The notes beneath the pieces are model-generated. The model did no database searches. It had not been told where the DNA came from and saw nothing but the letters and a program-made list of their open reading frames with translations. Positions 1 to 64,000 of a stretch of 64,000 nucleotides of DNA are shown one piece after another; the first letter of the stretch is position 1, and each line of letters opens with the position of its first letter. This stretch comes from Micromonospora purpureochromogenes (GTDB lineage Bacteria; Actinomycetota; Actinomycetes; Mycobacteriales; Micromonosporaceae): the NCBI RefSeq assembly GCF_900091515.1, contig NZ_LT607410.1:3658001-3722000 (forward strand), written 5' to 3'. A program made the translations under genes and the position numbers.

Positions 1-327
1 GAGCACCGAGGTGGACGGCTGCTGGCCGGCGCGCAGCAGGTCGTCGTGGAGGCTGGTCAGCTCCACCGCCCGGCGCACCTCGCCGCGCACCACCTGCGTG
101 CCCACGCCACGGCGGCGCACGATCAGTCCCTTGTCGACCAGGTGCTGAATCGCCTGGCGCACGGTCGGGCGGGACAACCCGAGCCGGTCGGCGAGCTGCA
201 ACTCGCTGTCCAGCCGGTCGCCGGGCGCCAGGTCGCCGCGTTGGATCGCCGCGGCGAACTGCTCCGCGACCTGGAAGTAGAGCGGGACCGGGCTGCTCCG
301 GTCGACCGCGATCTCGGGTCCGGTCAC
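1..327 (-). CDS. iolR: GntR-family regulator, probable inositol repressor IolR (3' end cut by window)
   Basis: This is the N-terminal 109 codons of a GntR/HutC-type repressor; the effector-binding domain continues off the left edge. The winged helix-turn-helix is visible at about residues 13-80, with the typical stretches PLYFQVAEQF, LADRLGLSRPTVRQAI and RRRGVGTQVV. The start is GTG at 327, with AGGAGG four bases upstream. It diverges from the iol operon, and the spacer contains a palindrome that fits the Corynebacterium IolR motif as I remember it. The family and context point to a repressor relieved by an inositol intermediate; that specific role is inferred, not seen. Confidence 0.85.
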   Translation of the reverse strand, partial: MTGPEIAVDRSSPVPLYFQVAEQFAAAIQRGDLAPGDRLDSELQLADRLGLSRPTVRQAIQHLVDKGLIVRRRGVGTQVVRGEVRRAVELTSLHDDLLRAGQQPSTSVL

Positions 328-415
328 GGCACCTCCTCGCTGGGCACGAGCGGGATCTCGGGGCACGATGATGGGCGCCACTGTACCGAAGCGGTCACCG
401 AACGCAGAGGGCGGA

Positions 416-425
416 TGTCATGACA
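416..425. promoter_or_regulatory. Probable IolR operator, palindrome TGTCATGACA
   Basis: TGTCATGACA is a perfect 10-bp palindrome five bases upstream of the likely -35 box of the iol operon. It fits KGWCHTRACA, the motif I recall for C. glutamicum IolR, at every position. The assignment rests on that remembered consensus and on the adjacent GntR gene. Confidence 0.6.
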
Positions 426-430
426 ACACA

Positions 431-460
431 TTGACAGAACTCGTAGGGCGCTGTTACCAA
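431..460 (+). promoter_or_regulatory. Probable iol operon promoter
   Basis: TTGACA at 431-436 is followed 17 bases later by TTACCA (454-459); TACCAA with an 18-base spacer is the alternative -10. The start codon of iolC lies about 50 bases further on. The IolR-like palindrome sits immediately upstream, where a bound repressor would block polymerase. Confidence 0.5.
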
Positions 461-511
461 TCAGGGGCAGGGCCGGCGGGCACGGCATCGCCGGCCGGGG
501 AAGGACGCCGC

Positions 512-1495
512 ATGCTCGATGTGCTCACCATCGGCCGGGTCGGGGTGGACATCTATCCGTTGCAGATCGGCACGCCGCTGGCCGAGGTCGAGACGTTCGG
601 CAAGTTCCTCGGTGGCAGTCCCACCAACGTGGCCGTCGCCGCGAGCCGCCAGGGGCTGCGCGCCGGCGTGATCACCCGCACCGGCGCCGACGCGTTCGGC
701 GACTACGTGCACCGGGCGCTGCGCGACTTCGGCGTCGACGACAGCCAGGTCCACCCGGTCGACGGGCTGCCCACCCCCGTGACGTTCTGCGAGATCTTCC
801 CGCCGGACCACTTCCCGCTCTGGTTCTACCGCACCCCCACCGCCCCCGACCTGCAGATCCGCCCCGAGGAACTCGACCTCGACGCGATCGCCGCGGCCCG
901 GATCTTCTGGCTCACCGGCACCGGCCTGTGCCAGCAGCCGAGCCGGGACGCCCACGCCGCCGCGCTGGTCGCCCGCGACGGGCGACCGCACACGGTGCTC
1001 GACCTGGACTACCGGCCGATGTTCTGGTCCGACCCGGCGGCGGCCACCGCCGCGGTCGCCGAGGCGCTGCCGCGGGTCACCGTGGCCGTCGGGAACCTCG
1101 ACGAGGTGGAGATCGCCGTCGGCACCCGCGACCCCGAGCGGGCCGCCGGGCTGCTGCTCGACCACGGGCCCCGGCTGGCGGTGGTGAAGCTCGGACCGGC
1201 CGGGGTGCTGGCCCGCACCCGCACCGGGACCGTCCGGGTGCCGCCGGTGCCGGTGACGGTGGTCAACGGGCTCGGCGCCGGCGACGCGTTCGGCGGCGCG
1301 CTCTGTCTGGGCCTGCTGCGCGACTGGCCGCTGGAGCGGACGCTGCGCTTCGCCAACGCCGCCGGCGCCATCGTCGCCTCCCGCCTGGCCTGCTCCGCCG
1401 CCATGCCCGAGCACGCCGAGACCGCGGCGCTGGCCCGTGCCGTCGAGTCGGAACCGGCGTCGTCGACCGCCGCCGTGGGAGGAGAAGACCGGTGA
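512..1495 (+). CDS. iolC: 5-dehydro-2-deoxygluconokinase IolC
   Basis: This PfkB-family sugar kinase phosphorylates 5-dehydro-2-deoxygluconate in cytosolic myo-inositol catabolism. The 327-residue protein has the N-terminal GGSPTNVAVAASRQGL segment of ribokinases and the C-terminal GLGAGDAFGGAL motif, whose Asp258 would be the catalytic base. ATG 512 is chosen because GGAAGGA lies six bases upstream; the frame stays open further upstream but that part lacks PfkB character. It is the first gene of the iol operon, and its TGA overlaps the GTG of the next gene. Confidence 0.9.
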   Translation: MLDVLTIGRVGVDIYPLQIGTPLAEVETFGKFLGGSPTNVAVAASRQGLRAGVITRTGADAFGDYVHRALRDFGVDDSQVHPVDGLPTPVTFCEIFPPDHFPLWFYRTPTAPDLQIRPEELDLDAIAAARIFWLTGTGLCQQPSRDAHAAALVARDGRPHTVLDLDYRPMFWSDPAAATAAVAEALPRVTVAVGNLDEVEIAVGTRDPERAAGLLLDHGPRLAVVKLGPAGVLARTRTGTVRVPPVPVTVVNGLGAGDAFGGALCLGLLRDWPLERTLRFANAAGAIVASRLACSAAMPEHAETAALARAVESEPASSTAAVGGEDR

Positions 1496-2379
1496 GCACC
1501 GAGTACGACGCGCTGACCCTCACCCGCGCCCACCGGCCACAGGCGATCGCCGAGGCCGCCGCCCGCCGGACCCGCCGACCGTGGCCCGATCACGGCCGGC
1601 CGCTGTTCATCATCGCCGCCGACCACCCTGCCCGCGGCGCCCTCGGCGTACGGGACCGGCCGATGGCGATGGCCGGGCGCGCGGACCTGCTCGACCGGCT
1701 GCGCCTGGCGCTGTCCCGGCCCGGTGTCGACGGCGTGCTCGGCACCCCGGACGTCCTGGAGGACCTGCTGCTGCTCGGCGCGCTGGAGGACCGCCTGGCC
1801 ATCGGCTCGATGAACCGCGGCGGCCTCTCCGGCGCCACCTTCGAACTCGACGACCGGTTCACCGCGTACGACGCCGACAGCATCGCCGCGATGCGCTACG
1901 ACGGCGGCAAGATGCTCTGCCGCATCGACCCGGACGACCCGGGCACCGCCCCGACCCTGCAGGCCTGCGCCCGGGCGGTCACCGCCCTCGCCGCCCACCG
2001 GACGGTGGCCCTCGTCGAGCCGCTCTGGGTGGCGCGCACCGACGGCCGGGTGCACGCCGACCTGCGCCCCGAGGCGGTCATCAAGGGCGTCAGCGTCGGC
2101 CAGGCCCTCGGCGCCACCTCCGCGTACACCTGGTTGAAACTGCCGGCGATCGACGAGATGGAACGGGTGATCGCCGCGACCACCCTGCCGGTCCTGCTGC
2201 TCGGCGGCGACCCGGTGGAGGCGCCGGACGTCGTGTACGCGCGGTGGGCGCGGGCGTTGCGGCTGCCCGGGGTGCGCGGCCTGGTGGTCGGCCGGGCGCT
2301 GCTCTACCCGCCGGACGACGACGTGGCCGCCGCCGTGGACCTGGCCGGATCGCTGCTCCCCACCGGGCAGCAGGCGTGA
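1492..2379 (+). CDS. Cgl0159-type (beta/alpha)8 aldolase of inositol catabolism
   Basis: The 295-residue protein resembles the class I aldolase-like family found inside actinobacterial iol clusters (Cgl0159 type). In these clusters it is thought to cleave the phosphorylated deoxyketogluconate, the step done by IolJ elsewhere. Visible features include FIIAADHPARGALGVRD near the N terminus and TSAYTWLKLP, whose lysine is a candidate Schiff-base residue. GTG 1492 overlaps the iolC stop as GTGA, and the end overlaps iolB the same way, so translation is coupled. The exact reaction is inferred from context. Confidence 0.75.
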   Translation: MSTEYDALTLTRAHRPQAIAEAAARRTRRPWPDHGRPLFIIAADHPARGALGVRDRPMAMAGRADLLDRLRLALSRPGVDGVLGTPDVLEDLLLLGALEDRLAIGSMNRGGLSGATFELDDRFTAYDADSIAAMRYDGGKMLCRIDPDDPGTAPTLQACARAVTALAAHRTVALVEPLWVARTDGRVHADLRPEAVIKGVSVGQALGATSAYTWLKLPAIDEMERVIAATTLPVLLLGGDPVEAPDVVYARWARALRLPGVRGLVVGRALLYPPDDDVAAAVDLAGSLLPTGQQA

Positions 2380-3278
2380 GCGCCGTCGAGGCGCACCTGC
2401 CCTGGGGCACGAGCGCCCGGGCGCCGTGGGCGCTGGAGGTCACCCCCGAGCGGGCCGGCTGGCGCTACGCCGGTCTGCGGGTGCTCACCCTGCCCCCCGG
2501 TGGCGCGGTCACCTTCGACACCGGCGACGAGGAGATGCTGGTCCTGCCGCTGGCCGGCGCCGCGACGGTGCACTGCGACGGGCTGAGCCTCGCCCTGGCG
2601 GGCCGCGCCTCGGTGTTCGCGGCGGTCACCGACTTCGCGTACCTGCCGCGGGACGCCACGGTGACGGTGCGGGGCGAGGGCCGGTTCGCCCTGCCGTCGG
2701 CGCGCGCCACCCGCCGGTTGTCGCCCCGCTACGGCGCGGCCCGGGACGTGCCGGTCGAGCTGCGCGGCGCGGGCCCGGCCAGCCGCCAGATCAACAACTT
2801 CTGCTCCCCGGAGGCCTTCGACTGCGACCGACTGGTCGCCGTGGAGGTGCTCACCCCCGGCGGCAACTGGTCGTCCTACCCGCCGCACAAGCACGAGGAG
2901 GAGCGGACCCACGACGACGGCCGGGTCGAGGCGGAGTTGGAGGAGATCTACTACTTCGAGGTGGCCGGCGGCGTGCCCGGCGACCCCGGGGGCCCGGTCG
3001 GCTACCAGCGCGTCTACGGCACCGCCCGGCGGCCGATCGAGGTGCTGGCCGAGGTGCGCGGCGGGGACGTGGTGCTCGTCCCGTACGGCTACCACGGGCC
3101 CTCGATGGCCGCCCCCGGCTACCACCTCTACTACCTCAACGTGCTGGCCGGGCCCGGCCCGACCCGGAGCATGGCCTGTGTGGACGACCCCCGGCACCAC
3201 TGGGTCCGCGGCAGCTGGACGGACCAGCCGGTCGACCCGCGGCTGCCGCTGACCGGCCCGACGACGCGGGAGGCGTGA
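2376..3278 (+). CDS. iolB: 5-deoxy-glucuronate isomerase IolB
   Basis: IolB isomerises 5-deoxy-D-glucuronate to 5-dehydro-2-deoxygluconate, the substrate of IolC. The 300-residue cupin-fold protein has the family segment SRQINNFCSPEAF and the metal-ligand region SYPPHKHEEE, followed by LEEIYYFEV. GTG 2376 overlaps the stop of the aldolase gene, and the TGA overlaps the ATG of iolD. Length and motifs are normal for the family. Confidence 0.92.
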   Translation: MSAVEAHLPWGTSARAPWALEVTPERAGWRYAGLRVLTLPPGGAVTFDTGDEEMLVLPLAGAATVHCDGLSLALAGRASVFAAVTDFAYLPRDATVTVRGEGRFALPSARATRRLSPRYGAARDVPVELRGAGPASRQINNFCSPEAFDCDRLVAVEVLTPGGNWSSYPPHKHEEERTHDDGRVEAELEEIYYFEVAGGVPGDPGGPVGYQRVYGTARRPIEVLAEVRGGDVVLVPYGYHGPSMAAPGYHLYYLNVLAGPGPTRSMACVDDPRHHWVRGSWTDQPVDPRLPLTGPTTREA

Positions 3279-5134
3279 TGCCCAGACTGACGGTGGCGCA
3301 GGCGCTGGTGACGTTCCTGGCCCGGCAGTGGTCCGAACGCGACGGCGTGCGGCGGCGGCTGATCCCGGCCTGCTTCGGCATCTTCGGCCACGGCAACGTC
3401 GCCGGGATCGGAGAGGCGCTGGCCGGGCCGGCGGGCGCGGAGCTGCCGTACCACCTGTGCCGCACCGAGCAGGGCATGGTGCACACCGCCGCCGCGTACG
3501 CCCGGATGACCGACCGGCTCAGCACCCTGGCCTGCACCACCTCGATCGGCCCGGGCGCGACGAACCTGGTCACCGGCGCCGCCGGGGCCACCGTCAACCG
3601 GCTGCCGGTGCTGCTGCTGCCCGGCGACATCTTCGCCACCCGGGTGGCCAACCCGGTGCTCCAGGAGCTGGAGGACCCCCGGTCCTACGAGGTCAGCGTC
3701 ACCGACGCGCTGCGGCCGGTCTCCCGCTACTGGGACCGGATCAACCGGCCGGAGCAGTTGCCGGCGGCGCTGCTGGCCGCGATGCGGGTGCTGACCGATC
3801 CGGTGGAGACCGGCGCGGTCACCCTCGCGCTGCCCCAGGACGTGCAGGCGGAGGCGTACGACTGGCCGGCGGAGCTGTTCGCCGAACGGGTCTGGCACGT
3901 GCCGCGTCCCCGCCCGGACTCCGCCGCGGTCGCCCGGGCCGCCGGGGCCGTCACCGCGGCGCGGCGGCCGCTGGTGGTGGCCGGCGGCGGGGTGATCTAC
4001 AGCGGGGCGTGCGCGGCGCTGCGCCGATTCGCCGAGGAGCACGGGGTGCCGGTCGCCGAGACGCAGGCCGGCACCGGTGCCCTGCCGTACGGTCACCCGC
4101 TCGCGCTCGGCGCGGTCGGGGTCACCGGCACGACCGCCGCCAACGAGATCGCGGCGGGCGCGGACATGGTGATCGGGGTGGGCACCCGCTACAGCGACTT
4201 CACCACCGCCTCCGGCACCCTCTTCGGCGAGGACGCCCGGTTCGTCAACGTCAACGTCACCGGCTTCGACGCCGCGAAGCTCTCCGGGGTGCAGGTCGTC
4301 GGGGACGCCCGGGAGTGCCTGGCGGCGCTGGACGCGGCGTGCGCGGGCTGGGGCACCGAGCCGGCGTACCGGGCGTCCGTGGCGGAGCTGAGCGAGCGGT
4401 GGGTGGCCGTGGCGGACCGGGCCCGGCACGCCGACCCCGAGGCGCCGCCCACCCAGACCGCCGTGATCGGCGCGGTCAACGACGCCGCCGGGCCGCGCGA
4501 CGTGGTGGTCTGCGCCGCCGGGTCCATGCCCGGCGACCTGCACCGGCTGTGGCGCAGCGCCGACCCGAAGAGCTACCACGTCGAGTACGGCTACTCCTGC
4601 ATGGGCTACGAGATCCCCGGCGGGATCGGCGTCCGGCTGGCCGCGCCGGACCGCGAGGTCTTCGTGCTGGTCGGTGACGGCTCCTATCTCATGCTGCCCA
4701 GCGAGCTCGCCACCGCGGTGGCGGAAGGGGTCAAGCTGGTCGTCGTGCTGGTGGACAACCAGGGGTTCGCCTCGATCGGCCGACTCTCGGAGAGCGTCGG
4801 CGCGCAGCGGCTCGGCACCGCCTACCGCGACCGGGCCGGCGGCCGGCTCCCGGTCGACCTGGGCGCGAACGCGGCGAGCCTCGGCGCGGACCTGATCCGG
4901 GTGACCACCACGGCGCAGCTGCGGGCCGCGCTGGCCACCGCCCGGGCGGCGGAGCGCACCACGGTCGTCCACGTCGAGACCGACCCGTTCGAAGCCGGCC
5001 CGGACGGCGGCGCCTGGTGGGACGTGCCGGTCGCCGCCGTCTCCACCACCGCGCGGACGCGGGCCGCCAGGGAAGCGTACGAGGCCGGGTCCAAGGCCCG
5101 CCGTACCCGCCTGAGCGGTGAAGCCACGGCCTGA
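3278..5134 (+). CDS. iolD: Trihydroxycyclohexane-1,2-dione hydrolase IolD
   Basis: This thiamine-diphosphate enzyme opens the inositol ring by hydrolysing 3D-trihydroxycyclohexane-1,2-dione to 5-deoxyglucuronate. The 618-residue protein has the three-domain acetolactate-synthase layout: a PYR domain with the activating glutamate in CRTEQGMVH (Glu64), a central domain with PLVVAGGGVIYSG, and a TPP domain with the GDGS motif at residues 466-469 and the metal-ligand VDN downstream. It is the last iol gene here. iolG, iolE and iolA are not in the window and may lie to the left or elsewhere. Confidence 0.93.
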   Translation: MPRLTVAQALVTFLARQWSERDGVRRRLIPACFGIFGHGNVAGIGEALAGPAGAELPYHLCRTEQGMVHTAAAYARMTDRLSTLACTTSIGPGATNLVTGAAGATVNRLPVLLLPGDIFATRVANPVLQELEDPRSYEVSVTDALRPVSRYWDRINRPEQLPAALLAAMRVLTDPVETGAVTLALPQDVQAEAYDWPAELFAERVWHVPRPRPDSAAVARAAGAVTAARRPLVVAGGGVIYSGACAALRRFAEEHGVPVAETQAGTGALPYGHPLALGAVGVTGTTAANEIAAGADMVIGVGTRYSDFTTASGTLFGEDARFVNVNVTGFDAAKLSGVQVVGDARECLAALDAACAGWGTEPAYRASVAELSERWVAVADRARHADPEAPPTQTAVIGAVNDAAGPRDVVVCAAGSMPGDLHRLWRSADPKSYHVEYGYSCMGYEIPGGIGVRLAAPDREVFVLVGDGSYLMLPSELATAVAEGVKLVVVLVDNQGFASIGRLSESVGAQRLGTAYRDRAGGRLPVDLGANAASLGADLIRVTTTAQLRAALATARAAERTTVVHVETDPFEAGPDGGAWWDVPVAAVSTTARTRAAREAYEAGSKARRTRLSGEATA

Positions 5135-5261
5135 ACGGGGTCCGGCCCGCCCCCGAGCGGCGACACCGCCCACACCGGCCCGATCGGGACGCCCCGCGCC
5201 CTCGTCACGGGTGCCTGCGGTGGTGGGAGGTTGGACGGGTGCCTGCCGGGTAAGCGCCGCC

Positions 5262-6581
5262 ATGGCCCATCGTCGTCCGGGCGACGGTCCCGTGCGCTCA
5301 GCGCTCGACGCGGTCGCCGAGCGGACCGTCCGGTCGGCGGCCGAGGCCCGCCGGCGCGGCGGCGCGGGCGGCCGGGTACGGCTGCGCCAGCTCGAGGTGA
5401 CCGTCGTGATCGCGGTGCAGGCCGGACTGGCCGCGGCGCTCGCCGCCCTGATCGCCCAGCACCTGCTCGGCCCGGGTGCGCACGTCTTCGCCCCGGCCGC
5501 GGCGGTCGGCACCATCGCCACCGCCATCGGGCAGCGGGCCCGCCGTACCTTCGAACTGCTGGCCGGGGTCGGCATCGGCATCATGATCGGTGACGGGCTG
5601 CGGTTCCTGCTCGGCTCCGGGCCCTGGCAGACCGGGGCGGTGGTCGCGCTGGCGATCGCCAGCGCGTTGCTGGTGGCCGGCCGGGGCGGGGCGCTGGTCG
5701 GGCAGGCGGGCGGTACGGCCGTCCTGATCGCGACGCTCGCCCCGATGCAACGGGGCCTCGAGCTGCCCCGCATCTTCGACGCGCTGGTCGGCGGCGCGGT
5801 CGGCCTGCTGGTGGTGGCGCTGCTGCTGCCGATCAATCCGCTGCGGGTGCTGGACCGGGCGGCCGCGCCGCTCTTCGCCGCCGTCACCGAACAGCTGCAC
5901 GCGGTGGCGGACGCCCTGTCCCGCCGCGACGCCGACGCCGCCATCCGGGCGCTGGACCGGCTGCGGGGGCTGGACGCGGACATCGGGCGGCTGAACGAGT
6001 CGCTCAGCGGGGCGGAGGAGGTGGTGACGCTGGCGCCGGCCCGCTGGCACCGCCGGGCGCGGTTCCACCGTTACGCCCGCACCGCGGAACACCTGGAGCG
6101 CCTGATCCTGATGAGCCGGGCGTTGGCCCGCTGGAGCGCGACCGCCCTCCAGTACGGCGAACCCGTCCCGGCGCACCTGCCCCGGGCGGTTCGTCGGCTG
6201 GGTGACGGCATCGCGGAGCTGCGCCGGGCGAGCCGGGCCGATCAGGAGCCCGAGCGGACCCGGCAGCTGGTCCGGGAAAGCGCCCACCTCGCCGGCCGAG
6301 CCTGGGCGGAGGGGGTGCGGTCGTACGGGGACGCCCTGGTCACCGATCTTCGTACCGCCGGCAGCGACCTGCTGCGGGGGACGGGGTGCCATCCGGACGA
6401 CGCCAACCGGATGGTGCGCCAGGCGGCGCTGGCCGGGGCGGCCGAGGTCCGTCCGCCGCTGCGCCGGGAGCTGCGCCGGCCGCGGCGTACCAGGATCACC
6501 GGCACCCGGCGGCGGGCGCGGCTGGCCAAGCAGGCCCGACCCGAGGGCCGGGCAGTCGCGTCGCACCCGCCCGCGCGCTGA
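5262..6581 (+). CDS. FUSC/aromatic-acid-exporter-like membrane protein
   Basis: The 439-residue protein has a hydrophobic N-terminal half with about six membrane segments between residues 45 and 195, for example the stretch around VIAVQAGLAAALAALIA and the block ending VVALLLPINPL. A long, charged, helical cytosolic half follows. This is the layout of the FUSC (fusaric-acid/p-hydroxybenzoate efflux) superfamily and its actinobacterial relatives. The frame is open from 5118, but ATG 5262 gives a normal N terminus. It lies 127 bases after iolD and may be a separate unit. The substrate cannot be read from the sequence. Confidence 0.75.
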   Translation: MAHRRPGDGPVRSALDAVAERTVRSAAEARRRGGAGGRVRLRQLEVTVVIAVQAGLAAALAALIAQHLLGPGAHVFAPAAAVGTIATAIGQRARRTFELLAGVGIGIMIGDGLRFLLGSGPWQTGAVVALAIASALLVAGRGGALVGQAGGTAVLIATLAPMQRGLELPRIFDALVGGAVGLLVVALLLPINPLRVLDRAAAPLFAAVTEQLHAVADALSRRDADAAIRALDRLRGLDADIGRLNESLSGAEEVVTLAPARWHRRARFHRYARTAEHLERLILMSRALARWSATALQYGEPVPAHLPRAVRRLGDGIAELRRASRADQEPERTRQLVRESAHLAGRAWAEGVRSYGDALVTDLRTAGSDLLRGTGCHPDDANRMVRQAALAGAAEVRPPLRRELRRPRRTRITGTRRRARLAKQARPEGRAVASHPPAR

Positions 6582-6589
6582 AGCGCTGC

Positions 6590-6626
6590 GCGGCACCTGG
6601 GCCGCGGGGCGAACCCCGGGTGCCGC
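6590..6626. terminator. Hairpin terminator between convergent genes
   Basis: GCGGCACC at 6590-6597 pairs with GGTGCCGC at 6619-6626, with further G-C pairs inward. There is no T-tract, as is common for actinobacterial intrinsic terminators. It lies between the converging FUSC and GH3 genes and could serve both. Confidence 0.5.
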
Positions 6627-6675
6627 GTGGGGCGGCACCCGGGGTCGCGCCGGTCACCGGGCGCGGCCGGCCCGG

Positions 6676-9333
6676 TCAGGTGGCGACGCGGGCCAACAGC
6701 GTGAATGCCCGGACCGGATCGTCGGCGAGCTGGGCGCGGTCGGCCTCGGCGATCAGCGTCGCCCAGTCGGCCGGCGCGCTTCCCCGGACGACCGCGGACT
6801 GGGCGGCCTCGCGGGCCACCGCGAGGATCGCGTCGTTCCGCGCGGCGGAGCCCTGACCCGTGCCGAGCTGCCGGCCGAGCGGCCGCAGCACCTCCGGCGC
6901 GTTGCTGAGTGAGCCGTCGGCGTTCCAGTTGCCCGGCGCCAGCGCCGCGCGCAGCTCCGGCCGCTGGTCGGCCACGGCCGCCAGCCCGGACCGGCCGTGG
7001 TCGGTCCGCAGCCCCCAGCCGAACGGGTACAGCGGCTGGTAGTCCCGGTCGCCGACGTTGATCGGCACCTGGGCCTCGCTGCGCGGCCAGGTCACCGGGA
7101 GCCGGCCGGTGAAGGGCCGCCGGCCGAAGAGGACGTCGGCGACACCGGCGCCCTCGCTGCCGGGCAGCCACGACGCCACCAGGGCGTCGATCGTGCCGAG
7201 CTGGTCCGTCACGACCTGCGGCCGTCCGGAGACCACGAGGACGACGCACGTCTCGATCTCGGCGCAGACCTTGTCGATCACGGCCTGGTCGGCGGGCTGC
7301 AGGCGCAGCGACTTCCCCTCCTGCTGGGGCGTCGAGCACCAGCCGCACTCCGGGCCGCCGACGTCGCCGTACCCCTCGGCGTACGGCGTCTCGCCGACCA
7401 CCACCACGCCGACGTCGGTGCCGGCGGTGGGCGCCGAGGCGTCCGCGCTGTAGGTGACCTCGGCCTGCGGGGCCACCTGCCGGATGCCCTCCAGGATCGT
7501 GGTGCCGGGGATGAGGTCGCCCGACTGGCCCTGCCAGGTGATCGTCCAGCCGCCGGCCTGGTTGCCGATGTCGTCGGCGTTGCGACCGGCGACGTACAGG
7601 TTGGCGTCGCGGCGCAGCGGCAGCGCCCGCCCGGCGTTCTTCAGCAGCACCTGCGACTTCGCCACCGCGTCCCGGGCGATCGCCCGGTGCTTCGCGCTGC
7701 CGACCTGGTCGACGTTCGCCGCCGAGGCGTACGGCTGCTCGAAGAGCCCGAGCTCGAACTTCTTGCGCAGGATGCGCCGCACGGCGTCGTCGAGGCGGGC
7801 CCGGCCGACCCGACCGGCGGTCACCTCGGCCAGGAGCAGCTCTTCGAACTGCGGGGCGCTGTTCGGTTCCATGAACATGTCGGTGCCGGCGTTCACGCCG
7901 ACCCGCACCTTGTACGCGGTCAGGCCGGTGTTGGTCGGCTCAGCCGGGTCGGGGATCTGGTGGATGCCCTCCCAGTCGGAGATCAGGAACCCGTCGAAGC
8001 CCATCCGGCCCTTCAGGACGTCGGTGAGCAACTCCCGGTTGGCGTGCATCTTGGTCGGGTTGCCGAGCCCGTCCTCGGTCCAGTCCACGCTGGAGAAGGA
8101 GGGCATCACGCTGCCGACGTCGTGTCGCCACACGGCGGGACCGTAGGGCGAGAGGTCGGTCCTCGCGAAGTGGGCGCGGTCGGTCACCGTCACGCCCTGG
8201 TCGATGGGGTACCGCTGCTCCCACCACGGCTTGCCCTCGTTGGCGGCCGCGGTGGTCTCGTCGTAGTCGGTGTCACCGTCGCCGGCGTAGTGCTTGGCGG
8301 TGGCCAGCACCCGGTCGGCGTCGTCGAGCTGGCCGGCGCGACGCCCCTGCAGGCCGTCGATGACGCTCTCCATCGGGATGACCAGCGCCGGGTCCTCGCC
8401 GAAGCTCTCGTAGCTGCGCCCCCACCGCTCGTCGCGGGAGACGCACACGCACGGAGCGAAGTTCCACGGGATGCCGGTCGCGCGCACCTCGGTCGCGGTG
8501 GCATGCCCGATCCGCTCCACCAGGGCGGGGTCGCGGGTGGCCCCGAGGCCGACGTTGTGCGGGAACACGGTGGCCCCGTACACGTTGCCGTGCCCGTGCA
8601 CGGCGTCGATGCCGTAGATCATCGGGATCTGCAGCCGGGTGCTCAGCGCCTGGGCCTGGAACTCGTTGACCATGTCGACCCAGGCGGCCGGGGTGTTGGT
8701 GGCGGGCGTCGAGCCCCCGCCGGACAGCACGGAACCGAGCCGCCACTGCGCGACCAGGCTGGGATCGGCGGCGACGGCGGCCCGCTCGGCCTGGGTCATC
8801 TGGCCGATCTTCTCCTCGACCGTCATCCGGCCGAGCAGGTCGGCGACGCGCCGGTCGACCGGCAGTCTCCGGTCGAGATACGGCAGGCCGTGCGCGTTGA
8901 CCACCAGGACCGGCTGACCGCCGACGGTGGCGCCGGTGGCGGCCGTGGTGAGCGTCAGTGGGATGGTCTCGGCCGTCTCCGCCGTCCGGTCGCCGTGGAC
9001 GGTGACGGTGATCGGCCGGGCGGTGCCGGACCGGCTGCCGGCCGGGAAGGTCAGTGCGCCGGCGACCGGGGCGTAGTCGACGCCGGCCGTGGCGGTGCCG
9101 CTGCCGGTGGTGTAGCGGACGGTCGTCGGGGCCGCCAACGGGCGTCCGTCCGACGTGGTCACCGAGACGGTGACCGCCGCCCGGTCGCCCTCGCCGACGG
9201 TCTGGACCAACCGGTCGGCGGCGACGGTGACGGTCTGGGTGCTCGCGGCCGAAGCGGACGACGCCGGCAGCAGCGATGCGGCCAGGACGACGGTTCCGAC
9301 GAGTGCGACGCGGCTGCGCCAGCATGAACTCAT
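6676..9333 (-). CDS. Secreted GH3 beta-glucosidase with N-terminal Calx-beta domain
   Basis: The 885-residue secreted glycoside hydrolase should remove glucose (or a related sugar) from beta-glucosides outside the cell. ATG 9333 has GGGAGG eight bases upstream and starts a signal peptide ending near ASSASAAS. Residues about 35-135 form a Calx-beta-like domain, recognisable by GTATAGVDYAPVAGALTFPAG. The GH3 N domain follows from MTVEEKIGQM, with the nucleophile Asp453 in FLISDWEGI, and then the GH3 C domain with AVVVVGETPYAEG-like strands. No fibronectin III domain is evident at the C terminus. A LacI-type operator could lie upstream (AAGGA-A-TCCTT at about 9400), but this is weak. Confidence 0.9.
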   Translation of the reverse strand: MSSCWRSRVALVGTVVLAASLLPASSASAASTQTVTVAADRLVQTVGEGDRAAVTVSVTTSDGRPLAAPTTVRYTTGSGTATAGVDYAPVAGALTFPAGSRSGTARPITVTVHGDRTAETAETIPLTLTTAATGATVGGQPVLVVNAHGLPYLDRRLPVDRRVADLLGRMTVEEKIGQMTQAERAAVAADPSLVAQWRLGSVLSGGGSTPATNTPAAWVDMVNEFQAQALSTRLQIPMIYGIDAVHGHGNVYGATVFPHNVGLGATRDPALVERIGHATATEVRATGIPWNFAPCVCVSRDERWGRSYESFGEDPALVIPMESVIDGLQGRRAGQLDDADRVLATAKHYAGDGDTDYDETTAAANEGKPWWEQRYPIDQGVTVTDRAHFARTDLSPYGPAVWRHDVGSVMPSFSSVDWTEDGLGNPTKMHANRELLTDVLKGRMGFDGFLISDWEGIHQIPDPAEPTNTGLTAYKVRVGVNAGTDMFMEPNSAPQFEELLLAEVTAGRVGRARLDDAVRRILRKKFELGLFEQPYASAANVDQVGSAKHRAIARDAVAKSQVLLKNAGRALPLRRDANLYVAGRNADDIGNQAGGWTITWQGQSGDLIPGTTILEGIRQVAPQAEVTYSADASAPTAGTDVGVVVVGETPYAEGYGDVGGPECGWCSTPQQEGKSLRLQPADQAVIDKVCAEIETCVVLVVSGRPQVVTDQLGTIDALVASWLPGSEGAGVADVLFGRRPFTGRLPVTWPRSEAQVPINVGDRDYQPLYPFGWGLRTDHGRSGLAAVADQRPELRAALAPGNWNADGSLSNAPEVLRPLGRQLGTGQGSAARNDAILAVAREAAQSAVVRGSAPADWATLIAEADRAQLADDPVRAFTLLARVAT

Positions 9334-9529
9334 GTGGTGCCTCCCTACGGGAGTCGGCCGCCCGCACCCTCTCGGTGCGGGACCGCCCTCGTCCCGGTAA
9401 GGAATCCTTCCCAATCCCATCAGGGCGCGTCAATATTACAGCGCAATTAAAGTCGGACGGACGCGGGCGGCGGCGCCGGCCGGGTGGCGGCGAACGGGGC
9501 GCCTGGCGTTCGCAGCCGGTGCGAAACCC

Positions 9530-9560
9530 TTGGCAGAGCTGGTGTGCGGAGCGGTATGCT
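9530..9560 (+). promoter_or_regulatory. Possible promoter of the MoxR/DUF2201 module
   Basis: TTGGCA at 9530-9535 and TATGCT at 9555-9560 make a -35/-10 pair with a 19-base spacer, about 60 bases upstream of the first gene of the three-gene module. The spacer is long, so this is a tentative call. Confidence 0.35.
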
Positions 9561-9621
9561 CCCTCGCGATGATGACCCCTCGTGGCAGATTGGGGGTCCC
9601 GTCCGCGCAAGGTGAGTGCTG

Positions 9622-10989
9622 ATGCACCCCCCGGCCGCGGATGCGGATTCTCGCCTTTCCTTCTGGCGGCGCGTGCGCGAGTTCGCCGTGCCGGCGTCCA
9701 TGATCGAGACTGCGACCGTCCGTCGCCGCGCCGGCGACTGGGCCGGGGCGTGCGCCGCCGCGCACGTCGACGTCGACCCGAGCCTGCGCGCGGTGGCCCG
9801 CACCCACGGCCGGGAACTCGCGGCCCGGGTCCGGGCCGACCTCCGGGAGTTGACGCCCGACCTGTTGCGCTGGCACCTGCCGAGGATCGCCCCTGACGGG
9901 CTGCTGCGCCCCGGCCTGACCATCGCGCTCGCCCGGTACGACGCGGCCGGACGCGACGGCCACGCCGTGCACCTGGTGGCCCGCACGCCACCGGCCTGGG
10001 CGGACGCCGGTCAGCGCTTCAGCCTGGCGCTCTGGGACGGCCACCGGGACGGCCGGCACCCCCATCCACACCCCGACCGTCGGTTCCGTCTCGACCTGCA
10101 CCGTCACCTCTGGGACGCGCGTCGGGCCGACGAGCTGAGGACGCGGTCGGGGGCGGACCGGTTGCCTGCCGACCGCCACCCAGCACTGGACGCCGGTCCG
10201 TCGCCGGCGGCGCCGCCAGGGCTGAACTGCGCGGTGGACAGGTGGGCGGCCGAGGCCGAGATCCTGCTCCGCGCCGAGGGGCGGACCGGCGGTGCCGTCG
10301 CCGTACGACTCGGCCGCCGTCGACTCGTCCTGCAGGTGAATCCGGACGGGGGCGTCCTCCGGTCGCCGTCGGTGGTCGCCCGGCGGGCCGAGGAGCTGCC
10401 GGTGCTCCCGGATGCCGCGACCTGGGTGCTGCCGGACCTGGCACTGCTCCGCGCCGGGCTGATCGAGGTCGACCGGCTGCACCCGCTGGTGGCCTCGGCG
10501 CTGGCACCCGAGCATCGGGCGGCCGGCGTGCCCTGGGTCCCGCAGCGCGCCGGGCAGCCACGGCTCGTGCGGTGCCGGGGCGCCCAGCACCGGATCGGCC
10601 TGGTCGACGGGGTGCTCGTCGCGCTGGACCACGACCCGGCCGAGGTCCGCCGGGAGGAACTGCTGGCCGCGCTGACCGGCACCCCGCTCGCCTGCCTGCG
10701 GGCGATCGACGAGGCGCACCGCCACCCGGAATGCCTCGACGACGTCCGGGCCCGGCTGGACCACGGCGACAGCGCCGGCGCGCTGGCCGCCGTCGAGGCG
10801 CTGCTCGGCCCCGACGCGCTGCTGCGCGCCGGCGCGCTGCGCGACGAACTGGAGACGGCCGCGTCGCGGCGGGTCACGTACGGGCTGTTCCGGGCGGGGC
10901 TGGCCGGAAGCGGGCCCGGCCCCGAGCATGCGGACCGTCGCCGTACCCGTGACCGCCGCTCCCGCCCGCGCCACGGCAGCTCGCGCTGA
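9622..10989 (+). CDS. Unknown protein, first gene of the MoxR/DUF2201 module
   Basis: I do not recognise a family in this 455-residue soluble protein. It has no signal peptide or membrane segment. It is rich in Arg, Ala and Leu, with predicted helices throughout and a basic, disordered-looking C terminus (HADRRRTRDRRSRPRHGSSR). AAGG lies nine bases before ATG 9622; GTG 9616 is an in-frame alternative. The next gene, a MoxR-type ATPase, starts 60 bases downstream on the same strand. Proteins in this position of MoxR-VWA operons are often adaptors or substrates, so it may be the specificity component; that is inference. Confidence 0.7.
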   Translation: MHPPAADADSRLSFWRRVREFAVPASMIETATVRRRAGDWAGACAAAHVDVDPSLRAVARTHGRELAARVRADLRELTPDLLRWHLPRIAPDGLLRPGLTIALARYDAAGRDGHAVHLVARTPPAWADAGQRFSLALWDGHRDGRHPHPHPDRRFRLDLHRHLWDARRADELRTRSGADRLPADRHPALDAGPSPAAPPGLNCAVDRWAAEAEILLRAEGRTGGAVAVRLGRRRLVLQVNPDGGVLRSPSVVARRAEELPVLPDAATWVLPDLALLRAGLIEVDRLHPLVASALAPEHRAAGVPWVPQRAGQPRLVRCRGAQHRIGLVDGVLVALDHDPAEVRREELLAALTGTPLACLRAIDEAHRHPECLDDVRARLDHGDSAGALAAVEALLGPDALLRAGALRDELETAASRRVTYGLFRAGLAGSGPGPEHADRRRTRDRRSRPRHGSSR

Positions 10990-11049
10990 CCGGCGGGCCC
11001 GACCCCGCCGCGCTGTCCCACCCGTCACGAGCCCACAAGGTGATCACAC

Positions 11050-12288
11050 ATGCTCATGTCGACCGACATCTCCACCGAAGCCACCCAGCTCGCGGTCGCC
11101 GCCGAGCTGCTCGCCCTGCTGGGCGACACCACCACCGAACCGCGCCCCGACACCCAGTTGGAAGCCCTGACCCTGGCCGTCGCCGCCGACCTGCCGGTGC
11201 TGCTCTGGGGCGAGCCGGGGATCGGCAAGACCGCGGCCCTGACCCAGCTCGCCGCGTCTCTGGACCTGCCGCTGACCACGGTGATCGCCAGCGTCCACGA
11301 GCCGTCCGACTTCTCCGGGCTGCCGGTCGTCGGCGACGACCCCGCCGTGCAGGGTGTGCCGATGGCCCCGCCGGACTGGGCCGTGCGCCTGGTCCGCGCC
11401 GGCCGGGGGCTGCTCTTCCTCGACGAGCTGTCCACCGCGCCGCCGGCGGTGCAGGCCGCCCTGCTCCGCCTGGTGCTCGAACGCCGCATCGGCGCCCTGC
11501 GGCTGCCGCCCGGCGTACGGATCGTGGCCGCCGCGAACCCGCGCTCCTCCGCCGCGGACGGGTGGGAGCTGAGCCCGCCGCTGGCCAACCGATTCGTCCA
11601 TCTCCAGTGGACCCACGACCACGAGGTCGTCGTACGCGGCCTCGGCGGGACCTGGCCCCGGGCGGCCCTGCCCCGGCTCGACCCGCGGCGGCTGTCGGCG
11701 GCCGTCGCCTTCGCCCGCCGCGCGGTGTGCGGGCTGCTCTCAGCCCGGCCGACGCTCGTGCACCGGCTGCCCACCACCGAGGGTCGCCGGGGCGGCCCCT
11801 GGCCGTCGCCGCGGAGCTGGGAGATGACGCTGCGCCTGATCGCCTTCGCGACCGCGGCGGGCACCTCTCGTGAGGTGCTGTCGATGCTGGTCCGGGGCGC
11901 CGTCGGGGACGGCCCGGGGCTGGAGCTGCTGGCCAGCATGGACCGGATGGACCTCCCGGACCCGGAGGTGCTGCTGGCCGATCCGGCCGGCGCCGTCCTG
12001 CCCGAGCGGGGTGACCTGCGCCAGGCCGTGCTGGACGGCGTGGTGGAGGCGGTCCGCCGGCGTCCGGAGAAGTCCCGCTGGGACGCGGCGTGGACGCTGC
12101 TGGTCCGGGCGCTCGACACGGGAGCACCGGACCTGGTGGTCGTCCCCGCGTCGACCCTCGCCGCGCTGCGCCGCGAGGACTGGGACGTTCCGGCGTCGAT
12201 CGAGCGGCTCGCCGGCGCGGTGTCGCTGTCCCGGCGGGCCGACGAGGCGGCGGCACGGGTGGCCGCCGCCGCGGGGGCCGGCCGGTGA
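11050..12288 (+). CDS. MoxR-type AAA+ ATPase
   Basis: The 412-residue AAA+ ATPase is of the MoxR/ChlI clade, chaperone-like ATPases that act with VWA proteins to insert cofactors or remodel complexes. The Walker A motif GEPGIGKT is at residues 54-61. Walker B is LLFLDELS, sensor 1 is in VAAANPRSS, and the arginine-finger region is SPPLANRFVHL. ATG 11050 follows AAGGTGAT. The stop overlaps the GTG of the DUF2201 gene, so the two are probably made together. Confidence 0.88.
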   Translation: MLMSTDISTEATQLAVAAELLALLGDTTTEPRPDTQLEALTLAVAADLPVLLWGEPGIGKTAALTQLAASLDLPLTTVIASVHEPSDFSGLPVVGDDPAVQGVPMAPPDWAVRLVRAGRGLLFLDELSTAPPAVQAALLRLVLERRIGALRLPPGVRIVAAANPRSSAADGWELSPPLANRFVHLQWTHDHEVVVRGLGGTWPRAALPRLDPRRLSAAVAFARRAVCGLLSARPTLVHRLPTTEGRRGGPWPSPRSWEMTLRLIAFATAAGTSREVLSMLVRGAVGDGPGLELLASMDRMDLPDPEVLLADPAGAVLPERGDLRQAVLDGVVEAVRRRPEKSRWDAAWTLLVRALDTGAPDLVVVPASTLAALRREDWDVPASIERLAGAVSLSRRADEAAARVAAAAGAGR

Positions 12289-13535
12289 CCGCCGACCGCA
12301 CCGGCATGCTGGACCTGGACAAGCTCTTCGCCGCCCGGCTGCACGCCGCCCGGGTCCGGCCCTACCTGGCGACGGCACTGTTCGCCCTGCACGTGGTGCC
12401 GTCGCGGCAGGTCCACACGATGGCCGTGGACCCGCACTGGCGGTGCTACGTCGCACCGGCGTTCGTGGACCGGACTCCGGTCGAGGAACTCGCCGGGGTG
12501 TGGGTCCACGAGGTCTCGCACCTGCTGCGCGACCACCCCGGGCGCGGCGACCGGGTGGCGCGCGAACGGGGCCTGACCGGGCCGGGGGAACGGCTGCGGA
12601 TGAACATCGCCGCCGACCTCGAGATCAACGACGACGTGTTCGGTGACGGCCTGGCCCGGCCCGACGGGGCCGTCGATCCAGGGCACCTGGGACTGCCCGA
12701 GGGCGAGCTGATGGAGGACTACCTGCGCCAGTTCCGGCTCGGGCCGCGTACCCGAGACCTGGCCTGGTTGGACTGCGGCAGCGGGGCCGACGGGCTGGCG
12801 CGCGGGTGGGACCTGGGACCCGACGGCGCGCACGGGCTCACCGCACAGGAGCGGGACGCGGTGCGGTTCCGGGTGGCCGAAGGCATCGCCGCCCGGCCCG
12901 GGACCACGCCGGCGGGCTGGCGGCGGTGGGCGGAGGAGGCGTTCCATCCACCGCAGCCGTGGCGGGAACTGCTGGGCGCGGCGGTCCGTTCGGCGGCCTC
13001 CGCCCCGGGGGTCGGGGAGGACTACACGTACGGGCGGCCGTCGCGGCGCTCCGCCGGCGTGCCCGGCGCCATCCTGCCGAGCCTGCGGCGCACGCCCCCT
13101 CGGGTCTGCGTGGTGATCGACACGTCGGGGTCGGTCAGTGACGCCGAACTGGGCAGCGCCCTGCTGGAGGTCGCCGCGATCTCCCGGGCCGTGGGCGGGC
13201 GGCGGGACCTGGTCAGCGTGCTGCCGTGCGACGCGGCGGCCCGGGTCGCGCATCAGCTCTGCCGCGCCGAGGACATCCCGCTGGTGGGCGGCGGCGGAAC
13301 GGACCTGCGGACCGGTTTCGCCCGGGCCCTGCGGAGCCGGCCCCGACCGGACGTCGTCGTGGTGCTGACCGACGGGCAGACGCCCTGGCCGACCTCGCGG
13401 CCGTCGTGCCGGACGGTGGTCGGACTGTTTCCCCGCGCCCGGCCGGTGGACGAGGAGGATCCCGACTACGTGCCGGACTCGCCGCCGGACTGGGCGCGGG
13501 TGGTCGCCATCGGTTCCGCTCCCGCCGCCCGCTGA
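12285..13535 (+). CDS. DUF2201 protein: metallopeptidase-like domain plus VWA-like domain
   Basis: The 416-residue protein has two parts. The N-terminal half contains WVHEVSHLLRDH with an intact HEXXH (His75-Glu76, His79), typical of the DUF2201 putative metallopeptidase domain. The C-terminal half is VWA-like, with a MIDAS signature DTSGS starting at Asp279, then GGGGTDLRTG and VVLTDGQTPW. GTG 12285 overlaps the stop of the MoxR gene (GTGA). MoxR-VWA pairs usually form ATP-driven remodelling complexes. Whether the HEXXH site cleaves peptides is not established. Confidence 0.88.
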   Translation: MTADRTGMLDLDKLFAARLHAARVRPYLATALFALHVVPSRQVHTMAVDPHWRCYVAPAFVDRTPVEELAGVWVHEVSHLLRDHPGRGDRVARERGLTGPGERLRMNIAADLEINDDVFGDGLARPDGAVDPGHLGLPEGELMEDYLRQFRLGPRTRDLAWLDCGSGADGLARGWDLGPDGAHGLTAQERDAVRFRVAEGIAARPGTTPAGWRRWAEEAFHPPQPWRELLGAAVRSAASAPGVGEDYTYGRPSRRSAGVPGAILPSLRRTPPRVCVVIDTSGSVSDAELGSALLEVAAISRAVGGRRDLVSVLPCDAAARVAHQLCRAEDIPLVGGGGTDLRTGFARALRSRPRPDVVVVLTDGQTPWPTSRPSCRTVVGLFPRARPVDEEDPDYVPDSPPDWARVVAIGSAPAAR

Positions 13536-13671
13536 AGCGGATCAGGTCCCACCCGGGTGCGGGCCGAGGAACCGGTGCCTGGCGCGTTCTCGCAGGTGGA
13601 TTGCCGTTCACCGATGGCGGGTAGGTGCCTGTTCAGCCACACGACGGGGGTGGCGGGAGAGAGGTAGACCA

Positions 13672-14412
13672 ATGAGGACCGTGACGATAAGACGAAGCGT
13701 GCTAGCACTGGTGGCCGCGGCCGCCCTGCTGGCCGGTTGTGGCGACGGTGGCGACGGTGGCGGCGAACCGGAGTCGACCGGTCCCACCGACAACGGTGTC
13801 TCGGCACTCGCGCCGGACGAGATCCTGGCGCGGGCGACGACCGCGATGAAGGAGGCGAAGTCGTACCGGATCAAGGGCAGCATCAAGGCCGACGACGGCA
13901 AGATGGACCTCGACCTCCGGGTGGCCGGCTCCGACGTGGGCGGCAAGGTGTCGCAGGACGGCGCGACCGTGGAGCTGCTGGCGGTCGGGGGCCAGGAGTA
14001 CATCCGGCCCGACGCGACGTTCTGGCAGCAGAACCTCGACAGCCCTGAGGCCGCGAGGAACGTCGTCAAGCTGATGGGCGACAAGTGGGCCAAGGTCCCG
14101 GCCGACAACAAGGACTTCGCCGACCTGTTCGGCGTGACCAGTGTCGACGAGATGCTCGAGCCCGACGGCCCGCTGACCAAGGGGGAAACCCGGGACATCG
14201 ACGGCGTCCAGACCATCGGACTCGTCGACACCTCGGCGAAGGGCGGGACGATCTACATCGCGACCACCGGGAAGTCGTACCCGATCGCGTTGCAGAGCAA
14301 GGACGGCGCCGAGGGGCAGCTCACCTTCAGCGACTTCGGCGCCACCTTCGACGACGTGCAGGCGCCCCCGGAGGCCCAGGTGGTGGACTTCGAGGAGCTG
14401 CGGCGCAAGTGA
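13672..14412 (+). CDS. Lipoprotein of the LppX/LprAFG-like family
   Basis: The 246-residue exported lipoprotein has a basic N terminus, a hydrophobic stretch and the lipobox LLAGC, with lipidated Cys23. A low-complexity Gly/Asp linker follows. The mature part (TTAMKEAKSYRIKGSIK onward) resembles mycobacterial LppX/LprG lipoproteins, which carry lipids or glycolipids across the envelope. ATG 13672 has GAGAGAGG upstream. It stands alone between the DUF2201 gene and the SpoIIE gene. The ligand is unknown and the family call is moderate. Confidence 0.75.
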   Translation: MRTVTIRRSVLALVAAAALLAGCGDGGDGGGEPESTGPTDNGVSALAPDEILARATTAMKEAKSYRIKGSIKADDGKMDLDLRVAGSDVGGKVSQDGATVELLAVGGQEYIRPDATFWQQNLDSPEAARNVVKLMGDKWAKVPADNKDFADLFGVTSVDEMLEPDGPLTKGETRDIDGVQTIGLVDTSAKGGTIYIATTGKSYPIALQSKDGAEGQLTFSDFGATFDDVQAPPEAQVVDFEELRRK

Positions 14413-14539
14413 CGGCGGCACGGGCGGCGCGGCGCCGGCCGGTGTGCTCGTCGTGACCGGACTGCGGGCCGGACCCGTCGGTCACGTCGACCGGGTTCCG
14501 GCCCCGAACCGGTGACGCAGCGGACGGCGACATCCTGCG

Positions 14540-14573
14540 GCCCGCGCGGCCGGGCGACCGGGGCCGCGCGGGC
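14540..14573. terminator. Hairpin terminator after the lipoprotein gene
   Basis: GCCCGCGCGGCC at 14540-14551 and GGCCGCGCGGGC at 14562-14573 form a perfect 12-bp stem with a 10-base loop, about 130 bases after the lipoprotein stop codon. Confidence 0.55.
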
Positions 14574-14657
14574 TGTCGCCGGCGTCGGTCAGGCCAGGGC
14601 GGCCGGCCAGGGGTCGCCGGGACCGCTGTCCAGGGGAGGGATCGTTACGCTGCTCGC

Positions 14658-16214
14658 ATGGCAGAGGAGGGCGTGCCGACCACGCAGGCCGAGGTGGTGA
14701 CCTGGTCGGTGGACGACCCGATCGTGGCGGCGGTGCGGCAGGTGCTGGCGGCGATGCCGTCCGGGTGCACCTGGCTGCTGCCGGTGACCCAGGACGGTGA
14801 GGTCGTCGACTTCCGCGTCGCCGCCACCAGCGAACAGGGCCGCGACGTCTACGGCCGGGGAGCCGGGCGGGTGGGCGGGCTGCTCAGCGCGCTCTATCCC
14901 GGCATGGTCGGCGGCGTGCTGTGGCAGGCGTACCACCGGGTGCTGGCCAGCGGCGTGCCGGCCCGGGTGCCGGACTTCCGGTACGAGGGCAAGCAGGCCG
15001 GTGTGGTCGCCGACTCGCTGTTCGACATCAGCGTGCAGCGGGTGCTGGGCGGCCTGCTGGTGTGGTGGGAGCGGCTCGACGAGCACCAGCGTCGGATGGA
15101 GCGTACCGAGCTGCTGGGCAGCCTCGGCTGGGCGGAGTACGACCCGATCACCGGCCGCAGCGAGTGGTCGCCCGGCATGTACCGGATCTTCGAGCGTGAT
15201 CCGGCGCTGGGTCCGCTGTCGCGGGCCGAGCAGTCCGCGGCGATCGTCCCCGACGACCACGGGCTGCGGGAGGCCGCCTGGCAGACGTTGGACAGCGGTG
15301 CGGCGTCGGACGTCACGGTGCGCTTCCGGGCGGGCTCGTCGGTGAAGTACCTGCGCATCCTCTCCGACGTCGCCCGGGACGCCGACGGCGCTCCGGTGAA
15401 GATCTACGCCGTGGTGCAGGACGTGACGGCCCGGGTGGCCTCGCGTACCGCCATCGAGCGGCTCAGCGACCAGCTGCACACCCGGGAGCTGACGGCGCTG
15501 GCGGAGCACCGCCTGGCCCGGCAGTTGCAGAACCTGATCCAGCCGGTGCCCCGCGAGCCGGTCCCGTTGGCCGGCCTCGAGGTGCTGGTCGGCTACCTGC
15601 CGGCGGAGAGCGCCGTGCAGGTCGGCGGGGACTGGTACCACGCGCAGACGTTGCCCGACGGGCTGGTCGCGCTCGCCGTCGGTGACGTCGCCGGGCACGG
15701 CCTGGAGGCGGCCAGCGGGATGGCGCACCTGCGGTTCGCGCTGGTCGCCTGGCTGTCGATCGGCATCCGGGACCCCGGAGCGCTGCTCGGGCACATGAAC
15801 CGGCTCTGCGGGCAGCTGAAGATCACCGCGACCGCGGTGGTCGCCGTCTACGACCCGGCGACCCGGTCGCTGTCCTGGGCGCAGGCGGGCCACCTGCCCC
15901 CGTTGCTGGCGCGCGGCGGGACGACCGCCGAACTCGACCGGCCCGCGGGCATGCTGCTGGGCGCCGACGCCGACTCGACCTATCCGGTCGTCACCCCCCG
16001 GCTGCGCGGCGACGACCTGCTGCTCTTCTACACCGACGGGCTGGTGGAACGCCGGGTCGGCGACACGGTCGACCTGCTCGGCCCGGTGATGCGGACGCTG
16101 TCCGACATCTCCCGTGACCCCGACGCACGGACCCTGCCGCGGCTGCGCGACGTGCTGCACCAGCCCAGCCCGGAGGACGACACCTGCACCCTGGCCGTGC
16201 GCGTGCTGCGCTGA
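14658..16214 (+). CDS. SpoIIE/RsbU-type PP2C phosphatase with PAS sensor
   Basis: The 518-residue regulatory phosphatase has an N-terminal sensor region (about 1-150), a PAS-like domain near 155-265 (GWAEYDPITGRSEWSPGMYRIFE) and a C-terminal SpoIIE domain. The phosphatase motifs are present: VGGDWYH, VGDVAGHGLEAA, AGHLPPLL, FYTDGLVERR and EDDTCTLAV. Such enzymes dephosphorylate STAS anti-anti-sigma proteins. A STAS protein and an RsbW-like kinase are the next two genes on the opposite strand, so it is the likely activator of that switch. TACGCT lies seven bases before ATG 14658, so the mRNA may be leaderless. Confidence 0.9.
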   Translation: MAEEGVPTTQAEVVTWSVDDPIVAAVRQVLAAMPSGCTWLLPVTQDGEVVDFRVAATSEQGRDVYGRGAGRVGGLLSALYPGMVGGVLWQAYHRVLASGVPARVPDFRYEGKQAGVVADSLFDISVQRVLGGLLVWWERLDEHQRRMERTELLGSLGWAEYDPITGRSEWSPGMYRIFERDPALGPLSRAEQSAAIVPDDHGLREAAWQTLDSGAASDVTVRFRAGSSVKYLRILSDVARDADGAPVKIYAVVQDVTARVASRTAIERLSDQLHTRELTALAEHRLARQLQNLIQPVPREPVPLAGLEVLVGYLPAESAVQVGGDWYHAQTLPDGLVALAVGDVAGHGLEAASGMAHLRFALVAWLSIGIRDPGALLGHMNRLCGQLKITATAVVAVYDPATRSLSWAQAGHLPPLLARGGTTAELDRPAGMLLGADADSTYPVVTPRLRGDDLLLFYTDGLVERRVGDTVDLLGPVMRTLSDISRDPDARTLPRLRDVLHQPSPEDDTCTLAVRVLR

Positions 16215-16221
16215 CCCGTCC

Positions 16222-16620
16222 TCAGAGGCGGAACCGGAGCCGCACCACCGTCCCGGCCGGGGTCGGCTCGACGGCGACCTCGTCGCAGATCCGGGCGACG
16301 ATCGCCAGCCCCCGACCGCGGATCGCCTCGGCGGTGGGCATCTCGCGGACCACCGTGCGCGGTCCGCCCTGGTCGACGACGTCGCAGACGAGCTGGCCCG
16401 CCTCGGCCCACACCCGTACCAGACCGCCCCCGTGGGTGTGCTGCAACGTGTTGGTCGCCAGTTCGCTGACCGCCAGCGCGAGCAGCTCCACCCGGGTAGC
16501 CGGCAACCCCCGGGCCAGGGCCCGGGAACAGACGAACGCGCGGACATGCACCAGGTCGTCGGCGTGCGCGTACGGCATGGTGGCGACGGCGCCGGACGGG
16601 GTGGCGGGACGGTCAGACAT
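16222..16620 (-). CDS. RsbW-like serine kinase / anti-sigma ATP-binding protein
   Basis: The 132-residue GHKL-fold protein is of the RsbW/SpoIIAB kind. The N-box ELATNTLQH, the G1-like VDQGGP and the G2-like GRGLAIVARI are visible. Family members bind a sigma factor and phosphorylate a STAS partner. It lies downstream of the STAS gene on the same strand, with a 27-base gap, and converges on the SpoIIE gene with 7 bases between stops. The start is ATG 16620. Confidence 0.88.
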   Translation of the reverse strand: MSDRPATPSGAVATMPYAHADDLVHVRAFVCSRALARGLPATRVELLALAVSELATNTLQHTHGGGLVRVWAEAGQLVCDVVDQGGPRTVVREMPTAEAIRGRGLAIVARICDEVAVEPTPAGTVVRLRFRL

Positions 16621-16647
16621 CGTCGTCCTCCAGCGGCCGTCGGGCCG

Positions 16648-16980
16648 TCACCGCGGGTCCACGCCGTCGTCGGTGGGCGGTCGCAGCAGGTCGGCGACGC
16701 CGGTGATCGCCAGGACGTTCGCGACGGGCCCGCGGGCGTTGACCACGTACAGCCGGCCGCCGGCCGCGCGGGCCGCATGGTGGGCGGTGACCAGGCCGTG
16801 GATGCCGGTGGAATCGAGGAAGTCGAGTGCCCCCGCGTCGACCAGCACGACCTGGGCGTCGGCCACGGCGGTCAGCAGCGCGGCCGTCAGCTCCTCCCGG
16901 GCGGCGAGGTCACACTCACCGGCGAGCCTCACCACCGCCCGCCCGGGTTCGGTGGACGTCGTCGCCTCGAAGCGCGCCAT
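16648..16980 (-). CDS. STAS-domain anti-sigma factor antagonist
   Basis: The 110-residue STAS protein is of the RsbV/SpoIIAA type. The phosphorylatable serine is Ser57 in DFLDSTGIHGL. The start is most likely ATG 16980 (MARFEAT), with GGGGAAGG twelve bases upstream; ATG 16992 is possible but too close to that site. With the kinase just downstream and the SpoIIE phosphatase opposite, it completes a partner-switching set. No cognate sigma factor is adjacent. Confidence 0.88.
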   Translation of the reverse strand: MARFEATTSTEPGRAVVRLAGECDLAAREELTAALLTAVADAQVVLVDAGALDFLDSTGIHGLVTAHHAARAAGGRLYVVNARGPVANVLAITGVADLLRPPTDDGVDPR

Positions 16981-17175
16981 AGGGCAGCTCATCCTTCCCC
17001 GCGCGGAGCAGTCGGCCGGTTCGCGCACATGATGTCACCTTGTCGGCGACCGTCGCGCCCGACGCGGCAGCCGGCGGCCCGGCTGCGGGGACACCGGCCG
17101 GCGCCCCGGCCGCTGGTGACCGCCGCCGGCGTGGCTGCGACGCAGGTGGGGGCGGGTGGCGACCGGTCCCGCGGG

Positions 17176-17892
17176 TCAGCCGGCGGGCTCCAGCCAGGCC
17201 ACCGCCCGGCGCACGGTGGCCTCGGGTACGTCGTGCCCACCGTCGAACTCGTCGTAGGTGACGTCGTAGCCGAGGGTCTGCAGGCGCGGCACGAGGCTCC
17301 GGCTGCACCGGTCGATCGGCAGCACCCGGTCGGCGGTGCCGTGCGAGACGAAGACGCGCGGCGTGCCGTGGGTGAGCAGCGGGGCGGCGAAGCCGGGGGA
17401 GAAGGCCAGGACGGCGTCGAAGACGTCGCCGTTGATCAGGCCGATCGACAGCGCGTACGACGCGCCGTCGGAGAACCCGCCGATCAGCATGCCGGCGATC
17501 GGGTAGCCGGCGACGATCTCCTGGAGCACCCGGTCGATCCGCCGTACGTCGGGGCCGAAGCCGACACCGATCATGTCCCAGGTCGCCGCGGCGGACTGCG
17601 GCGCGACGAGCAGCAGGCGTTGGTCGTCGGCGACCGGCAGCATCAGTTCCAGGGCCTGCCGGGGTGACCCGCCGGCGCCGTGCAGCAGCAGGGCCAGCCG
17701 GTACGGGCCGGCGTCCGCCGGCGCCGGCACGTAGGCCTGGGCGACCAGCTCACCGTCCGGTGCGTCGAACGACACCAGGCCGGTGCGGTCCGTGGCGGCG
17801 ACCGGTGGACCCGGTCGTACGCTCAGGCGGCCGTGCCGGGAGTTCTCCTCCGGCTGCTCGTGCGGTCGGGCGGTCTCCGGGGTGATCGGCAT
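17176..17892 (-). CDS. Alpha/beta hydrolase, phospholipase/carboxylesterase-like
   Basis: The 238-residue cytosolic serine hydrolase has the nucleophile Ser141 in GGFSDGAS, an acid candidate in HGTADRVLP and the histidine in GGHDVPE; the oxyanion region is LLLHGAGG. This pattern fits the dienelactone hydrolase/carboxylesterase branch. ATG 17892 has GGAGG six bases upstream; the frame continues to 17955 but without a better site. It diverges from the DHFR-fold reductase across the SARP-type boxes. Those boxes are oriented toward the reductase, so this gene may not share that control. Confidence 0.82.
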   Translation of the reverse strand: MPITPETARPHEQPEENSRHGRLSVRPGPPVAATDRTGLVSFDAPDGELVAQAYVPAPADAGPYRLALLLHGAGGSPRQALELMLPVADDQRLLLVAPQSAAATWDMIGVGFGPDVRRIDRVLQEIVAGYPIAGMLIGGFSDGASYALSIGLINGDVFDAVLAFSPGFAAPLLTHGTPRVFVSHGTADRVLPIDRCSRSLVPRLQTLGYDVTYDEFDGGHDVPEATVRRAVAWLEPAG

Positions 17893-17982
17893 GGGTGCCT
17901 CCGCTTCGGCGGGACTGTCCGGCGGGCTACCCGGTTCGGCGCGAAGCAATCCCACCCCGGCGGGGGAAGTGGTCCGGCGCGC

Positions 17983-18025
17983 GTAAGGGCGCCTGAAGCG
18001 AATCGTAAGCGGGGTCCGGCAATGT
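17983..18025 (+). promoter_or_regulatory. Triple SARP-type heptamer box and -10 of the reductase gene
   Basis: Three heptamers start exactly 11 bases apart: GTAAGGG (17983), TGAAGCG (17994) and GTAAGCG (18005). Exactly 8 bases after the last one comes CAATGT (18020-18025), a -10-like hexamer. This is the known geometry of AfsR/SARP activator sites. The same arrangement, with TGAAGCG and GTAAGCG identical, recurs at 21691-21733 next to the SARP gene. Confidence 0.75.
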
Positions 18026-18069
18026 TCTGGGTGTCACCGGAGAGCACCACCGACAACCAGGAGATCCCG

Positions 18070-18624
18070 ATGCGCAAGCTCATCAACTCGACCTACATCA
18101 CCCTCGACGGCGTCATCGAGAACCCCATGTGGACCATGCCGTACTTCGACGAGGAGGCCGCCGCCTTCGCCGCCGGGCAGACCGACGAGGCCGACGCGCT
18201 GCTGATGGGTCGGATCACCTACGACGGCATGTCCGCCGCGTGGCCGACCCGGGACGAGAGCGACCCGAGCACCGGCGCCGCCTACTTCAACAACGTCAAG
18301 AAGTACGTCGCCTCGACCACCCTGACCGACCCGACCTGGAAGAACAGCGAGGTGCTGCAGGGCGACCTGATCGAGGAGGTGACCCGGCTCAAGGCGCAGG
18401 ACGGCAAGGCCATCCTCCAGTACGGCTTCGGCTCGGTCACCACCCAGCTGATCGCGGCCGGTCTGCTGGACGAGGTCCGGTTCTGGATCCACCCGGTGCT
18501 GGAGGGCGGCGACAGTGTGACCGCACCGCTGAAGGACTTCAAGGCGTCGTTCGAGCTGGTCGACACGAAGGTGCAGCGCAGCGGCGTGATCATCGCCTCG
18601 TACCGGCCGAAGGCGGCCCGCTGA
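18070..18624 (+). CDS. DHFR-fold reductase (RibD C-terminal/YwjB-like)
   Basis: The 184-residue protein is of the dihydrofolate-reductase-like RibD C-terminal family, probably an NADPH-dependent reductase of unknown substrate. Typical stretches are STYITLDGVIENP, ADALLMGRITYDGM, KYVASTTLTDPTWKN and LQYGFGSVTTQLIAAGLLDE. ATG 18070 has AGGAG seven bases upstream. A triple SARP-type box lies about 60 bases upstream. The 3' end overlaps the convergent SARP gene by 35 bases. Confidence 0.88.
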   Translation: MRKLINSTYITLDGVIENPMWTMPYFDEEAAAFAAGQTDEADALLMGRITYDGMSAAWPTRDESDPSTGAAYFNNVKKYVASTTLTDPTWKNSEVLQGDLIEEVTRLKAQDGKAILQYGFGSVTTQLIAAGLLDEVRFWIHPVLEGGDSVTAPLKDFKASFELVDTKVQRSGVIIASYRPKAAR

Positions 18625-21600
18625 CGGACGCGCTCTCCAGCTGGGCCCGGGCCTCGCCCGGGCCCAGCTTGCCGCCCTCGGTGACCAGCGCGTCGAAGCG
18701 CTCCCGGCCGAGGGCGGCGACGAGTCGTACCGTCACCCGGTCGGTCTCGTCGCGCTCCGCCGGCGCGGCCGGGGCCCGGGCGGCGTCCCGCGCGGCGGCC
18801 GCGGCGCCCAGCAGGCGGGCCGCGACCTCGGGCGAACGCACCGCCGAGGCCATCCCCTCCAGCGCGTTGACCGCGTCGCGCGGTGACTCCATCGCCTGCG
18901 CGGCGTCGAACGCCTCGACGTGCAGGGCCAGCCCGGCGGCCTGGTCGCCGTTCTGCTCGGCCGCGTAGCCCAGCTCGACCAGGACCATCGGCAGGTACAG
19001 CGCGGGCTGCGTCTCGCGGCGGCCCTGCTCGGCGAGGCGCGTCAGGTGCGTGACGGCCACGTCGAGCTTGCCCTCGCGGCGGGCGGCCAGGCCGAGGCCG
19101 ATCTCCGCGAAGATCATCGCGTTCGGCGCGTCCTGCTCCACCGCCAGCTGGTACGCGCGCTCGGCCAGCTCCCGGCCCTGCGCGTAGTCGCGGGTCTGCG
19201 TCGCCAGCCAGGCCAGCCAGGACAGCTTGCTGCCCACCTCGGGCCAGAGCGACAGCTCCTCGGCCCAGCGCAGCCCCTCCCGGTGCAGGGCGGCGGCGCG
19301 CTCGTGCTCGCCGCGCATCTCGGCCAGGCCGCCCACCCAGTCGGTCGCCTGCAACCGCCCCCAGCGGTCGCCGACCTGCGCGAACAACGCCGCACTGCGG
19401 GTACCGGCCTGCTCCAGCGTGGCCAGGTCGCCGGTGGCGTGGGCGAGCTTGGCCCGCGAGCTGAGCACCGCCGCCTCGGTCCAGGGGTCGTCGACGGTGG
19501 CGGGCAGCAGCTCCGCCGCGAGGGGCAGGTCACTGCGCTCGATGACCGCGTTCGCGACGAACCATGCGGCCCGGCCGCCCGGGTCGCCGGCCAGGGCGGC
19601 GCGCAGGTCGCCCGGCGCGATCGGCTCGCCCTGCAACAGCGCGAACCCGGCCCGCCACGGCGCGGCGCGCGCCTCCTCGGCCGGGTCGCCCCGCATCGCC
19701 AGCGCCCGCCGCGCCTCGGTGAGCCGGCCGCGCAGGAACCAGTACCAGCTCAGCGCGACCGCCATGCGCAGCCCGCCGCCGTGGGCCAGCGCCGAGCGCA
19801 GGTTCGCCGTCTCGGCGTCGAGCCGGGCCAGCCATTCCTGCTGGTCGGCGCCGCGCAGCTCCGGGTCGGTGCGCTCGGCCAGGTCGGTGTAGTACGCCGC
19901 GTGCCGCGCCCGGACGTCGTCGGCGTCCGCCAGCCGTTCCAGGCAGAACGCGGCGACCGACTCCAACAGCCGGTAGCGGGGGCTAATGCCCGAGTCGTCC
20001 ACCACCACCAGCGAACGGTCCACCAGCCGGGCCAGCGCGTCGAGGTCGGTCCGGCACACCTGCTCGGCCGCGTCGGGCGTGCAGCCGTCGCTGAACACCG
20101 CGAGCCGGGCCAGCACCCGGCGGTCGGCCTCGGCCAGCAGGTCCCAGCTCCAGCCGATCACCGCGGTCAGCGTGCGCTGCCGTGGCGGCATGTCCCGCTG
20201 CGCGGTGGCGAGCAGCCTGAACCGGTCGTCGAGCCGGTCCACCACGCCCTGCACGCCGAGCGCGCGTACCCGGGTCGCGGCCAGTTCGAGGGCCAGCGGC
20301 AGGCCGTCCAGCCGGCGGCAGAGCTGCGCCACCGCGGGCGCGGTCCGCTCGTCGAGGTGGAAGCCGCGGTGCTGCGCGGCGGCGCGGGCGGCGAACAGCC
20401 GGGCCGCGGCCGAGCGCCGGACCGCGTCGAGGTCGCGGTCGTGCTCGGGTACGGCCAGCGGCGGCACCTCCCAGAGCAGCTCACCGGTGAGGCCGAGCGG
20501 TTCCCGGCTGGTGGCCAGCACGGTGACGCCGGCCGCGTCCCGCAGCAGCCGGGCGACCAGCGCGGCGACCGGCTCGATGACGTGCTCGCAGTTGTCCAGC
20601 ACGAGCAGCAGCTGCCGGTGCCGGAGCACTGCGGACAGCCGGTCGACGGCGGACACGCTGGCGCCCGCCGCCTCGCGCAGGTCCAACGCCCCGAGCACCT
20701 CGTCGGCGACGCGCGGGTCGCCGACCGGCAGCGGCGCCAGCTCCACCAGGTGGGCGCCGTCCGGGAGGACCAGCTCGCGGGCGGCCTCGGTGGCCAGCCG
20801 GGTTTTGCCGACCCCGCCCGGCCCGGTCAGCGTGACCAGCCGCTGCCGCGGGAGCAGGGCGCGCAGCTCGGTCAGCGCCTCGGCCCGTCCGACCAGCCCG
20901 TCGAGTCGGGCCGGCAGGCTGTTCCGGATGATCGCGGCTTTCGGCGGGGCGCTCAGGCCGGCGTCCTGTTCGAGGATCCTGCGGTGCAGGGCGACCAGCT
21001 CCGGCCCCGGGTCGAGGCCCAGCTCGTCGACGAGTCGGTCGCGCAGCTCGGCGTAGCTGTCCAGGGCCTCGGAGGCGCGACCGGCCGCGTAGAGCGCGCG
21101 CATCTGCAACGCCCGCAGCCCCTCGCGCAGCGGGTGCCGGGCGACCAGCTCGGCCAGGTCGGCGGCGACCAGGTCGTGCTCGCCGCGGGCCAGCCGGGCG
21201 TCGGCGAGCCGTTCGTGCACCACGAGGCGCTGCTCGGCCAGGCGGGTGGCCTCGGCGCGGGCGAACTCGGCGTCGGCCACGTCGGCGTACGCGTCGCCGC
21301 GCCACAGCGCGAGGGCGGCGGTCAGCCGGTCCACGTCGGTGGCGGTGGCCAGCTCCGCGAACCGGTCGGCGTCCACCGCCCCGGTCCGCAGCAGGTAACC
21401 GGGCGGCCGTGACTCGACCAGCTCGCGCGCGCCCGGCTCGGCGTCGTTGAGCGCCTTGCGCAGCTGGGACACCCGCACCTGGAGGGCGCCGGCCGGATTG
21501 GCCGGGACGTCGGCACCCCACAGGTCGTCGATCAGGCGGTCCGCCGAGACCACCTGGTTGCGGTGGGCCAGCAGGTCGGCCAGCAGCACCCGGACCTTGG

Positions 21601-21679
21601 TGCCGGGTACGACGACCGGCTCGCCGGCGTCCGTGCTGACAGCGAGCGGCCCGAGCACCCCGAACTGCACGGCCGCCAT
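18590..21679 (-). CDS. AfsR/SARP-family transcriptional activator with NB-ARC and TPR domains
   Basis: The 1029-residue regulator has an OmpR-type winged helix (about 1-95), a BTAD domain (about 100-240), an NTPase domain with Walker A GPGGVGKT at residues 286-293 and a TSREPLGLTGE segment, and TPR-like helices to the C terminus. Such STAND-type activators bind tandem heptamers overlapping the -35 region. ATG 21679 is taken because the domain starts there (MAAVQFGVLGPL). Boxes of the expected form lie just upstream of it, facing the divergent hydrolase, and in front of the convergent reductase. Both flanking genes are therefore probable targets. Confidence 0.9.
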   Translation of the reverse strand: MAAVQFGVLGPLAVSTDAGEPVVVPGTKVRVLLADLLAHRNQVVSADRLIDDLWGADVPANPAGALQVRVSQLRKALNDAEPGARELVESRPPGYLLRTGAVDADRFAELATATDVDRLTAALALWRGDAYADVADAEFARAEATRLAEQRLVVHERLADARLARGEHDLVAADLAELVARHPLREGLRALQMRALYAAGRASEALDSYAELRDRLVDELGLDPGPELVALHRRILEQDAGLSAPPKAAIIRNSLPARLDGLVGRAEALTELRALLPRQRLVTLTGPGGVGKTRLATEAARELVLPDGAHLVELAPLPVGDPRVADEVLGALDLREAAGASVSAVDRLSAVLRHRQLLLVLDNCEHVIEPVAALVARLLRDAAGVTVLATSREPLGLTGELLWEVPPLAVPEHDRDLDAVRRSAAARLFAARAAAQHRGFHLDERTAPAVAQLCRRLDGLPLALELAATRVRALGVQGVVDRLDDRFRLLATAQRDMPPRQRTLTAVIGWSWDLLAEADRRVLARLAVFSDGCTPDAAEQVCRTDLDALARLVDRSLVVVDDSGISPRYRLLESVAAFCLERLADADDVRARHAAYYTDLAERTDPELRGADQQEWLARLDAETANLRSALAHGGGLRMAVALSWYWFLRGRLTEARRALAMRGDPAEEARAAPWRAGFALLQGEPIAPGDLRAALAGDPGGRAAWFVANAVIERSDLPLAAELLPATVDDPWTEAAVLSSRAKLAHATGDLATLEQAGTRSAALFAQVGDRWGRLQATDWVGGLAEMRGEHERAAALHREGLRWAEELSLWPEVGSKLSWLAWLATQTRDYAQGRELAERAYQLAVEQDAPNAMIFAEIGLGLAARREGKLDVAVTHLTRLAEQGRRETQPALYLPMVLVELGYAAEQNGDQAAGLALHVEAFDAAQAMESPRDAVNALEGMASAVRSPEVAARLLGAAAAARDAARAPAAPAERDETDRVTVRLVAALGRERFDALVTEGGKLGPGEARAQLESASVSGPPSAGTRR

Positions 21680-21690
21680 CCTAGCGAGGC

Positions 21691-21733
21691 GGAAGGCGAC
21701 CTGAAGCGGACCGTAAGCGCCGTGCCCCACCGT
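21691..21733 (+). promoter_or_regulatory. Triple SARP-type heptamer box and -10 of the hydrolase gene
   Basis: GGAAGGC (21691), TGAAGCG (21702) and GTAAGCG (21713) are spaced 11 bases start to start, with identical GACC spacers. Eight bases later comes CACCGT (21728-21733), aligned with CAATGT at the other site. Transcription would begin near 21740, the start codon itself, which suggests a leaderless message. The box lies in the 60-base gap between the divergent SARP and hydrolase genes and could also affect the SARP gene. Confidence 0.75.
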
Positions 21734-21739
21734 GGGCGT

Positions 21740-22504
21740 ATGGACATCCACCACGAAGAACACGGCATCGGCGAGGGCCGCCCGCTGGTACTGGTCCACG
21801 GCGCGCTCTCCGGCATCGGCACCTCGTTCGGCAGGATCCTGCCGCTGCTGGCCAAGAGCCGGCGGGTGATCGCGATCGAGCTGCAGGCCCACGGTCGCAC
21901 CCCGGACATCGACCGTCCGCTGACCGTGGAGAACTTCGCCGCCGACGTGGTCGAGCTGCTCGACCGCCTCGGTGTCGAGCGGGCGGACCTGTTCGGCTGG
22001 AGCATGGGCGCGGCGGTCGCGCTGCGCCTCGGCACCGATCACGCCGACCGGGTCGGGCGGCTGGTGCTCGCCTCGGTGAGCTTCGACGACGCCGGCCTGC
22101 ACCCGGGACTGTTGGACGGCATCCAGGACCTGCAACCGGAACACCTGCACGGCTCGGAGTTCCACGAGGAGTACCTGCGGACCGCGCCCGACCCGGCCGG
22201 CTGGTCCAACCTGGTCACCAAGATGAAGGTCCTGGACGCGAACCTGCCGCAGTGGACGCCCGAGCAGATCCAGGCGCTGGCCGCGCCCACGATGATCGTG
22301 CTGGCCGACTCGGACATCGTCCAGCCCGAGCACGCCGTGCGGATGTTCCGGCTGCTCGGCGGGGCGGTGGCCGGCGACCTGACCGGCCTGCCGGCCTGCC
22401 GCCTGGCCATCCTGCCCGGCACCACCCACACCACCATCCCGCACCGCGCCGACTGGCTGGCCCCGATGATCGACGAATTCCTGGACGAGGATCACCGCGG
22501 GTAG
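21740..22504 (+). CDS. Alpha/beta hydrolase
   Basis: The 254-residue alpha/beta hydrolase has the nucleophile elbow GWSMG (Ser88), the oxyanion-hole strand PLVLVHGAL, an acid candidate in LADSDIVQP and the histidine in PGTTHTTIP. It is a typical soluble esterase or haloperoxidase-like fold; the substrate is unknown. ATG 21740 has no ribosome-binding site and falls about where transcription from the SARP-type promoter would start. It is divergent from the SARP gene. Confidence 0.85.
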   Translation: MDIHHEEHGIGEGRPLVLVHGALSGIGTSFGRILPLLAKSRRVIAIELQAHGRTPDIDRPLTVENFAADVVELLDRLGVERADLFGWSMGAAVALRLGTDHADRVGRLVLASVSFDDAGLHPGLLDGIQDLQPEHLHGSEFHEEYLRTAPDPAGWSNLVTKMKVLDANLPQWTPEQIQALAAPTMIVLADSDIVQPEHAVRMFRLLGGAVAGDLTGLPACRLAILPGTTHTTIPHRADWLAPMIDEFLDEDHRG

Positions 22505-22555
22505 TTGTCTTCTCGCAACGGTCGCGGAAATTTCCACCCTGGGTAACCTGCGAGC

Positions 22556-23059
22556 ATGAACGACGACGGGGCCTTCGACCCGGGGCTGGTGGGCCCCCGG
22601 CCGACCGCGGCGTCCGTGCTCATGTCCGAGGACTTCACCGCCGCCACCGTGACCGCCCTGCGGCACCGGTTGCGGGCGGCGGTCAGTGGCGCGGGACTCG
22701 TCGGCGACGAGGGCTACGACTTCGTTCTCGCCGTGCACGAACTGGCCACCAACGCGGTGCGCCACGGTGGCGGCCACGGCCACCTCGACCTGTGGCGCCA
22801 GGACGACGTGCTGATCTGCGAGGTCAGCGACCACGGAGCGACCGCCTCAGGTCTGCCCGTGCGGCTGCCCCCCGTCGACGTCGCCGGGGGACGCGGCCTG
22901 TGGCTGGCCCACCGGCTGAGCGAGGGCCTGCTGCTCACCCGAGGGGTCGACGGCGTCACCGCCACCGTGACCGCGTGCCTGGACGTCGTCGCCGGCCCGC
23001 CGGTCGTCGATGCCGCGGCGTCCGAGCCCCACCCGTCCGCCGAGGACGACCCGCGATGA
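22556..23059 (+). CDS. RsbW-like ATP-binding protein
   Basis: The 167-residue GHKL-ATPase protein is of the anti-sigma regulatory kinase class, paralogous to the one at 16222-16620. The N-box is HELATNAVRH, followed by SDHGATAS and GGRGLWLAHRL. The C-terminal 25 residues are acidic and Pro-rich. TAACCT lies six bases before ATG 22556 and no Shine-Dalgarno is seen, so translation is probably leaderless. No STAS or sigma gene is adjacent. Confidence 0.85.
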   Translation: MNDDGAFDPGLVGPRPTAASVLMSEDFTAATVTALRHRLRAAVSGAGLVGDEGYDFVLAVHELATNAVRHGGGHGHLDLWRQDDVLICEVSDHGATASGLPVRLPPVDVAGGRGLWLAHRLSEGLLLTRGVDGVTATVTACLDVVAGPPVVDAAASEPHPSAEDDPR

Positions 23060-23169
23060 GGCGGCAGCCGGGCTGACGGCACCGGATCAGCGCGGCCTAC
23101 CCGGCCCCGGATCGATGGCAGCGGCGCCGGTCGACTCTGGACTCCGCCCGGTGCCGTCGGTGTTCGCCG

Positions 23170-23604
23170 TCAGGGTCGACGGCGCGTCGGGTCGGGCCCC
23201 CGATCCCACTGTTCGCCGCGCCTGCGGCGGTCCTCCCGTACGGCGCTGCGGATCGACCGCAGCGTGGCGTCGGGGGCGAAGATGAGCGCGTACCAGCGGT
23301 CGAGCATCGCGTGCAGGTCGCTGAGCGTGGCCGTCGCCCGTTCCGTCTGTTCCCGGGCGGTCCTCAGCTGCTCGCGGGCCGCCTGTGCCTCCGTCTCCAG
23401 CTCCGCCACCCGCACCCGCATCGGTTGCACGAGGGTCAGTGCCGCGTCGGTGAGCATGTCCGCCGCCTCCGCCTTGAACTTGCCGCGTTGGGCCACGACG
23501 GCGGCGATGGCGGCCAGGCCGCTGGCGCCGCCGAGCACGCCCAGCACCGACAGCACGACCTGCACCCACTGCGGGGCGGTGGTGGCATCGGTCGGCGGCG
23601 TCAT
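23170..23604 (-). CDS. Unknown single-span membrane protein with coiled coil
   Basis: The 144-residue protein has one membrane segment at about residues 13-38 (VQVVLSVLGVLGGASGLAAI), then a long heptad-like helix (VAELETEAQAAREQLRTARE) and a basic C terminus. The shape recalls small holin-like or septum-associated proteins, but I recognise no family. ATG 23604 overlaps the stop of the upstream membrane-protein gene (ATGA), so the two form an operon. Confidence 0.65.
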   Translation of the reverse strand: MTPPTDATTAPQWVQVVLSVLGVLGGASGLAAIAAVVAQRGKFKAEAADMLTDAALTLVQPMRVRVAELETEAQAAREQLRTAREQTERATATLSDLHAMLDRWYALIFAPDATLRSIRSAVREDRRRRGEQWDRGPDPTRRRP

Positions 23605-24050
23605 CGTCGGCCCCCGGTGGGACAGTTGCCGGTGTCCACGTCGATGCTGCGGATCAGCCTGCGGAGGTCGAGCAGGATCTCCGTCGCGCGCCACCACGAA
23701 CCCACCGCGACCGCGGTGATGAACGACGCCGCGGCGACCGCCATCCGGCCGGACATCACCAGCAGGGCGACGGAGTACATCCCGGCGAGGGTGCCCAGCA
23801 GGAGCATCGAGGCCAGTTCGATGCCGAGGGCGGTGGAGATCCGTCCCGGCCAGGTCAGGCCGAGCAGGCCGCCCAGCCCGACGAGGATGAGGCCCAGTTC
23901 CCAGCCGATCCGGATCGGGTGCGGCATCGCCATCTCCACCGAGGGTGGGCGCACGTTGAGGGTGATCAGCAGGAGCCCGCACACGGGCGCGGTGACCAGC
24001 ACGGCGTTCTCGAACGGTCGCCGGTTGCGCCAGATCCGCATGCTCTGCAC
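23601..24050 (-). CDS. Unknown four-span membrane protein
   Basis: The 149-residue protein has about four hydrophobic segments (starting near NAVLVTAPVCGLLL, GLILVGLGGLLGL, ELASMLLLGTLAGM and AVAAASFITAVAVG) and short cytosolic ends. GTG 24050 is preferred because GGGAG lies five bases upstream; ATG 24041 is the alternative. It is translationally coupled to the coiled-coil protein downstream. I do not recognise the family. A phage-derived or cell-envelope role is possible. Confidence 0.6.
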   Translation of the reverse strand: MQSMRIWRNRRPFENAVLVTAPVCGLLLITLNVRPPSVEMAMPHPIRIGWELGLILVGLGGLLGLTWPGRISTALGIELASMLLLGTLAGMYSVALLVMSGRMAVAAASFITAVAVGSWWRATEILLDLRRLIRSIDVDTGNCPTGGRR

Positions 24051-24489
24051 GGCAACTCCCTGAGGTCGGTGCGGGTACCCCGAGGAAGCGGTTGCCGGTT
24101 GCGTACGACCACGCTGCCCGGGTGGCACCCCCTGCTGGGCCGGGGTGTGACGACGAGCGCCATCGGTGGTCGACACCTCTAGTCATACCACCCGTTTCCG
24201 GTCGCCCCAAACTGATGGGATCCGACATAAGCGCTGGTCAGCGGTGGTGCGAGCGGCCTGGGACGGGCAGCCGCGGGAGGCTGGAGGGCGCGCCGGGCGA
24301 CGTCCGGATGTCCCCTCTCGACTGTCGAGAACCGCGGCTTCGCCGCCACTCAGGAACAAGACACCTTCGGTGCAAACGACAGAAAGACCGCAAAACACCC
24401 GTGGGTGTGGTCACCGGGCGCCGGCGGCGGAGCGTTTGCCGACCGTGGGCGCGGGTAGCCACGCTGCCTCGCCACGGGAAGGACGTCAC
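24051..24489. other. Intergenic region with inverted repeat and stress-type promoter
   Basis: I see no gene in this 439-base gap between divergent genes. It holds an inverted repeat, ACACCC-GT-GGGTGT (24395-24408), in a locally A-rich patch, and a SigB/SigF-type promoter (24434-24458, listed separately). Open frames crossing it lack actinobacterial third-position bias over the full stretch. Confidence 0.5.
24434..24458 (+). promoter_or_regulatory. SigB/SigF-type promoter (GTTT-N15-GGGTAG)
   Basis: GTTT at 24434-24437 and GGGTAG at 24453-24458 are separated by 15 bases, the pattern for actinobacterial stress sigma factors of the SigB/SigF group. It lies 31 bases upstream of the DUF2267 gene. 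Stress or stationary-phase control is inferred. Confidence 0.6.
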
Positions 24490-24876
24490 ATGGCCGAGCT
24501 GAAGTTCGTCGACAAGGTCGCCGCACGGGCGGGCGTACCGCCGGAGACGGCGCGGTCCCTGACCGAGGCCACCCTGGGCACCCTCACGCAGCGGATCAGT
24601 GGCGGCCAGGCCGGCGCCCTGGCCGGCCATGTCGCCGACGAGCTGAGCCCGTTGCTGATCAAGGGCACGGAGGATCCGGAGGCGTTCGGCTACGACGAGT
24701 TCCTGCGTCGGGTGGCCGAGCGCGCCGGGGTGGACCACGGGGTCGCCGAGCGCGGCGTGCGGGCCGTCCTGCAGACCCTGCACCGGGTGGTCGGACACCG
24801 GGAGTTCGAGGACGCCATGGTGCAGCTGCCGGCGGACCTCCGGGCGCTGGCCGAGCCCCTGCCCCACGGACCCTGA
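24490..24876 (+). CDS. DUF2267 domain protein
   Basis: The 128-residue soluble helical protein is of the DUF2267 family, seen in LTEATLGTLTQRISGGQAGA, FGYDEFLRRVAERAGV and the end region FEDAMVQLPADLRAL. Two similar helical repeats are apparent. The family's biochemical role is not known; members are often found with stress genes. ATG 24490 has GGAAGGA upstream and a SigB/SigF-type promoter before it. Confidence 0.85.
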   Translation: MAELKFVDKVAARAGVPPETARSLTEATLGTLTQRISGGQAGALAGHVADELSPLLIKGTEDPEAFGYDEFLRRVAERAGVDHGVAERGVRAVLQTLHRVVGHREFEDAMVQLPADLRALAEPLPHGP

Positions 24877-25025
24877 CCGGCCTGGCACCCTGCCGTGCCC
24901 GGCGGCCAGGCGGTCTGCTGGCGCAGGCGGCGGTGCCCGTCCTCCCGGCGACCCCGTCGGCCTCGGGTGCGGTTCTTGTCGCCCGGACGACAACCACCGC
25001 ACCCGGAGTCCGGCCCCACCCGGCG

Positions 25026-25910
25026 TCAGTCGAGCAGACCCCCGGTGGGCAGCGGTAGACCGGGCAGCGGCGGCAGCAGCGAGGGGCTCGGCGCGGGCGA
25101 CAGGGGAAGCCGGGGCAGCGGCGGCAGCGGCAGCAGGTTCGACCCGGCGGTCGGCTCCGGCGCGGGCTGCGCCGGCGGCCGCGTCGGGGCGGTCGTGGCG
25201 GGAGCGGGAGCCGGAGTGCCCGGCGGGTTGGCCGCCGTCGGGCCGAGGGGCGTCGAGGTGGGCCCGGTCGGTGCCGCGGGCGTCGCGCACCGGGGCCAGG
25301 TGGGGCAGGCCGGTGTGGCCAGGTCGCGCAGGACGGCGTCGATCTCGGCGCGCAGCCGGGTGGCGTCGGCGGGGTCGGTGACCGAGGCCAGTTCCCGTTG
25401 CGCCTGATCCACCAGTCGCCGGGCCTCGTCGGGCCGGCCGGCGGCGACGGCGTCGCGGGCGCGGGCGATGGTGTCCTCGACGGTGCGCACCGCCGCCTGC
25501 TCGGGATGCAGGACCTTGGTCAATGCCCAGAGCGGACTCTCCGGGCCGGCGCTCCTGCTCCCCACCCCCAGGCCCGTCGCCAGCATGAGGACGGCGGCCA
25601 CGGCGGCCGCCAGCCGCAGCGCCCACGGCCGGGGCCGGCGCGACCGTGCCCCGCCGACGCGGACCGGCCCGGTCGGGAGGTCGGTCCCGGCCCGCTGGTC
25701 GGCGTCCGTCCCGACCACGGGAAGCCCGCTGCTCGTCCCGGTCTCGTCGACGTCGGCGGTGACGTCGGCCCGCCAGGTGGCGAGCAGGGCCGCCAGGTCG
25801 TCGCCGTCGGTCCCCTCCTCACCCCGCCCGAGCGCGTCGAGGAGCAGGTCGTCGCGGTTGACCGTGCCGAGGTCCAGCTGCTCGCCGCTGTCCGGCTCGT
25901 GCCCAGTCAT
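25026..25910 (-). CDS. RsdA-like membrane anti-sigma factor (partner of SigD)
   Basis: The 294-residue protein has an N-terminal segment (about 15-50, with RDDLLLDALGRGE and LAALLATWRADV) like the sigma-binding motif of RsdA. One membrane span lies at about 100-120, followed by a helical segment and a long Pro/Ala/Thr-rich extracytoplasmic tail. ATG 25910 overlaps the stop of the sigma-factor gene (ATGA), the normal sigma/anti-sigma arrangement. Release by regulated proteolysis is known for RsdA but is not shown here. A close paralogue lies at 57088. Confidence 0.8.
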   Translation of the reverse strand: MTGHEPDSGEQLDLGTVNRDDLLLDALGRGEEGTDGDDLAALLATWRADVTADVDETGTSSGLPVVGTDADQRAGTDLPTGPVRVGGARSRRPRPWALRLAAAVAAVLMLATGLGVGSRSAGPESPLWALTKVLHPEQAAVRTVEDTIARARDAVAAGRPDEARRLVDQAQRELASVTDPADATRLRAEIDAVLRDLATPACPTWPRCATPAAPTGPTSTPLGPTAANPPGTPAPAPATTAPTRPPAQPAPEPTAGSNLLPLPPLPRLPLSPAPSPSLLPPLPGLPLPTGGLLD

Positions 25911-26485
25911 GCCGCCACCTCGTCAAGTCCGCTGCCCGCAAGGGTACGGAGCCGGGCGAGGGCCCGGGACTGGGCCACCCGGACGGCCGCCGCCGACATG
26001 CCGAGGATGATGCCCACCTCCTCGGCGGTCAGGCCGACCGCGACCCGGAGCGTGATGATCTCCCGCTGGACGTCGGGCAGCCGCTGCAACAGCACCGACA
26101 GCCGGCGGGCCAGGTCGGTGGCGACGGCCTGCTGCTCCGGACCCGGCGCCGCGTCCGGGTGCTCCACCGGGGTGTCGGTCATGGTGACGGCGGAGTCGCG
26201 TACCGCCGCCCGCTGGGCGTCGGCGACCTTGTTCGCGGCGACGGCGAAGACGAAGGCCGAGAACGGCTTGCCCTGCTCCCGGTAGCGGGGCAGGGCCTTC
26301 AGCACCGCCAGGCAGACCTCCTGCGCGACGTCGTCGGCGGTGGTGTACGCCCCGCCGACGCGGCCCAGCCGAGCCCGGCAGTAGCGGACGAGCCGCGGCC
26401 GTACGTCGGTGAGCAGGGCCGACACCGCCGTCGGGTCGCCATCGGCGGCCCGGCGGACGAGCTCTGGCTCGATCGCTGTGGTCAT
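25907..26485 (-). CDS. ECF-type sigma factor SigD/ShbA
   Basis: The 192-residue group IV sigma factor has region 2 at about 25-95 (TTADDVAQEVCLAVLKALPRY) and region 4 at about 130-185 (VGLTAEEVGIILGMSAAAVRVAQSRALARLR). This matches the SigD/ShbA class that drives housekeeping-sigma genes in actinobacteria. It is paired with the downstream RsdA-like anti-sigma gene. It diverges from the mce operon across a 161-base spacer. A second copy of the pair occurs at 56519-58191. Confidence 0.87.
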   Translation of the reverse strand: MTTAIEPELVRRAADGDPTAVSALLTDVRPRLVRYCRARLGRVGGAYTTADDVAQEVCLAVLKALPRYREQGKPFSAFVFAVAANKVADAQRAAVRDSAVTMTDTPVEHPDAAPGPEQQAVATDLARRLSVLLQRLPDVQREIITLRVAVGLTAEEVGIILGMSAAAVRVAQSRALARLRTLAGSGLDEVAA

Positions 26486-26646
26486 GGATTGCGAGGCACC
26501 TTCATTACCGGTGGGTTAACGGCACGCTATCCAGCCGCGGGCCACTTTGCATAGGTCACCCTCTGTGGCTGCCGGCGCGCGGAAAGAAGTGTGTTGCGTT
26601 CCGTCCGGCCGGCGCGATGTCACTGATGTCGACGGAGGGAGGGCGC

Positions 26647-27663
26647 ATGGGTGTCGAAGTGGCCGTGCAGGGACTGACCAAGTCCTTCGGGGGCCAGCCG
26701 GTCTGGTCGGACATCAGCCTGACCCTGCCGGCGGGCGAGATCTCCGTGCTGCTGGGCCCGTCCGGCACCGGCAAGTCGGTGTTCCTCAAGACCCTGGTCG
26801 GGCTGCTGCGGCCCGACGCCGGTTCGATCTGGATCGAGGGCAAGGACCTGCCCCGGCTCTCCGAACGCGCGTTGTACGAGGTGCGCAAGCTGTTCGGCGT
26901 GCTGTTCCAGGACGGCGCGCTGTTCGGCTCGATGACCATCTACGACAACGTCGCCTTCCCGCTGCGCGAGCACACCCGCAAGTCCGAGTCGCAGATCCGG
27001 GACGTGGTCAACGAGAAGCTCGACATGGTCGGCCTGGTCGGCGCCGAGAAGAAGCTCCCCGGGGAGATCTCCGGCGGCATGCGCAAGCGGGCCGGGCTGG
27101 CCCGGGCGCTGGTGCTCGACCCCCGCATCGTCCTGTTCGACGAGCCCGACTCCGGGCTGGACCCGGTGCGCACCGCGTACCTCAACCAGCTCATCATCGA
27201 CCTCAACCAGCGCACCGGGGCGACGTTCCTGATCGTCACGCACGACATCAACACCGCGCGTACGGTGCCGGACAACATCGGGCTGATCTACCACGGGCAC
27301 CTGGCCATGTTCGGGCCGCGGGAGATGCTGCTGTCCAGCACCGAGCCGGTGGTCCGGCAGTTCCTCAACGCCCAGCGGGTCGGCCCGATCGGGATGGCCG
27401 AGGAGAAGGACGCCGAGGAGTTGCAGGCCGAGGCGGACGCTGGCATCGAACTGCCCCCGCTGCCGCCCATCCCGTTGCAGCTGCCCCCGTCGGACGGGCT
27501 GCCCCGGCAGGCCGAGCGGCCACCGGGGCAGTGGTGCCGGGACAACGGCGTCACCCCGCCGCCCGGCTCCTTCGCGGGCCGTCGGGACGCCGCGCAGCCG
27601 ACCATCGAGCTGGGCCGGGAGCTCGCCGCCGAGCGGCGGCGCCACCGGGAGGTGACCGGATGA
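26647..27663 (+). CDS. mceG: Mce/Mla-type ABC transporter ATPase (MceG/Mkl)
   Basis: The 338-residue ATPase powers the Mce lipid transporter from the cytosolic side. The Walker A motif is GPSGTGKS, the ABC signature is in SGGMRKRAGLARAL, and Walker B is VLFDEPDSGLDP. A Pro-rich C-terminal tail (about 265-338) extends beyond the ATPase core, as in mycobacterial Mkl. ATG 26647 follows a strong GGAGGGAGG; an upstream ATG at 26617 is less likely. It starts the operon and overlaps the first permease gene. In M. tuberculosis the equivalent gene is unlinked to the mce operons. Confidence 0.9.
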   Translation: MGVEVAVQGLTKSFGGQPVWSDISLTLPAGEISVLLGPSGTGKSVFLKTLVGLLRPDAGSIWIEGKDLPRLSERALYEVRKLFGVLFQDGALFGSMTIYDNVAFPLREHTRKSESQIRDVVNEKLDMVGLVGAEKKLPGEISGGMRKRAGLARALVLDPRIVLFDEPDSGLDPVRTAYLNQLIIDLNQRTGATFLIVTHDINTARTVPDNIGLIYHGHLAMFGPREMLLSSTEPVVRQFLNAQRVGPIGMAEEKDAEELQAEADAGIELPPLPPIPLQLPPSDGLPRQAERPPGQWCRDNGVTPPPGSFAGRRDAAQPTIELGRELAAERRRHREVTG

Positions 27664-28430
27664 GCGCCCCCGTCACCGCTGTCCGCGCCACCGGCGAATT
27701 CTTCGCGTTCTGCCTGGACACCCTGCGCAGCCTGGGCCGCCGGCCGGTGCAGGTCCGCGAGTTCGTCCAGCAGGCCTGGTTCATCAGCTCGGTCTCCATC
27801 CTGCCGGCCGCGCTGGTCTCCATCCCGTTCGGCGCGGTCATCGCCCTGCAGCTCGGCTCGCTGGTCCGGCAGCTCGGCGCGCAGTCGTTCACCGGGGCCG
27901 CGTCGGTGCTCGCGGTGGTCCGCGAGGCCGGCCCGATCGTGACCGCGCTGATCATCGCCGGCGCCGGCGGCTCGGCCATCTGCGCCGACCTCGGCTCCCG
28001 CAAGATCCGCGAGGAACTCGACGCGATGCAGGTGCTCGGCATCGACCCGATCCAGCGCCTGGTGGTGCCGCGCGTGCTCGCCTCGATGCTGGTCGCCGTC
28101 CTGCTCAACGGCCTGGTCAGCGTGGTCGGGGTGACCGGCGGCTACCTGTTCAACGTGGTCCTGCAGGGCGGCACGCCCGGCGCGTACCTGGCCAGCTTCC
28201 AGGCCCTCGGGCAACTGCCGGACCTGCTGGTGGGCGAGGTCAAGGCGCTGCTCTTCGGCGCCGCCGCCGCGCTCGTCGCCTCCTACAAGGGCATGACCGC
28301 GCGGGGCGGGCCGAAGGGGGTCGGCGACGCGGTCAACCAGAGCGTAGTGATCACCTTCATGCTGCTGTTCGCGCTGAACTTCCTCGTCACGGCCGTGTAC
28401 TTCCAGGTCGTACCGCAGAAGGGGAGCTGA
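27660..28430 (+). CDS. yrbEA: MlaE/YrbE-type permease A
   Basis: The 256-residue inner-membrane permease is of the MlaE/YrbE family, with about five membrane segments. The conserved coupling segment SRKIREELDAMQVLGIDP, which contacts the ATPase, is present, as is AREAGP-like VVREAGPIVTALI. ATG 27660 overlaps the ATPase stop (ATGA). With the next gene it should form the heterodimeric membrane core. Confidence 0.92.
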   Translation: MSAPVTAVRATGEFFAFCLDTLRSLGRRPVQVREFVQQAWFISSVSILPAALVSIPFGAVIALQLGSLVRQLGAQSFTGAASVLAVVREAGPIVTALIIAGAGGSAICADLGSRKIREELDAMQVLGIDPIQRLVVPRVLASMLVAVLLNGLVSVVGVTGGYLFNVVLQGGTPGAYLASFQALGQLPDLLVGEVKALLFGAAAALVASYKGMTARGGPKGVGDAVNQSVVITFMLLFALNFLVTAVYFQVVPQKGS

Positions 28431-28431
28431 C

Positions 28432-29235
28432 ATGGCGGTGCTGCGGTACCTCGACGACCTGGGCGGTCAGCTCGCCTTCTACCTGCGTGCCGTGGCGTGG
28501 GCACCCCGGACCGTCCGCCGGTACAAGCGGGAGGTGCTCCGGCTGCTGGCCGAGGTCAGCTTCGGCTCCGGCGCGCTGGCCGTGGTCGGCGGCACCGTCG
28601 GCGTCATCTGCTTCCTGACCTTCTTCACCGGCACCGAGGTCGGACTCCAGGGCTACCAGGCGCTCAACCAGATCGGCAGCAGCGCCTTCACCGGGTTCGT
28701 CTCGGCGTACTTCAACACCCGGGAGATCTCGCCGCTGGTGGCGGCGCTGGCGCTGTCGGCCACCGTCGGCTGTGGATTCACCGCCCAGCTCGGCGCCATG
28801 CGGATCTCCGAGGAGGTGGACGCCCTGGAGGTGATGGGTGTGCCGTCCCTGCCGTTCCTGGTCACCACCCGCATGATCGCCGGCTTCGTCGCGGTGATCC
28901 CGCTGTACGTCATCGGCCTGCTTTCCAGCTACCTCGCCACCCGCACCATCGCCGTCGGCTACTTCGGACAGTCCGCCGGCACCTACGACTACTACTTCCA
29001 CCTGTTCCTGCCCCCGGGCGACGTGCTCTGGTCCTTCGGCAAGGTGCTGGTCTTCAGCGTGATCGTGGTGCTGGTGCACTGCTACTACGGCTACACGGCG
29101 AAGGGTGGACCGGCCGCCGTCGGAGTCGCGGTCGGGCGAGCCGTCCGGCTCGCGATCGTCGCGGTCAACATCGTCGACTTCTTCCTGTCGCTGGCCATCT
29201 GGGGTGCGACCACCACCGTCCGGATCGCGGGGTGA
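28432..29235 (+). CDS. yrbEB: MlaE/YrbE-type permease B
   Basis: The 267-residue protein is the second MlaE/YrbE permease. The coupling segment is MRISEEVDALEVMGVPSLPF, and several hydrophobic segments lie between about 50 and 260. It starts one base after the stop of permease A, and its end overlaps the possible GTG of mceA. Confidence 0.92.
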   Translation: MAVLRYLDDLGGQLAFYLRAVAWAPRTVRRYKREVLRLLAEVSFGSGALAVVGGTVGVICFLTFFTGTEVGLQGYQALNQIGSSAFTGFVSAYFNTREISPLVAALALSATVGCGFTAQLGAMRISEEVDALEVMGVPSLPFLVTTRMIAGFVAVIPLYVIGLLSSYLATRTIAVGYFGQSAGTYDYYFHLFLPPGDVLWSFGKVLVFSVIVVLVHCYYGYTAKGGPAAVGVAVGRAVRLAIVAVNIVDFFLSLAIWGATTTVRIAG

Positions 29236-29237
29236 GC

Positions 29238-30521
29238 ATGAGACATCGCATTCTCGGCATCGTCTTCGTCGCCGTGCTGACCGCGGCGCTGACCGGCTCC
29301 GTGCTGCAGTACCGCAAGGCGTTCACCCCGGTCGCCTGGGTCACGCTGCGGGCCGACCGGGCCGGGCTCCAGCTCAACGAGGGCGCCGACGTCAAGGTAC
29401 GCGGAGTCGTCGTCGGCGAGGTGCGCTCGGTCGGCAGCACCGGCGCCGGCGCGGCCATCCGGCTCGCGCTGGACCCGCGTACCACGCCGCTGATCCCCGC
29501 CGACGTCAGCGCGCGGCTGCTGCCGAAGACCCTCTTCGGCGAGCGGTACGTCGAACTCGTCCCGCCCACCGGCGGGACCGCGCCGCCGATCCGCGACGGC
29601 GCCGTCATCCAGCAGGACCGCAGCCGTACGGCAGTGGAGCTGGAACGGGTCCTGGACCAGGCGCTGCCGCTGCTGCAGGCGGTGCGGCCGGAGCAGCTCG
29701 CCGTGACGCTGGGTGCCATCTCGACCGCGCTGGAGGGGCGCGGCGAGCAGCTCGGCGCGAACATCACCCGGCTCGACGCCTACCTGCGGCAACTCAACCC
29801 GGCCATGCCGACCATCGCGGAGGACGTCCGGAAGCTGGCCGTCGTGCTGGACAGCTACGACGTCGCGCTGCCCGACCTGCTCGCCCTGCTGCGCGACGTG
29901 ACCGTCACCGCCCGCACCGTCGTCGACCAGCGCGACCAACTGGCGGCGTTCCTCGCCGAGACCACCGCGACCGCCGAGGTCACCCGGGGCTTCCTCGACC
30001 GGCACGGCGACCAGCTCATCGCGCTCGGCGAGGTGAGCCGACCGGTGCTGGAGCTGCTCGCCACCTACGCCCCCGAGTACCCCTGCCTGATGCGCGGACT
30101 GGTCGCCCTGCAACCCCGCGTCGAGGAGGTCTTCGCCGGCGGGCGGATGCACATCACCCTGGAGGTCACCCGCGACGGCGGCAAGTTCGAGCGGGGACGC
30201 GACGAGCCGGTCTACGGCGCGCAGAACGGCCCCGCGTGCCACGGTCTGCCCCGACCGGCGCAGCCGGCACCCGAGGTGGCCGTCAACGACGGGTACGACC
30301 ACCGAGGCGCCCGCCCGCGTACCCCCCTCACCGTCGGCATGCCCGGGGCCCTGCCCGGGATCGGCTCGCCGGCCATGGGCCGGGCCGCCACCGCCGAGGA
30401 GCGCGCGCTGGTCAAGCCGCTCGTCGGTGCCGTCACCGGCACCCCGCCGGCGGAGGTCCCCGACATCGCGGTCCTGCTCTGGGGACCGCTGCTGCGCGGC
30501 GGGGTGGTGAACGCCCGATGA
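29238..30521 (+). CDS. mceA: MCE-domain protein A
   Basis: The 427-residue protein is anchored by an N-terminal hydrophobic helix (about 4-22). An MCE domain follows at about 35-120 (LNEGADVKVRGVVVGEVRSVG), then a long helical region and a C-terminal tail. MCE subunits form a hexameric tunnel for lipids. ATG 29238 is chosen; GTG 29232, overlapping the previous stop, is an in-frame alternative. The stop overlaps mceB. Confidence 0.9.
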   Translation: MRHRILGIVFVAVLTAALTGSVLQYRKAFTPVAWVTLRADRAGLQLNEGADVKVRGVVVGEVRSVGSTGAGAAIRLALDPRTTPLIPADVSARLLPKTLFGERYVELVPPTGGTAPPIRDGAVIQQDRSRTAVELERVLDQALPLLQAVRPEQLAVTLGAISTALEGRGEQLGANITRLDAYLRQLNPAMPTIAEDVRKLAVVLDSYDVALPDLLALLRDVTVTARTVVDQRDQLAAFLAETTATAEVTRGFLDRHGDQLIALGEVSRPVLELLATYAPEYPCLMRGLVALQPRVEEVFAGGRMHITLEVTRDGGKFERGRDEPVYGAQNGPACHGLPRPAQPAPEVAVNDGYDHRGARPRTPLTVGMPGALPGIGSPAMGRAATAEERALVKPLVGAVTGTPPAEVPDIAVLLWGPLLRGGVVNAR

Positions 30522-31552
30522 GCGGCCGCACGATCGCGCCCCTGCTGAAGCTGCTGGTCTTCGCCGCGGTGACCCTGACGCTGACCGCCCTGCTCGCGCA
30601 GACCCTCGGCGCCTTCCCACCCGGCGGCGTCACCTACCGCGCCCGGTTCACCGACGTCACCGGGCTGCTCCCCGGCGACGACGTCCGCGTGGCCGGCGTG
30701 AAGGTCGGCCGGGTCAGGACCATCAGGGTCGTCGACGACACCGTCGCCGAGGTGGCCTTCACCGTCACCCCCGACGTGCCGGTGGCCACCAGCGTCCGCG
30801 CCAAGATCCGCTACCGCAACCTGGTCGGCCAGCGGTACGTGGCGCTCAGCGAGGGGCCGGGGGAGGGGCGGCTACTGCGCGCCGACGGGCTCATCCCGCT
30901 CGGCCAGACCACGCCGGCGCTGGACCTCACCGTGCTGTTCAACGGCTTCCGGCCGCTGTTCACCGCGCTGAACCCCCAGGACGTCAACAAGCTCGCCTAC
31001 GAGATCATCCAGGTGCTGCAGGGCGAGGGCGGCACGGTGAGCAGCCTGCTGCAACGCACCGCGTCGCTGACCAACACCCTCGCCGACCGGGACGCCGTCA
31101 TCGGACGGGTGATCACCAACCTCAACAGCGTCCTGGCCACGCTCGCCGAACGCGACCGCAACCTCGACCAGAGCATCAGCCAGTTGCAGCAGTTCGTCTC
31201 CGGCCTCTCCGGCGACCGCAAGGCCATCGGCGAGTCGCTGGTCAGCCTCGGCGAACTCACCACCGCCACGGCCTCGCTGATCGAGGAGGTCCGGCCACCG
31301 CTGGCCGCGGACGTCCGCGGCCTGGACGACCTCGCCGGCAACCTCGACCGCAACGCCGCCGTCATCGACGGCACCCTCGGGCGGCTGCCCGAGCGGTACG
31401 AGAAGTTGACCCGGGTCGCGTCCTCCGGCTCGTGGTTCAACTTCTACCTCTGCGACTTCGACGGCAACGTGGCGGTGACCGGCCGGGCGCCCCTCGACCT
31501 GCCCACCTTCAGCGCCCCGGCCGCCCGCTGTGCCACGGGAGGCAGCCAGTGA
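30518..31552 (+). CDS. mceB: MCE-domain protein B
   Basis: The 344-residue protein has an N-terminal hydrophobic helix (about 9-30). Its MCE domain is seen in TGLLPGDDVRVAGVKVGRVR and IRYRNLVGQRYVAL, and long helices follow, rich in heptad-like Leu positions. The C-terminal SSGSWFNFYLCDFDG segment is typical of actinobacterial Mce proteins. ATG 30518 overlaps the mceA stop and the end overlaps mceC. Confidence 0.92.
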   Translation: MSGRTIAPLLKLLVFAAVTLTLTALLAQTLGAFPPGGVTYRARFTDVTGLLPGDDVRVAGVKVGRVRTIRVVDDTVAEVAFTVTPDVPVATSVRAKIRYRNLVGQRYVALSEGPGEGRLLRADGLIPLGQTTPALDLTVLFNGFRPLFTALNPQDVNKLAYEIIQVLQGEGGTVSSLLQRTASLTNTLADRDAVIGRVITNLNSVLATLAERDRNLDQSISQLQQFVSGLSGDRKAIGESLVSLGELTTATASLIEEVRPPLAADVRGLDDLAGNLDRNAAVIDGTLGRLPERYEKLTRVASSGSWFNFYLCDFDGNVAVTGRAPLDLPTFSAPAARCATGGSQ

Positions 31553-32532
31553 CCCCGTTCCGCGAACGCAACCCCGTCGTCGTCGGCGCCGTCGGGCTGA
31601 CCCTGGTCGTCGCCGCGCTGCTGGGCGCCTTCCAGCTCGACCGACTGGCCGCGCTGACCGGACGGGCGTACCAGGCCGCCTTCCACGACGCCAGCGGCCT
31701 GGCCACCGGCAGCGAGGTGCGGGTGGCCGGCGTGCGGGTGGGCAAGGTGACCGCGGTGGAACTGGCCCGCGACGCGGCGCCCTACGTCCGGGTCCGGTTC
31801 CGGGTGGACGACGACAGCGTCCGCCTCGGCACCGACACCGGCGCCACCATCCGGATCAAGACGGTGCTCGGCCAGAAGTACCTGGCGCTGTCCCCGGCCG
31901 GGCCGGGCCGGCTGCGCGAGGGCGGCCAGATCCCGCTGGCCCGCACCGCCGCGCCGTTCGACGTGGTGCAGGCGGTCACCGGGCTCGCCGACACCCTGGA
32001 CAAGGTCGACACCGACCAGCTCGCCGCCGCGTTCACCACCCTGTCGCAGACCTTCGCCGAGACCCCCGGCAGCGTCAACGCCTCCCTGGTCGGCCTCTCC
32101 CGGCTCTCCCGTACCGTCGCCGACCGCGACGCCGAGCTGCGGGCGCTGCTCACCCGGGCCCGCGACGTCACCGCCGTGCTGGCCACCCGGGACGAGGAGT
32201 TCCGCAAGCTGGTCGCCGACGGCGAGGCGCTGCTGGGCGAGGTGAGCAAGCGCCGCGACGCCATCCACAAGCTGCTCGTCGGCACCGACGACCTCGCCAC
32301 CCAGCTCTCCGGACTGGTCACCGACAACCGCGCCCGGCTGGCCCCGGCGCTGCGGAAGCTGCGCGAGGTGGTCGCGATCCTGCAGCGCAACCGGGACGAC
32401 CTCGAACGCACCATCCAGCGGATGGGCCCGTTCGTCACCGCGTTCGCCAACGTGGTCGGCAACGGCCGCTGGTTCGACTCGTACGTCTCCGGGCTGCTCC
32501 AGCCGTACGTGCCGACGACGGGAGGTCGCTGA
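31549..32532 (+). CDS. mceC: MCE-domain protein C
   Basis: The 327-residue Mce subunit has an N-terminal membrane helix (about 10-30) and an MCE domain (ATGSEVRVAGVRVGKVTAVE, IKTVLGQKYLAL). A helical tunnel segment is followed by GNGRWFDSYVSGL near the end. GTG 31549 overlaps the mceB stop, and its TGA overlaps the ATG of mceD. Confidence 0.92.
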   Translation: MTPFRERNPVVVGAVGLTLVVAALLGAFQLDRLAALTGRAYQAAFHDASGLATGSEVRVAGVRVGKVTAVELARDAAPYVRVRFRVDDDSVRLGTDTGATIRIKTVLGQKYLALSPAGPGRLREGGQIPLARTAAPFDVVQAVTGLADTLDKVDTDQLAAAFTTLSQTFAETPGSVNASLVGLSRLSRTVADRDAELRALLTRARDVTAVLATRDEEFRKLVADGEALLGEVSKRRDAIHKLLVGTDDLATQLSGLVTDNRARLAPALRKLREVVAILQRNRDDLERTIQRMGPFVTAFANVVGNGRWFDSYVSGLLQPYVPTTGGR

Positions 32533-33779
32533 TGCCCGGCCTGATCCGACGCTGGCGACGCCCCCTCGCGGTCGCCACCGCCCTGCTGGTCGCCGTCGCC
32601 GCCGGCGTGGTCGTCCTCCGTGACGGCACACCCCCACGGCAGGTGGTCGCCTGGTTCACCGGAGCCGTCGGGGTGTACCCGGGATCGGACGTGCGGGTGC
32701 TGGGCGTACGGGTCGGCGAGGTGGTCGCGGTGACCCCGCAGGGCCGCGCGGTCAAGGTCACCATGCGCTACGACCCGGAGATCTCCGTACCCGCCGACGC
32801 GCAGGCGCTCATCGTCCCGCCCAGCGTGGTCAGCGACCGGTACGTGCAGCTCACTCCCGCCTACGCCGGCGGCGCCGCGCTCACCGACGGCGCGGAGATC
32901 CCGCTGGAGCGGACCGCCGCGCCGATGGAGATCGACGACATCTACCAGGCGCTCGACGACTTCAACCGCACCCTCGGCCCGACCGGCGCCAACCGCGACG
33001 GGGCGCTGTCCGACCTGGTCGCCACCGGCCGCGCCAACCTGGAGGGCAACGGCCAGCAGCTGAAAGACACGCTCGACGGCCTCTCCCGGGCGCTGACCAC
33101 CCTCGCCGACGGCCGGCAGGACCTGTTCGGCTCGGTGGCCAACCTGCAACGCTTCACCACCGCCCTGGCCCGCAGCGACCAGCAGGTGCGCGCCTTCAAC
33201 CGGCAGCTGGCCGACGTCGCCGAACAGCTCGCCGGCGACCGCGACGAACTGGTCGCCGCGCTGCGCAACCTCGCCACCGCGCTGGACGACGTCACCGCGT
33301 TCGTGAAGCAGAACCGGAGCGCGTTGGCCTCGAACGTCACCGCGCTGACGGAGATCACCGGGGTGCTGGTCCGCCAGCAGCAGGCGGTCATCGACATCCT
33401 CGACGTCGCCCCGCTCGCCCTGAGCAACCTCAACCTCGCCTACAACCCCCGTTCCGGCACCCTGGACACCCGCGACAACGTGCTGGGCCCGTACGACCCG
33501 GCGGGCTTCGCCTGCTCGCTGATGGTCGACCAGCTCCCCGCGCCCCAGGTGCCCGCGAAGTGCCTCGCCCTGGCGCAGACCCTGCACTCCCGCGGGCTGC
33601 CCATGACCGACCAGCTGCGCAAGCTGCTCAAGCTGCCGCCCGGCGCCCCGGAGATCGGCGGGTCCTCACCGGGACCTCCCGTCAGCTCCCCCGGTGCGCC
33701 GATCCCCGACCAGGCGCCGGGCGGCTCCACCATCACCAGTGACCCGACCCTGGGCGGCATCCTGCGGGGCCTGTCGTGA
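32532..33779 (+). CDS. mceD: MCE-domain protein D
   Basis: The 415-residue Mce subunit has an N-terminal membrane helix (about 12-30) and an MCE domain (YPGSDVRVLGVRVGEVVAV). A long coiled region follows, and then a Pro/Gly/Ser-rich C-terminal tail from about residue 370, likely disordered outside the cell. It is translationally coupled to both neighbours by stop/start overlaps. Confidence 0.92.
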   Translation: MPGLIRRWRRPLAVATALLVAVAAGVVVLRDGTPPRQVVAWFTGAVGVYPGSDVRVLGVRVGEVVAVTPQGRAVKVTMRYDPEISVPADAQALIVPPSVVSDRYVQLTPAYAGGAALTDGAEIPLERTAAPMEIDDIYQALDDFNRTLGPTGANRDGALSDLVATGRANLEGNGQQLKDTLDGLSRALTTLADGRQDLFGSVANLQRFTTALARSDQQVRAFNRQLADVAEQLAGDRDELVAALRNLATALDDVTAFVKQNRSALASNVTALTEITGVLVRQQQAVIDILDVAPLALSNLNLAYNPRSGTLDTRDNVLGPYDPAGFACSLMVDQLPAPQVPAKCLALAQTLHSRGLPMTDQLRKLLKLPPGAPEIGGSSPGPPVSSPGAPIPDQAPGGSTITSDPTLGGILRGLS

Positions 33780-35188
33780 CCGCCCGGACGCTGCGCGCGC
33801 TGGCCGGGGCGGTCCTGGTGGCGCTCCTCCCGGCCGGGTGCGGCCTGCCCGACCTCGCCGACCTGCCGCTGCCCGGCGGCGCGCCGAGGGGCGCGGGGTA
33901 CGCCGTCACCGCCGAGTTCAGCGACGTGCTGGACCTGGTGCCGCAGGCCGCCGTCAAGGTCGACGACGTGACCGTCGGCAGCGTCGAGAAGATCTCCCTC
34001 GCCGGCTGGACCGCCCGGGTCACCCTGCGCGTCGACGCCGACGTGCGCCTGCCCGCCAACGCCACCGCCGCCGTGCGGCAGAGCAGCCTGCTGGGTGAGA
34101 AGTACGTGACCCTCGCGGCGCCACCCACCGCCCCGGCCGGCGCCCGACTCGTCGACGGCGACGTCATCCCGCTGTCCCGCACCGCCCGCGGCGCCGAGGT
34201 GGAGGAGGTCCTCGCCGCCCTCGGGCTGCTGCTCAACGGTGGCGGACTGGCGCAGCTGCGGACCATCAACCAGGAGCTCGGCGCCGCGCTCGACGGGCGG
34301 GAACCCGCCGTCCGGGACGCGCTGGGTCAGCTCGACACCTTCATCGGCGGGCTGGACAAGCAGAAGGCCGACCTGGTGCGCGCCCTCGACGCCCTCGACC
34401 GGCTCAGCGGCCGGCTCGCCCGCCAGAAGCAGACGCTCGGCGAGGCGGTGGATTCGCTCGCTCCCGGCATCACCGTGCTGGCCCGCCAGCGGGCCCAGCT
34501 GACCGAGGCGCTGACCGCCCTCGGCGAACTCGGTGAGGTCGGCACCCGGGTGGTCAACCGCAGCCGCGACGACACCCTGGCCGACGTCCGGGCGCTGCAA
34601 CCGATCCTGGAGCAGCTGGTCCGCGCCGGCGACGACCTGCCGAAGTCGCTGGACTTCATGCTGTCGTACCCGTTCCCGCCGAACGTCACCGGCGCGATCG
34701 TCGGCGACTTCGTCAACCTCTCCGTCACCGCGGACCTGGACGCGGCCTCGATCCTGGCGAACCTGGTCGCGGCCGCGCCGGCACCGGCCCGGGGGGCCGG
34801 GTCGCCGACGGCGCCCCGCCCGTCGGGGCGGCCCAGCGCCGGCGGCTCGACCACCGTCCCGCGACCCGGCGACGGGACGGGACCGCTGCCCGAGCTGCCC
34901 CTCACCCGGTGCCTGCCCGACCCGAAGGACTTCCCGCCGACCTGGACACCGCCGAAGGACTGCCTGCTGCCCGAGGGCTGCGTGCTGCTCGAGCCCGGCT
35001 CGACGGTGCCCCTCGGCGGACTGGTCCTGCCCAAGGGGCTGGTGCCACCGGGAACGGCCTTCCCCGCCGGCACCGAACTGCCCGCCGGCACCGTCCTGTC
35101 GGCGCCGTGCGTGCTGCCGGTGACCGGCGCGGTGACCGGACAGCTCGGCGATCTGCCGGACCTGCTCGGAGGGGGACTGCGGCCATGA
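33776..35188 (+). CDS. mceE: MCE-domain lipoprotein E
   Basis: The 470-residue subunit corresponds to the lipoprotein position (MceE/Lpr) of mycobacterial mce operons. The lipobox LLPAGC places the lipidated Cys at residue 22. The MCE domain follows (VPQAAVKVDDVTVGSVEKIS), then long helices, and a Pro-rich tail with several Cys residues from about residue 335. GTG 33776 overlaps mceD; the end overlaps mceF. Confidence 0.92.
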   Translation: MTARTLRALAGAVLVALLPAGCGLPDLADLPLPGGAPRGAGYAVTAEFSDVLDLVPQAAVKVDDVTVGSVEKISLAGWTARVTLRVDADVRLPANATAAVRQSSLLGEKYVTLAAPPTAPAGARLVDGDVIPLSRTARGAEVEEVLAALGLLLNGGGLAQLRTINQELGAALDGREPAVRDALGQLDTFIGGLDKQKADLVRALDALDRLSGRLARQKQTLGEAVDSLAPGITVLARQRAQLTEALTALGELGEVGTRVVNRSRDDTLADVRALQPILEQLVRAGDDLPKSLDFMLSYPFPPNVTGAIVGDFVNLSVTADLDAASILANLVAAAPAPARGAGSPTAPRPSGRPSAGGSTTVPRPGDGTGPLPELPLTRCLPDPKDFPPTWTPPKDCLLPEGCVLLEPGSTVPLGGLVLPKGLVPPGTAFPAGTELPAGTVLSAPCVLPVTGAVTGQLGDLPDLLGGGLRP

Positions 35189-36420
35189 TCGGACGTACCG
35201 CGAAGTTGCAGGTCCTGGCCTTCGTGCTGGTGAGCGTCCTCGGTGTCGGCTACGTGGGGATCAAGTACGTCGGGCTGGGTGACCGGCTGTTCGGCGGCAG
35301 CTACCTGGTCCACCTGGACCTTGCCCGCGCCGGTGGCATCTTCCCGAACGCCCCGGTCACCTACCGTGGGGTGCCGATCGGCCGGGTCACCGCGGTCGCC
35401 CTGCGCGGCGACGGGGTCCGCGCCGACCTGCGGCTGCGCCGCGACGTCCGGGTGCCCGGCGACCTGCGGGCCGTGGTGGCCCAGCGCTCCGCCGTCGGCG
35501 AGCAGTACGTCGACCTGCGCCCGGAGCGCGACACCGGGCCGTACCTCGCCGGTGGCTCGGTGATCCCGGCGAACCGGACGGGTGTCCCGCTCGCCCCGGA
35601 GACGCTGCTGACCAACCTCGACGCCCTGGTCCGCTCCCTCGACCCGGCCGACCTCACCGTGCTGATCACCGAGCTCGGCACCGCCTTCGAGGGCAACGAG
35701 CAGGCGCTGGCCCGGATCCTCGACGCCGGGGACCTGCTGCTCGCCGAGGCGTGCGCCCGGCTGCCGGAGACGCTCACGCTGATCGAGGACGGGCGGACCG
35801 TGCTCACCACCCAGGCGGAGTCGGCCGAGGCGCTGCGCCGCTGGGCGGCCGGCCTGGCCCGGTTGGCGGCCACCGTCCGCGCCGCCGACCCGGACCTGCG
35901 CCGGCTGCTGGCCGCCGGACCGCCCGCCGGGGAAGAACTGGTCGCGCTGCTGCGCGGTCTGGAACCGGCGGTCGGCACCCTGCTCGGCAACCTGGTGACC
36001 GTCAACGGCATCGCGGCCCGACGGCTGCCCGGCATCGAGCACCTGCTGGTGGTCTACCCGATCGCCGTCGCCGGCGGCTTCACCGTCACCCCGGGCGACG
36101 GCACCGCCCACCTCGGCCTGGTCGTCAACCTCGACGACCCGAAGTCCTGCGTGTACCGGGGCGGCGGCACGAGGTGCAGCGCGGCGGAGCGGGCGGCCGG
36201 CGCCAGCGTGCGCGGCGCCGCCAGCGCACCCCGACCCGGGGGTCGGGAACCGGCGCCCGCGGCGCCCGGACCGGCCGAGCCGGGAGGGTACGACCCGGCG
36301 ACCGGCCTGGTGCTCGGCTCCGACGGGCGACCGTTGCAGTTCGGCGGGACCGGCGGGCAGTCCCGGATGGCCGGGGACCAGTCGTGGAAGCAGTTGCTGC
36401 TCGCCGGGGTGACCCCGTGA
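35185..36420 (+). CDS. mceF: MCE-domain protein F
   Basis: The 411-residue last Mce subunit has an N-terminal hydrophobic helix (about 8-28) and an MCE domain (FPNAPVTYRGVPIGRVTAVA, RSAVGEQYVDL). A helical stretch and a Gly/Pro-rich C-terminal tail follow. ATG 35185 overlaps the mceE stop. With A-E it makes the full heterohexamer set. Confidence 0.92.
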   Translation: MIGRTAKLQVLAFVLVSVLGVGYVGIKYVGLGDRLFGGSYLVHLDLARAGGIFPNAPVTYRGVPIGRVTAVALRGDGVRADLRLRRDVRVPGDLRAVVAQRSAVGEQYVDLRPERDTGPYLAGGSVIPANRTGVPLAPETLLTNLDALVRSLDPADLTVLITELGTAFEGNEQALARILDAGDLLLAEACARLPETLTLIEDGRTVLTTQAESAEALRRWAAGLARLAATVRAADPDLRRLLAAGPPAGEELVALLRGLEPAVGTLLGNLVTVNGIAARRLPGIEHLLVVYPIAVAGGFTVTPGDGTAHLGLVVNLDDPKSCVYRGGGTRCSAAERAAGASVRGAASAPRPGGREPAPAAPGPAEPGGYDPATGLVLGSDGRPLQFGGTGGQSRMAGDQSWKQLLLAGVTP

Positions 36421-36443
36421 CCGGCGCGAAGAAGGAGGTGGCG

Positions 36444-37217
36444 ATGCAGGCCCGGAGGGACCACACGCTGAAAGTGATCAAGGGGGCGAAGCCCGGGGTG
36501 CCGGGTCGGGCGTCGCGGCGCCGGGTCGTCCCGCGGCAGCTGCCCGCCTCGGTGGCGCCGATCGAGGACCTGCTGGAACGCCTCGACCGGGAGCCGGTTG
36601 AGGACCCGGCCGAGGTCGACGACCCGGCGGAGTTCGAGGACCCGGCCGCCGGGGACGACCCGGCGAGCGTGGACGGCCCGCCGCAGGGAGCCGGGGACGC
36701 CGGTGCCGCGAAGGCTGCCGGGGACGCGCCGGCGGGACGCCGGCTGCTGGTCGGCCTGCTCGTGGCCGTGCTCGCCGCGACGCTCGCCGCCGCCGGCACC
36801 ACCGGTCACCGGTGGTACGTCCACCAGGCGACGGACCAGGCCCGGCAGGAAGCCCTCGCCGCCGCGAAGCAGGCCAGCGTCAACTTCGTCTCGGTCAGCG
36901 CGACCAGCGTCGACCGGGACACCCAACGGATCACGGCCGGGGCCACCGGGGACTTCAAGGAGGAGTTCGTCCGGGGCCAGTCGCAGGTGCGTACCGCGGT
37001 GGTGGAGAACAGGGTCGACTCGCGCGGGTCGGTCCTGCGGGCCGGCCTCGTCTCCGGGGACCGCCGCCGCGCGGTGGTGCTGGTGGCCGTCGACGCCACC
37101 GTCAAGAACGTCAAGGCCCCGCAGGGCCGGCTGTCGCACTACCGCATCCAGCTGGACCTGGTGCGCGACCAGGATTCCGGCCGGTGGCTGGTGTCCCGCC
37201 TGCAGTTCGTCGGATGA
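36444..37217 (+). CDS. Mce-associated membrane protein 1
   Basis: The 257-residue protein has a charged N-terminal part containing Asp/Pro/Glu-rich repeats (DPAEVDDPAEFEDPA), one membrane helix at about 95-117 and an extracytoplasmic domain of the Mam/VirB8-like fold. Such proteins stabilise the Mce complex. ATG 36444 has AAGGAGG five bases upstream; GTG 36417, overlapping the mceF stop, is possible but lacks a site. Confidence 0.85.
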   Translation: MQARRDHTLKVIKGAKPGVPGRASRRRVVPRQLPASVAPIEDLLERLDREPVEDPAEVDDPAEFEDPAAGDDPASVDGPPQGAGDAGAAKAAGDAPAGRRLLVGLLVAVLAATLAAAGTTGHRWYVHQATDQARQEALAAAKQASVNFVSVSATSVDRDTQRITAGATGDFKEEFVRGQSQVRTAVVENRVDSRGSVLRAGLVSGDRRRAVVLVAVDATVKNVKAPQGRLSHYRIQLDLVRDQDSGRWLVSRLQFVG

Positions 37218-37231
37218 GAGAGGGAGCAACC

Positions 37232-37759
37232 GTGCGTACCCTGGTCGAATTTTCGCGGCGGCTGCGCGCCCGCCGGTGGCGCCCCGCCCGGCTCCGGCTC
37301 GTCCCGGCACTGGGCGTCGCGATCGCGCTGGCGGCCGCGGTCACCGGCCTCGCCTGGTGGGGCGACCACCGCGCCGAGCGGCGGGACACCGCCGTACGGC
37401 AGGCGCTGGCCACCGCGCCCGGCGCCGCCAAGGCGATCTTCTCCTACGACTACCGGTCCTTCGACGACAGCGTGGCCAACGGGCGCACCTTCGCCACCGG
37501 CCCGTTCGCCCAGGAGTACGCGGAGACCACCGCGGCGTTGAAGCAGACCGCCACCGCGCAGCAGGCGGTCGTGGCGGCCGAGGTGTCCTCGACGGGCGTG
37601 GTGACCGCGACCGCCGAGCGGGTCGAGTTGCTGGTGTACCTCAACCAGTACCGGCGCAACGTGAACACGGCCGGGGAGAAGGTCGACCAGAACCGCGTGG
37701 TGCTCACCCTGGTCCCGGTCGACGGCGAGTGGAAGGTCGCCCGGGCCACGGCCATCTGA
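37232..37759 (+). CDS. Mce-associated membrane protein 2
   Basis: The 175-residue protein has an N-terminal basic segment, one membrane helix at about 25-43 and a C-terminal soluble domain like that of the preceding gene (KAIFSYDYRSFDDSVANGR). It belongs to the Mam family found at the end of mce operons. GTG 37232 has GAGAGGGAG seven bases upstream; ATG 37214, overlapping the previous stop, is the alternative. Confidence 0.83.
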   Translation: MRTLVEFSRRLRARRWRPARLRLVPALGVAIALAAAVTGLAWWGDHRAERRDTAVRQALATAPGAAKAIFSYDYRSFDDSVANGRTFATGPFAQEYAETTAALKQTATAQQAVVAAEVSSTGVVTATAERVELLVYLNQYRRNVNTAGEKVDQNRVVLTLVPVDGEWKVARATAI

Positions 37760-37782
37760 GCCGGCGTCTCCTCGTGCCGGCG

Positions 37783-37800
37783 GCCCGGGCTCACCCGGGC
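37783..37800. terminator. Hairpin at the end of the mce operon
   Basis: GCCCGGG-CTCA-CCCGGGC is a perfect 7-bp stem 23 bases after the last mce gene. It is placed to stop transcription of the operon and of the convergent debranching-enzyme gene. Confidence 0.5.
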
Positions 37801-37841
37801 GTGGTCGCGACCCGCGCCGGCGGGGACGGCGGACCGGGCGG

Positions 37842-39992
37842 TCAACAGCGGTGGTGGCGGGCGGCCGTCGCCTGCACCGTCGGGCGGCGGACCACCGCCA
37901 GCCGATCGCCCCGTACCCGGATCGACGTGCGCCCGCCGCGCCGGCGGCGCACCGTGAGGTCGACGGTGGCCCGCCCCACCTGCACGCCCTCCAGCGTCAG
38001 GTCCGGCAGCCACTCCGGCAGGTGCGGGTCCACGAAGATCGTCCGCAGCGGTGCGGCCGGGCGCAGCGCCAGCAGCGCCTGGACCAGCGCGACCACCGAA
38101 CTGGCGGACCACGCCTGGGGCGAGCAGGAGTCGGGATAGACGCCGGGATGGGGATGGGCGTCGTCGCGGGGCAGGCCGCTGAGCACCTCGGGCAGGCGGT
38201 GCTCGTCGAAGAGCGCCGCCGCCGCGAACATCCCCTCGGCCAGCCGGTGCAGCTCCTCCCAGCAGCCGTACCGGGCCAGGCCGAGACCGATGGTGCCCGC
38301 CTCCACCGGCCACACGCTGCCCCGGTGGTAGCTGAACGGGTTGTACGCCGGATGCGCCGCCGACAGGGTCCGCACCCCCCAGCCGCTGAACATGTCGGGC
38401 GCCAGCAGCCGGCGGGCGACCAGGCCGGCGACCCGGGTCGGGACGATGCCGGTGGTCAGCAGGTGCCCGTCGTTGGAGTTGACCGACCGCACCTGCCGCC
38501 CGTCCGGGCCGAGCGCCATCGCGTAGCAGCCCTGATCGGGCATCCAGTAGGCCCGGTGGAAGCGGCGGCGCAACGCGCGGGCCCGGGCCACCAGCTTCGC
38601 GCCGAGGGCGGGCCGGCCCGTCGCGGCGAACACCACGGCGGCGTGCCGCAGCGCGGCGTACCAGTACGCCTGGAGTTCGCTGCTCGCGATCGGGTTCAAC
38701 ACCACCTGCCCGTGCTCGTCGACGACGGCGGTGTCCGAGTCCTTCCACCCCTGGTTCTTCAGGCCGGACCGGGCGCGGCAGTGGTACTCCAGGAAGCCGT
38801 CCCGGTCCAGGTCGCCGTACCGGTCGATCCAGCCCAGGGCGCGGTGCGCCGTCGGCAGGAGTTCCCGCACCGTGTCCAGGTCTCCCGTCCAGGCCAGGTA
38901 CTGCCCGAGGAAGACCAGGAAGTCCGGCGCCGTGGACCAGTCGCCGTGGTAGTGGGTGAACGGGTCGAGCCCGAGCACCGACACCGGGCCGAGGCGCGCC
39001 TCGTGCAGCGGTTTGCCCGGCTCCTCGTCGCGCCGGTCGTCGACGCGCTGCCCGACGTGCTGGGCGTTGAGCCGCAGGCTGTCCGCCAGCATCGTCGGCC
39101 CGGCCAGCAGCGCCTGCCACGACGCGGTCATCGTGTCCCGGCCAAAGATCTCCTGGTAGATCGGCAGTCCGGCCATCGGCGCGGTCGGCCCGGCCGGTTC
39201 ACCGAGCGGCAGCACGGTCAGGTCGTCGACCGCGCACCGCCAGGCCGCCGTGACGTCGAAGTTGCTGCTGCTCAGCCGGGCGAACTCGCGGGCGAGGCGG
39301 GCGCCGGCGGCCGTGGCGGCGTCGGTGGGGCCGGTGAACGTCGGCGGCGGCGCGACCAGGCGCTCGCCGTCGAAGACCGGCTCGACGGCCAGCTCCACCC
39401 GGCTGCTGCCACCCGGCGGCACCGTGACCTCGACGGCGAGCGCGCCGTCGACGTACCGGACGGGGGCGTCGGCGCGTACCCGGATCGCCACCGCCCGGTC
39501 CAGGTCGTCGCGCAGGTAGGTCAGGCGCAGTTCTCGCTCCGCCGGGTCCCACGCCCGGTCGACGTCGCCGAACTGCCGGCGACGTCCCGCCTCGGCCTCG
39601 CTGGTGTCCGCGAAGTCGGCGGCGAGGTGGATCCGCACCGGCAGGGTGAGCGGCCGGGCGGCGTAGCTGACCACGGTCAGCCGGGTGCGCAGCCCGTCGC
39701 CGACGAAGCGTTCCGTCAGCAGGTACACCGCCTGCGAGGGCAGCGCCTCGCCGTCGCCGAGTTCGGCGTAGGACAGCTGCGCGTGACCCCGCACGTTCGC
39801 GGTGCTGAACGCGACCGGTTCCCGGCCGTCCACCGTGAGCCGCTCGGCGCTGAGCACCCGGGTGTTGCGCGCGAAGAAGCCCTGCGGCTCGGCGCCGGTG
39901 ATCCGGCCGCGCACGTCGGTGACCAGCGTGCTCCACCCGCTCGCCACGTACAGCAGGTCGGGGCGGACGCGCAGGTTCCGGACCCGGCTCAT
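37842..39992 (-). CDS. Glycogen-debranching-type amylo-alpha-1,6-glucosidase
   Basis: The 716-residue protein has an N-terminal beta domain (glycogen-debranching N-terminal type, RPDLLYVASGWSTLVTDVRG and EPQGFFARNTRVLS) and a C-terminal (alpha/alpha)6 barrel with IFGRDTMTASWQALL, LEYHCRARSGLKNQGWKDS and NPFSYHRGSVWPVEAG. These features fit the archaeal/bacterial GDE family. It acts in the cytosol on branched alpha-glucans; other oligosaccharides are possible. ATG 39992 begins the conserved region. It converges on the mce operon. Confidence 0.87.
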   Translation of the reverse strand: MSRVRNLRVRPDLLYVASGWSTLVTDVRGRITGAEPQGFFARNTRVLSAERLTVDGREPVAFSTANVRGHAQLSYAELGDGEALPSQAVYLLTERFVGDGLRTRLTVVSYAARPLTLPVRIHLAADFADTSEAEAGRRRQFGDVDRAWDPAERELRLTYLRDDLDRAVAIRVRADAPVRYVDGALAVEVTVPPGGSSRVELAVEPVFDGERLVAPPPTFTGPTDAATAAGARLAREFARLSSSNFDVTAAWRCAVDDLTVLPLGEPAGPTAPMAGLPIYQEIFGRDTMTASWQALLAGPTMLADSLRLNAQHVGQRVDDRRDEEPGKPLHEARLGPVSVLGLDPFTHYHGDWSTAPDFLVFLGQYLAWTGDLDTVRELLPTAHRALGWIDRYGDLDRDGFLEYHCRARSGLKNQGWKDSDTAVVDEHGQVVLNPIASSELQAYWYAALRHAAVVFAATGRPALGAKLVARARALRRRFHRAYWMPDQGCYAMALGPDGRQVRSVNSNDGHLLTTGIVPTRVAGLVARRLLAPDMFSGWGVRTLSAAHPAYNPFSYHRGSVWPVEAGTIGLGLARYGCWEELHRLAEGMFAAAALFDEHRLPEVLSGLPRDDAHPHPGVYPDSCSPQAWSASSVVALVQALLALRPAAPLRTIFVDPHLPEWLPDLTLEGVQVGRATVDLTVRRRRGGRTSIRVRGDRLAVVRRPTVQATAARHHRC

Positions 39993-40447
39993 CGGCCGCG
40001 CGGCAGCAGATGGCGCGGGCCGGATCGGACGCGGCGACCAGGCAACGCCTGCGCCAGCGCCATCGGTCCCACCTACCCCCCTGATCCGCGGTCGCGACCC
40101 CGGCCAGCCGGAGTCGCGCGGGCCTGGCTACCCGCTCCCACCGCCCGTACACCCGCCGCTTCCCAGGGCCCTTTTCGGAGAAAGAGTGGCTATTCCGGCT
40201 TCCAAGGCCACTCTTTCTCTGAAAGCGCACCCGGGCGCGCCCGGCGCTCGGCGGGGCGGGCCTGTGGTGGGTTGGGGGGTGGCGGCCGGGTCACCGGGGG
40301 CGGCGCCACTGGGCGGCGGCGAGCGGCACCAGCAGCAGCGGCACCGCTGCCGCACCTCGACCGGGCAGCGGCCGGGCGGGTGAGGTTTCGGCCCGACGGC
40401 GGCGGGAAGCCGTCGCCGGACAGATCCGCCACCGACGGGAGACGGCC
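39993..40447. other. Intergenic region with REP-like palindrome
   Basis: I find no convincing gene in this 455-base gap between the divergent debranching-enzyme gene and a small open frame. The one clear feature is the long inverted repeat at 40173-40224. Confidence 0.5.
40173..40224. repeat. Imperfect long palindrome, REP-like
   Basis: Arms of 19 bases at 40173-40191 and 40206-40224 match at 17 of 19 positions around a 14-base loop. The core is AGAAAGAGTGGC on one side and GCCACTCTTTCT on the other. Its base composition is much more A/T-rich than the surroundings. No T-tract follows, and it sits in front of a gene rather than behind one, so a terminator is less likely than a repetitive palindromic element or operator. 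Confidence 0.7.
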
Positions 40448-40684
40448 GTGGGGTACCACGTGCGGCAAGGAAAGCAGCCGGTCGATCCGGAGCACGCCGA
40501 GGACGAGGCCGGCCAGGCCCGCCTCGTCCAGGTGGAAGCGGACACCGAGGTCCCGGCCCCGGACGACACCGACGTACGCCCCGACCTGGTCACCGAGGAC
40601 GACGGATCGGGCGTCGCCGGTGGCTCGTCCGGCGGCAGCGCCGGCGGCTCCAGCATGCCCGGGCACCCGGACGCCACCCGCTGA
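40448..40684 (+). CDS. Small acidic protein of unknown function
   Basis: This is a possible 78-residue acidic protein. Its N-terminal two thirds are rich in Asp and Glu (PEHAEDEAGQARLVQVEADT) and a Gly/Ser linker lies near the end. GTG 40448 has GGGAG six bases upstream. No signal peptide or known domain is visible. The frame has good third-position G/C bias, but a chance open frame cannot be excluded. Confidence 0.45.
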   Translation: MGYHVRQGKQPVDPEHAEDEAGQARLVQVEADTEVPAPDDTDVRPDLVTEDDGSGVAGGSSGGSAGGSSMPGHPDATR

Positions 40685-40855
40685 CCCGTCCACCGGTTGA
40701 CAGCGGTGCTCCGACTGATGCGCTGCGCCGGTGACGTGTGCGCGTGTGTCGTGGAGGTCAACGCGTCGCTCGCCCACCCGGCGAGGATCCACAACAGCCA
40801 CCGGACACCCGGTGAACGTCAGTGGGCACCGCACTAGGGGACGGTGATGAACCGG

Positions 40856-40865
40856 TGGTTAACCA
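40856..40865. promoter_or_regulatory. Palindrome TGGTTAACCA upstream of the CSLREA gene
   Basis: This perfect 10-bp palindrome is flanked by CCGG on the left and GCCGG on the right, about 75 bases before the CSLREA protein start. It is a candidate operator; no regulator is adjacent. Confidence 0.35.
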
Positions 40866-40940
40866 GCCGGATGGGATGCTTCACACCCTTTGGGCGTCTT
40901 CGCTCGTTTAGCGGGCTTACCCGGCGGTAGCTATGTGCAC

Positions 40941-41999
40941 ATGAAGAACCTGATGAATGCGCCGCGGTTGGCCGCGGGCGCGCTGACCCTGTCGTTGACC
41001 GTCGTCGCCGTCCCCGGTGCCCCCGCTCGGGGCAGTGCGGTAACCCCGCCGCCGGGAACGTTCGAAGTGGACAGCACCTCCGACGCTCCCGATCGGGCGC
41101 CCGGGGACGGGCGGTGCCGCACCGCCGACGGCGCCTGCACGCTGCGCGCTGCGGTGATGGAGGCCAACGCACAGTCGAACTCGACCATCGTGGTCCCCGC
41201 CGGGCGGTACACCCTGCGCATCCCGCCGCTGGCCGGCCGCGCCCTCACCGACTACACCCTCGCCGACACCGCGCACGGCAACCTGAAAATCTTCAAGCCG
41301 ACGACCATCGTGGGCGCCGGCCGGGACCGTACGGTGATCGACGGCGGTCGGCTCGACCGGGTCTTCACCGTCCTGCGACCGGCCACCATCTCGGACGTCA
41401 CCATCACCGGCGGCGTGTCGGCCCCGGTCGCCTCGGTTTACCACTACTACGGCGGGGGCGCCGCGCTGAACGCCTCCGACCTCACGATGGAGCGGGTCCG
41501 GCTCACCGGTAACAGCGCCCGCTTCGGCGGCGCGGTCCAGAGCATCCCGTTCACGTCGTTCACCCTGCGCGACAGCCTGGTCGACGACAACGAGGCGGGT
41601 GAGGCCGGCGGGCTGCGGTTCGACTCGGTCGGTCTGGTCGAGCGGTCGACGATCACCCGCAACAGGGTCAGCAATCCGCACGATCCGACCCGTCCGGGGG
41701 AACTGGCCGGGCTGGGCGGTGGCATTGACGTCCGTGGCGTACGTACCGTCACCGTGGTCGACTCCGAGGTGGCCGAGAACTACGCCGAGGACGGCGGGGG
41801 TGGTATCAACATCACCCTGGCCTACCTGCCGGGGAGCACCGAGGACCGGTCCGGACCCGGCGCGGTGGAGCTGAAGGGTTCCGTGATCAGCGGAAACACC
41901 AGCCGGAGTGGTCCCGGCAACTGCCGGGCCGTCCGGGCGCGCATTGTCGACCTCGGCGGCAACACGGACTCCGACGGCAGCTGCGCGACCACCCGGTAG
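40941..41999 (+). CDS. Secreted CSLREA / right-handed beta-helix protein
   Basis: The 352-residue exported protein begins with a signal peptide ending near PGAPARGSA. A CSLREA-type segment (about 37-70) reads FEVDSTSDAP...CTLRAAVMEAN. The rest forms a parallel beta-helix of pectin-lyase type, with repeating strands such as DVTITGGVS, RVRLTGNSARFGGAV and STITRN, ending in a GNTDSDGSC motif typical of this group. It is probably cell-surface or secreted; no catalytic residues are evident. ATG 40941 starts the signal peptide. Confidence 0.82.
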   Translation: MKNLMNAPRLAAGALTLSLTVVAVPGAPARGSAVTPPPGTFEVDSTSDAPDRAPGDGRCRTADGACTLRAAVMEANAQSNSTIVVPAGRYTLRIPPLAGRALTDYTLADTAHGNLKIFKPTTIVGAGRDRTVIDGGRLDRVFTVLRPATISDVTITGGVSAPVASVYHYYGGGAALNASDLTMERVRLTGNSARFGGAVQSIPFTSFTLRDSLVDDNEAGEAGGLRFDSVGLVERSTITRNRVSNPHDPTRPGELAGLGGGIDVRGVRTVTVVDSEVAENYAEDGGGGINITLAYLPGSTEDRSGPGAVELKGSVISGNTSRSGPGNCRAVRARIVDLGGNTDSDGSCATTR

Positions 42000-42044
42000 C
42001 CCACCGGGCGGCGCCGCGCGGGTCACCGCAGCGGCACCGACGAA

Positions 42045-42089
42045 AGGCCCCGCCCGCGGTCGGTGGTGAAGCGACCCGGAGCGGGGCCT
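42045..42089. terminator. Hairpin after the CSLREA gene
   Basis: AGGCCCCGC (42045-42053) and GCGGGGCCT (42081-42089) form a 9-bp stem with a 27-base loop, about 45 bases after the stop. It lies between converging genes and may end both. Confidence 0.45.
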
Positions 42090-42243
42090 CGCTGCCTGAC
42101 CTGCCGGTCCGGATCCAACCGACCGGCCTACGGCGACAGTTCTGCCCGAGGGCACCCTGGACCATCGGGTGAAGCCACGAGCGTTTCCGGTGCTCGATTC
42201 GGTCGAGCCGCACGTCCGGGAGGGGAGCGGGGCGGGGCAGGGG

Positions 42244-42891
42244 TCAGCCGCAGCCGCGGATCCAGGTCCACCCGACGAACCAGTGCCGGGCCGTGACGCG
42301 CAGTTCGCACGCGGCGGTGCCGTCACCGGTCAGCGTCACGCCCAGGTCGTGGTTGTTGTGGTACCACGTGCCGGTCACGTCGAAGACACCCCGGTAACCG
42401 AACTCGGCGTGCTGCTCCAGGCGTGCCATGGAGCACGGCCGATCGCAGCCGTCGGCCTGCGACGACTGCGCCAGGTGCCAGCCACCACCCCACGGCTCGC
42501 GGTTCCAGTCGGTGTCCACCCCGGTGTCCACCTGGCTGATCCGGCCGTCGGCCGTGCGCCAATCGTGCCTGGCGTAGAGGGCGTTCATCAGGATGCCGCA
42601 GCAGTCGTACATCTCCGACCACACCCGCAGCCGACGGTCGCCGTTCCTCCCCCGCGACGACGGCACGGGAAGGAACCGGACCGCGCCGGACCGCACGACG
42701 CAGTTCTCGTCCACGGTGATCGACTGCTGCGTGATCAGTCCGTCCGGAGGGGCCGGCAGCGCCGCGCCGAGGCGGACGTCGGTACAGACCCTGCCCGCGG
42801 GGCGCCCGGGTGCGGCCGCCGCCGGAGTGCCGGTCACGGCGACCGCGATTCCTGCCAGGACGATGGCCACCAGGGCCGTCGGCTTCCGCAT
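42244..42891 (-). CDS. Secreted Cys-containing protein of unknown function
   Basis: The 215-residue protein has a signal peptide (cleavage near TPAAAAPG) and about eight cysteines in the mature part, including MYDCCGILM and DGCDRPCSM, suggesting disulfide bonds outside the cell. The region EPWGGGWHLAQSS and the C-terminal WFVGWTWIRGCG are aromatic-rich. I do not recognise the family. ATG 42891 has GGAGG upstream. Confidence 0.72.
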   Translation of the reverse strand: MRKPTALVAIVLAGIAVAVTGTPAAAAPGRPAGRVCTDVRLGAALPAPPDGLITQQSITVDENCVVRSGAVRFLPVPSSRGRNGDRRLRVWSEMYDCCGILMNALYARHDWRTADGRISQVDTGVDTDWNREPWGGGWHLAQSSQADGCDRPCSMARLEQHAEFGYRGVFDVTGTWYHNNHDLGVTLTGDGTAACELRVTARHWFVGWTWIRGCG

Positions 42892-43200
42892 GTGTTGTTC
42901 CCTCCGTGTCCCAGGACCGGACGGGTGAACGGTAGCCATCAAATGTGGCCACAAAAGTCCTCTAAGGACAGAGGTGGGCCACCTCACGGTGCCCACGTGG
43001 ACCGGGGTGCCGCGGGGCAGGGTCCCGCCGTCGGCTCTTGATCCCGCCTGGCGGTTCCGGGCACAGCGAGGCGATCGGCCGGAGCCGACATCCGAGCTCC
43101 ATCTTTCGGGTGACCTTCTACATGGATATGCTCCGATGCCTCGATGTCTCACGCCGCCCACCGGTGCCAGGGGTGCGGTGGCTGGCCGGGTGGAGGACGC
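42892..43200. other. Divergent intergenic region with two GTGGCCAC-type palindromes
   Basis: This 309-base gap separates two divergent genes for secreted proteins and contains no gene that I can see. It has a perfect palindrome TGTGGCCACA (42944-42953) in an A-rich patch and a related inverted repeat GAGGTGG-G-CCACCTC (42969-42983). A TATGCT hexamer at 43127-43132 could be the -10 of the PI-PLC gene, but no good -35 accompanies it. The palindromes are candidate operators for either gene. Confidence 0.45.
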
Positions 43201-44529
43201 ATGCGCAGGGCACTGGCTGGTCTGCTGGTGGGAGTCGTCGGCGCCGTCGGGCTGAACGGGGTGCCCGGGGTGGCCTCGGCGGCGTCGGACGCCCCGCACA
43301 TCGCCGGGCCGTTGACGATCCAGAGCGTGCCGAACGGGCGCATGGTCGACGTCGACGGCGGCGAGATGCGGGACGGCCGGAAGATCCAGGAGTGGACGTA
43401 CAACGGCTCCGGTGCCCAGCATTGGCGCCTGCGCCGGGCCGGCAGCCATCACCAGATCGAAGCCGTCACCGACCCGGCGTTCTGCCTCGGCCGGGAGCAC
43501 GACGGCGACCTGGCTCGGGTCGTCCTGCGCCACTGCGCCGACGGGCTGACCGACTGGGCCTTCCAGGCGCTGGGCGGCGAGCGCTACCGGATCACGAACC
43601 CGGCCGGAGATCTGCACCTGCACGTGTGGAACGAGACGCCGACGAACGGGCGGGAACTGGTGGTGAGCGCCAATGGTGAGGCCGGCGCGCAGTGGTACCT
43701 CACCGACCTGGCGGTGCCGCCCCGCGCGATGCCCGCCGACCCCCGCCTGGACCAGCTGAGCTTCCTCGTGGCGCACAACGCGATGGCCAACACCGACGAG
43801 GGGTTCTGGGGGCGCTTCCCGAACCAGTCGTACCGGCTGCGCGACCAGCTCAACCACGGCATCCGTGGGCTGCAACTGGACGTGCACGCCTACCGCGGCG
43901 ACGTGCGGATGTGCCACGGGACGTGCTGGGGCAACGAGCGGACGCTGAGCGACGGACTGCGGGATGTGGTGGGCTTCCTCGACGGCAACCGGGACGCGGT
44001 GGTCACCGTCTTCCTCGAGGACTACACCAGCGTGGACGAGCTGCGCTCAGCCGTCGAGCGGGTGCCCGGCCTGCCGGGCCTGCTCCTTCATCCGGACCGG
44101 TCCGGCGTCCGCGACCACGGCTGGCCGCGCCTGTCCGACCTGGTGTCGAGCAACCGCCGACTGCTCATCTTCTCCCAGCGCCCGGGGCGGGCCGGCTTCG
44201 GTGTGATGTATGACCGGGACTGGACCGCCGAGAACTACTGGTCCCTGGAGGGTGGCGGCGCGCTGGACTGCTACAGCCGGTGGGACGAGGTCCCGCTGCC
44301 GAAGGAGGAACCGGGATTCCGGCGGTTGCACGTGATGAACCACTACCGCAACATCCCGACCGAGTGGGCGGCCACCGCCGACAACGGCGCGAAGCTGTCG
44401 GACCGGGTGCGGCACATCTGTGGCCCATCGGCGCGGCGCAAGCCCAACTACGTCGCGGTGGACTTCTACCAGAAGCCCGAGGGTGGAGCGACCTGGGACC
44501 TGATCCGGGAGCTCAACACGTACTGGTGA
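43201..44529 (+). CDS. Secreted ricin-lectin / PI-PLC X-domain protein
   Basis: The 442-residue exported protein has a signal peptide ending near VASAAS and a ricin-type beta-trefoil at about 40-170 (LTIQSVPNGRMVDVDGG, TDPAFCLGREHDGD, RYRITNPAGDLHLHVWN). A C-terminal phosphatidylinositol-specific phospholipase C X-like domain follows. The two catalytic histidines are His192 (FLVAHNAM) and His239 (MCHGTCWG). It may cleave phosphoinositides or a related phosphodiester, with the lectin domain targeting it to a glycan; the substrate is not proven. ATG 43201 has GGAGG upstream. Confidence 0.87.
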   Translation: MRRALAGLLVGVVGAVGLNGVPGVASAASDAPHIAGPLTIQSVPNGRMVDVDGGEMRDGRKIQEWTYNGSGAQHWRLRRAGSHHQIEAVTDPAFCLGREHDGDLARVVLRHCADGLTDWAFQALGGERYRITNPAGDLHLHVWNETPTNGRELVVSANGEAGAQWYLTDLAVPPRAMPADPRLDQLSFLVAHNAMANTDEGFWGRFPNQSYRLRDQLNHGIRGLQLDVHAYRGDVRMCHGTCWGNERTLSDGLRDVVGFLDGNRDAVVTVFLEDYTSVDELRSAVERVPGLPGLLLHPDRSGVRDHGWPRLSDLVSSNRRLLIFSQRPGRAGFGVMYDRDWTAENYWSLEGGGALDCYSRWDEVPLPKEEPGFRRLHVMNHYRNIPTEWAATADNGAKLSDRVRHICGPSARRKPNYVAVDFYQKPEGGATWDLIRELNTYW

Positions 44530-44587
44530 GCAACGAGGCACGCAGCCCGGCGATCGGGCCCCGGGTGCAGATCTGCGCCGTGACGAG

Positions 44588-46111
44588 TCATCCGTTGCCG
44601 GCTCGGGCCCCGGGCCTGATCCAGTCGAAGGTGCGCTCGACCGCGCGCTGCCAGTTTTCCCGCTCCTCGGCCCGGACGGCGTCGTCCATCTGGGGCACCC
44701 ACCGGGAGGCGAGGTGCCAGTTGCTGCGCAGTCCCTCCAGGTCGGGCCAGTAGCCGACCGCCAGTCCGGCGGCGTACGCGGCGCCGAGGGAGACCGTCTC
44801 GGCGACCATCGGGCGCACCACCGGCACCGCGAGCACGTCGGCGACGAACTGCATCAGCAGGTTGTTGGCGGTCATCCCGCCGTCCACCCGCAGCGCCGTC
44901 AGCGCCAGGCCGGAGTCGGCGTTCATCGCGTCGACCACCTCGCGGGTCTGCCAGCCGGTGGCCTCCAGCACCGCGCGGGCCAGGTGCCCCTTGGTGATGT
45001 ACGACGTGAGCCCGACGATGAGCCCGCGCGCCTCGCTGCGCCAGTGCGGCGCGAACAGCCCGGAGAAGGCCGGCACGATGTAGCAGCCCCCGTTGTCGTC
45101 CACGGTGCGGGCGAGGGTCTCGATCTCCGGCGCGGTACTGATCAGCTCCAGCCGGTCGCGGAACCACTGCACCAGGGAGCCGGTGATCGCGATGGAGCCT
45201 TCGAGGGCGTAGACCGCCGGCTGACCGCCGATCTGGTAGCCGACGGTGGTGAGCAGCCCGTGGCTGGAGTGCACCGGCTCCGTGCCGGTGTTGAGCAGCA
45301 GGAAGCTGCCCGTGCCGTAGGTGCACTTGGCGTCGCCCGGCGCGAAACAGGTCTGGCCGAACAGGGCGGCCTGCTGGTCGCCGAGCGCCGCCGCGATCCG
45401 CACGCCGGGCAGGACGGCGGTCGCGGTGCCGTACACCTCGGACGAGGAGCGGATCTCGGGCAGCATGGCGGCCGGGATGTCGAAGAAGGCCAGCAGGTCC
45501 GGGTGCCAGGCGAGCGTGCGCAGGTCCATCAGCATGGTCCGGCTGGCGTTGGTCACGTCGGTCAGGTGCAGACCGCCGTCGGGGCCGCCGGTGAGGTTCC
45601 AGATCAACCAGCTCTCCATCGTCCCGAAGAGCACCTCGCCGCGTTCGGCGCGCTCGTACAGTCCGGGCGTGTGGTCGAGCAGCCAGCGCAGCTTCGGGCC
45701 GGAGAAGTACGTGGTCAGCGGCAGCCCGCAGCGCTGCCGGACGTCCTCGGCGCCGGGCGCCTGGGCCAGCGTCTCCACCAGCGCGTCGGTACGGGTGTCC
45801 TGCCAGATGATCGCCGGCGCTACCGGGACGCCGGTGCGCCGGTCCCACACCACCGTGCTCTCCCGCTGGTTGGCGATGCCGATCGCGGCGACCTGGCCGG
45901 CGACGATGCCGGCCTCGGCGAGGGCCCTCGGTACCACCTTGCCGACGTTGCGCCAGATCTCCAGCGCGTCGTGTTCCACCCAGCCGGGCCGGGGGAAGTG
46001 CTGCTGGTGCTCCCGCTGCGCCACCGAGACGAGGTTGCCCCGGCGGTCGAACACGATGCAGCGGGTCGAGGTGGTGCCCTGGTCGATGGAGACGACGTAG
46101 CTGTCAGTCAT
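44588..46111 (-). CDS. glpK: Glycerol kinase (copy 1)
   Basis: The 507-residue FGGY kinase makes sn-glycerol-3-phosphate. Signature stretches include [13 protein letters not shown] near the N terminus, [31 protein letters not shown] and [11 protein letters not shown]. It closely resembles the second glpK at 47991-49508 but lies on the opposite strand, beyond the IclR gene. It starts 40 bases after the IclR stop on the same strand, so regulator and kinase may be co-transcribed. ATG 46111 follows GAGGACGAGGA. Confidence 0.92.
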
Positions 46112-46151
46112 TCCTCGTCCTCTCTGGCCTGGCGGGGAGCAGGTGGACGGA

Positions 46152-46919
46152 TCACCAGCGGGCGGCGCCGAGATCCCGGGACACCGCGCGGGCGGCGTCG
46201 CGGACGTACGCGACGAGCGCCGGGCGGGGATGGCCCTGCCCGTCGCAGACGCGGTCGACCGGGCCGGAGAGCCCGATCGCGCCCACGACGAGGCCGCCGT
46301 AGCCGCGGATGGGTGCGGCGATACCGGCCTCGCCGAGGGTCATCTCCTCGATCTCGGCGCCCCAGCCGTTGTCCCGGATCTTGGTCAGGGCCTGGCTGAG
46401 GGCCCGGGCGGTGACCACGGTGCGCCGGGTGTACGGCTCGGGTTCGCCCTGCACGACGGTGTTGGCGGCGCCGACGTCGTAGGCGAGCAGGACCTTGCCG
46501 AGCGCGGTGGCGTGCGGGGGCAGCAGGGACCCGACGTCGAGGGTCTGGAGGGTGTCGTCGGGTCGGAAGACGTGGTGGACCACCAGCACCTTGCCGTCCA
46601 GCAGGGTGCCGATGCGGACGGCCTCGCCGCTGCGCGCAGCCAGCGGGTCGGCCCAGTTGATCGAGCGTGAGCGCAGTTCGTTGACGTCGAGGTAGCTGGT
46701 GCCCAGGTGCAGCAGTGCCGCCCCGAGCTGGTACTTGCCGGAGGTCTTGTCCTGCTCCACGAAGCCGACGTCCTGCAGGGTGCGGACGATGCCGTGCGCG
46801 GTGCCTTTGGGCAGGTCGAGGGACCGGGCGATCTCCCCGATGCCGAGCCGGCCGGAGCTGCTGGCGAGCAGGCGGAGGATCGCCGCGGCCCGCGCGATGG
46901 ACTGCACCTGACCCGGCAT
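46152..46919 (-). CDS. IclR-family regulator of glycerol genes (GylR-like)
   Basis: The 255-residue regulator has an IclR N-terminal winged helix (about 1-65, with [24 protein letters not shown]) and a C-terminal effector domain ([22 protein letters not shown]). In Streptomyces the IclR-type GylR represses the glycerol operon; the same gene order here supports that role. ATG 46919 is preferred; the frame is open to 46967, across a palindrome. It is divergent from glpF and precedes glpK copy 1. Confidence 0.88.
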
Positions 46920-46924
46920 GGGGC

Positions 46925-46943
46925 GGAATGCTAACGGCATTCC
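46925..46943. promoter_or_regulatory. Inverted repeat GGAATGC-N5-GCATTCC, probable IclR operator
   Basis: A perfect 7-bp inverted repeat with a 5-base spacer (TAACG) begins six bases upstream of the IclR start codon. Its position suits autoregulation. Confidence 0.55.
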
Positions 46944-46960
46944 GGCCGCCGCAACAGTGT

Positions 46961-46973
46961 TCGACATTGTCGA
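46961..46973. promoter_or_regulatory. Palindrome TCGACA-T-TGTCGA, probable operator of glpF operon
   Basis: Perfect 6-bp arms lie around one base, ten bases upstream of the -35 of the glpF promoter. It is a second candidate binding site in the spacer between the regulator and the glycerol operon. It differs from the GGAATGC repeat, so one of them may bind another factor. Confidence 0.5.
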
Positions 46974-46983
46974 CCGGGGTTCG

Positions 46984-47012
46984 TTGACCCGGCCTCGAGT
47001 GTTTCCTACGGT
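46984..47012 (+). promoter_or_regulatory. Promoter of glpF-glpK-glpD
   Basis: TTGACC at 46984-46989 and TACGGT at 47007-47012 are 17 bases apart and match the housekeeping TTGACN/TANNNT pattern. The glpF start codon is about 100 bases downstream. Confidence 0.6.
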
Positions 47013-47111
47013 TCACGGCACGGTGACGCCCGACGCCGCAGCGTTACCGACCGGCCCTCCGCTTCCCCCAACGAAGAGGGCCGTCACCCCCCACCACCTC
47101 TGGAGGCACCC

Positions 47112-47945
47112 ATGGCGCAACGGTTGAAAGTCCCCGGCCTCGTCGGCGAGTTGGCCGCCGAGTTCGCCGGCACCGCGATCCTCATCCTGTTCGGCGTGGG
47201 CGTGGTCGCCCAGGTGGCCGCGGCGGGGACCGGAGAGTTCGACAGCATCGCCTGGGCCTGGGGCCTCGGCGTCACGCTCGGCGTGTACGTGGCGGGCCGG
47301 ATCAGCGGCGCGCACCTCAACCCCGCGGTCACCCTCGCCCTGGCCGTCTTCAAGGGCTTCTCCTGGCGCAAGGTGATGCCGTACGCGCTGGCCCAGACCG
47401 CCGGCGCGTTCGTCGCGGCCCTGATCATCCGCTGGAACTACAGCGAGGTGCTGTCCCGGTTCGACCCGGGCCTGACCAGCAAGAGCCAGGGCGTCTTCTC
47501 CACCCTGCCGGGCGCCGGTGTGACCGAGTGGGGCGCGCTGCGCGACCAGATCATCGGCACGGCCATCCTGCTGTTCCTCGTCCTGGCGGTCACCGACGCG
47601 CGAAACTCGCTGCCCGCCGGCAACCTCGCCCCGCTGATCGTCGGCCTGATCGTGGTGGCGATCGGCATGGCCTTCGCCGTCAACGCCGGCTACGCCATCA
47701 ACCCCGCCCGCGACTTCGGCCCCCGCCTCGCCTCGTTCCTGACCGGTTACGAAACGGCCTTCCAGGACACCAGCGGATATCCGTACTTCTGGGTGCCCAT
47801 CGTCGGGCCGCTCGTCGGCGGCGTCATCGGCGCCGGCCTCTACGAGCTGATCATCGGCCGCTTCCTGCCCAGCGAGGACGAGCTGGAGCCGGGCGCCCTG
47901 GCCACCGAGAACGCCCCGGCCGAGGGCGAGCTCGCCCGCGTCTGA
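47112..47945 (+). CDS. glpF: Glycerol facilitator (MIP family)
   Basis: The 277-residue aquaglyceroporin admits glycerol by facilitated diffusion. It has six membrane segments and both NPA motifs, Asn70 in GAHLNPAV and Asn197 in YAINPARDFGPR. The Asp after the second NPA marks glycerol facilitators rather than water-selective channels. ATG 47112 follows GGAGG. It is the first gene of the glycerol operon, 45 bases before glpK. Confidence 0.93.
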   Translation: MAQRLKVPGLVGELAAEFAGTAILILFGVGVVAQVAAAGTGEFDSIAWAWGLGVTLGVYVAGRISGAHLNPAVTLALAVFKGFSWRKVMPYALAQTAGAFVAALIIRWNYSEVLSRFDPGLTSKSQGVFSTLPGAGVTEWGALRDQIIGTAILLFLVLAVTDARNSLPAGNLAPLIVGLIVVAIGMAFAVNAGYAINPARDFGPRLASFLTGYETAFQDTSGYPYFWVPIVGPLVGGVIGAGLYELIIGRFLPSEDELEPGALATENAPAEGELARV

Positions 47946-47990
47946 CCTCGCCACCCGCATCCCCGCAAGGAAACAGAAGGAGACCCCCGA

Positions 47991-49508
47991 ATGGCTGACT
48001 TCGTCGGCGCGGTAGACCAGGGCACCACCAGCACCCGATTCATGATCTTCGATCACGGCGGCAACGAGGTCGGCCGCCACCAGCTCGAGCACCAGCAGAT
48101 CCTGCCGCGGGCCGGCTGGGTGGAGCACAACCCGCTCGAGATCTGGGAGCGGACCCAGACGGTCATCCAGACCGCGATGAACGAGCGCGGCCTGACCGCC
48201 TCCGACCTGGCCGCGCTCGGCATCACCAACCAGCGCGAGACCACGGTCGTGTGGAACCGCCGGACCGGCCGGCCCTACTACAACGCCATCGTGTGGCAGG
48301 ACACCCGTACCGACCGGATCGCCTCGGCCCTGGAACGCGAGGGCAAGGGCGACGTCATCCGGCGCAAGGCCGGCCTTCCGCCGGCGACGTACTTCTCGGG
48401 CGGCAAGATCCAGTGGATCCTCGAGAACGTCGACGGGGTCCGGGAGGCCGCCGAGCGCGGCGAGGCCATCTTCGGCAACACCGACACCTGGTTGCTGTGG
48501 AACCTCACCGGCGGCACGGAGGGCGGGGTGCACGTCACCGACCCCACCAACGCCAGCCGCACGATGCTGATGAACCTGGAGACGCTGGACTGGGACGACG
48601 AGCTGCTGTCGTTCTTCGACATCCCCCGGGCCATGCTGCCGGAGATCCGGCCGTCGTCCGACCCGCGCTCGTACGGCAGCTGCACGATCAACGGCCCGTT
48701 CGCCGGCGCGGTCCCGCTCACCGGTGACCTGGGCGACCAGCAGGCCGCCACGGTCGGGCAGGTCTGCTTCGCCCCCGGCGAGGCGAAGAACACCTACGGC
48801 ACGGGCAACTTCATGCTGCTCAACACCGGCACGGAGATCGTGCGGTCGAAGGCCGGACTCCTCACCACGGTCTGCTACCAGTTCGGTGACGAGTCCCCGG
48901 TGTATGCGCTGGAAGGCTCGATCGCGGTCACCGGCTCGGCCGTGCAGTGGCTGCGCGACCAGCTCAAGATCATCAGTAACGCCGGACAGAGCGAGATCCT
49001 GGCCCGCCAGGTGGAGGACAACGGCGGGGTGTACTTCGTGCCCGCGTTCTCCGGCCTGTTCGCCCCGTACTGGCGCTCCGACGCCCGCGGCGCGATCGTC
49101 GGCCTCTCCCGGTTCAACACCGACGCCCACATCGCCCGGGCCACCCTCGAGTCCATCTGCTACCAGAGCCGCGACGTGGCCGAGGCCATGGAGCAGGACT
49201 CCGGGGTGCACCTGGAGTGCCTCAAGGTCGACGGCGGCGTCACCGTCAACGACCTGTGCATGCAGATGCAGGCGGACATCCTCGGCGTGCCGGTCAGCCG
49301 CCCGGTGGTCGCCGAGACCACCGCGCTCGGTGCGGCGTACGCCGCCGGCCTGGCCGTCGGGTTCTGGAAGAACACCGACGAGCTGCGCGAGAACTGGAAC
49401 GAGAGCCGGCGTTGGCAGCCGACCTGGTCGCCGGAGCAGCGCGAGAACGGCTACGGCCGGTGGAAGAAGGCGGTCCAGCGCACCCTCGACTGGGTCGACG
49501 TCGACTGA
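47991..49508 (+). CDS. glpK: Glycerol kinase (copy 2)
   Basis: The 505-residue FGGY-family glycerol kinase has [58 protein letters not shown] and [20 protein letters not shown]. It sits between glpF and glpD, the standard position. It is a diverged paralogue of the kinase at 44588-46111. ATG 47991 has AGAAGGAGA seven bases upstream. Confidence 0.95.
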
Positions 49509-49534
49509 CGCCCGCCCCACCCCCGCAAGGATCC

Positions 49535-49563
49535 GGGCGGCCGGCGCCCGTCGCCGGCCGCCC
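49535..49563. terminator. Strong hairpin between glpK and glpD
   Basis: GGGCGGCCGGCG-CCCGT-CGCCGGCCGCCC is a perfect 12-bp stem with a 5-base loop, 26 bases after glpK and 26 before glpD. Inside an operon it could act as a partial terminator or an RNA-stabilising element that lowers glpD relative to glpF-glpK. Confidence 0.6.
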
Positions 49564-49589
49564 CCACCCCTCCAGGAGAGAGAAGACGG

Positions 49590-51314
49590 ATGCACTCCGC
49601 GACACTGTCACCGGCCGCCCGTGAGCGGTCCCTGGCCGCCCTCGACAGCGGCCAGGAACTGGACGTCCTGGTGATCGGCGGCGGCGTCACCGGCGCCGGC
49701 TGCGCTCTCGACGCCGTCACCCGCGGCCTCTCGGTCGGGCTCATCGAGGCCCGGGACTGGGCCAGCGGCACGTCGAGCCGGTCCAGCAAGCTCATCCACG
49801 GTGGCCTGCGGTACCTGGAGATGCTGGACTTCGGGCTGGTCCGCGAGGCCCTGCGCGAGCGGGGTCTGCTCCTGCAGCGGCTCGCCCCGCACCTGGTCCG
49901 CGCGGTGCCGTTCCTCTACCCGCTGCGCCACCGGGGCTGGGAACGCCTGTACGCCGGCGCCGGCGTGCTGCTCTACGACGCGATGAGCCTCTCCGGCAGC
50001 CATGCGCGCGGCGTGCCGGCCCACCGGCACCTGAGCCGCCGCGGGGCGCTGCGCGCCTGCCCGTCGCTGCGGCCGGAGGCGCTGGTCGGCGCCCTGCAAT
50101 ACCACGACGCGCAGGTCGACGACGCCCGGCTGGTGACCTGCCTCGTCCGCACCGCCGCCGCGCACGGAGCGCACCCGCTGTCGCGGGCTCGCGTCGTGGG
50201 TCTGCTGCGCGAGGGCGCCCGGGTCACCGGCGCGCGGGTGCACGATGTGGAGACCGACCGGGTGTTCGAGGTGCGTGCCCGGCAGGTCATCAACGCCACC
50301 GGGGTGTGGACCGACGACACCCAGGCCCTCGTCGGCGAGCGGGGCCGGTTCCAGGTGCGCGCCTCCAAGGGCATCCACCTGGTGGTCCCGCGGGACCGGA
50401 TCCGGTCCAGCACCGGCCTGATCCTGCGTACCGAGTCCAGCGTCCTGTTCGTGATCCCGTGGGGCCGGCACTGGCTGATCGGCACCACCGACACTGACTG
50501 GGACCTGGACAAGGCGCATCCGGCGGCGACCAGCCGGGACATCGACTACCTGTTGGAGCACGTCAACGCGGTGCTGGCCACCCCGCTGACCCGCGACGAC
50601 GTCGAGGGCGTGTACGCCGGCCTGCGCCCGCTGTTGTCCGGGGAGTCCGAGGCGACCGCCAAGCTGTCGCGGGAGCACACCGTGGTCAGCCCGGCGCCCG
50701 GGCTCGTGGTGGTGGCCGGCGGCAAGTACACGACGTACCGGGTGATGGCGCGCGACGCGGTCGACGAGGCGGTGCGCGGCTTCGACGCGGCGGTACCCGC
50801 CTCCTGCACCGACCGGGTGCCGCTGCTCGGCGCCGAGGGTTACGTCGCCCGGTGGAACCAGCGGCGCCGGCTGGCGCAGCAGTTCGGCATGCACACCGAG
50901 CGCGTGGAGCACCTGCTCCGGCGCTACGGCGCCGCCGTCGACGAGGTTCTGGCGCTGCTGCGGGAGGATCCCACGCTCGGTGAGCCGCTCGACGGCGCGG
51001 AGGACTACCTGCGGGTGGAGGTCGTCTACGCGGCGTCCGCCGAGGGGGCGCTGCACCTGGAGGATGTGCTCACCCGGCGCACCCACATCTCGATCGAGAC
51101 CTTCGACCGGGGCCTGCAGGCCGCTCGGCCTGCGGCGACACTGATGGCGCCGGTCCTTGGCTGGGACGACGAGCGGGTCGACCGGGAGGTGGCGCACTAC
51201 GTCGCGCGCGTCCGGGCCGAGCGGGCCGCGCACGAGCAGCCCGACGACGCGGGGGCCGACGCCGTCCGGCTGGGCACGCCCGACGTGGTGCCGGCGGCGG
51301 CCATGGCAGCCTGA
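49590..51314 (+). CDS. glpD: Glycerol-3-phosphate dehydrogenase, FAD-dependent
   Basis: The 574-residue membrane-associated flavoenzyme oxidises glycerol-3-phosphate to dihydroxyacetone phosphate and passes electrons to quinone. The FAD-binding DVLVIGGGVTGAGCALDA begins at about residue 28, followed by GTSSRSSKLIHGGLRYLE, IPWGRHWLIGTTDTDW and a C-terminal helical domain. ATG 49590 follows CAGGAGAG. It completes the glpFKD operon. Confidence 0.95.
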   Translation: MHSATLSPAARERSLAALDSGQELDVLVIGGGVTGAGCALDAVTRGLSVGLIEARDWASGTSSRSSKLIHGGLRYLEMLDFGLVREALRERGLLLQRLAPHLVRAVPFLYPLRHRGWERLYAGAGVLLYDAMSLSGSHARGVPAHRHLSRRGALRACPSLRPEALVGALQYHDAQVDDARLVTCLVRTAAAHGAHPLSRARVVGLLREGARVTGARVHDVETDRVFEVRARQVINATGVWTDDTQALVGERGRFQVRASKGIHLVVPRDRIRSSTGLILRTESSVLFVIPWGRHWLIGTTDTDWDLDKAHPAATSRDIDYLLEHVNAVLATPLTRDDVEGVYAGLRPLLSGESEATAKLSREHTVVSPAPGLVVVAGGKYTTYRVMARDAVDEAVRGFDAAVPASCTDRVPLLGAEGYVARWNQRRRLAQQFGMHTERVEHLLRRYGAAVDEVLALLREDPTLGEPLDGAEDYLRVEVVYAASAEGALHLEDVLTRRTHISIETFDRGLQAARPAATLMAPVLGWDDERVDREVAHYVARVRAERAAHEQPDDAGADAVRLGTPDVVPAAAMAA

Positions 51315-51344
51315 GCGGCCTCCGGCGGGTCAGCGGGTCTTGCG

Positions 51345-51379
51345 TGGTGACCTCTTCGGCGGCCCCGAAGAGGTCACCA
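51345..51379. terminator. Bidirectional terminator between glpD and the response regulator
   Basis: TGGTGACCTCTTCGG (51345-51359) pairs perfectly with the complementary 15 bases at 51365-51379 around a 5-base loop. It lies in the gap between two converging genes. Confidence 0.75.
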
Positions 51380-51454
51380 GGCAGCCAGGCCCGGGTGGGC
51401 CGCAGTCTTGCCGATCGTCGTCCCGCGCGCGCTTCCGGCCTGCGCGGGCGTCGT

Positions 51455-52081
51455 TCAGCCGCCCCGGGCGAACAGGGCCAGGCGTACCCGGTTGGGGCTG
51501 TTGGTCTTGGTCATCAGGCTGGTGATGTGGGTCTTCACCGTGGTGACCCCGATGTGCAGCCGAGCGGCGATCTCCGTGTTGGACAGCCCCTCGGCGACCA
51601 GGTTCAGCACGTCCTGCTCGCGCGCGGTCAGCCCCTGGGCCGGCTGCGGCGGCTCGGGGCGGGCGTGCACCGCGCGCTGGACCAGGCGCTGCAGCACCTC
51701 CTGGCTGAACGGGCTGTCGCCCACGGCGGCGCGGCGGACGCCGTCGAGCAGGTCGGCGGGGGGTGCGTCCTTGAGCAGGAACCCGCAGGCGCCGGCGGTC
51801 AGGGCCGGATAGAGGTGGTCGTCGTCGCCGAAGGTGGTCAGCACCAGCACGCGGGTGGCGGGGCGGTCGGCCAGGATCCGGCTGGTCGCGGTGATCCCGT
51901 CGACGCCGGGCATGCGCAGGTCCATCACGACGACGTCGGGGACCAGCCGCGCGGCGAGGGAGATCGCGTCGCGACCGTTGTCGGCCTCGCCGACGACCTC
52001 GATGTCGGGCTGGGCGTCGCAGAGCATGCGCAGGCCCGCGCGGATGAGGTGCTGGTCGTCGACCAGCAGGACGCGGATCAT
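51455..52081 (-). CDS. NarL/LuxR-type response regulator
   Basis: The 208-residue regulator has a receiver domain with phospho-acceptor Asp54 (VVVMDLRMPG) and a C-terminal LuxR-type helix-turn-helix (LTAREQDVLNLVAEGLSNTEIAARLHI). ATG 52081 overlaps the stop of the histidine kinase gene, its evident partner. It is the last gene of a four-gene operon. Confidence 0.93.
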   Translation of the reverse strand: MIRVLLVDDQHLIRAGLRMLCDAQPDIEVVGEADNGRDAISLAARLVPDVVVMDLRMPGVDGITATSRILADRPATRVLVLTTFGDDDHLYPALTAGACGFLLKDAPPADLLDGVRRAAVGDSPFSQEVLQRLVQRAVHARPEPPQPAQGLTAREQDVLNLVAEGLSNTEIAARLHIGVTTVKTHITSLMTKTNSPNRVRLALFARGG

Positions 52082-53328
52082 GCGAGCTCCGTCTCGTGGG
52101 GTGCGGCCGAGCCGGCGCGGGGGACCGGCGCGCCGGCGGGCGGGAGAGGGGAAGCGGTCGACGCGGCGGCCGGGAGCACGGTGCGTACCCGCCAACCCGC
52201 GCCGGTCGGGCCGACGTCCAGCCGGCCGCCGAGGACCTCGACGCGCTCGCGCATGCCGGTGATGCCGTGGCCACCGCCGGGCGGTACCGCCGCCGGCACC
52301 CGGCCGCGCCCGTCGTCGCAGACCTCCCAGTGCACGGCCGCGTCGACCACGGACACCGCCAGGCGCGCCCGCGCGGACGTGCCGACGTGTTTGGCCACGT
52401 TGGTCAGTGCCTCCTGGGTCAGCCGCAACACCGCCAGGCCCCGGACGGCGTCGAGCGAACCGACCGCCGGGTCGATGTCGGCCTCCACGGTGACACCGGC
52501 CTGCCGGGCCCGGTCGACCGCCGCACCGAGCGCCGCCGGAAGCGCCGCCGGCTCGATCGCGGTCAGTGCCGCGTCCCCGCGTACCCCGTCGGGGTCGCGC
52601 AGGACCGCGACCAGCCGGCGCAGGTCCGCCAGGGCGGCGGTCCCCGTGCCGTGCACGTCGTCGAAGACCTCGCCCACCCGCGGATCCAGCTCCGTCAGCA
52701 CGTGCCGGGCCACGCCCACCCGCAGCACCATCGACGCCACGTGATGCGCGACCACGTCGTGCAGTTCGCGGGCGATGGCGCTGCGTTCGTCCGCGCGGGT
52801 GGCACGGCTCTCCGACTCGCGCCGGCGCTGCTCGGCCGCCGCCCGCTCCTCGGCCTGCCGGCCGAGCTCCTGGGTGGTGCGGATGACCAGGCCGAGCAGC
52901 AGCGGTACGCCGACCTCCACGGTCAGCCCGAAGACGCCGGAGAGGAACCGCCGGAACTCCTCGCCGATCGAGTCGGTCAGGTCGACCGCGGCCAGCAGCC
53001 CGGCGGCCAGCCAGATGATCCGCGGCCGGTCCGCCCACATGGCCAGCTCCAGCAGGGCCCAGCTGGCACCGACCTGGTTGATCGTGGTGTCGTCGACGAG
53101 CTGGATGGCGACCGCCAGCAGCGCGGCCTGCGCCACCAGGTTGACCAGCGTCCGGCGGTGGCACACCAGCGCGACGGCGAACGCGACCAGCGCGAGGATC
53201 CACTGGGTGGTCGTCGGTGAGCGTCCGGCGTGGGTGCCGAAGACCAGGTAGCCGACGCCGCTGAGGTCGAGCAGCAGCATCCGCGCGAGCGTGTCGCGCG
53301 CGTCGAAGAGCCGTCCCACCCACCCCAC
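52078..53328 (-). CDS. Sensor histidine kinase (HisKA_3 type)
   Basis: The 416-residue kinase has several hydrophobic segments in the first 150 residues and no large external sensor domain. A linker coiled coil is followed by the HisKA_3 phospho-acceptor motif ARELHDVVAHHV. The ATPase domain is marked by ALTNVAKHVG, DDGRG and GGGHGITGMRERV. It resembles DesK/LiaS-type kinases that sense membrane state. It starts four bases after the ABA4-like gene ends, suggesting that the membrane proteins upstream contribute to sensing or are its targets. Confidence 0.9.
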   Translation of the reverse strand: MGWVGRLFDARDTLARMLLLDLSGVGYLVFGTHAGRSPTTTQWILALVAFAVALVCHRRTLVNLVAQAALLAVAIQLVDDTTINQVGASWALLELAMWADRPRIIWLAAGLLAAVDLTDSIGEEFRRFLSGVFGLTVEVGVPLLLGLVIRTTQELGRQAEERAAAEQRRRESESRATRADERSAIARELHDVVAHHVASMVLRVGVARHVLTELDPRVGEVFDDVHGTGTAALADLRRLVAVLRDPDGVRGDAALTAIEPAALPAALGAAVDRARQAGVTVEADIDPAVGSLDAVRGLAVLRLTQEALTNVAKHVGTSARARLAVSVVDAAVHWEVCDDGRGRVPAAVPPGGGHGITGMRERVEVLGGRLDVGPTGAGWRVRTVLPAAASTASPLPPAGAPVPRAGSAAPHETELA

Positions 53329-53332
53329 CGGA

Positions 53333-53788
53333 TCAGCCTAGGCGCTGCGGCTCGCGGGCCGGAACGACCGCCGGCCGGGCCCACCTCGCCCGGACGGCGA
53401 GGTAGGCGGCCAGCCCGAGCGGCCCGAGCAGGATCGTCAGCACCAGCACCGGAGCCATCACCAGCGCCGGCACCCCCCGTTCCCGACCGTCCAGCCAGGC
53501 CCACCGGCCGACGAACAGGTCGAACCCGACCATGTGCGCCCAGGCCGCCGCCGCGCCGTCGGTGCGGCCGAGCAGGTCGCGCACCCCCTGCAGGGTCGGC
53601 GCCGTGACGGCGGGCAGCACGTCGGCGAGCGCCGGGAGCACCAGCAGCGCGTAGCTCACCAGGACCGGCAGCACGATCAGCGGGGAGGAGATGATCCGGG
53701 CGGTCCCGGACCAGCGCGGCAGCAGCAGCATCAGCGCCCAGAACGGCGCGGCCAGCGCGAAGGTCAGGGTGAACAGTGTCGCGGTCAT
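53333..53788 (-). CDS. ABA4-like (DUF4281) membrane protein
   Basis: The 151-residue membrane protein has about four hydrophobic segments. Conserved-looking stretches are AAAWAHMVGFDLFVGRWAWLDGRERG and PVLVLTILLGPLG, typical of the ABA4-like family named after a plant neoxanthin-synthesis protein. The bacterial role is not known. ATG 53788 overlaps the stop of the upstream membrane-protein gene. Confidence 0.8.
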   Translation of the reverse strand: MTATLFTLTFALAAPFWALMLLLPRWSGTARIISSPLIVLPVLVSYALLVLPALADVLPAVTAPTLQGVRDLLGRTDGAAAAWAHMVGFDLFVGRWAWLDGRERGVPALVMAPVLVLTILLGPLGLAAYLAVRARWARPAVVPAREPQRLG

Positions 53789-54711
53789 GCGGCCAGCGCC
53801 AGTTCCGGGCGGGGTCGGCGGACGAGGACCAGCGCGGCGGCGGTCGCGGTCGCGGTCACCAGGGCCGCGGCGGCGGCCAGCGTGAGGGCGTCCGGCCGCA
53901 GCAACGGCTGCCCGCGCAGTGCCTGCCAGGTCAACAGCATCGTGAGTACGCCGTAGGCGGCGCCCGCGACGATCACCAGCCGCACCTGGCTGCGCTCGTC
54001 CAGCCACGTCCCGAGGAACCGGCTCAGCAGGATCGCCATGATCGGCAGCGCCTGCAGGGCGTGCAGCCCCACGAAGTGCCCGATCCGCAGGTCCCCGCCG
54101 GTGGTGCTCCAGCCGACCAGCGGGAGCCCGCGGCCACCGTCCGGCACGCCCACGCTGTGCGCCCCGCCGATCCCCTCGGCCACCTCCTGGCCGGGCACCA
54201 CCATCGGGATCGCCGCCAGCATGCCGAGCAGGGACAGGCCGAGCCCCCACCCGACCGCGTACCTGGCGACCCGGTCCGCCATCGGCTGCCGCAGGACCAC
54301 GATGCCGATGACGAGGTGCGCGACGAAGAGCACCATGATCGACGCGCCCATCACCTGCCACAGCGCGGCGTTCAGCGGTGTCGTCTCGTTGTAGTGGCTG
54401 GTCGTGCCGCGCAGCACCTGCGCCACGATCACCGCCATCTCGGCCAGCGACATCGCGACGACGACCGTGCCCGCCCGCTCCGCGGTGCGGCTGCGTCGCG
54501 GCAGCAGGGAGAGCATCCAGGCGAGGGTGGTGCCGTACAGCACGAACGACACGGCGAACTTGAACGGCTTGAGCCAGATCGGGACGCCGGTGAGGATGCG
54601 GGGATCGGCGACGATGCCGATCGCGGCGACGACGGCGAGCACCGCCATTCCGGCGACGAAGACCATCATGGGGCGGTGCCAGTGTGCCGCCCGGCGCAAT
54701 GCGGTAGTCAT
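53785..54711 (-). CDS. Unknown multi-span membrane protein heading a two-component operon
   Basis: The 308-residue protein has about eight hydrophobic segments and a loop rich in Gly near residues 185-205 (EGIGGAHSVGVPDGGRGLP). Histidines and aromatic residues in IGHFVGLHALQALP could bind a cofactor, but I recognise no family. ATG 54711 is the first codon of a four-gene operon. Its 5' end and leader are part of a duplicated structured element (54690-54810). Confidence 0.75.
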   Translation of the reverse strand: MTTALRRAAHWHRPMMVFVAGMAVLAVVAAIGIVADPRILTGVPIWLKPFKFAVSFVLYGTTLAWMLSLLPRRSRTAERAGTVVVAMSLAEMAVIVAQVLRGTTSHYNETTPLNAALWQVMGASIMVLFVAHLVIGIVVLRQPMADRVARYAVGWGLGLSLLGMLAAIPMVVPGQEVAEGIGGAHSVGVPDGGRGLPLVGWSTTGGDLRIGHFVGLHALQALPIMAILLSRFLGTWLDERSQVRLVIVAGAAYGVLTMLLTWQALRGQPLLRPDALTLAAAAALVTATATAAALVLVRRPRPELALAA

Positions 54712-54810
54712 ACCTGTAGATGCTCGTGACCCGGTCCTCGGATCGCGCCCGACCTCGGGCCCCGGTTGCGGCCGGCGGTCGGAGCCGGGTCTCCTCCCAG
54801 GGGAGGAGAC
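54690..54810 (-). repeat. Structured leader element, copy A
   Basis: About 121 bases match a second copy at 58260-58378, with roughly 80-85% identity by eye. The element covers the first codons and the leader of the operon at 51455-54711. It contains a conserved hairpin GTCTCCTCC-CAGG-GGAGGAGAC (54789-54810), a second stem CCCGA..TCGGG at about 54739-54750, and a nearly invariant block GTAGATGCTCGTGA next to the start codon. Differences in the stems are in loops or keep pairing, which suggests a functional RNA or DNA structure. Confidence 0.65.
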
Positions 54811-54967
54811 GGATCATGGAACCCGGGAACGGCTGCCGGCCCGCGTACCCGGGGTGCGACCGAACCGACCGGGGGGTCGACCTGGGCCGGCGCGGGCGGC
54901 CTGTCCTGAGGTGACCGCCCGACGGTGGTCAGGGCGAGCACCGGCAGCGGATGGCGGCGGCGCACCG

Positions 54968-55003
54968 CGAGCGCCCCGGCCCGGATCCGGGCCGGGGCGC
55001 TCG
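54968..55003. terminator. 36-bp perfect palindrome, terminator of the subtilisin gene
   Basis: The two 18-base halves are exact reverse complements (half-site CGAGCGCCCCGGCCCGGA), giving a stem of 16 or more pairs around GATC. It begins nine bases after the stop codon of the protease gene on the minus strand. Confidence 0.75.
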
Positions 55004-55011
55004 GGTGTCGG

Positions 55012-56229
<1,218 letters not shown>

Positions 56230-56318
56230 GGGGGTTCCTCTCCACGTGCGGTAGGGGCGGTTGGCCCATGCCGAGGTTGCCGCAGCCGGCCGCGCCCGAA
56301 CCAGAGGGCCGAGGCATC

Positions 56319-56350
56319 CGTTATTAGAAATATATAAATCAGTATAAAAT
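56319..56350. promoter_or_regulatory. A/T-rich block, possible promoter of the subtilisin gene
   Basis: About 32 bases are almost entirely A and T in a genome of over 70% G+C. On the minus strand they offer several TATA-like hexamers (TATACT, TATATA). They lie about 90-120 bases upstream of the protease start and 170 bases before the divergent sigma-factor gene. Confidence 0.4.
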
Positions 56351-56518
56351 GGGGCACAACGTCGGACCTGGCCTTCGGCGGCCAGGTGGGCGGAGCGCTC
56401 GTACTCCTGCCGGGTTATCGCTCGATGCCGGTGCGGTGTTTCATCACCGTCGTGTTGGCGGCGGGACGGCGGACCGCTACCGTCGATCCAGCTGCACGGA
56501 GAAGGGCCCGCGACCGCG

Positions 56519-57091
56519 ATGGACACACCGTCACCCGATGCCGTACGTCGCGCCGCCGCCGGTGACCCGGCCGCCGTCGCGGAGGTCCTCAGAGGAATCA
56601 GGCCGATCGTCGTGCGCTACAGCCTGGCCCGGCTGGGGCACGTCGGCGCCGGTGGCGCCACCGCCGAGGACGTCGCCCAGGAGGTCTGCCTCGCCGTGTT
56701 GCGCGCCCTGCCGCGCTTCACCGATCAGGGTCGTCCCTTCCTCGCCTTCGTCTACGGCATCGCCGCCCGCAAGGTCGCGGACGCGTGTCGGGCCGCGAGC
56801 CGCGACCGTACGGACAGCGTCGCGGCCGTCCCGGACGCGCCGGACCCCCGCCCCGGCCCGGAACTACGTGCTGTCACGGCTGACCTGGGCGCCAGGCTCA
56901 GTGCTCTGCTGGCGCAACTGCCGGCGACGCACCGGGAGATCCTGGTGCTGCGGCTGGGGGTCGGGATGACCGCCGAGGAGGTCGGTACGGTGCTCGGTAT
57001 GACCGGAGGCGCGGTACGGCTGGCGCAGCATCGCGCGCTGACCCGGCTGCGCGTCCTCGCCGGCGACACCCTCGCCCGGATGATCCCGTGA
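56519..57091 (+). CDS. ECF-type sigma factor, second SigD/ShbA-like copy
   Basis: The 190-residue sigma factor closely resembles the one at 25907-26485 along its whole length. Shared stretches include DVAQEVCLAVL-ALPR in region 2 and VGMTAEEVGTVLGMTGGAVRLAQHRALTRLR in region 4. The next gene is an RsdA-like anti-sigma factor overlapping by 4 bases. ATG 56519 is taken as the start; GAGAAGGG lies 13 bases upstream, which is rather far. Confidence 0.87.
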   Translation: MDTPSPDAVRRAAAGDPAAVAEVLRGIRPIVVRYSLARLGHVGAGGATAEDVAQEVCLAVLRALPRFTDQGRPFLAFVYGIAARKVADACRAASRDRTDSVAAVPDAPDPRPGPELRAVTADLGARLSALLAQLPATHREILVLRLGVGMTAEEVGTVLGMTGGAVRLAQHRALTRLRVLAGDTLARMIP

Positions 57092-58191
57092 CCGCCGACG
57101 AACCCCCGCCGACCGACCCGGTCCTGCGGGACGACCGACTGTTCGACGCGCTCAACCGCGGCGAGCCGCCACCCCCCGACCACCCCGCCGACGACCCGGT
57201 GACCGCCCTGCTCGCCGACTGGCGCACCGAGCTGGTGGCTCGGTCGGAGCAGGTGGAATCCAGGCTGGAGCGGAAGCAGTCCGGGCAGGGGACGGGCTCG
57301 CCGGCGGCTCCGCCGACCGCGGCACCCCCGGCCCGCCGGCTCCGGCCCGCGGCAACCGCCGGGCTCGCTGCTCCGGCGCGGCCCGGGGGACGTCGGCGGA
57401 CGGCGTTCGCCGGTGCGGCGCTCAGCCTGCTCACCGTCGTCGGGGGCCTGTGGCTGGGCGCGGCCCGGGCCGAACCGGGCGGCCTGTTCTGGCCGGTCAC
57501 CGAGCTGGTCTACGCCGACCGGGCCGAGTCGCTGGTCACCGAACGGGAAATCGGCCGGATCCTGGACGAGGCCCGGCAGGACCTCGCCGACCGCCGGTAC
57601 GCCGACGCCCGCCACCACCTGGAGCGGGCCGCGGTCCTGCTGGGCAGCCTCGGTGACGACGAGACCGTCGTCCGGCTGCGGGGCGACATCGACGAGCTCC
57701 GCCGCCTGCTGCCGTCCCCCGCCGCGACGGCCCCGGCGCCGCCCGACGCGGACATCGGCACCGCCACCGTGCCGGTGCCGTCCGACCCGGACGGAACCGC
57801 CACCGTGCCGGTGCCGCCCGACACGGACCCCGCCACGTCCTCCGTCCCGGTGCCTCCACCGGACGATCCGGCGGCGTCGCACACCCCGGCCCGGCCGACA
57901 CCGACCGCACCGGCACCAGCGGGCCGGCCGAAGAAGCCGGCCGGAGGGGCCCCGGACGGCCGGCCGCACACCCCGACGGGGGGCCCGCCACGGCAGGTGC
58001 CGCCGGCCCCCACCGCCGTGCCGCGCGGCGGGAAGCCCCACCCGGACGGCGGGCCCGTCACGCGCCCCCGGCAGCCGGTCGGCGCTCCGTCCGCCCCGCC
58101 GTCCGCGACCCTGCCGTTGCCGGCCGGGCCGGATCGCGCCCCGGCCTCCCCGAGCGTGCCGGGGAGCGCCGGCCAACCGTCAGGGGCCTGA
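57088..58191 (+). CDS. RsdA-like membrane anti-sigma factor, second copy
   Basis: The 367-residue protein has a sigma-binding-like N terminus (RDDRLFDALNRGE, VTALLADWRTEL), one membrane helix at about 108-126 and a helical segment (EIGRILDEARQDLADRRYADA). A Pro/Thr/Ala-rich tail of about 150 residues follows, containing an imperfect tandem repeat TATVPVPSDPDG / TATVPVPPDTDP. GTG 57088 overlaps the sigma-factor stop. The tail is longer than in the paralogue at 25026, and may cross the cell wall. Confidence 0.78.
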   Translation: MTADEPPPTDPVLRDDRLFDALNRGEPPPPDHPADDPVTALLADWRTELVARSEQVESRLERKQSGQGTGSPAAPPTAAPPARRLRPAATAGLAAPARPGGRRRTAFAGAALSLLTVVGGLWLGAARAEPGGLFWPVTELVYADRAESLVTEREIGRILDEARQDLADRRYADARHHLERAAVLLGSLGDDETVVRLRGDIDELRRLLPSPAATAPAPPDADIGTATVPVPSDPDGTATVPVPPDTDPATSSVPVPPPDDPAASHTPARPTPTAPAPAGRPKKPAGGAPDGRPHTPTGGPPRQVPPAPTAVPRGGKPHPDGGPVTRPRQPVGAPSAPPSATLPLPAGPDRAPASPSVPGSAGQPSGA

Positions 58192-58259
58192 CGCGGCCGG
58201 CACGGGGGCCGGGACGACACTGCCCCCGATCGGTCGGATCGGAGCTCGTACCGGGTGGC

Positions 58260-58378
58260 CCGGCGCACCTGGTGGTCATGCCGGTAGATGCTCGTGAGCC
58301 CGCCTCCCGACCGCGCCCGACGTCGGGTCCCGGATGCGGCCGGCGGTCGGAGCCCGGTCTCCTCCCTGGGAGGAGGCG
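58260..58378 (-). repeat. Structured leader element, copy B (no gene attached)
   Basis: This is the second copy of the element at 54690-54810. It keeps the start-codon region (ATGACCACC on the minus strand), the GTAGATGCTCGTGA block, the CCCGA..TCGGG stem and the terminal hairpin GTCTCCTCC-CTG-GGAGGAGGC (58357-58377), where an A-to-G change keeps a G-U pair. Similarity stops about 7 codons into the reading frame, and no related gene follows. The hairpin is 12 bases after the FkbM stop codon and may terminate that gene. Confidence 0.6.
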
Positions 58379-58389
58379 GCGCGCGGGCG

Positions 58390-59172
58390 CTACCTCGTGG
58401 TCGGTGCCACGCAGTAGACGTCCCCGGAGTTGACCTCGTGGGGCAGCGACCGGAGACGCTCCGCCAGCTCCGTCGCCGACATCCACTCCCCGAACGCCAG
58501 GGCCATGTCGTCGCCGAACGCGATGTTGAACGCCTCGAAGCCGAGCGCGGTGAGGCGGGCGACGCAGCGCCGGGCCACGGCCCGCTCGATCGTGGTGAAC
58601 TCGAAGGAGAGCGCGGGCAGCGGGCGGCTCAGCCCCGCCAGCACCGCCTCCTCGAAGCCCTCCACATCGATCTTGACGAAGGTCGGCGTGCCGTGGCGGC
58701 TGATCAGGGAGTCCAGCGTCGTGGTGGCCACCTCGACCGTGGCGTCCCACACCTCGTCCTCCCAGCCGCCGGCACCGTGCGCCGCCTGGAGGAAGTGCGC
58801 GGACGCCGTGGTCACCGTGGGATTGCGGGAGTTGACGTGCAGGCGGACGCTGCCCTCGTGCGCCCCGCAGGCCGCCTCGACGACGACGATGTCGTTCTCG
58901 CCGGCATAGAGGTGCCGGATGGCGCGCACGCACAGGCGTTGCGGCTCCACGGCCACTACGCGCGCCCCGAGGCGGCGGAAACTGCCGGTCCGGTCGCCCA
59001 CGTGGGCCCCGATGTCGAAGACCACGTCGCCGGGCCGGACGAAGCGGGCGTAGAACGCGTCCATCGCCGCCTCGCGCGCCGGATCGCCGTAGTAGGACTC
59101 CAGCGACCGGCGCAGCGACGACATGGCCGGATCAGCCTTGAGTGCCTCCACCGCGCGGGTACGAGCCCTCAC
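58390..59172 (-). CDS. FkbM-family methyltransferase
   Basis: The 260-residue SAM-dependent methyltransferase has motif I VVFDIGAHVGDRTGSF, motif II VVAVEPQ, and FVKIDVEGFEEAVLAGL, the FkbM signature. It probably O-methylates a sugar or natural product; the target is unknown. GTG 59172 is a tentative start (a TTG at 59220 and an ATG at 59124 are alternatives) because no clear ribosome-binding site is present. Confidence 0.85.
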   Translation of the reverse strand: MRARTRAVEALKADPAMSSLRRSLESYYGDPAREAAMDAFYARFVRPGDVVFDIGAHVGDRTGSFRRLGARVVAVEPQRLCVRAIRHLYAGENDIVVVEAACGAHEGSVRLHVNSRNPTVTTASAHFLQAAHGAGGWEDEVWDATVEVATTTLDSLISRHGTPTFVKIDVEGFEEAVLAGLSRPLPALSFEFTTIERAVARRCVARLTALGFEAFNIAFGDDMALAFGEWMSATELAERLRSLPHEVNSGDVYCVAPTTR

Positions 59173-59286
59173 CGGAAGACCGTAGCCCGGACCGGGCCGG
59201 GAAACGCCGGCAATCGACAAGAGTCAGGTGATCCCCGGCCGGGCGGGGGAGCCCACCGCCGGCCGCCGACGGGGCAGGATGGGTGG

Positions 59287-60024
59287 GTGGACATCGAGCC
59301 GGTCGACTGCGCCCCCGAGCAGCGGTTCCGGCGGGCGATCCTGGGGCAGCGCTGGGAGCATCTCACCTTCCTGCACTGGGCGGTCGCGCCGGAGCTGGTC
59401 GCGCCCCTGCTGCCCGCCGGCACCCGTCCGGACACGCTCGACGGGCTCAGCTACGTCGGCCTGATCGGTTTCCGGATGGTGGGGCTGGGCCTCGGCACCG
59501 GGCCGGGGGTGCCGTACTTCGGCAGTTTCTGGGAGACCAACGTCCGGCTCTACTCGGTCGACCACACCGGCCGGCGGGCCGTGGTGTTCCGTTCGCTCGA
59601 CGCGTCCCGGCTGGTGCCGGTGCTGGTCGCCCGGGCGACCCTGCGACTGCCGTACCTGTGGTCGGCGATGCGGCTGGACCGCGACGGTGACCGGTACACC
59701 TACCGGTGCCGGCGGCGCTGGCCCGGCCCGGTCGGAGCGTCGAGCCGGATGGAGGTACGGGTGGGGGAGCCGATCGCCGAGCCGACCCCGCTGGAGCACT
59801 TCGTCACCGCCCGCTGGGGCCTGCACACCCGCGCGTACGGGCGCACGCTGCACCTGCCGAACTGGCATCCCCGCTGGCCGCTGCACCGGGCCGAGCTGCT
59901 GAGCCTGGACGACGAACTGGTCGCCGCCGCCGGGTTGCCGCCGCCGGCGGGACCGCCAGCCAGCGTGCTCTATTCGCCCGGTGTGCCGGTCCGGTTCGGC
60001 CCGCCGGTCACCCTGCCCGCGTGA
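59287..60024 (+). CDS. DUF2071 (YqjF-like) protein
   Basis: The 245-residue soluble protein is of the DUF2071 family. Typical stretches are QRWEHLTFLHWAVAPELVAPLLPAG, SYVGLIGFRM, PYFGSFWETNVRLYSVD and HFVTARWGLHTRAYG. The family resembles acetoacetate-decarboxylase folds, but its function is unknown. GTG 59287 starts the conserved region and lacks a good ribosome-binding site. Confidence 0.85.
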   Translation: MDIEPVDCAPEQRFRRAILGQRWEHLTFLHWAVAPELVAPLLPAGTRPDTLDGLSYVGLIGFRMVGLGLGTGPGVPYFGSFWETNVRLYSVDHTGRRAVVFRSLDASRLVPVLVARATLRLPYLWSAMRLDRDGDRYTYRCRRRWPGPVGASSRMEVRVGEPIAEPTPLEHFVTARWGLHTRAYGRTLHLPNWHPRWPLHRAELLSLDDELVAAAGLPPPAGPPASVLYSPGVPVRFGPPVTLPA

Positions 60025-60073
60025 CCGCGGCGCTCGTCGCTCGGCGAGGCGGGACGGGACCGGCGCGCCGTCG

Positions 60074-61411
60074 TCATCTGGTGCCGGTGGCCGACAGGAC
60101 GGGCAGGCGGGCCAGGACGTTGGCGGTCGCGACCCGCACCGGATCGGGGTCGGCCCAGCTCCAGTTCGGGTGGGCCCGGTTGGTGAGGAGCACGAAGACG
60201 GTCCGGCGGGCGGGGCTCACCAGCAGCGACGTGCCGGTGAAGCCGGTGTGCCCGAAGGTGGTGGGGGCGCTGAGCCGACCCATGAACCACGGCTGGTGCA
60301 GCACCACGCCGAGCCCGTGGTCGGCGGTCCGGTTCGGGCGGTCCGGGTCGACGGCGGGCAGCCCGGCGTTGGCGTTGGTCAGCATCCGGCGGACGGTGCC
60401 CTCGGCCAGGATCCGCTGTCCGCCGTAGGTGCCGCCGTCGAGCAGCAACTGGCCGATGACGGCGACCTCCTGGGCGGTGCTGAAGATGCCGGCGTGCCCG
60501 GCGATGCCGCCCAGGTGGTTGGCCACGTCGTCGTGCACCACGCCCCGGAGCAGTCCCCGCGAGCAGCGGGCGTCGGTGGCGACCAGCCGGGTGGCCCGGT
60601 CGGTGGCGCTGAGCCAGGTGTTCGGGTTGAAGCCGGTCCAGCGCAGGCCGAGCGGGTCGGTCAGCTCGGTCTTCAGCGCCTGGTCGAGCCGTTGGCCGGT
60701 CACCTTCTCCACCAGCCTGCCCACGACCATCAGCCCCACGCTCGAATAGCGGAACACCCGGCCCGGGATCGCCCCGCTGACCAGCTGGGTGGCCAGGACG
60801 GCCTGCCACTTCTCGGTCAGCGTGGCGTAGCCGGTCACCGTGGCACCCACGGGGAGCCCGCTGGTGTGTGCGAGCAGCATCGCCACCGTGACGGCCGACT
60901 TGCCGGCGCCGGTGAACTCCGGCAGGTAGCTCACCACCGGCGCGTCGAGGTCGAGTCGGCCCTTGTCAACCTGCCGCAGGGCGAGGAGGGACGTGTAGAC
61001 CTTGGTGATCGAGGCGAGGTCGAAGATGGAGTCGGTGCGCATCCGGACCCGCTCGCCGGCGGGCAGGAGGACCGGCCCGGCACCGAAGCGCAGGGCCTCG
61101 CCGACGGCCGCCTCGGCGTACGGCTGCCCGCCGTTGAGCGCGAGCGCGACCGCCCCGGCGTACATCGGGTGGGCGGGGTTCTGGCTGGTCGGCTTCAGGT
61201 AGCCGGTGAGCACGGTGGTCAGCCGCCGGCTGACCGGGGAGGTGCGGACGACCGACCCGGTGACCGCGGCGGCGCCCTGGCCCGGGGCCGGCGCACTCGG
61301 CGTCTGCCACGAGCCGGCGCGGCCCGCGGGCGGTGCCGCCCGGCAGCCGGCCAGCGCCGCCGTGGCGGCGGAGAGCCCGAGTCCGAGCAGCGTGCGACGG
61401 TTGACCGGCAT
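60074..61411 (-). CDS. Class C beta-lactamase-like serine hydrolase, Tat lipoprotein
   Basis: The 445-residue exported hydrolase is of the beta-lactamase/penicillin-binding-protein C class. The N terminus NRRTLLGLGLSAATAALAGC combines a twin-arginine pattern with a lipobox (Cys23). The active-site SITK has Ser134 and Lys137; YSS replaces the usual YxN, and GHTGFTG supplies the third motif. An esterase or peptidase role is likelier than antibiotic resistance. ATG 61411 starts the signal peptide. Confidence 0.87.
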   Translation of the reverse strand: MPVNRRTLLGLGLSAATAALAGCRAAPPAGRAGSWQTPSAPAPGQGAAAVTGSVVRTSPVSRRLTTVLTGYLKPTSQNPAHPMYAGAVALALNGGQPYAEAAVGEALRFGAGPVLLPAGERVRMRTDSIFDLASITKVYTSLLALRQVDKGRLDLDAPVVSYLPEFTGAGKSAVTVAMLLAHTSGLPVGATVTGYATLTEKWQAVLATQLVSGAIPGRVFRYSSVGLMVVGRLVEKVTGQRLDQALKTELTDPLGLRWTGFNPNTWLSATDRATRLVATDARCSRGLLRGVVHDDVANHLGGIAGHAGIFSTAQEVAVIGQLLLDGGTYGGQRILAEGTVRRMLTNANAGLPAVDPDRPNRTADHGLGVVLHQPWFMGRLSAPTTFGHTGFTGTSLLVSPARRTVFVLLTNRAHPNWSWADPDPVRVATANVLARLPVLSATGTR

Positions 61412-61533
61412 GGCTGGATCATGCCAGGCCAGCGGGTGTGCAGACACCGTCGTCGGCAACACCGGCGTGGTCGCCGCCACCTGGCGCCTCGTCGCGCACG
61501 CCGCCGGCGGGGTCGCCGACCGCGACGCACCCG

Positions 61534-62862
61534 CTAGGCCGGTGGCTCGTCGGCGGCCTGTTCGTGCCAGCGGGCGCGCCAGGCGGCCTCGTGCTTCTCG
61601 TAGGTCGTCCGCTCGTCGAGGGCCGCCTGCCGCAGGGCTCGCCGGGAGTCGGCCATCACCACCACCTCGACGGCCACCAACGCCATGCAGATCGCGGTCA
61701 GCAGGGCGAAGGCGGCCAGTCCCGGCAGGTGGGTCGCGACCGGGATGGCGGCGGCGAGCACGAGCACGGTGCCGACCCGGCTCCAGGACAGGGTGCGCAG
61801 GGTGCGCAGCTGGAACAGCATGTCCGCGCACAGGTAGCAGATCACCCCGCCGAACAGCAGCGGTACGCCGGGGCCGTGCGCCGGCTCGGCGAGGCTGACC
61901 GACGGGTCGGCGATCTGCCGCACGATCTCCTCGGCACCCAGGGCGAACAGGATCACCCCGGCGATCATCACCAGGTGCAGGTAGGCGTACGCGTCGCGGG
62001 CCATCGACACCCGGGCGTGCCCCTGCGCGACGTGCTGCGCGATCCGGGCGGCCGGTGCGACCACGTCGTAGTGCGCCCACCACAGGGCGGCGGTGAAGAC
62101 GATGCCCAGCACGGCCGCGGTGATCGCCGGCCAGGTGACCGGCTGGCCGAGCAGGTTGCCGCCGACGCCGACGGAGATGATCGACTCGCCCAGCGCGATG
62201 ATCAGGATGAGGTCGTAGCGCTCGGTCCAGTGTTCGGCGGAGGTGACCATCCAGCCCCACGCGCCGGCGACCAGTCCGGCGCTGTACTGCAACAGGACGA
62301 CGCTGACCCACAGCCCATCCCGGACCAGCCCGGCCCGGCCCGCGTCCTCGATCTGCGGCGGGATCAGCGCGGCGCCCAGCAGCAGCAGGGTGCTGGCCAC
62401 CAGCTCCGGGGAGTACTTCAACAGCAGTCGCCGCTCGCCCGGCCGCTCCTTGGCGACGTGCCAGTACAGCAGCAGGTGCAGCCCGCGGATCACCACGTAA
62501 CTGATCGCCACCACCATCGGCCCGGCGGCCGTCTGTTTCGGGTCGCCGAACGCCTGCGGCAGCGACAACGCGAAGCAGAACACCGCCGCCATCCCGGCGA
62601 CCATCAGCACCGGGACGAAGCCTTCGCCCAACCGGACCCGGGTGGCCACCACGCTGTGCACCACCCAGCACCACCACAGCACGGCCAGCACGAGCATGGC
62701 GTGCAGCAGTTGCCGACCGGTGATGTTGGCGGCGGTGGCCCGGGTGATGATGAAGAAGGAGAAGACGAAGACCAGGTCGAAGAAGACCTCGAACCGGTCC
62801 ACCCGGGCGCCCGGCGCGATCCCGACGGCCGGCCCCAGTCGCCCGCGCCACCGGTTTCCCAC
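61534..62862 (-). CDS. Low-temperature-requirement LtrA-like membrane protein
   Basis: The 442-residue protein is of the LtrA family, with about eleven membrane segments, the N-terminal FEVFFDLVFVFSFF and the internal ERYDLILIIALGESIISVG, both typical. The biochemical role of the family is not established. The start is uncertain: GTG 62862 fits the family length, and GTG 62916 would add 18 residues. Confidence 0.83.
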   Translation of the reverse strand: MGNRWRGRLGPAVGIAPGARVDRFEVFFDLVFVFSFFIITRATAANITGRQLLHAMLVLAVLWWCWVVHSVVATRVRLGEGFVPVLMVAGMAAVFCFALSLPQAFGDPKQTAAGPMVVAISYVVIRGLHLLLYWHVAKERPGERRLLLKYSPELVASTLLLLGAALIPPQIEDAGRAGLVRDGLWVSVVLLQYSAGLVAGAWGWMVTSAEHWTERYDLILIIALGESIISVGVGGNLLGQPVTWPAITAAVLGIVFTAALWWAHYDVVAPAARIAQHVAQGHARVSMARDAYAYLHLVMIAGVILFALGAEEIVRQIADPSVSLAEPAHGPGVPLLFGGVICYLCADMLFQLRTLRTLSWSRVGTVLVLAAAIPVATHLPGLAAFALLTAICMALVAVEVVVMADSRRALRQAALDERTTYEKHEAAWRARWHEQAADEPPA

Positions 62863-62928
62863 CAACCCACTGTGCCAGCCGAGGACCGGCCGGGGGCCGA
62901 ATTGGCAGCCGGCCACTTCACTCGATCG

Positions 62929-63126
62929 CTACTCGCACCTGTCCTCGGCGCCCCGGCCGTACGGTTCGCAGCAGTCGACCCGGTGGCGGTACACCCGCAG
63001 GTCACGCCCGCTCCGGTGGGCCCGCTCGGAGGTGATCTCGTACAGGCAGGCCTGCCACCGGACGGTCTCCCCGCCGCCGGGGACGACCTGACCGTCACCC
63101 GGCCCGCCGCGCAGCAGCACCTCCAC
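62929..63126 (-). CDS. Small protein, GGPxDG-type, unknown function
   Basis: This is a possible 65-residue protein beginning EVLLRGGPGDGQVVPGGG, a pattern I associate with small actinobacterial and phage proteins, and continuing WQACLYEITSE with a conserved-looking RVYRHR. The start is GTG 63126. TAGCGT lies about six bases upstream on the minus strand, which would give a leaderless mRNA. Confidence is limited by length. Confidence 0.5.
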   Translation of the reverse strand: MEVLLRGGPGDGQVVPGGGETVRWQACLYEITSERAHRSGRDLRVYRHRVDCCEPYGRGAEDRCE

Positions 63127-63300
63127 CCGATCGACGCTACGTGGTGTCCAGGCCGGGAGCAGGTGGTACGACCGCTCTGCCCGCCCGGCGGCAGCTAGGT
63201 GACCGATGCCCGTGGGACCGGTCGATGCCGGTGCGGCGATCAGCGTCCGACTTCCACCCAGGTCTGGACCTGGCCCTCGTCAACCCGCATACTTAGGTGG

Positions 63301-63663
63301 ATGGCTAAGCATTCCGGCGATGGTGGCGACGCGGTCGACGCGTCGCTGGACGACGTGTTCCACGCGTTGTCGGACCCCACCCGCCGGCGCGTCGTCGAAC
63401 TCCTGGGCCGGGGCCCCGCCACGACCAGCGACCTCGCGCGTCCGTTCGAGATGGCACTGCCGTCGTTCACCCAGCACCTGAGTGTTCTCGAGCGCTCGGG
63501 CCTGGTGACCTCGGAGAAGAAGGGACGGGTGCGGACCTACCGCCTGGCGCCCCGGTCGCTGGAGGGGGCCGACAACTGGCTCGCCGCGCAGCGTGCGCTC
63601 TGGACCCGCCGCCTCGATCAACTCGATTCGCTTCTCTACGACCTGAAGGAGCAGCAGACATGA
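63301..63663 (+). CDS. ArsR-type regulator paired with an SRPBCC protein
   Basis: The 120-residue winged-helix protein is of the ArsR family, with DVFHALSDPTRRRVVELLGRGPAT and the recognition helix LPSFTQHLSVLERSGLV. There are no metal-binding cysteines, as in the subgroup coupled to AHSA1/SRPBCC proteins. ATG 63301 lies seven bases after CATACT, so the message may be leaderless. The stop overlaps the ATG of the next gene. The short inverted repeat CTTAG-N8-CTAAG across the start could be its operator. Confidence 0.88.
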   Translation: MAKHSGDGGDAVDASLDDVFHALSDPTRRRVVELLGRGPATTSDLARPFEMALPSFTQHLSVLERSGLVTSEKKGRVRTYRLAPRSLEGADNWLAAQRALWTRRLDQLDSLLYDLKEQQT

Positions 63664-64000
63664 CCGCCTACACCACGAACCCGGAGCTCGACCTCGTCCT
63701 GGAGCGCACCGTCGACGTCGCCCCGGAACTGGTCTGGAAGGCCTGGACCACGCCCGAGCTGATCGTGCGGTGGTTCGCCCCGAAGCCCTGGTCGACCTCG
63801 TCCTGTGAGATCGACCTGCAGCCCGGCGGCCGGTTCCACACCGTCATGCGCTCGCCGGAGGGTGAGGAGTTCCCCAGCGACGGCTGCATCCTGGTGGTCG
63901 AGGAGGGCTCGACGCTGGTGTTCACCTCCGCCCTGGGCCCGGGGTTCCGCCCGCAGGTCGCCGAGGACGGCTTCCCGTTCACCGCGGTGGTCCGCATCGC
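63660..64000 (+). CDS. SRPBCC/AHSA1-domain protein (3' end cut by window)
   Basis: The first 113 codons encode an AHSA1-type START-like domain, with LVLERTVDVAPELVWKAWTTPELIVRWFAP and the strands DLQPGGRFHTVMRSPEG. Such proteins bind small hydrophobic ligands and are often co-expressed with an ArsR regulator, as here (ATGA overlap). The function is unknown. The gene continues past the right edge. Confidence 0.88.
   Translation, partial: MTAYTTNPELDLVLERTVDVAPELVWKAWTTPELIVRWFAPKPWSTSSCEIDLQPGGRFHTVMRSPEGEEFPSDGCILVVEEGSTLVFTSALGPGFRPQVAEDGFPFTAVVRI

Follow-up and report, generated by a model that had tools for sequence, protein, structure and literature searches.

Gene content of the locus

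The window analysed here is a 64,000-nucleotide stretch of the Micromonospora purpureochromogenes genome (contig NZ_LT607410.1, positions 3,658,001 to 3,722,000), and coordinates below count from its first letter. Within it, a gene for a large SARP-type regulator lies between genes for a DHFR-fold reductase and an alpha/beta hydrolase, with the following features:

17983..18011, forward strand: SARP box 1, three heptamers at an 11-base period
18020..18025, forward strand: predicted −10 element CAATGT of the reductase gene, 8 bases 3′ of box 1
18070..18624, forward strand: DHFR-fold reductase gene of the RibD_C, YyaP type, with a leader and an AGGAG resembling a Shine-Dalgarno sequence
18590..21670, reverse strand: large SARP-type regulator gene, probably starting at GTG 21670 rather than at ATG 21679 (longer form)
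21678..21683, reverse strand: predicted −10 element TAGGAT of the SARP gene, 7 nt 5′ of the GTG
21691..21719, forward strand: SARP box 2, covering the −35 region of the SARP gene's divergent promoter
21728..21733, forward strand: predicted −10 element CACCGT of the hydrolase gene, 8 bases 3′ of box 2 and 6 nt 5′ of the ATG
21740..22504, forward strand: alpha/beta hydrolase gene, with a GWSMG nucleophile elbow (by eye)

Both boxes are assigned from the sequence, from genome searches and from relatives. At its 3′ end the SARP gene shares 35 bases with the convergent reductase gene.

The N-terminus of the regulator contains a winged helix (PF00486, 38.7 bits) followed by a BTAD domain (PF03704, 125.1 bits), both above cut-off, and the protein matches AfsR and EmbR chains in the PDB. 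AAA_22 scores 29.9 bits (above its cut-off of 27) and NB-ARC 19.1 bits (below its cut-off of 23.5); in the Walker A motif GPGGVGKT, residues G286, G289, V290, G291, K292 and T293 are invariant in 14 sequences. The predicted structural model has STAND and Apaf-1 matches, the first-ranked being 6mfv, a STAND protein with a tetratricopeptide sensor (E 6.3e-9). A preliminary description of the locus had labelled the protein SARP-NB-ARC-TPR. The gene calls stand; the TPR part has no significant Pfam match (best TPR family TPR_2, E 7.6) but appears in the predicted model as TPR-like helices of about 17 residues, one per 20 residues, at high pLDDT across residues 732-888, which match TPR proteins. 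We predict a SARP of about 1,000 residues with the large STAND architecture, acting as an ATPase-type activator. The NCBIfam AfsR model gives 136.8 bits against a cut-off of 1430, and judged by its sequence the regulator is not an AfsR orthologue. In 17 of the 18 orthologues displayed its recognition helix has the sequence QVRVSQLR, and in L038 QVRISQLR (L036 and L043 fall outside the 18); the helix differs in many relatives with other partners. The genome holds 14 SARP-like matching stretches, this one included, and the best paralogue is 41% identical.

The sole Pfam match of the reductase is PF01872 (RibD_C, 65.6 bits). It matches 8jsv and 2gd9 by sequence and 8jsv, 3jtw and 2gd9 by fold, and aligns to SacH with safracin A (7xh4) at E 1.5e-11 and 23% identity. 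The DHFR-fold group takes in riboflavin-pathway reductases. A leaderless, N-terminally extended reductase read from a GTG after the −10 was rejected, as the distance from the −10 to the ATG varies from 41 to 50 nt across orthologues and the frame is not maintained. The esterase at 17176-17892 was rejected as a third member of the unit, having no tblastn match at 1e-5 in 80 related loci (the best 80 of 568 relatives). The neighbouring genes scanned (a SpoIIE phosphatase, two anti-sigma-like ATPases, a STAS protein, the esterase and the unit itself) include no biosynthetic core gene. A sigma-70 consensus and terminator scan of 17100-22700 returned nothing, and neither did Rfam at gathering scores in the window.

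Two matching boxes and their predicted promoters

Box 1 consists of GTAAGGG (17983-17989), TGAAGCG (17994-18000) and GTAAGCG (18005-18011), followed after 8 bases by CAATGT (18020-18025). Box 2 consists of GGAAGGC (21691-21697), TGAAGCG (21702-21708) and GTAAGCG (21713-21719), followed after 8 bases by CACCGT (21728-21733). Reading the sequence confirms two triple-heptamer boxes where the preliminary description placed them, together with the 11-base period, the shared TGAAGCG and GTAAGCG and the spacing of 8 bases to CANNGT. The boxes do not have their first heptamer in common, and in relatives it is the weakest part; by eye five related boxes (L042, L044, L045, L047 and L136) have two heptamers only. 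The −10 letters C, A and final T are invariant across the 38 boxes of alignment A1. A letter-identity test for the 11-base periodicity proved too weak here, with more than 5 of 100 shuffles as good for several orthologues; it was replaced by matrices and a strict pattern, which misses the Actinomadura DHFR boxes.

Two promoter features go beyond the preliminary description, as does the wider family pattern described below. The hydrolase and SARP mRNAs are predicted to be leaderless: TANNNT lies 6-8 nt before the SARP start in 35 of 36 orthologous loci, and the hydrolase −10 lies 6 nt from the ATG in 13 of 14 orthologues. Box 2 also extends over the −35 region of the predicted promoter of the SARP gene itself.

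A 43-bp pattern derived from both boxes has exactly these two matches in the window at up to 3 mismatches, and none in 100 shuffles. Across the 6.67-Mb genome, TGAAGCGN4GTAAGCG has two exact matches (both boxes) and one with 1 mismatch, and the two heptamer cores plus CANNGT match exactly twice, never with 1 mismatch and five times with 2; a reversed-pattern control gave four matches within 2 mismatches. We built a model, R1, from 38 of 42 boxes, omitting the near-duplicate DHFR boxes L033, L034 and L074 and the hydrolase box L047 (letters identical to L044). Among the best 150 candidates scored in this genome, R1 gives the two boxes 40.5 and 39.6 bits and the third-ranked candidate 15.8. Matrices from relatives alone put the two window sites in first and second place. 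One derived from eight DHFR boxes that come from other families gives them 34.6 and 29.9, with the runner-up at 13.6. R1 scans scored the best 150 or best 42 candidates per genome, so weak sites may escape them. The unit had been described as self-contained, and in this genome the description holds: exact matches to the core occur only at the two boxes, and the R1 and pattern searches found no third site of comparable score.

Conservation and linkage to the regulator

With a consensus drawn up from the boxes themselves, 28 of the 31 DHFR-fold genes examined proved to be preceded by a box, as did 20/20 Micromonosporaceae orthologues (window counted). The hydrolase has one in 14/14 orthologues, two of which (L042 and L045) carry weak, two-heptamer boxes with 13 and 4 of 200 shuffles as good. 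Two distant hydrolases have no box. The boxes are conserved among orthologues of several genera and families; their absence from orthologous loci, an outcome named beforehand as counting against the unit, did not occur.

Across 150 family genomes, presence of the box follows that of the regulator (co-occurrence compared by Fisher tests). DHFR-fold genes are boxed in 26/29 cases with the SARP (E 1e-150) within 6 kb, in 5/36 where the SARP sits elsewhere in the genome, and in 0/45 in genomes without such a SARP. The 36 comprise 3 close orthologues, all boxed, and 33 others, 2 of them boxed. Three DHFR orthologues far from a close SARP retain the box; it is present 30 kb from the SARP in L146 and on another contig in L148. 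Three DHFR-fold genes (38-41% identical) adjoining a 53-54% identical SARP have no box at E 0.01. An R1 match is absent in 14 of 44 SARP-bearing genomes, with the best 42 candidates scored per genome. In G028 a third gene, a second DHFR-fold paralogue, is boxed, and the regulon can therefore exceed two genes.

Loss and relocation of the hydrolase

The hydrolase is missing in 8 of 36 loci. The SARP-side box scores −15 to 28 in these eight, against 8.8 to 52.6 in 27 loci with an adjacent hydrolase, counts that are not all independent because some loci look like the same or sister species (e.g. L036/L133 and L038/L135); two of the eight (L037, 21.6; L157, 28.0) fall within the intact range. All eight retain the DHFR box (43 to 59) and the SARP −10. 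Six of the eight form one clade, in which genome-wide searches at E 1e-30 find no hydrolase. The hydrolase was lost at least twice; we do not claim three losses, because the outgroup lacks the hydrolase and L043 sits at an unresolved fork. In L046 an insertion has moved the SARP and hydrolase starts 1,009 bp apart, and the box stayed with the hydrolase. Since box 2 decays in hydrolase-less strains that retain the SARP, autoregulation through it is not strongly selected.

Comparison with known systems

A SARP target is marked by repeats spaced 11 (or 22) bp apart that end 8 bp from the −10 (PMC10936776); both boxes show an 11-bp spacing and this distance. The locus resembles AfsR and afsS of Streptomyces coelicolor in several respects: the SARP domain precedes a STAND ATPase and a predicted TPR-like sensor (PMC10936776, PMC10972967); 11-bp direct repeats stop 8 bp short of a weak −10, which is CACTGT for afsS and CACCGT or CAATGT at the present locus (PMC10936776); and a target gene, predicted in the present case, adjoins the regulator (PMC10936776, PMC10972967). 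In contrast, the box letters are (T/G)(G/T)AAGCG here and CGTT(T/C)ATCG for AfsR, the residues at AfsR R87, T88 and R92 differ in this SARP (by eye on the alignment), and the predicted targets here are enzymes on both sides rather than a sigma-factor-like protein. DnrI, ActII-ORF4, VlmI, FdmR1 and the SARP-LAL PimR likewise have three heptamers near the −35 (PMC10972967). They serve biosynthetic clusters, whereas here there are two predicted enzyme targets and no cluster was seen among the scanned neighbours.

Other comparisons concern single parts of the unit. The reductase shares its fold and sequence family with YyaP/RibD_C-type reductases, including SacH of safracin biosynthesis, which reduces the antibiotic's hemiaminal for self-resistance. 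NemR-nemA and YodB-azoR are single-enzyme detoxification units under small repressors; they too place a regulator beside one reductase gene, but the regulator here is a predicted ATPase-type activator of 1,000 residues. The 6mfv protein matched by the model is a STAND protein with a TPR sensor, and differs in that the effector here is a SARP domain. MalT is a STAND activator with a TPR sensor. It is named in PMC10936776. A published description of a SARP-reductase-hydrolase unit was not found in the literature searched, part of it represented by titles and the start of abstracts.

Proposed mechanism and alternatives

The SARP very probably activates directly the two genes between which it lies, as the preliminary description had proposed. 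Phylogenetic footprinting supports direct control of both neighbours, and so does the joint occurrence of box and regulator across the 150 genomes. DHFR genes that lie away from the SARP and are still boxed, and hydrolase boxes that have decayed at loci lacking the hydrolase, point the same way. That the control is activation we infer from site geometry equal to that of AfsR on afsS. The nucleotide-binding and TPR-like parts of the SARP would sense an inducer. Two protomers would then occupy heptamers 2 and 3 of each box, and a third may take the upstream heptamer; bound SARP would contact sigma-HrdB region 4 and RNA polymerase, replacing a good −35, and transcription would be directed by the weak −10, CANNNT, eight bases 3′ of the box. 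The outputs would be a leadered mRNA for the DHFR-fold reductase and a leaderless mRNA for the alpha/beta hydrolase. On box 2, which covers its own −35 region, the SARP may also limit its own synthesis. Less firmly, the unit would most likely serve to reduce or hydrolyse, on induction, some small molecule that is reactive or foreign.

A serious competitor, which we place only a little short of even, accepts this regulation and assigns it to a small biosynthetic, signalling or catabolic module instead of a detoxification or chemical-response unit. SARPs are known to activate biosynthetic clusters (PMC10972967), and riboflavin-pathway reductases belong to the DHFR-fold group; against this reading, the neighbours examined show no biosynthetic core gene, the hydrolase is dispensable, and SARP relatives adjoin varied single reductases or MFS genes.

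Much less likely is that a different SARP of the cell is the main user of the boxes, as generic SARP sites, and that the adjacent gene is not the controller. Such a reading could draw on the 14 SARP-like stretches and on G104, where a DHFR orthologue (73% identical) is boxed yet the SARPs are only 55-58% identical and none is a close orthologue, a case indicating that a SARP paralogue can probably use the same box. However, none of the 45 DHFR-fold genes is boxed where the SARP subfamily is absent among the 150 genomes, no further genome site of comparable score was found, and the recognition helix is near-constant in orthologues and different in many relatives with other partners. Still less probable is that box 2 serves SARP autoregulation with the hydrolase a bystander: its position over the −35 region of the predicted leaderless SARP promoter is what such a reading expects, but the box lies 8 bases from a −10 set 6 nt before the hydrolase ATG in 13/14 orthologues, is decayed or gone without the hydrolase though the SARP and its −10 remain, and accompanies the hydrolase in L046. 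Chance repeats, for which the 74% GC of the genome is the sole argument, are hardly credible given no match in 100 shuffles, and are refuted by box conservation in several genera and families.

The wider SARP/STAND family

Direct activation of both neighbours would make this locus a minimal mapped test case for a large SARP, with one regulator, two promoters and no comparable further site found in the genome, and with natural losses and relocations already made by evolution. More tentatively, and with somewhat poorer prospects than not, it may exemplify a widespread actinobacterial clade of large SARP/STAND proteins that do not serve antibiotic clusters. Each would be wired, by a box with an 11-bp period, to an enzyme, a pair of enzymes or an MFS pump, and together they would form a chemical-response system. 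Partners in this clade would be mostly reductase-type, from at least six Pfam families (MDR, SDR, RedAm, FMN_red, OYE and RibD_C); the TPR-like part would sense an electrophile, quinone or foreign molecule of which the paired enzyme disposes, and the present locus would be a two-target version. If so, many large SARPs taken by genome miners as signs of antibiotic clusters would be chemical-response switches, and the SARP-STAND inducer, open even for AfsR (PMC10936776), would become testable by a simple reporter.

We took 58 non-orthologous loci, leaving out the 20 orthologous ones and L093 and L105 (short upstream sequence); a separate tree omits L096. Thirteen of the 58 have no passing divergent ORF, and 40 of the remaining 45 were scanned (L056, L063, L095, L103 and L108 left out), as were 20 of 31 control ORFs. 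The divergent ORF is a single reductase-type gene in 29 of the 40 and an MFS gene in 6, against 0/20 reductase-type genes among the controls. These pairings suggest inducible small-molecule reduction or detoxification, not antibiotic synthesis. At many of the non-orthologous loci the 11-base periodicity is clear by letter identity.

Genes and boxes of the unit

The unit comprises a regulator gene, two enzyme genes and two boxes of three heptamers at an 11-base period:

17983-18011: box 1, before the reductase; followed by CAATGT at 18020-18025
18070-18624, forward strand: DHFR-fold reductase (RibD_C, 65.6 bits)
18590-21670, reverse strand: large SARP regulator
21691-21719: box 2, before the hydrolase; followed by CACCGT at 21728-21733
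21740-22504, forward strand: alpha/beta hydrolase (family scan)

Reading the sequence placed the boxes at 17983 and 21691, exactly where the preliminary description had put them. Heptamers 2 and 3 (TGAAGCG, GTAAGCG) are the same in both, and heptamer 1 differs (GTAAGGG in box 1, GGAAGGC in box 2). A 43-bp pattern written from both boxes matched twice in the window at up to 3 mismatches and never in 100 shuffles. Across the 6.67-Mb genome, the core of two heptamers matches exactly twice and once more at one mismatch. A genome-wide search of the kind proposed in the preliminary description, here with two heptamer cores plus CANNGT, located exact matches only at the two window boxes (2 exact, 0 at one mismatch, 5 at two mismatches; four matches for a reversed control of the pattern). 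R1, a sequence model built from 38 boxes including both window sites, was applied to the best 150 first-look candidates of the genome and scored the window boxes at 40.5 and 39.6 bits, the next site reaching 15.8 bits (E 0.09).

The reductase is closest by sequence to 8jsv and YyaP, and the structural matches of its predicted model (pLDDT 87) are DHFR-like enzymes, including SacH with safracin A; together with the RibD_C match these agree with the fold first assigned to it, as the family scan does for the hydrolase. The regulator had been described as SARP-NB-ARC-TPR. Winged helix, BTAD and AAA_22 exceeded the family-scan cut-off, NB-ARC fell under it, and the domain search returned no significant TPR match. 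The SARP portion of that architecture stands; for the remainder we find AAA_22 and, in the C-terminal part of the predicted model, helices at 20-residue spacing. Structural matches of this model include the STAND-TPR protein 6mfv, AfsR, EmbR and Apaf-1. Comparison with the AfsR family model ruled out the regulator as an AfsR orthologue.

Promoter architecture and comparison with AfsR

As described for AfsR in PMC10936776, two SARP protomers occupy repeats with an 11-bp period, and 8 bp separate the last of these from a −10 element (CACTGT); AfsR offsets a poor −35 by gripping region 4 of sigma-HrdB and other parts of RNA polymerase, and ATP binding relieves inhibition by its NOD and TPR domains. 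This geometry recurs at the window promoters, and DnrI, ActII-ORF4, VlmI, FdmR1 and PimR are known to have sites of three heptamers (PMC10972967). Based on this geometry and these precedents, the best reading is that the SARP very probably activates both the reductase and hydrolase genes. In an alignment read by eye, with roles as given in PMC10936776, AfsR residues W74, P79, R94 and K95 correspond to W54, P59, R74 and K75 here, whereas R87, T88 and R92 are replaced by Q67, V68 and Q72, changes that fit a heptamer different from that of AfsR.

The hydrolase promoter reads CACCGT (−10), 6 nt, ATG; as this 6-nt gap recurs in 13 of 14 orthologues, the mRNA is predicted to be leaderless. The SARP promoter reads TAGGAT, 7 nt, GTG (21670), and the SARP mRNA is also predicted to be leaderless, since 35 of 36 loci have TANNNT 6-8 nt ahead of the SARP start. 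An alternative SARP start, ATG 21679, overlaps the SARP −10. For the reductase, the −10 and the ATG are 44 nt apart, and AGGAG precedes the ATG. Box 2 covers the SARP −35 position (a 17-nt spacer places it on heptamer 2), so it is plausible that the SARP, by binding box 2, may repress its own gene. By eye, five orthologues (L042, L044, L045, L047 and L136) have just two heptamers at the hydrolase; the first of the two overlaps the SARP's own predicted −10 at L044 and L047.

Conservation of the boxes in relatives

Among the best 80 loci kept from a scan of relatives, boxes were evaluated against 200 shuffles per gene using a consensus written from the boxes themselves. The upstream site beat all or all but one of the shuffles in 28 of 31 DHFR-fold genes, those of loci L049, L073 and L099 having no box in this test. 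Boxed genes include all 20 Micromonosporaceae orthologues (window counted) and occur also in Streptosporangiaceae, Thermomonosporaceae, Pseudonocardiaceae and Jiangellaceae. The hydrolase box is present in 14/14 orthologues, two of them weak with two heptamers (L042, 13/200 shuffles as good; L045, 4/200), and absent upstream of two distant hydrolases by the consensus test. The conservation in orthologues that the preliminary description had named as a check is thus borne out at both genes. Matrices built without the window (24 DHFR boxes; 12 hydrolase boxes; 8 other-family boxes; 19 boxes outside Micromonospora) all place 17983 and 21691 as the window's two best sites. With the hydrolase-only matrix the second site scores 28.2, and the top score among three shuffles comes close at 24.7.

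Natural loss and relocation of the hydrolase

In 36 orthologous SARP loci, the hydrolase is adjacent in 27, parted in one (L046, starts 1,009 bp apart) and absent in 8. One clade, nested in hydrolase-bearing relatives, holds six of the eight, and their genomes have no hydrolase anywhere at E 1e-30. L157, whose genome (G010) lacks the hydrolase at E 1e-60, adjoins the hydrolase-bearing L036 in the tree. Their positions among hydrolase-bearing relatives point to two losses. L043, with a 48% homologue on another contig only, branches close to the root at a fork that the tree does not resolve; here the hydrolase may have been lost a third time or may never have been present.

Where the hydrolase is adjacent, the box on the SARP side scores 8.8 to 52.6 (two loci under 20); the eight loci lacking the hydrolase score −15.3, −15.4, 12.0, 21.6, −10.6, −13.3, 9.3 and 28.0 (p 7e-5 in a one-sided rank test that ignores kinship among the loci). 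Both the SARP −10 and a DHFR box (scores 43.3 to 59.4) persist in all 8. Genome-wide, seven of these genomes (G010 left out) have a single strong R1 site each, that of the DHFR gene (>31 bits); the next best over the seven, at 23.5 bits, is the decayed site of L037. L157 keeps the heptamers of box 2 and has lost the −10 on the hydrolase side. The L046 genome retains both strong sites (42.4 and 36.1 bits), and the second goes with the hydrolase, not the SARP. Decay or loss of box 2 without the hydrolase, and its staying with the relocated hydrolase, argue that box 2 is maintained for the hydrolase.

Box and regulator across 150 genomes

In a set of 150 Micromonosporaceae genomes, we detected the hydrolase (E 1e-60) in 16, the box (E 0.01) in 32, the SARP (E 1e-150) in 44, and 110 DHFR-fold matches (E 1e-30) in 70. 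The box precedes 26/29 DHFR-fold genes that lie within 6 kb of such a SARP (orthologues 14/14, others 12/15), 5/36 with the SARP elsewhere in the genome (orthologues 3/3, others 2/33), and 0/45 in genomes without it. Fisher p values (4e-17, near versus rest; 2e-9, any SARP versus none) serve as guides only because the genomes are related. Thirty of the 32 box genomes have the SARP at E 1e-150; by eye, a weaker SARP match adjoins the box in G014, and the G056 box match has no recognisable partner. An R1 match is absent in 14 of the 44 SARP genomes.

DHFR targets apart from the SARP are still boxed in L146 (30 kb away) and L148 (other contig), and L152 (G104) has a boxed 73% DHFR gene in a genome whose SARPs reach just 55-58%. 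On a contig other than that of the SARP, a strong box also stands before a second DHFR-fold paralogue (L147, G028:C16, 1840), which shares 35% identity with the window reductase; the regulon can therefore expand in trans.

Boxes at L153, L154, L155 and L156 (G106, G064) precede other ORFs with no SARP (E 1e-150) within 7 kb: a 46% DHFR-fold gene at L154 and, by eye, FAD-linked-oxidase-like ORFs at L153 and L155. These boxes perhaps represent a paralogous SARP regulon. At L151 (G095:C20:156708-156983), two boxes lie back to back on opposite strands near a 56% SARP.

Partner genes of non-orthologous SARPs

We defined a strict box as two purine-purine-G-core heptamers 11 apart, 8 bases and CANNNT. 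Among 58 loci of non-orthologous relatives, it faces the divergent side in 11 and lies on the opposite strand in 0 (0.45 expected from shuffles), and is thus shown for just part of the SARP-partner pairs. Among the divergent ORFs, 40 were scanned, and 29 of these fall into six Pfam families of reductase type (ADH_N_2 MDR, 8; SDR, 7; RedAm-like, 5; FMN_red, 4; Oxidored_FMN, 3; RibD_C, 2); the remainder are MFS (6), DUF899, NUDIX, PhoD and TetR (1 each) and one without a match at E 1e-12. None of 20 control ORFs from the same loci, at least 1.9 kb upstream of the SARP, belongs to these six families (Fisher p 2e-8); they include one MFS, one amine oxidase and one luciferase-like monooxygenase. 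Partner type tracks the SARP tree, yet requires at least 12 changes on it; this tree was quickly built, many of its branches are weak, and two labels were assigned by eye or tblastn. The pattern suggests a family habit of pairing one large SARP with one reductase or pump, and such pairs may serve a chemical response. Large SARPs divergent to reductive-aminase-like genes (L061, L069, L071, L086, L087 and, by eye, L084) could supply imine reductases together with an inducible promoter.

Relation to known systems and neighbourhood

Precedents exist for SARP boxes, for sites of three heptamers, for large SARPs and for a target beside the regulator. PMC12224297 treats small SARPs as cluster beacons, 82.1% lying within predicted clusters. 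In the open-access literature searched, we found no description of a large SARP outside a cluster that has two enzyme targets, one convergent and the other divergent, or of the reductase pairing of this SARP clade.

For the small esterase at 17176-17892 (Abhydrolase_2), divergent from the reductase, no relative was found in the 80 related SARP loci. A putative partner-switching set flanks the unit on both sides (14658-17028 and 22556-23059), with a SpoIIE-type phosphatase (forward strand), an anti-sigma-like HATPase_c_2 protein (reverse strand) and a STAS protein (reverse strand); a second HATPase_c_2 gene directly follows the hydrolase.
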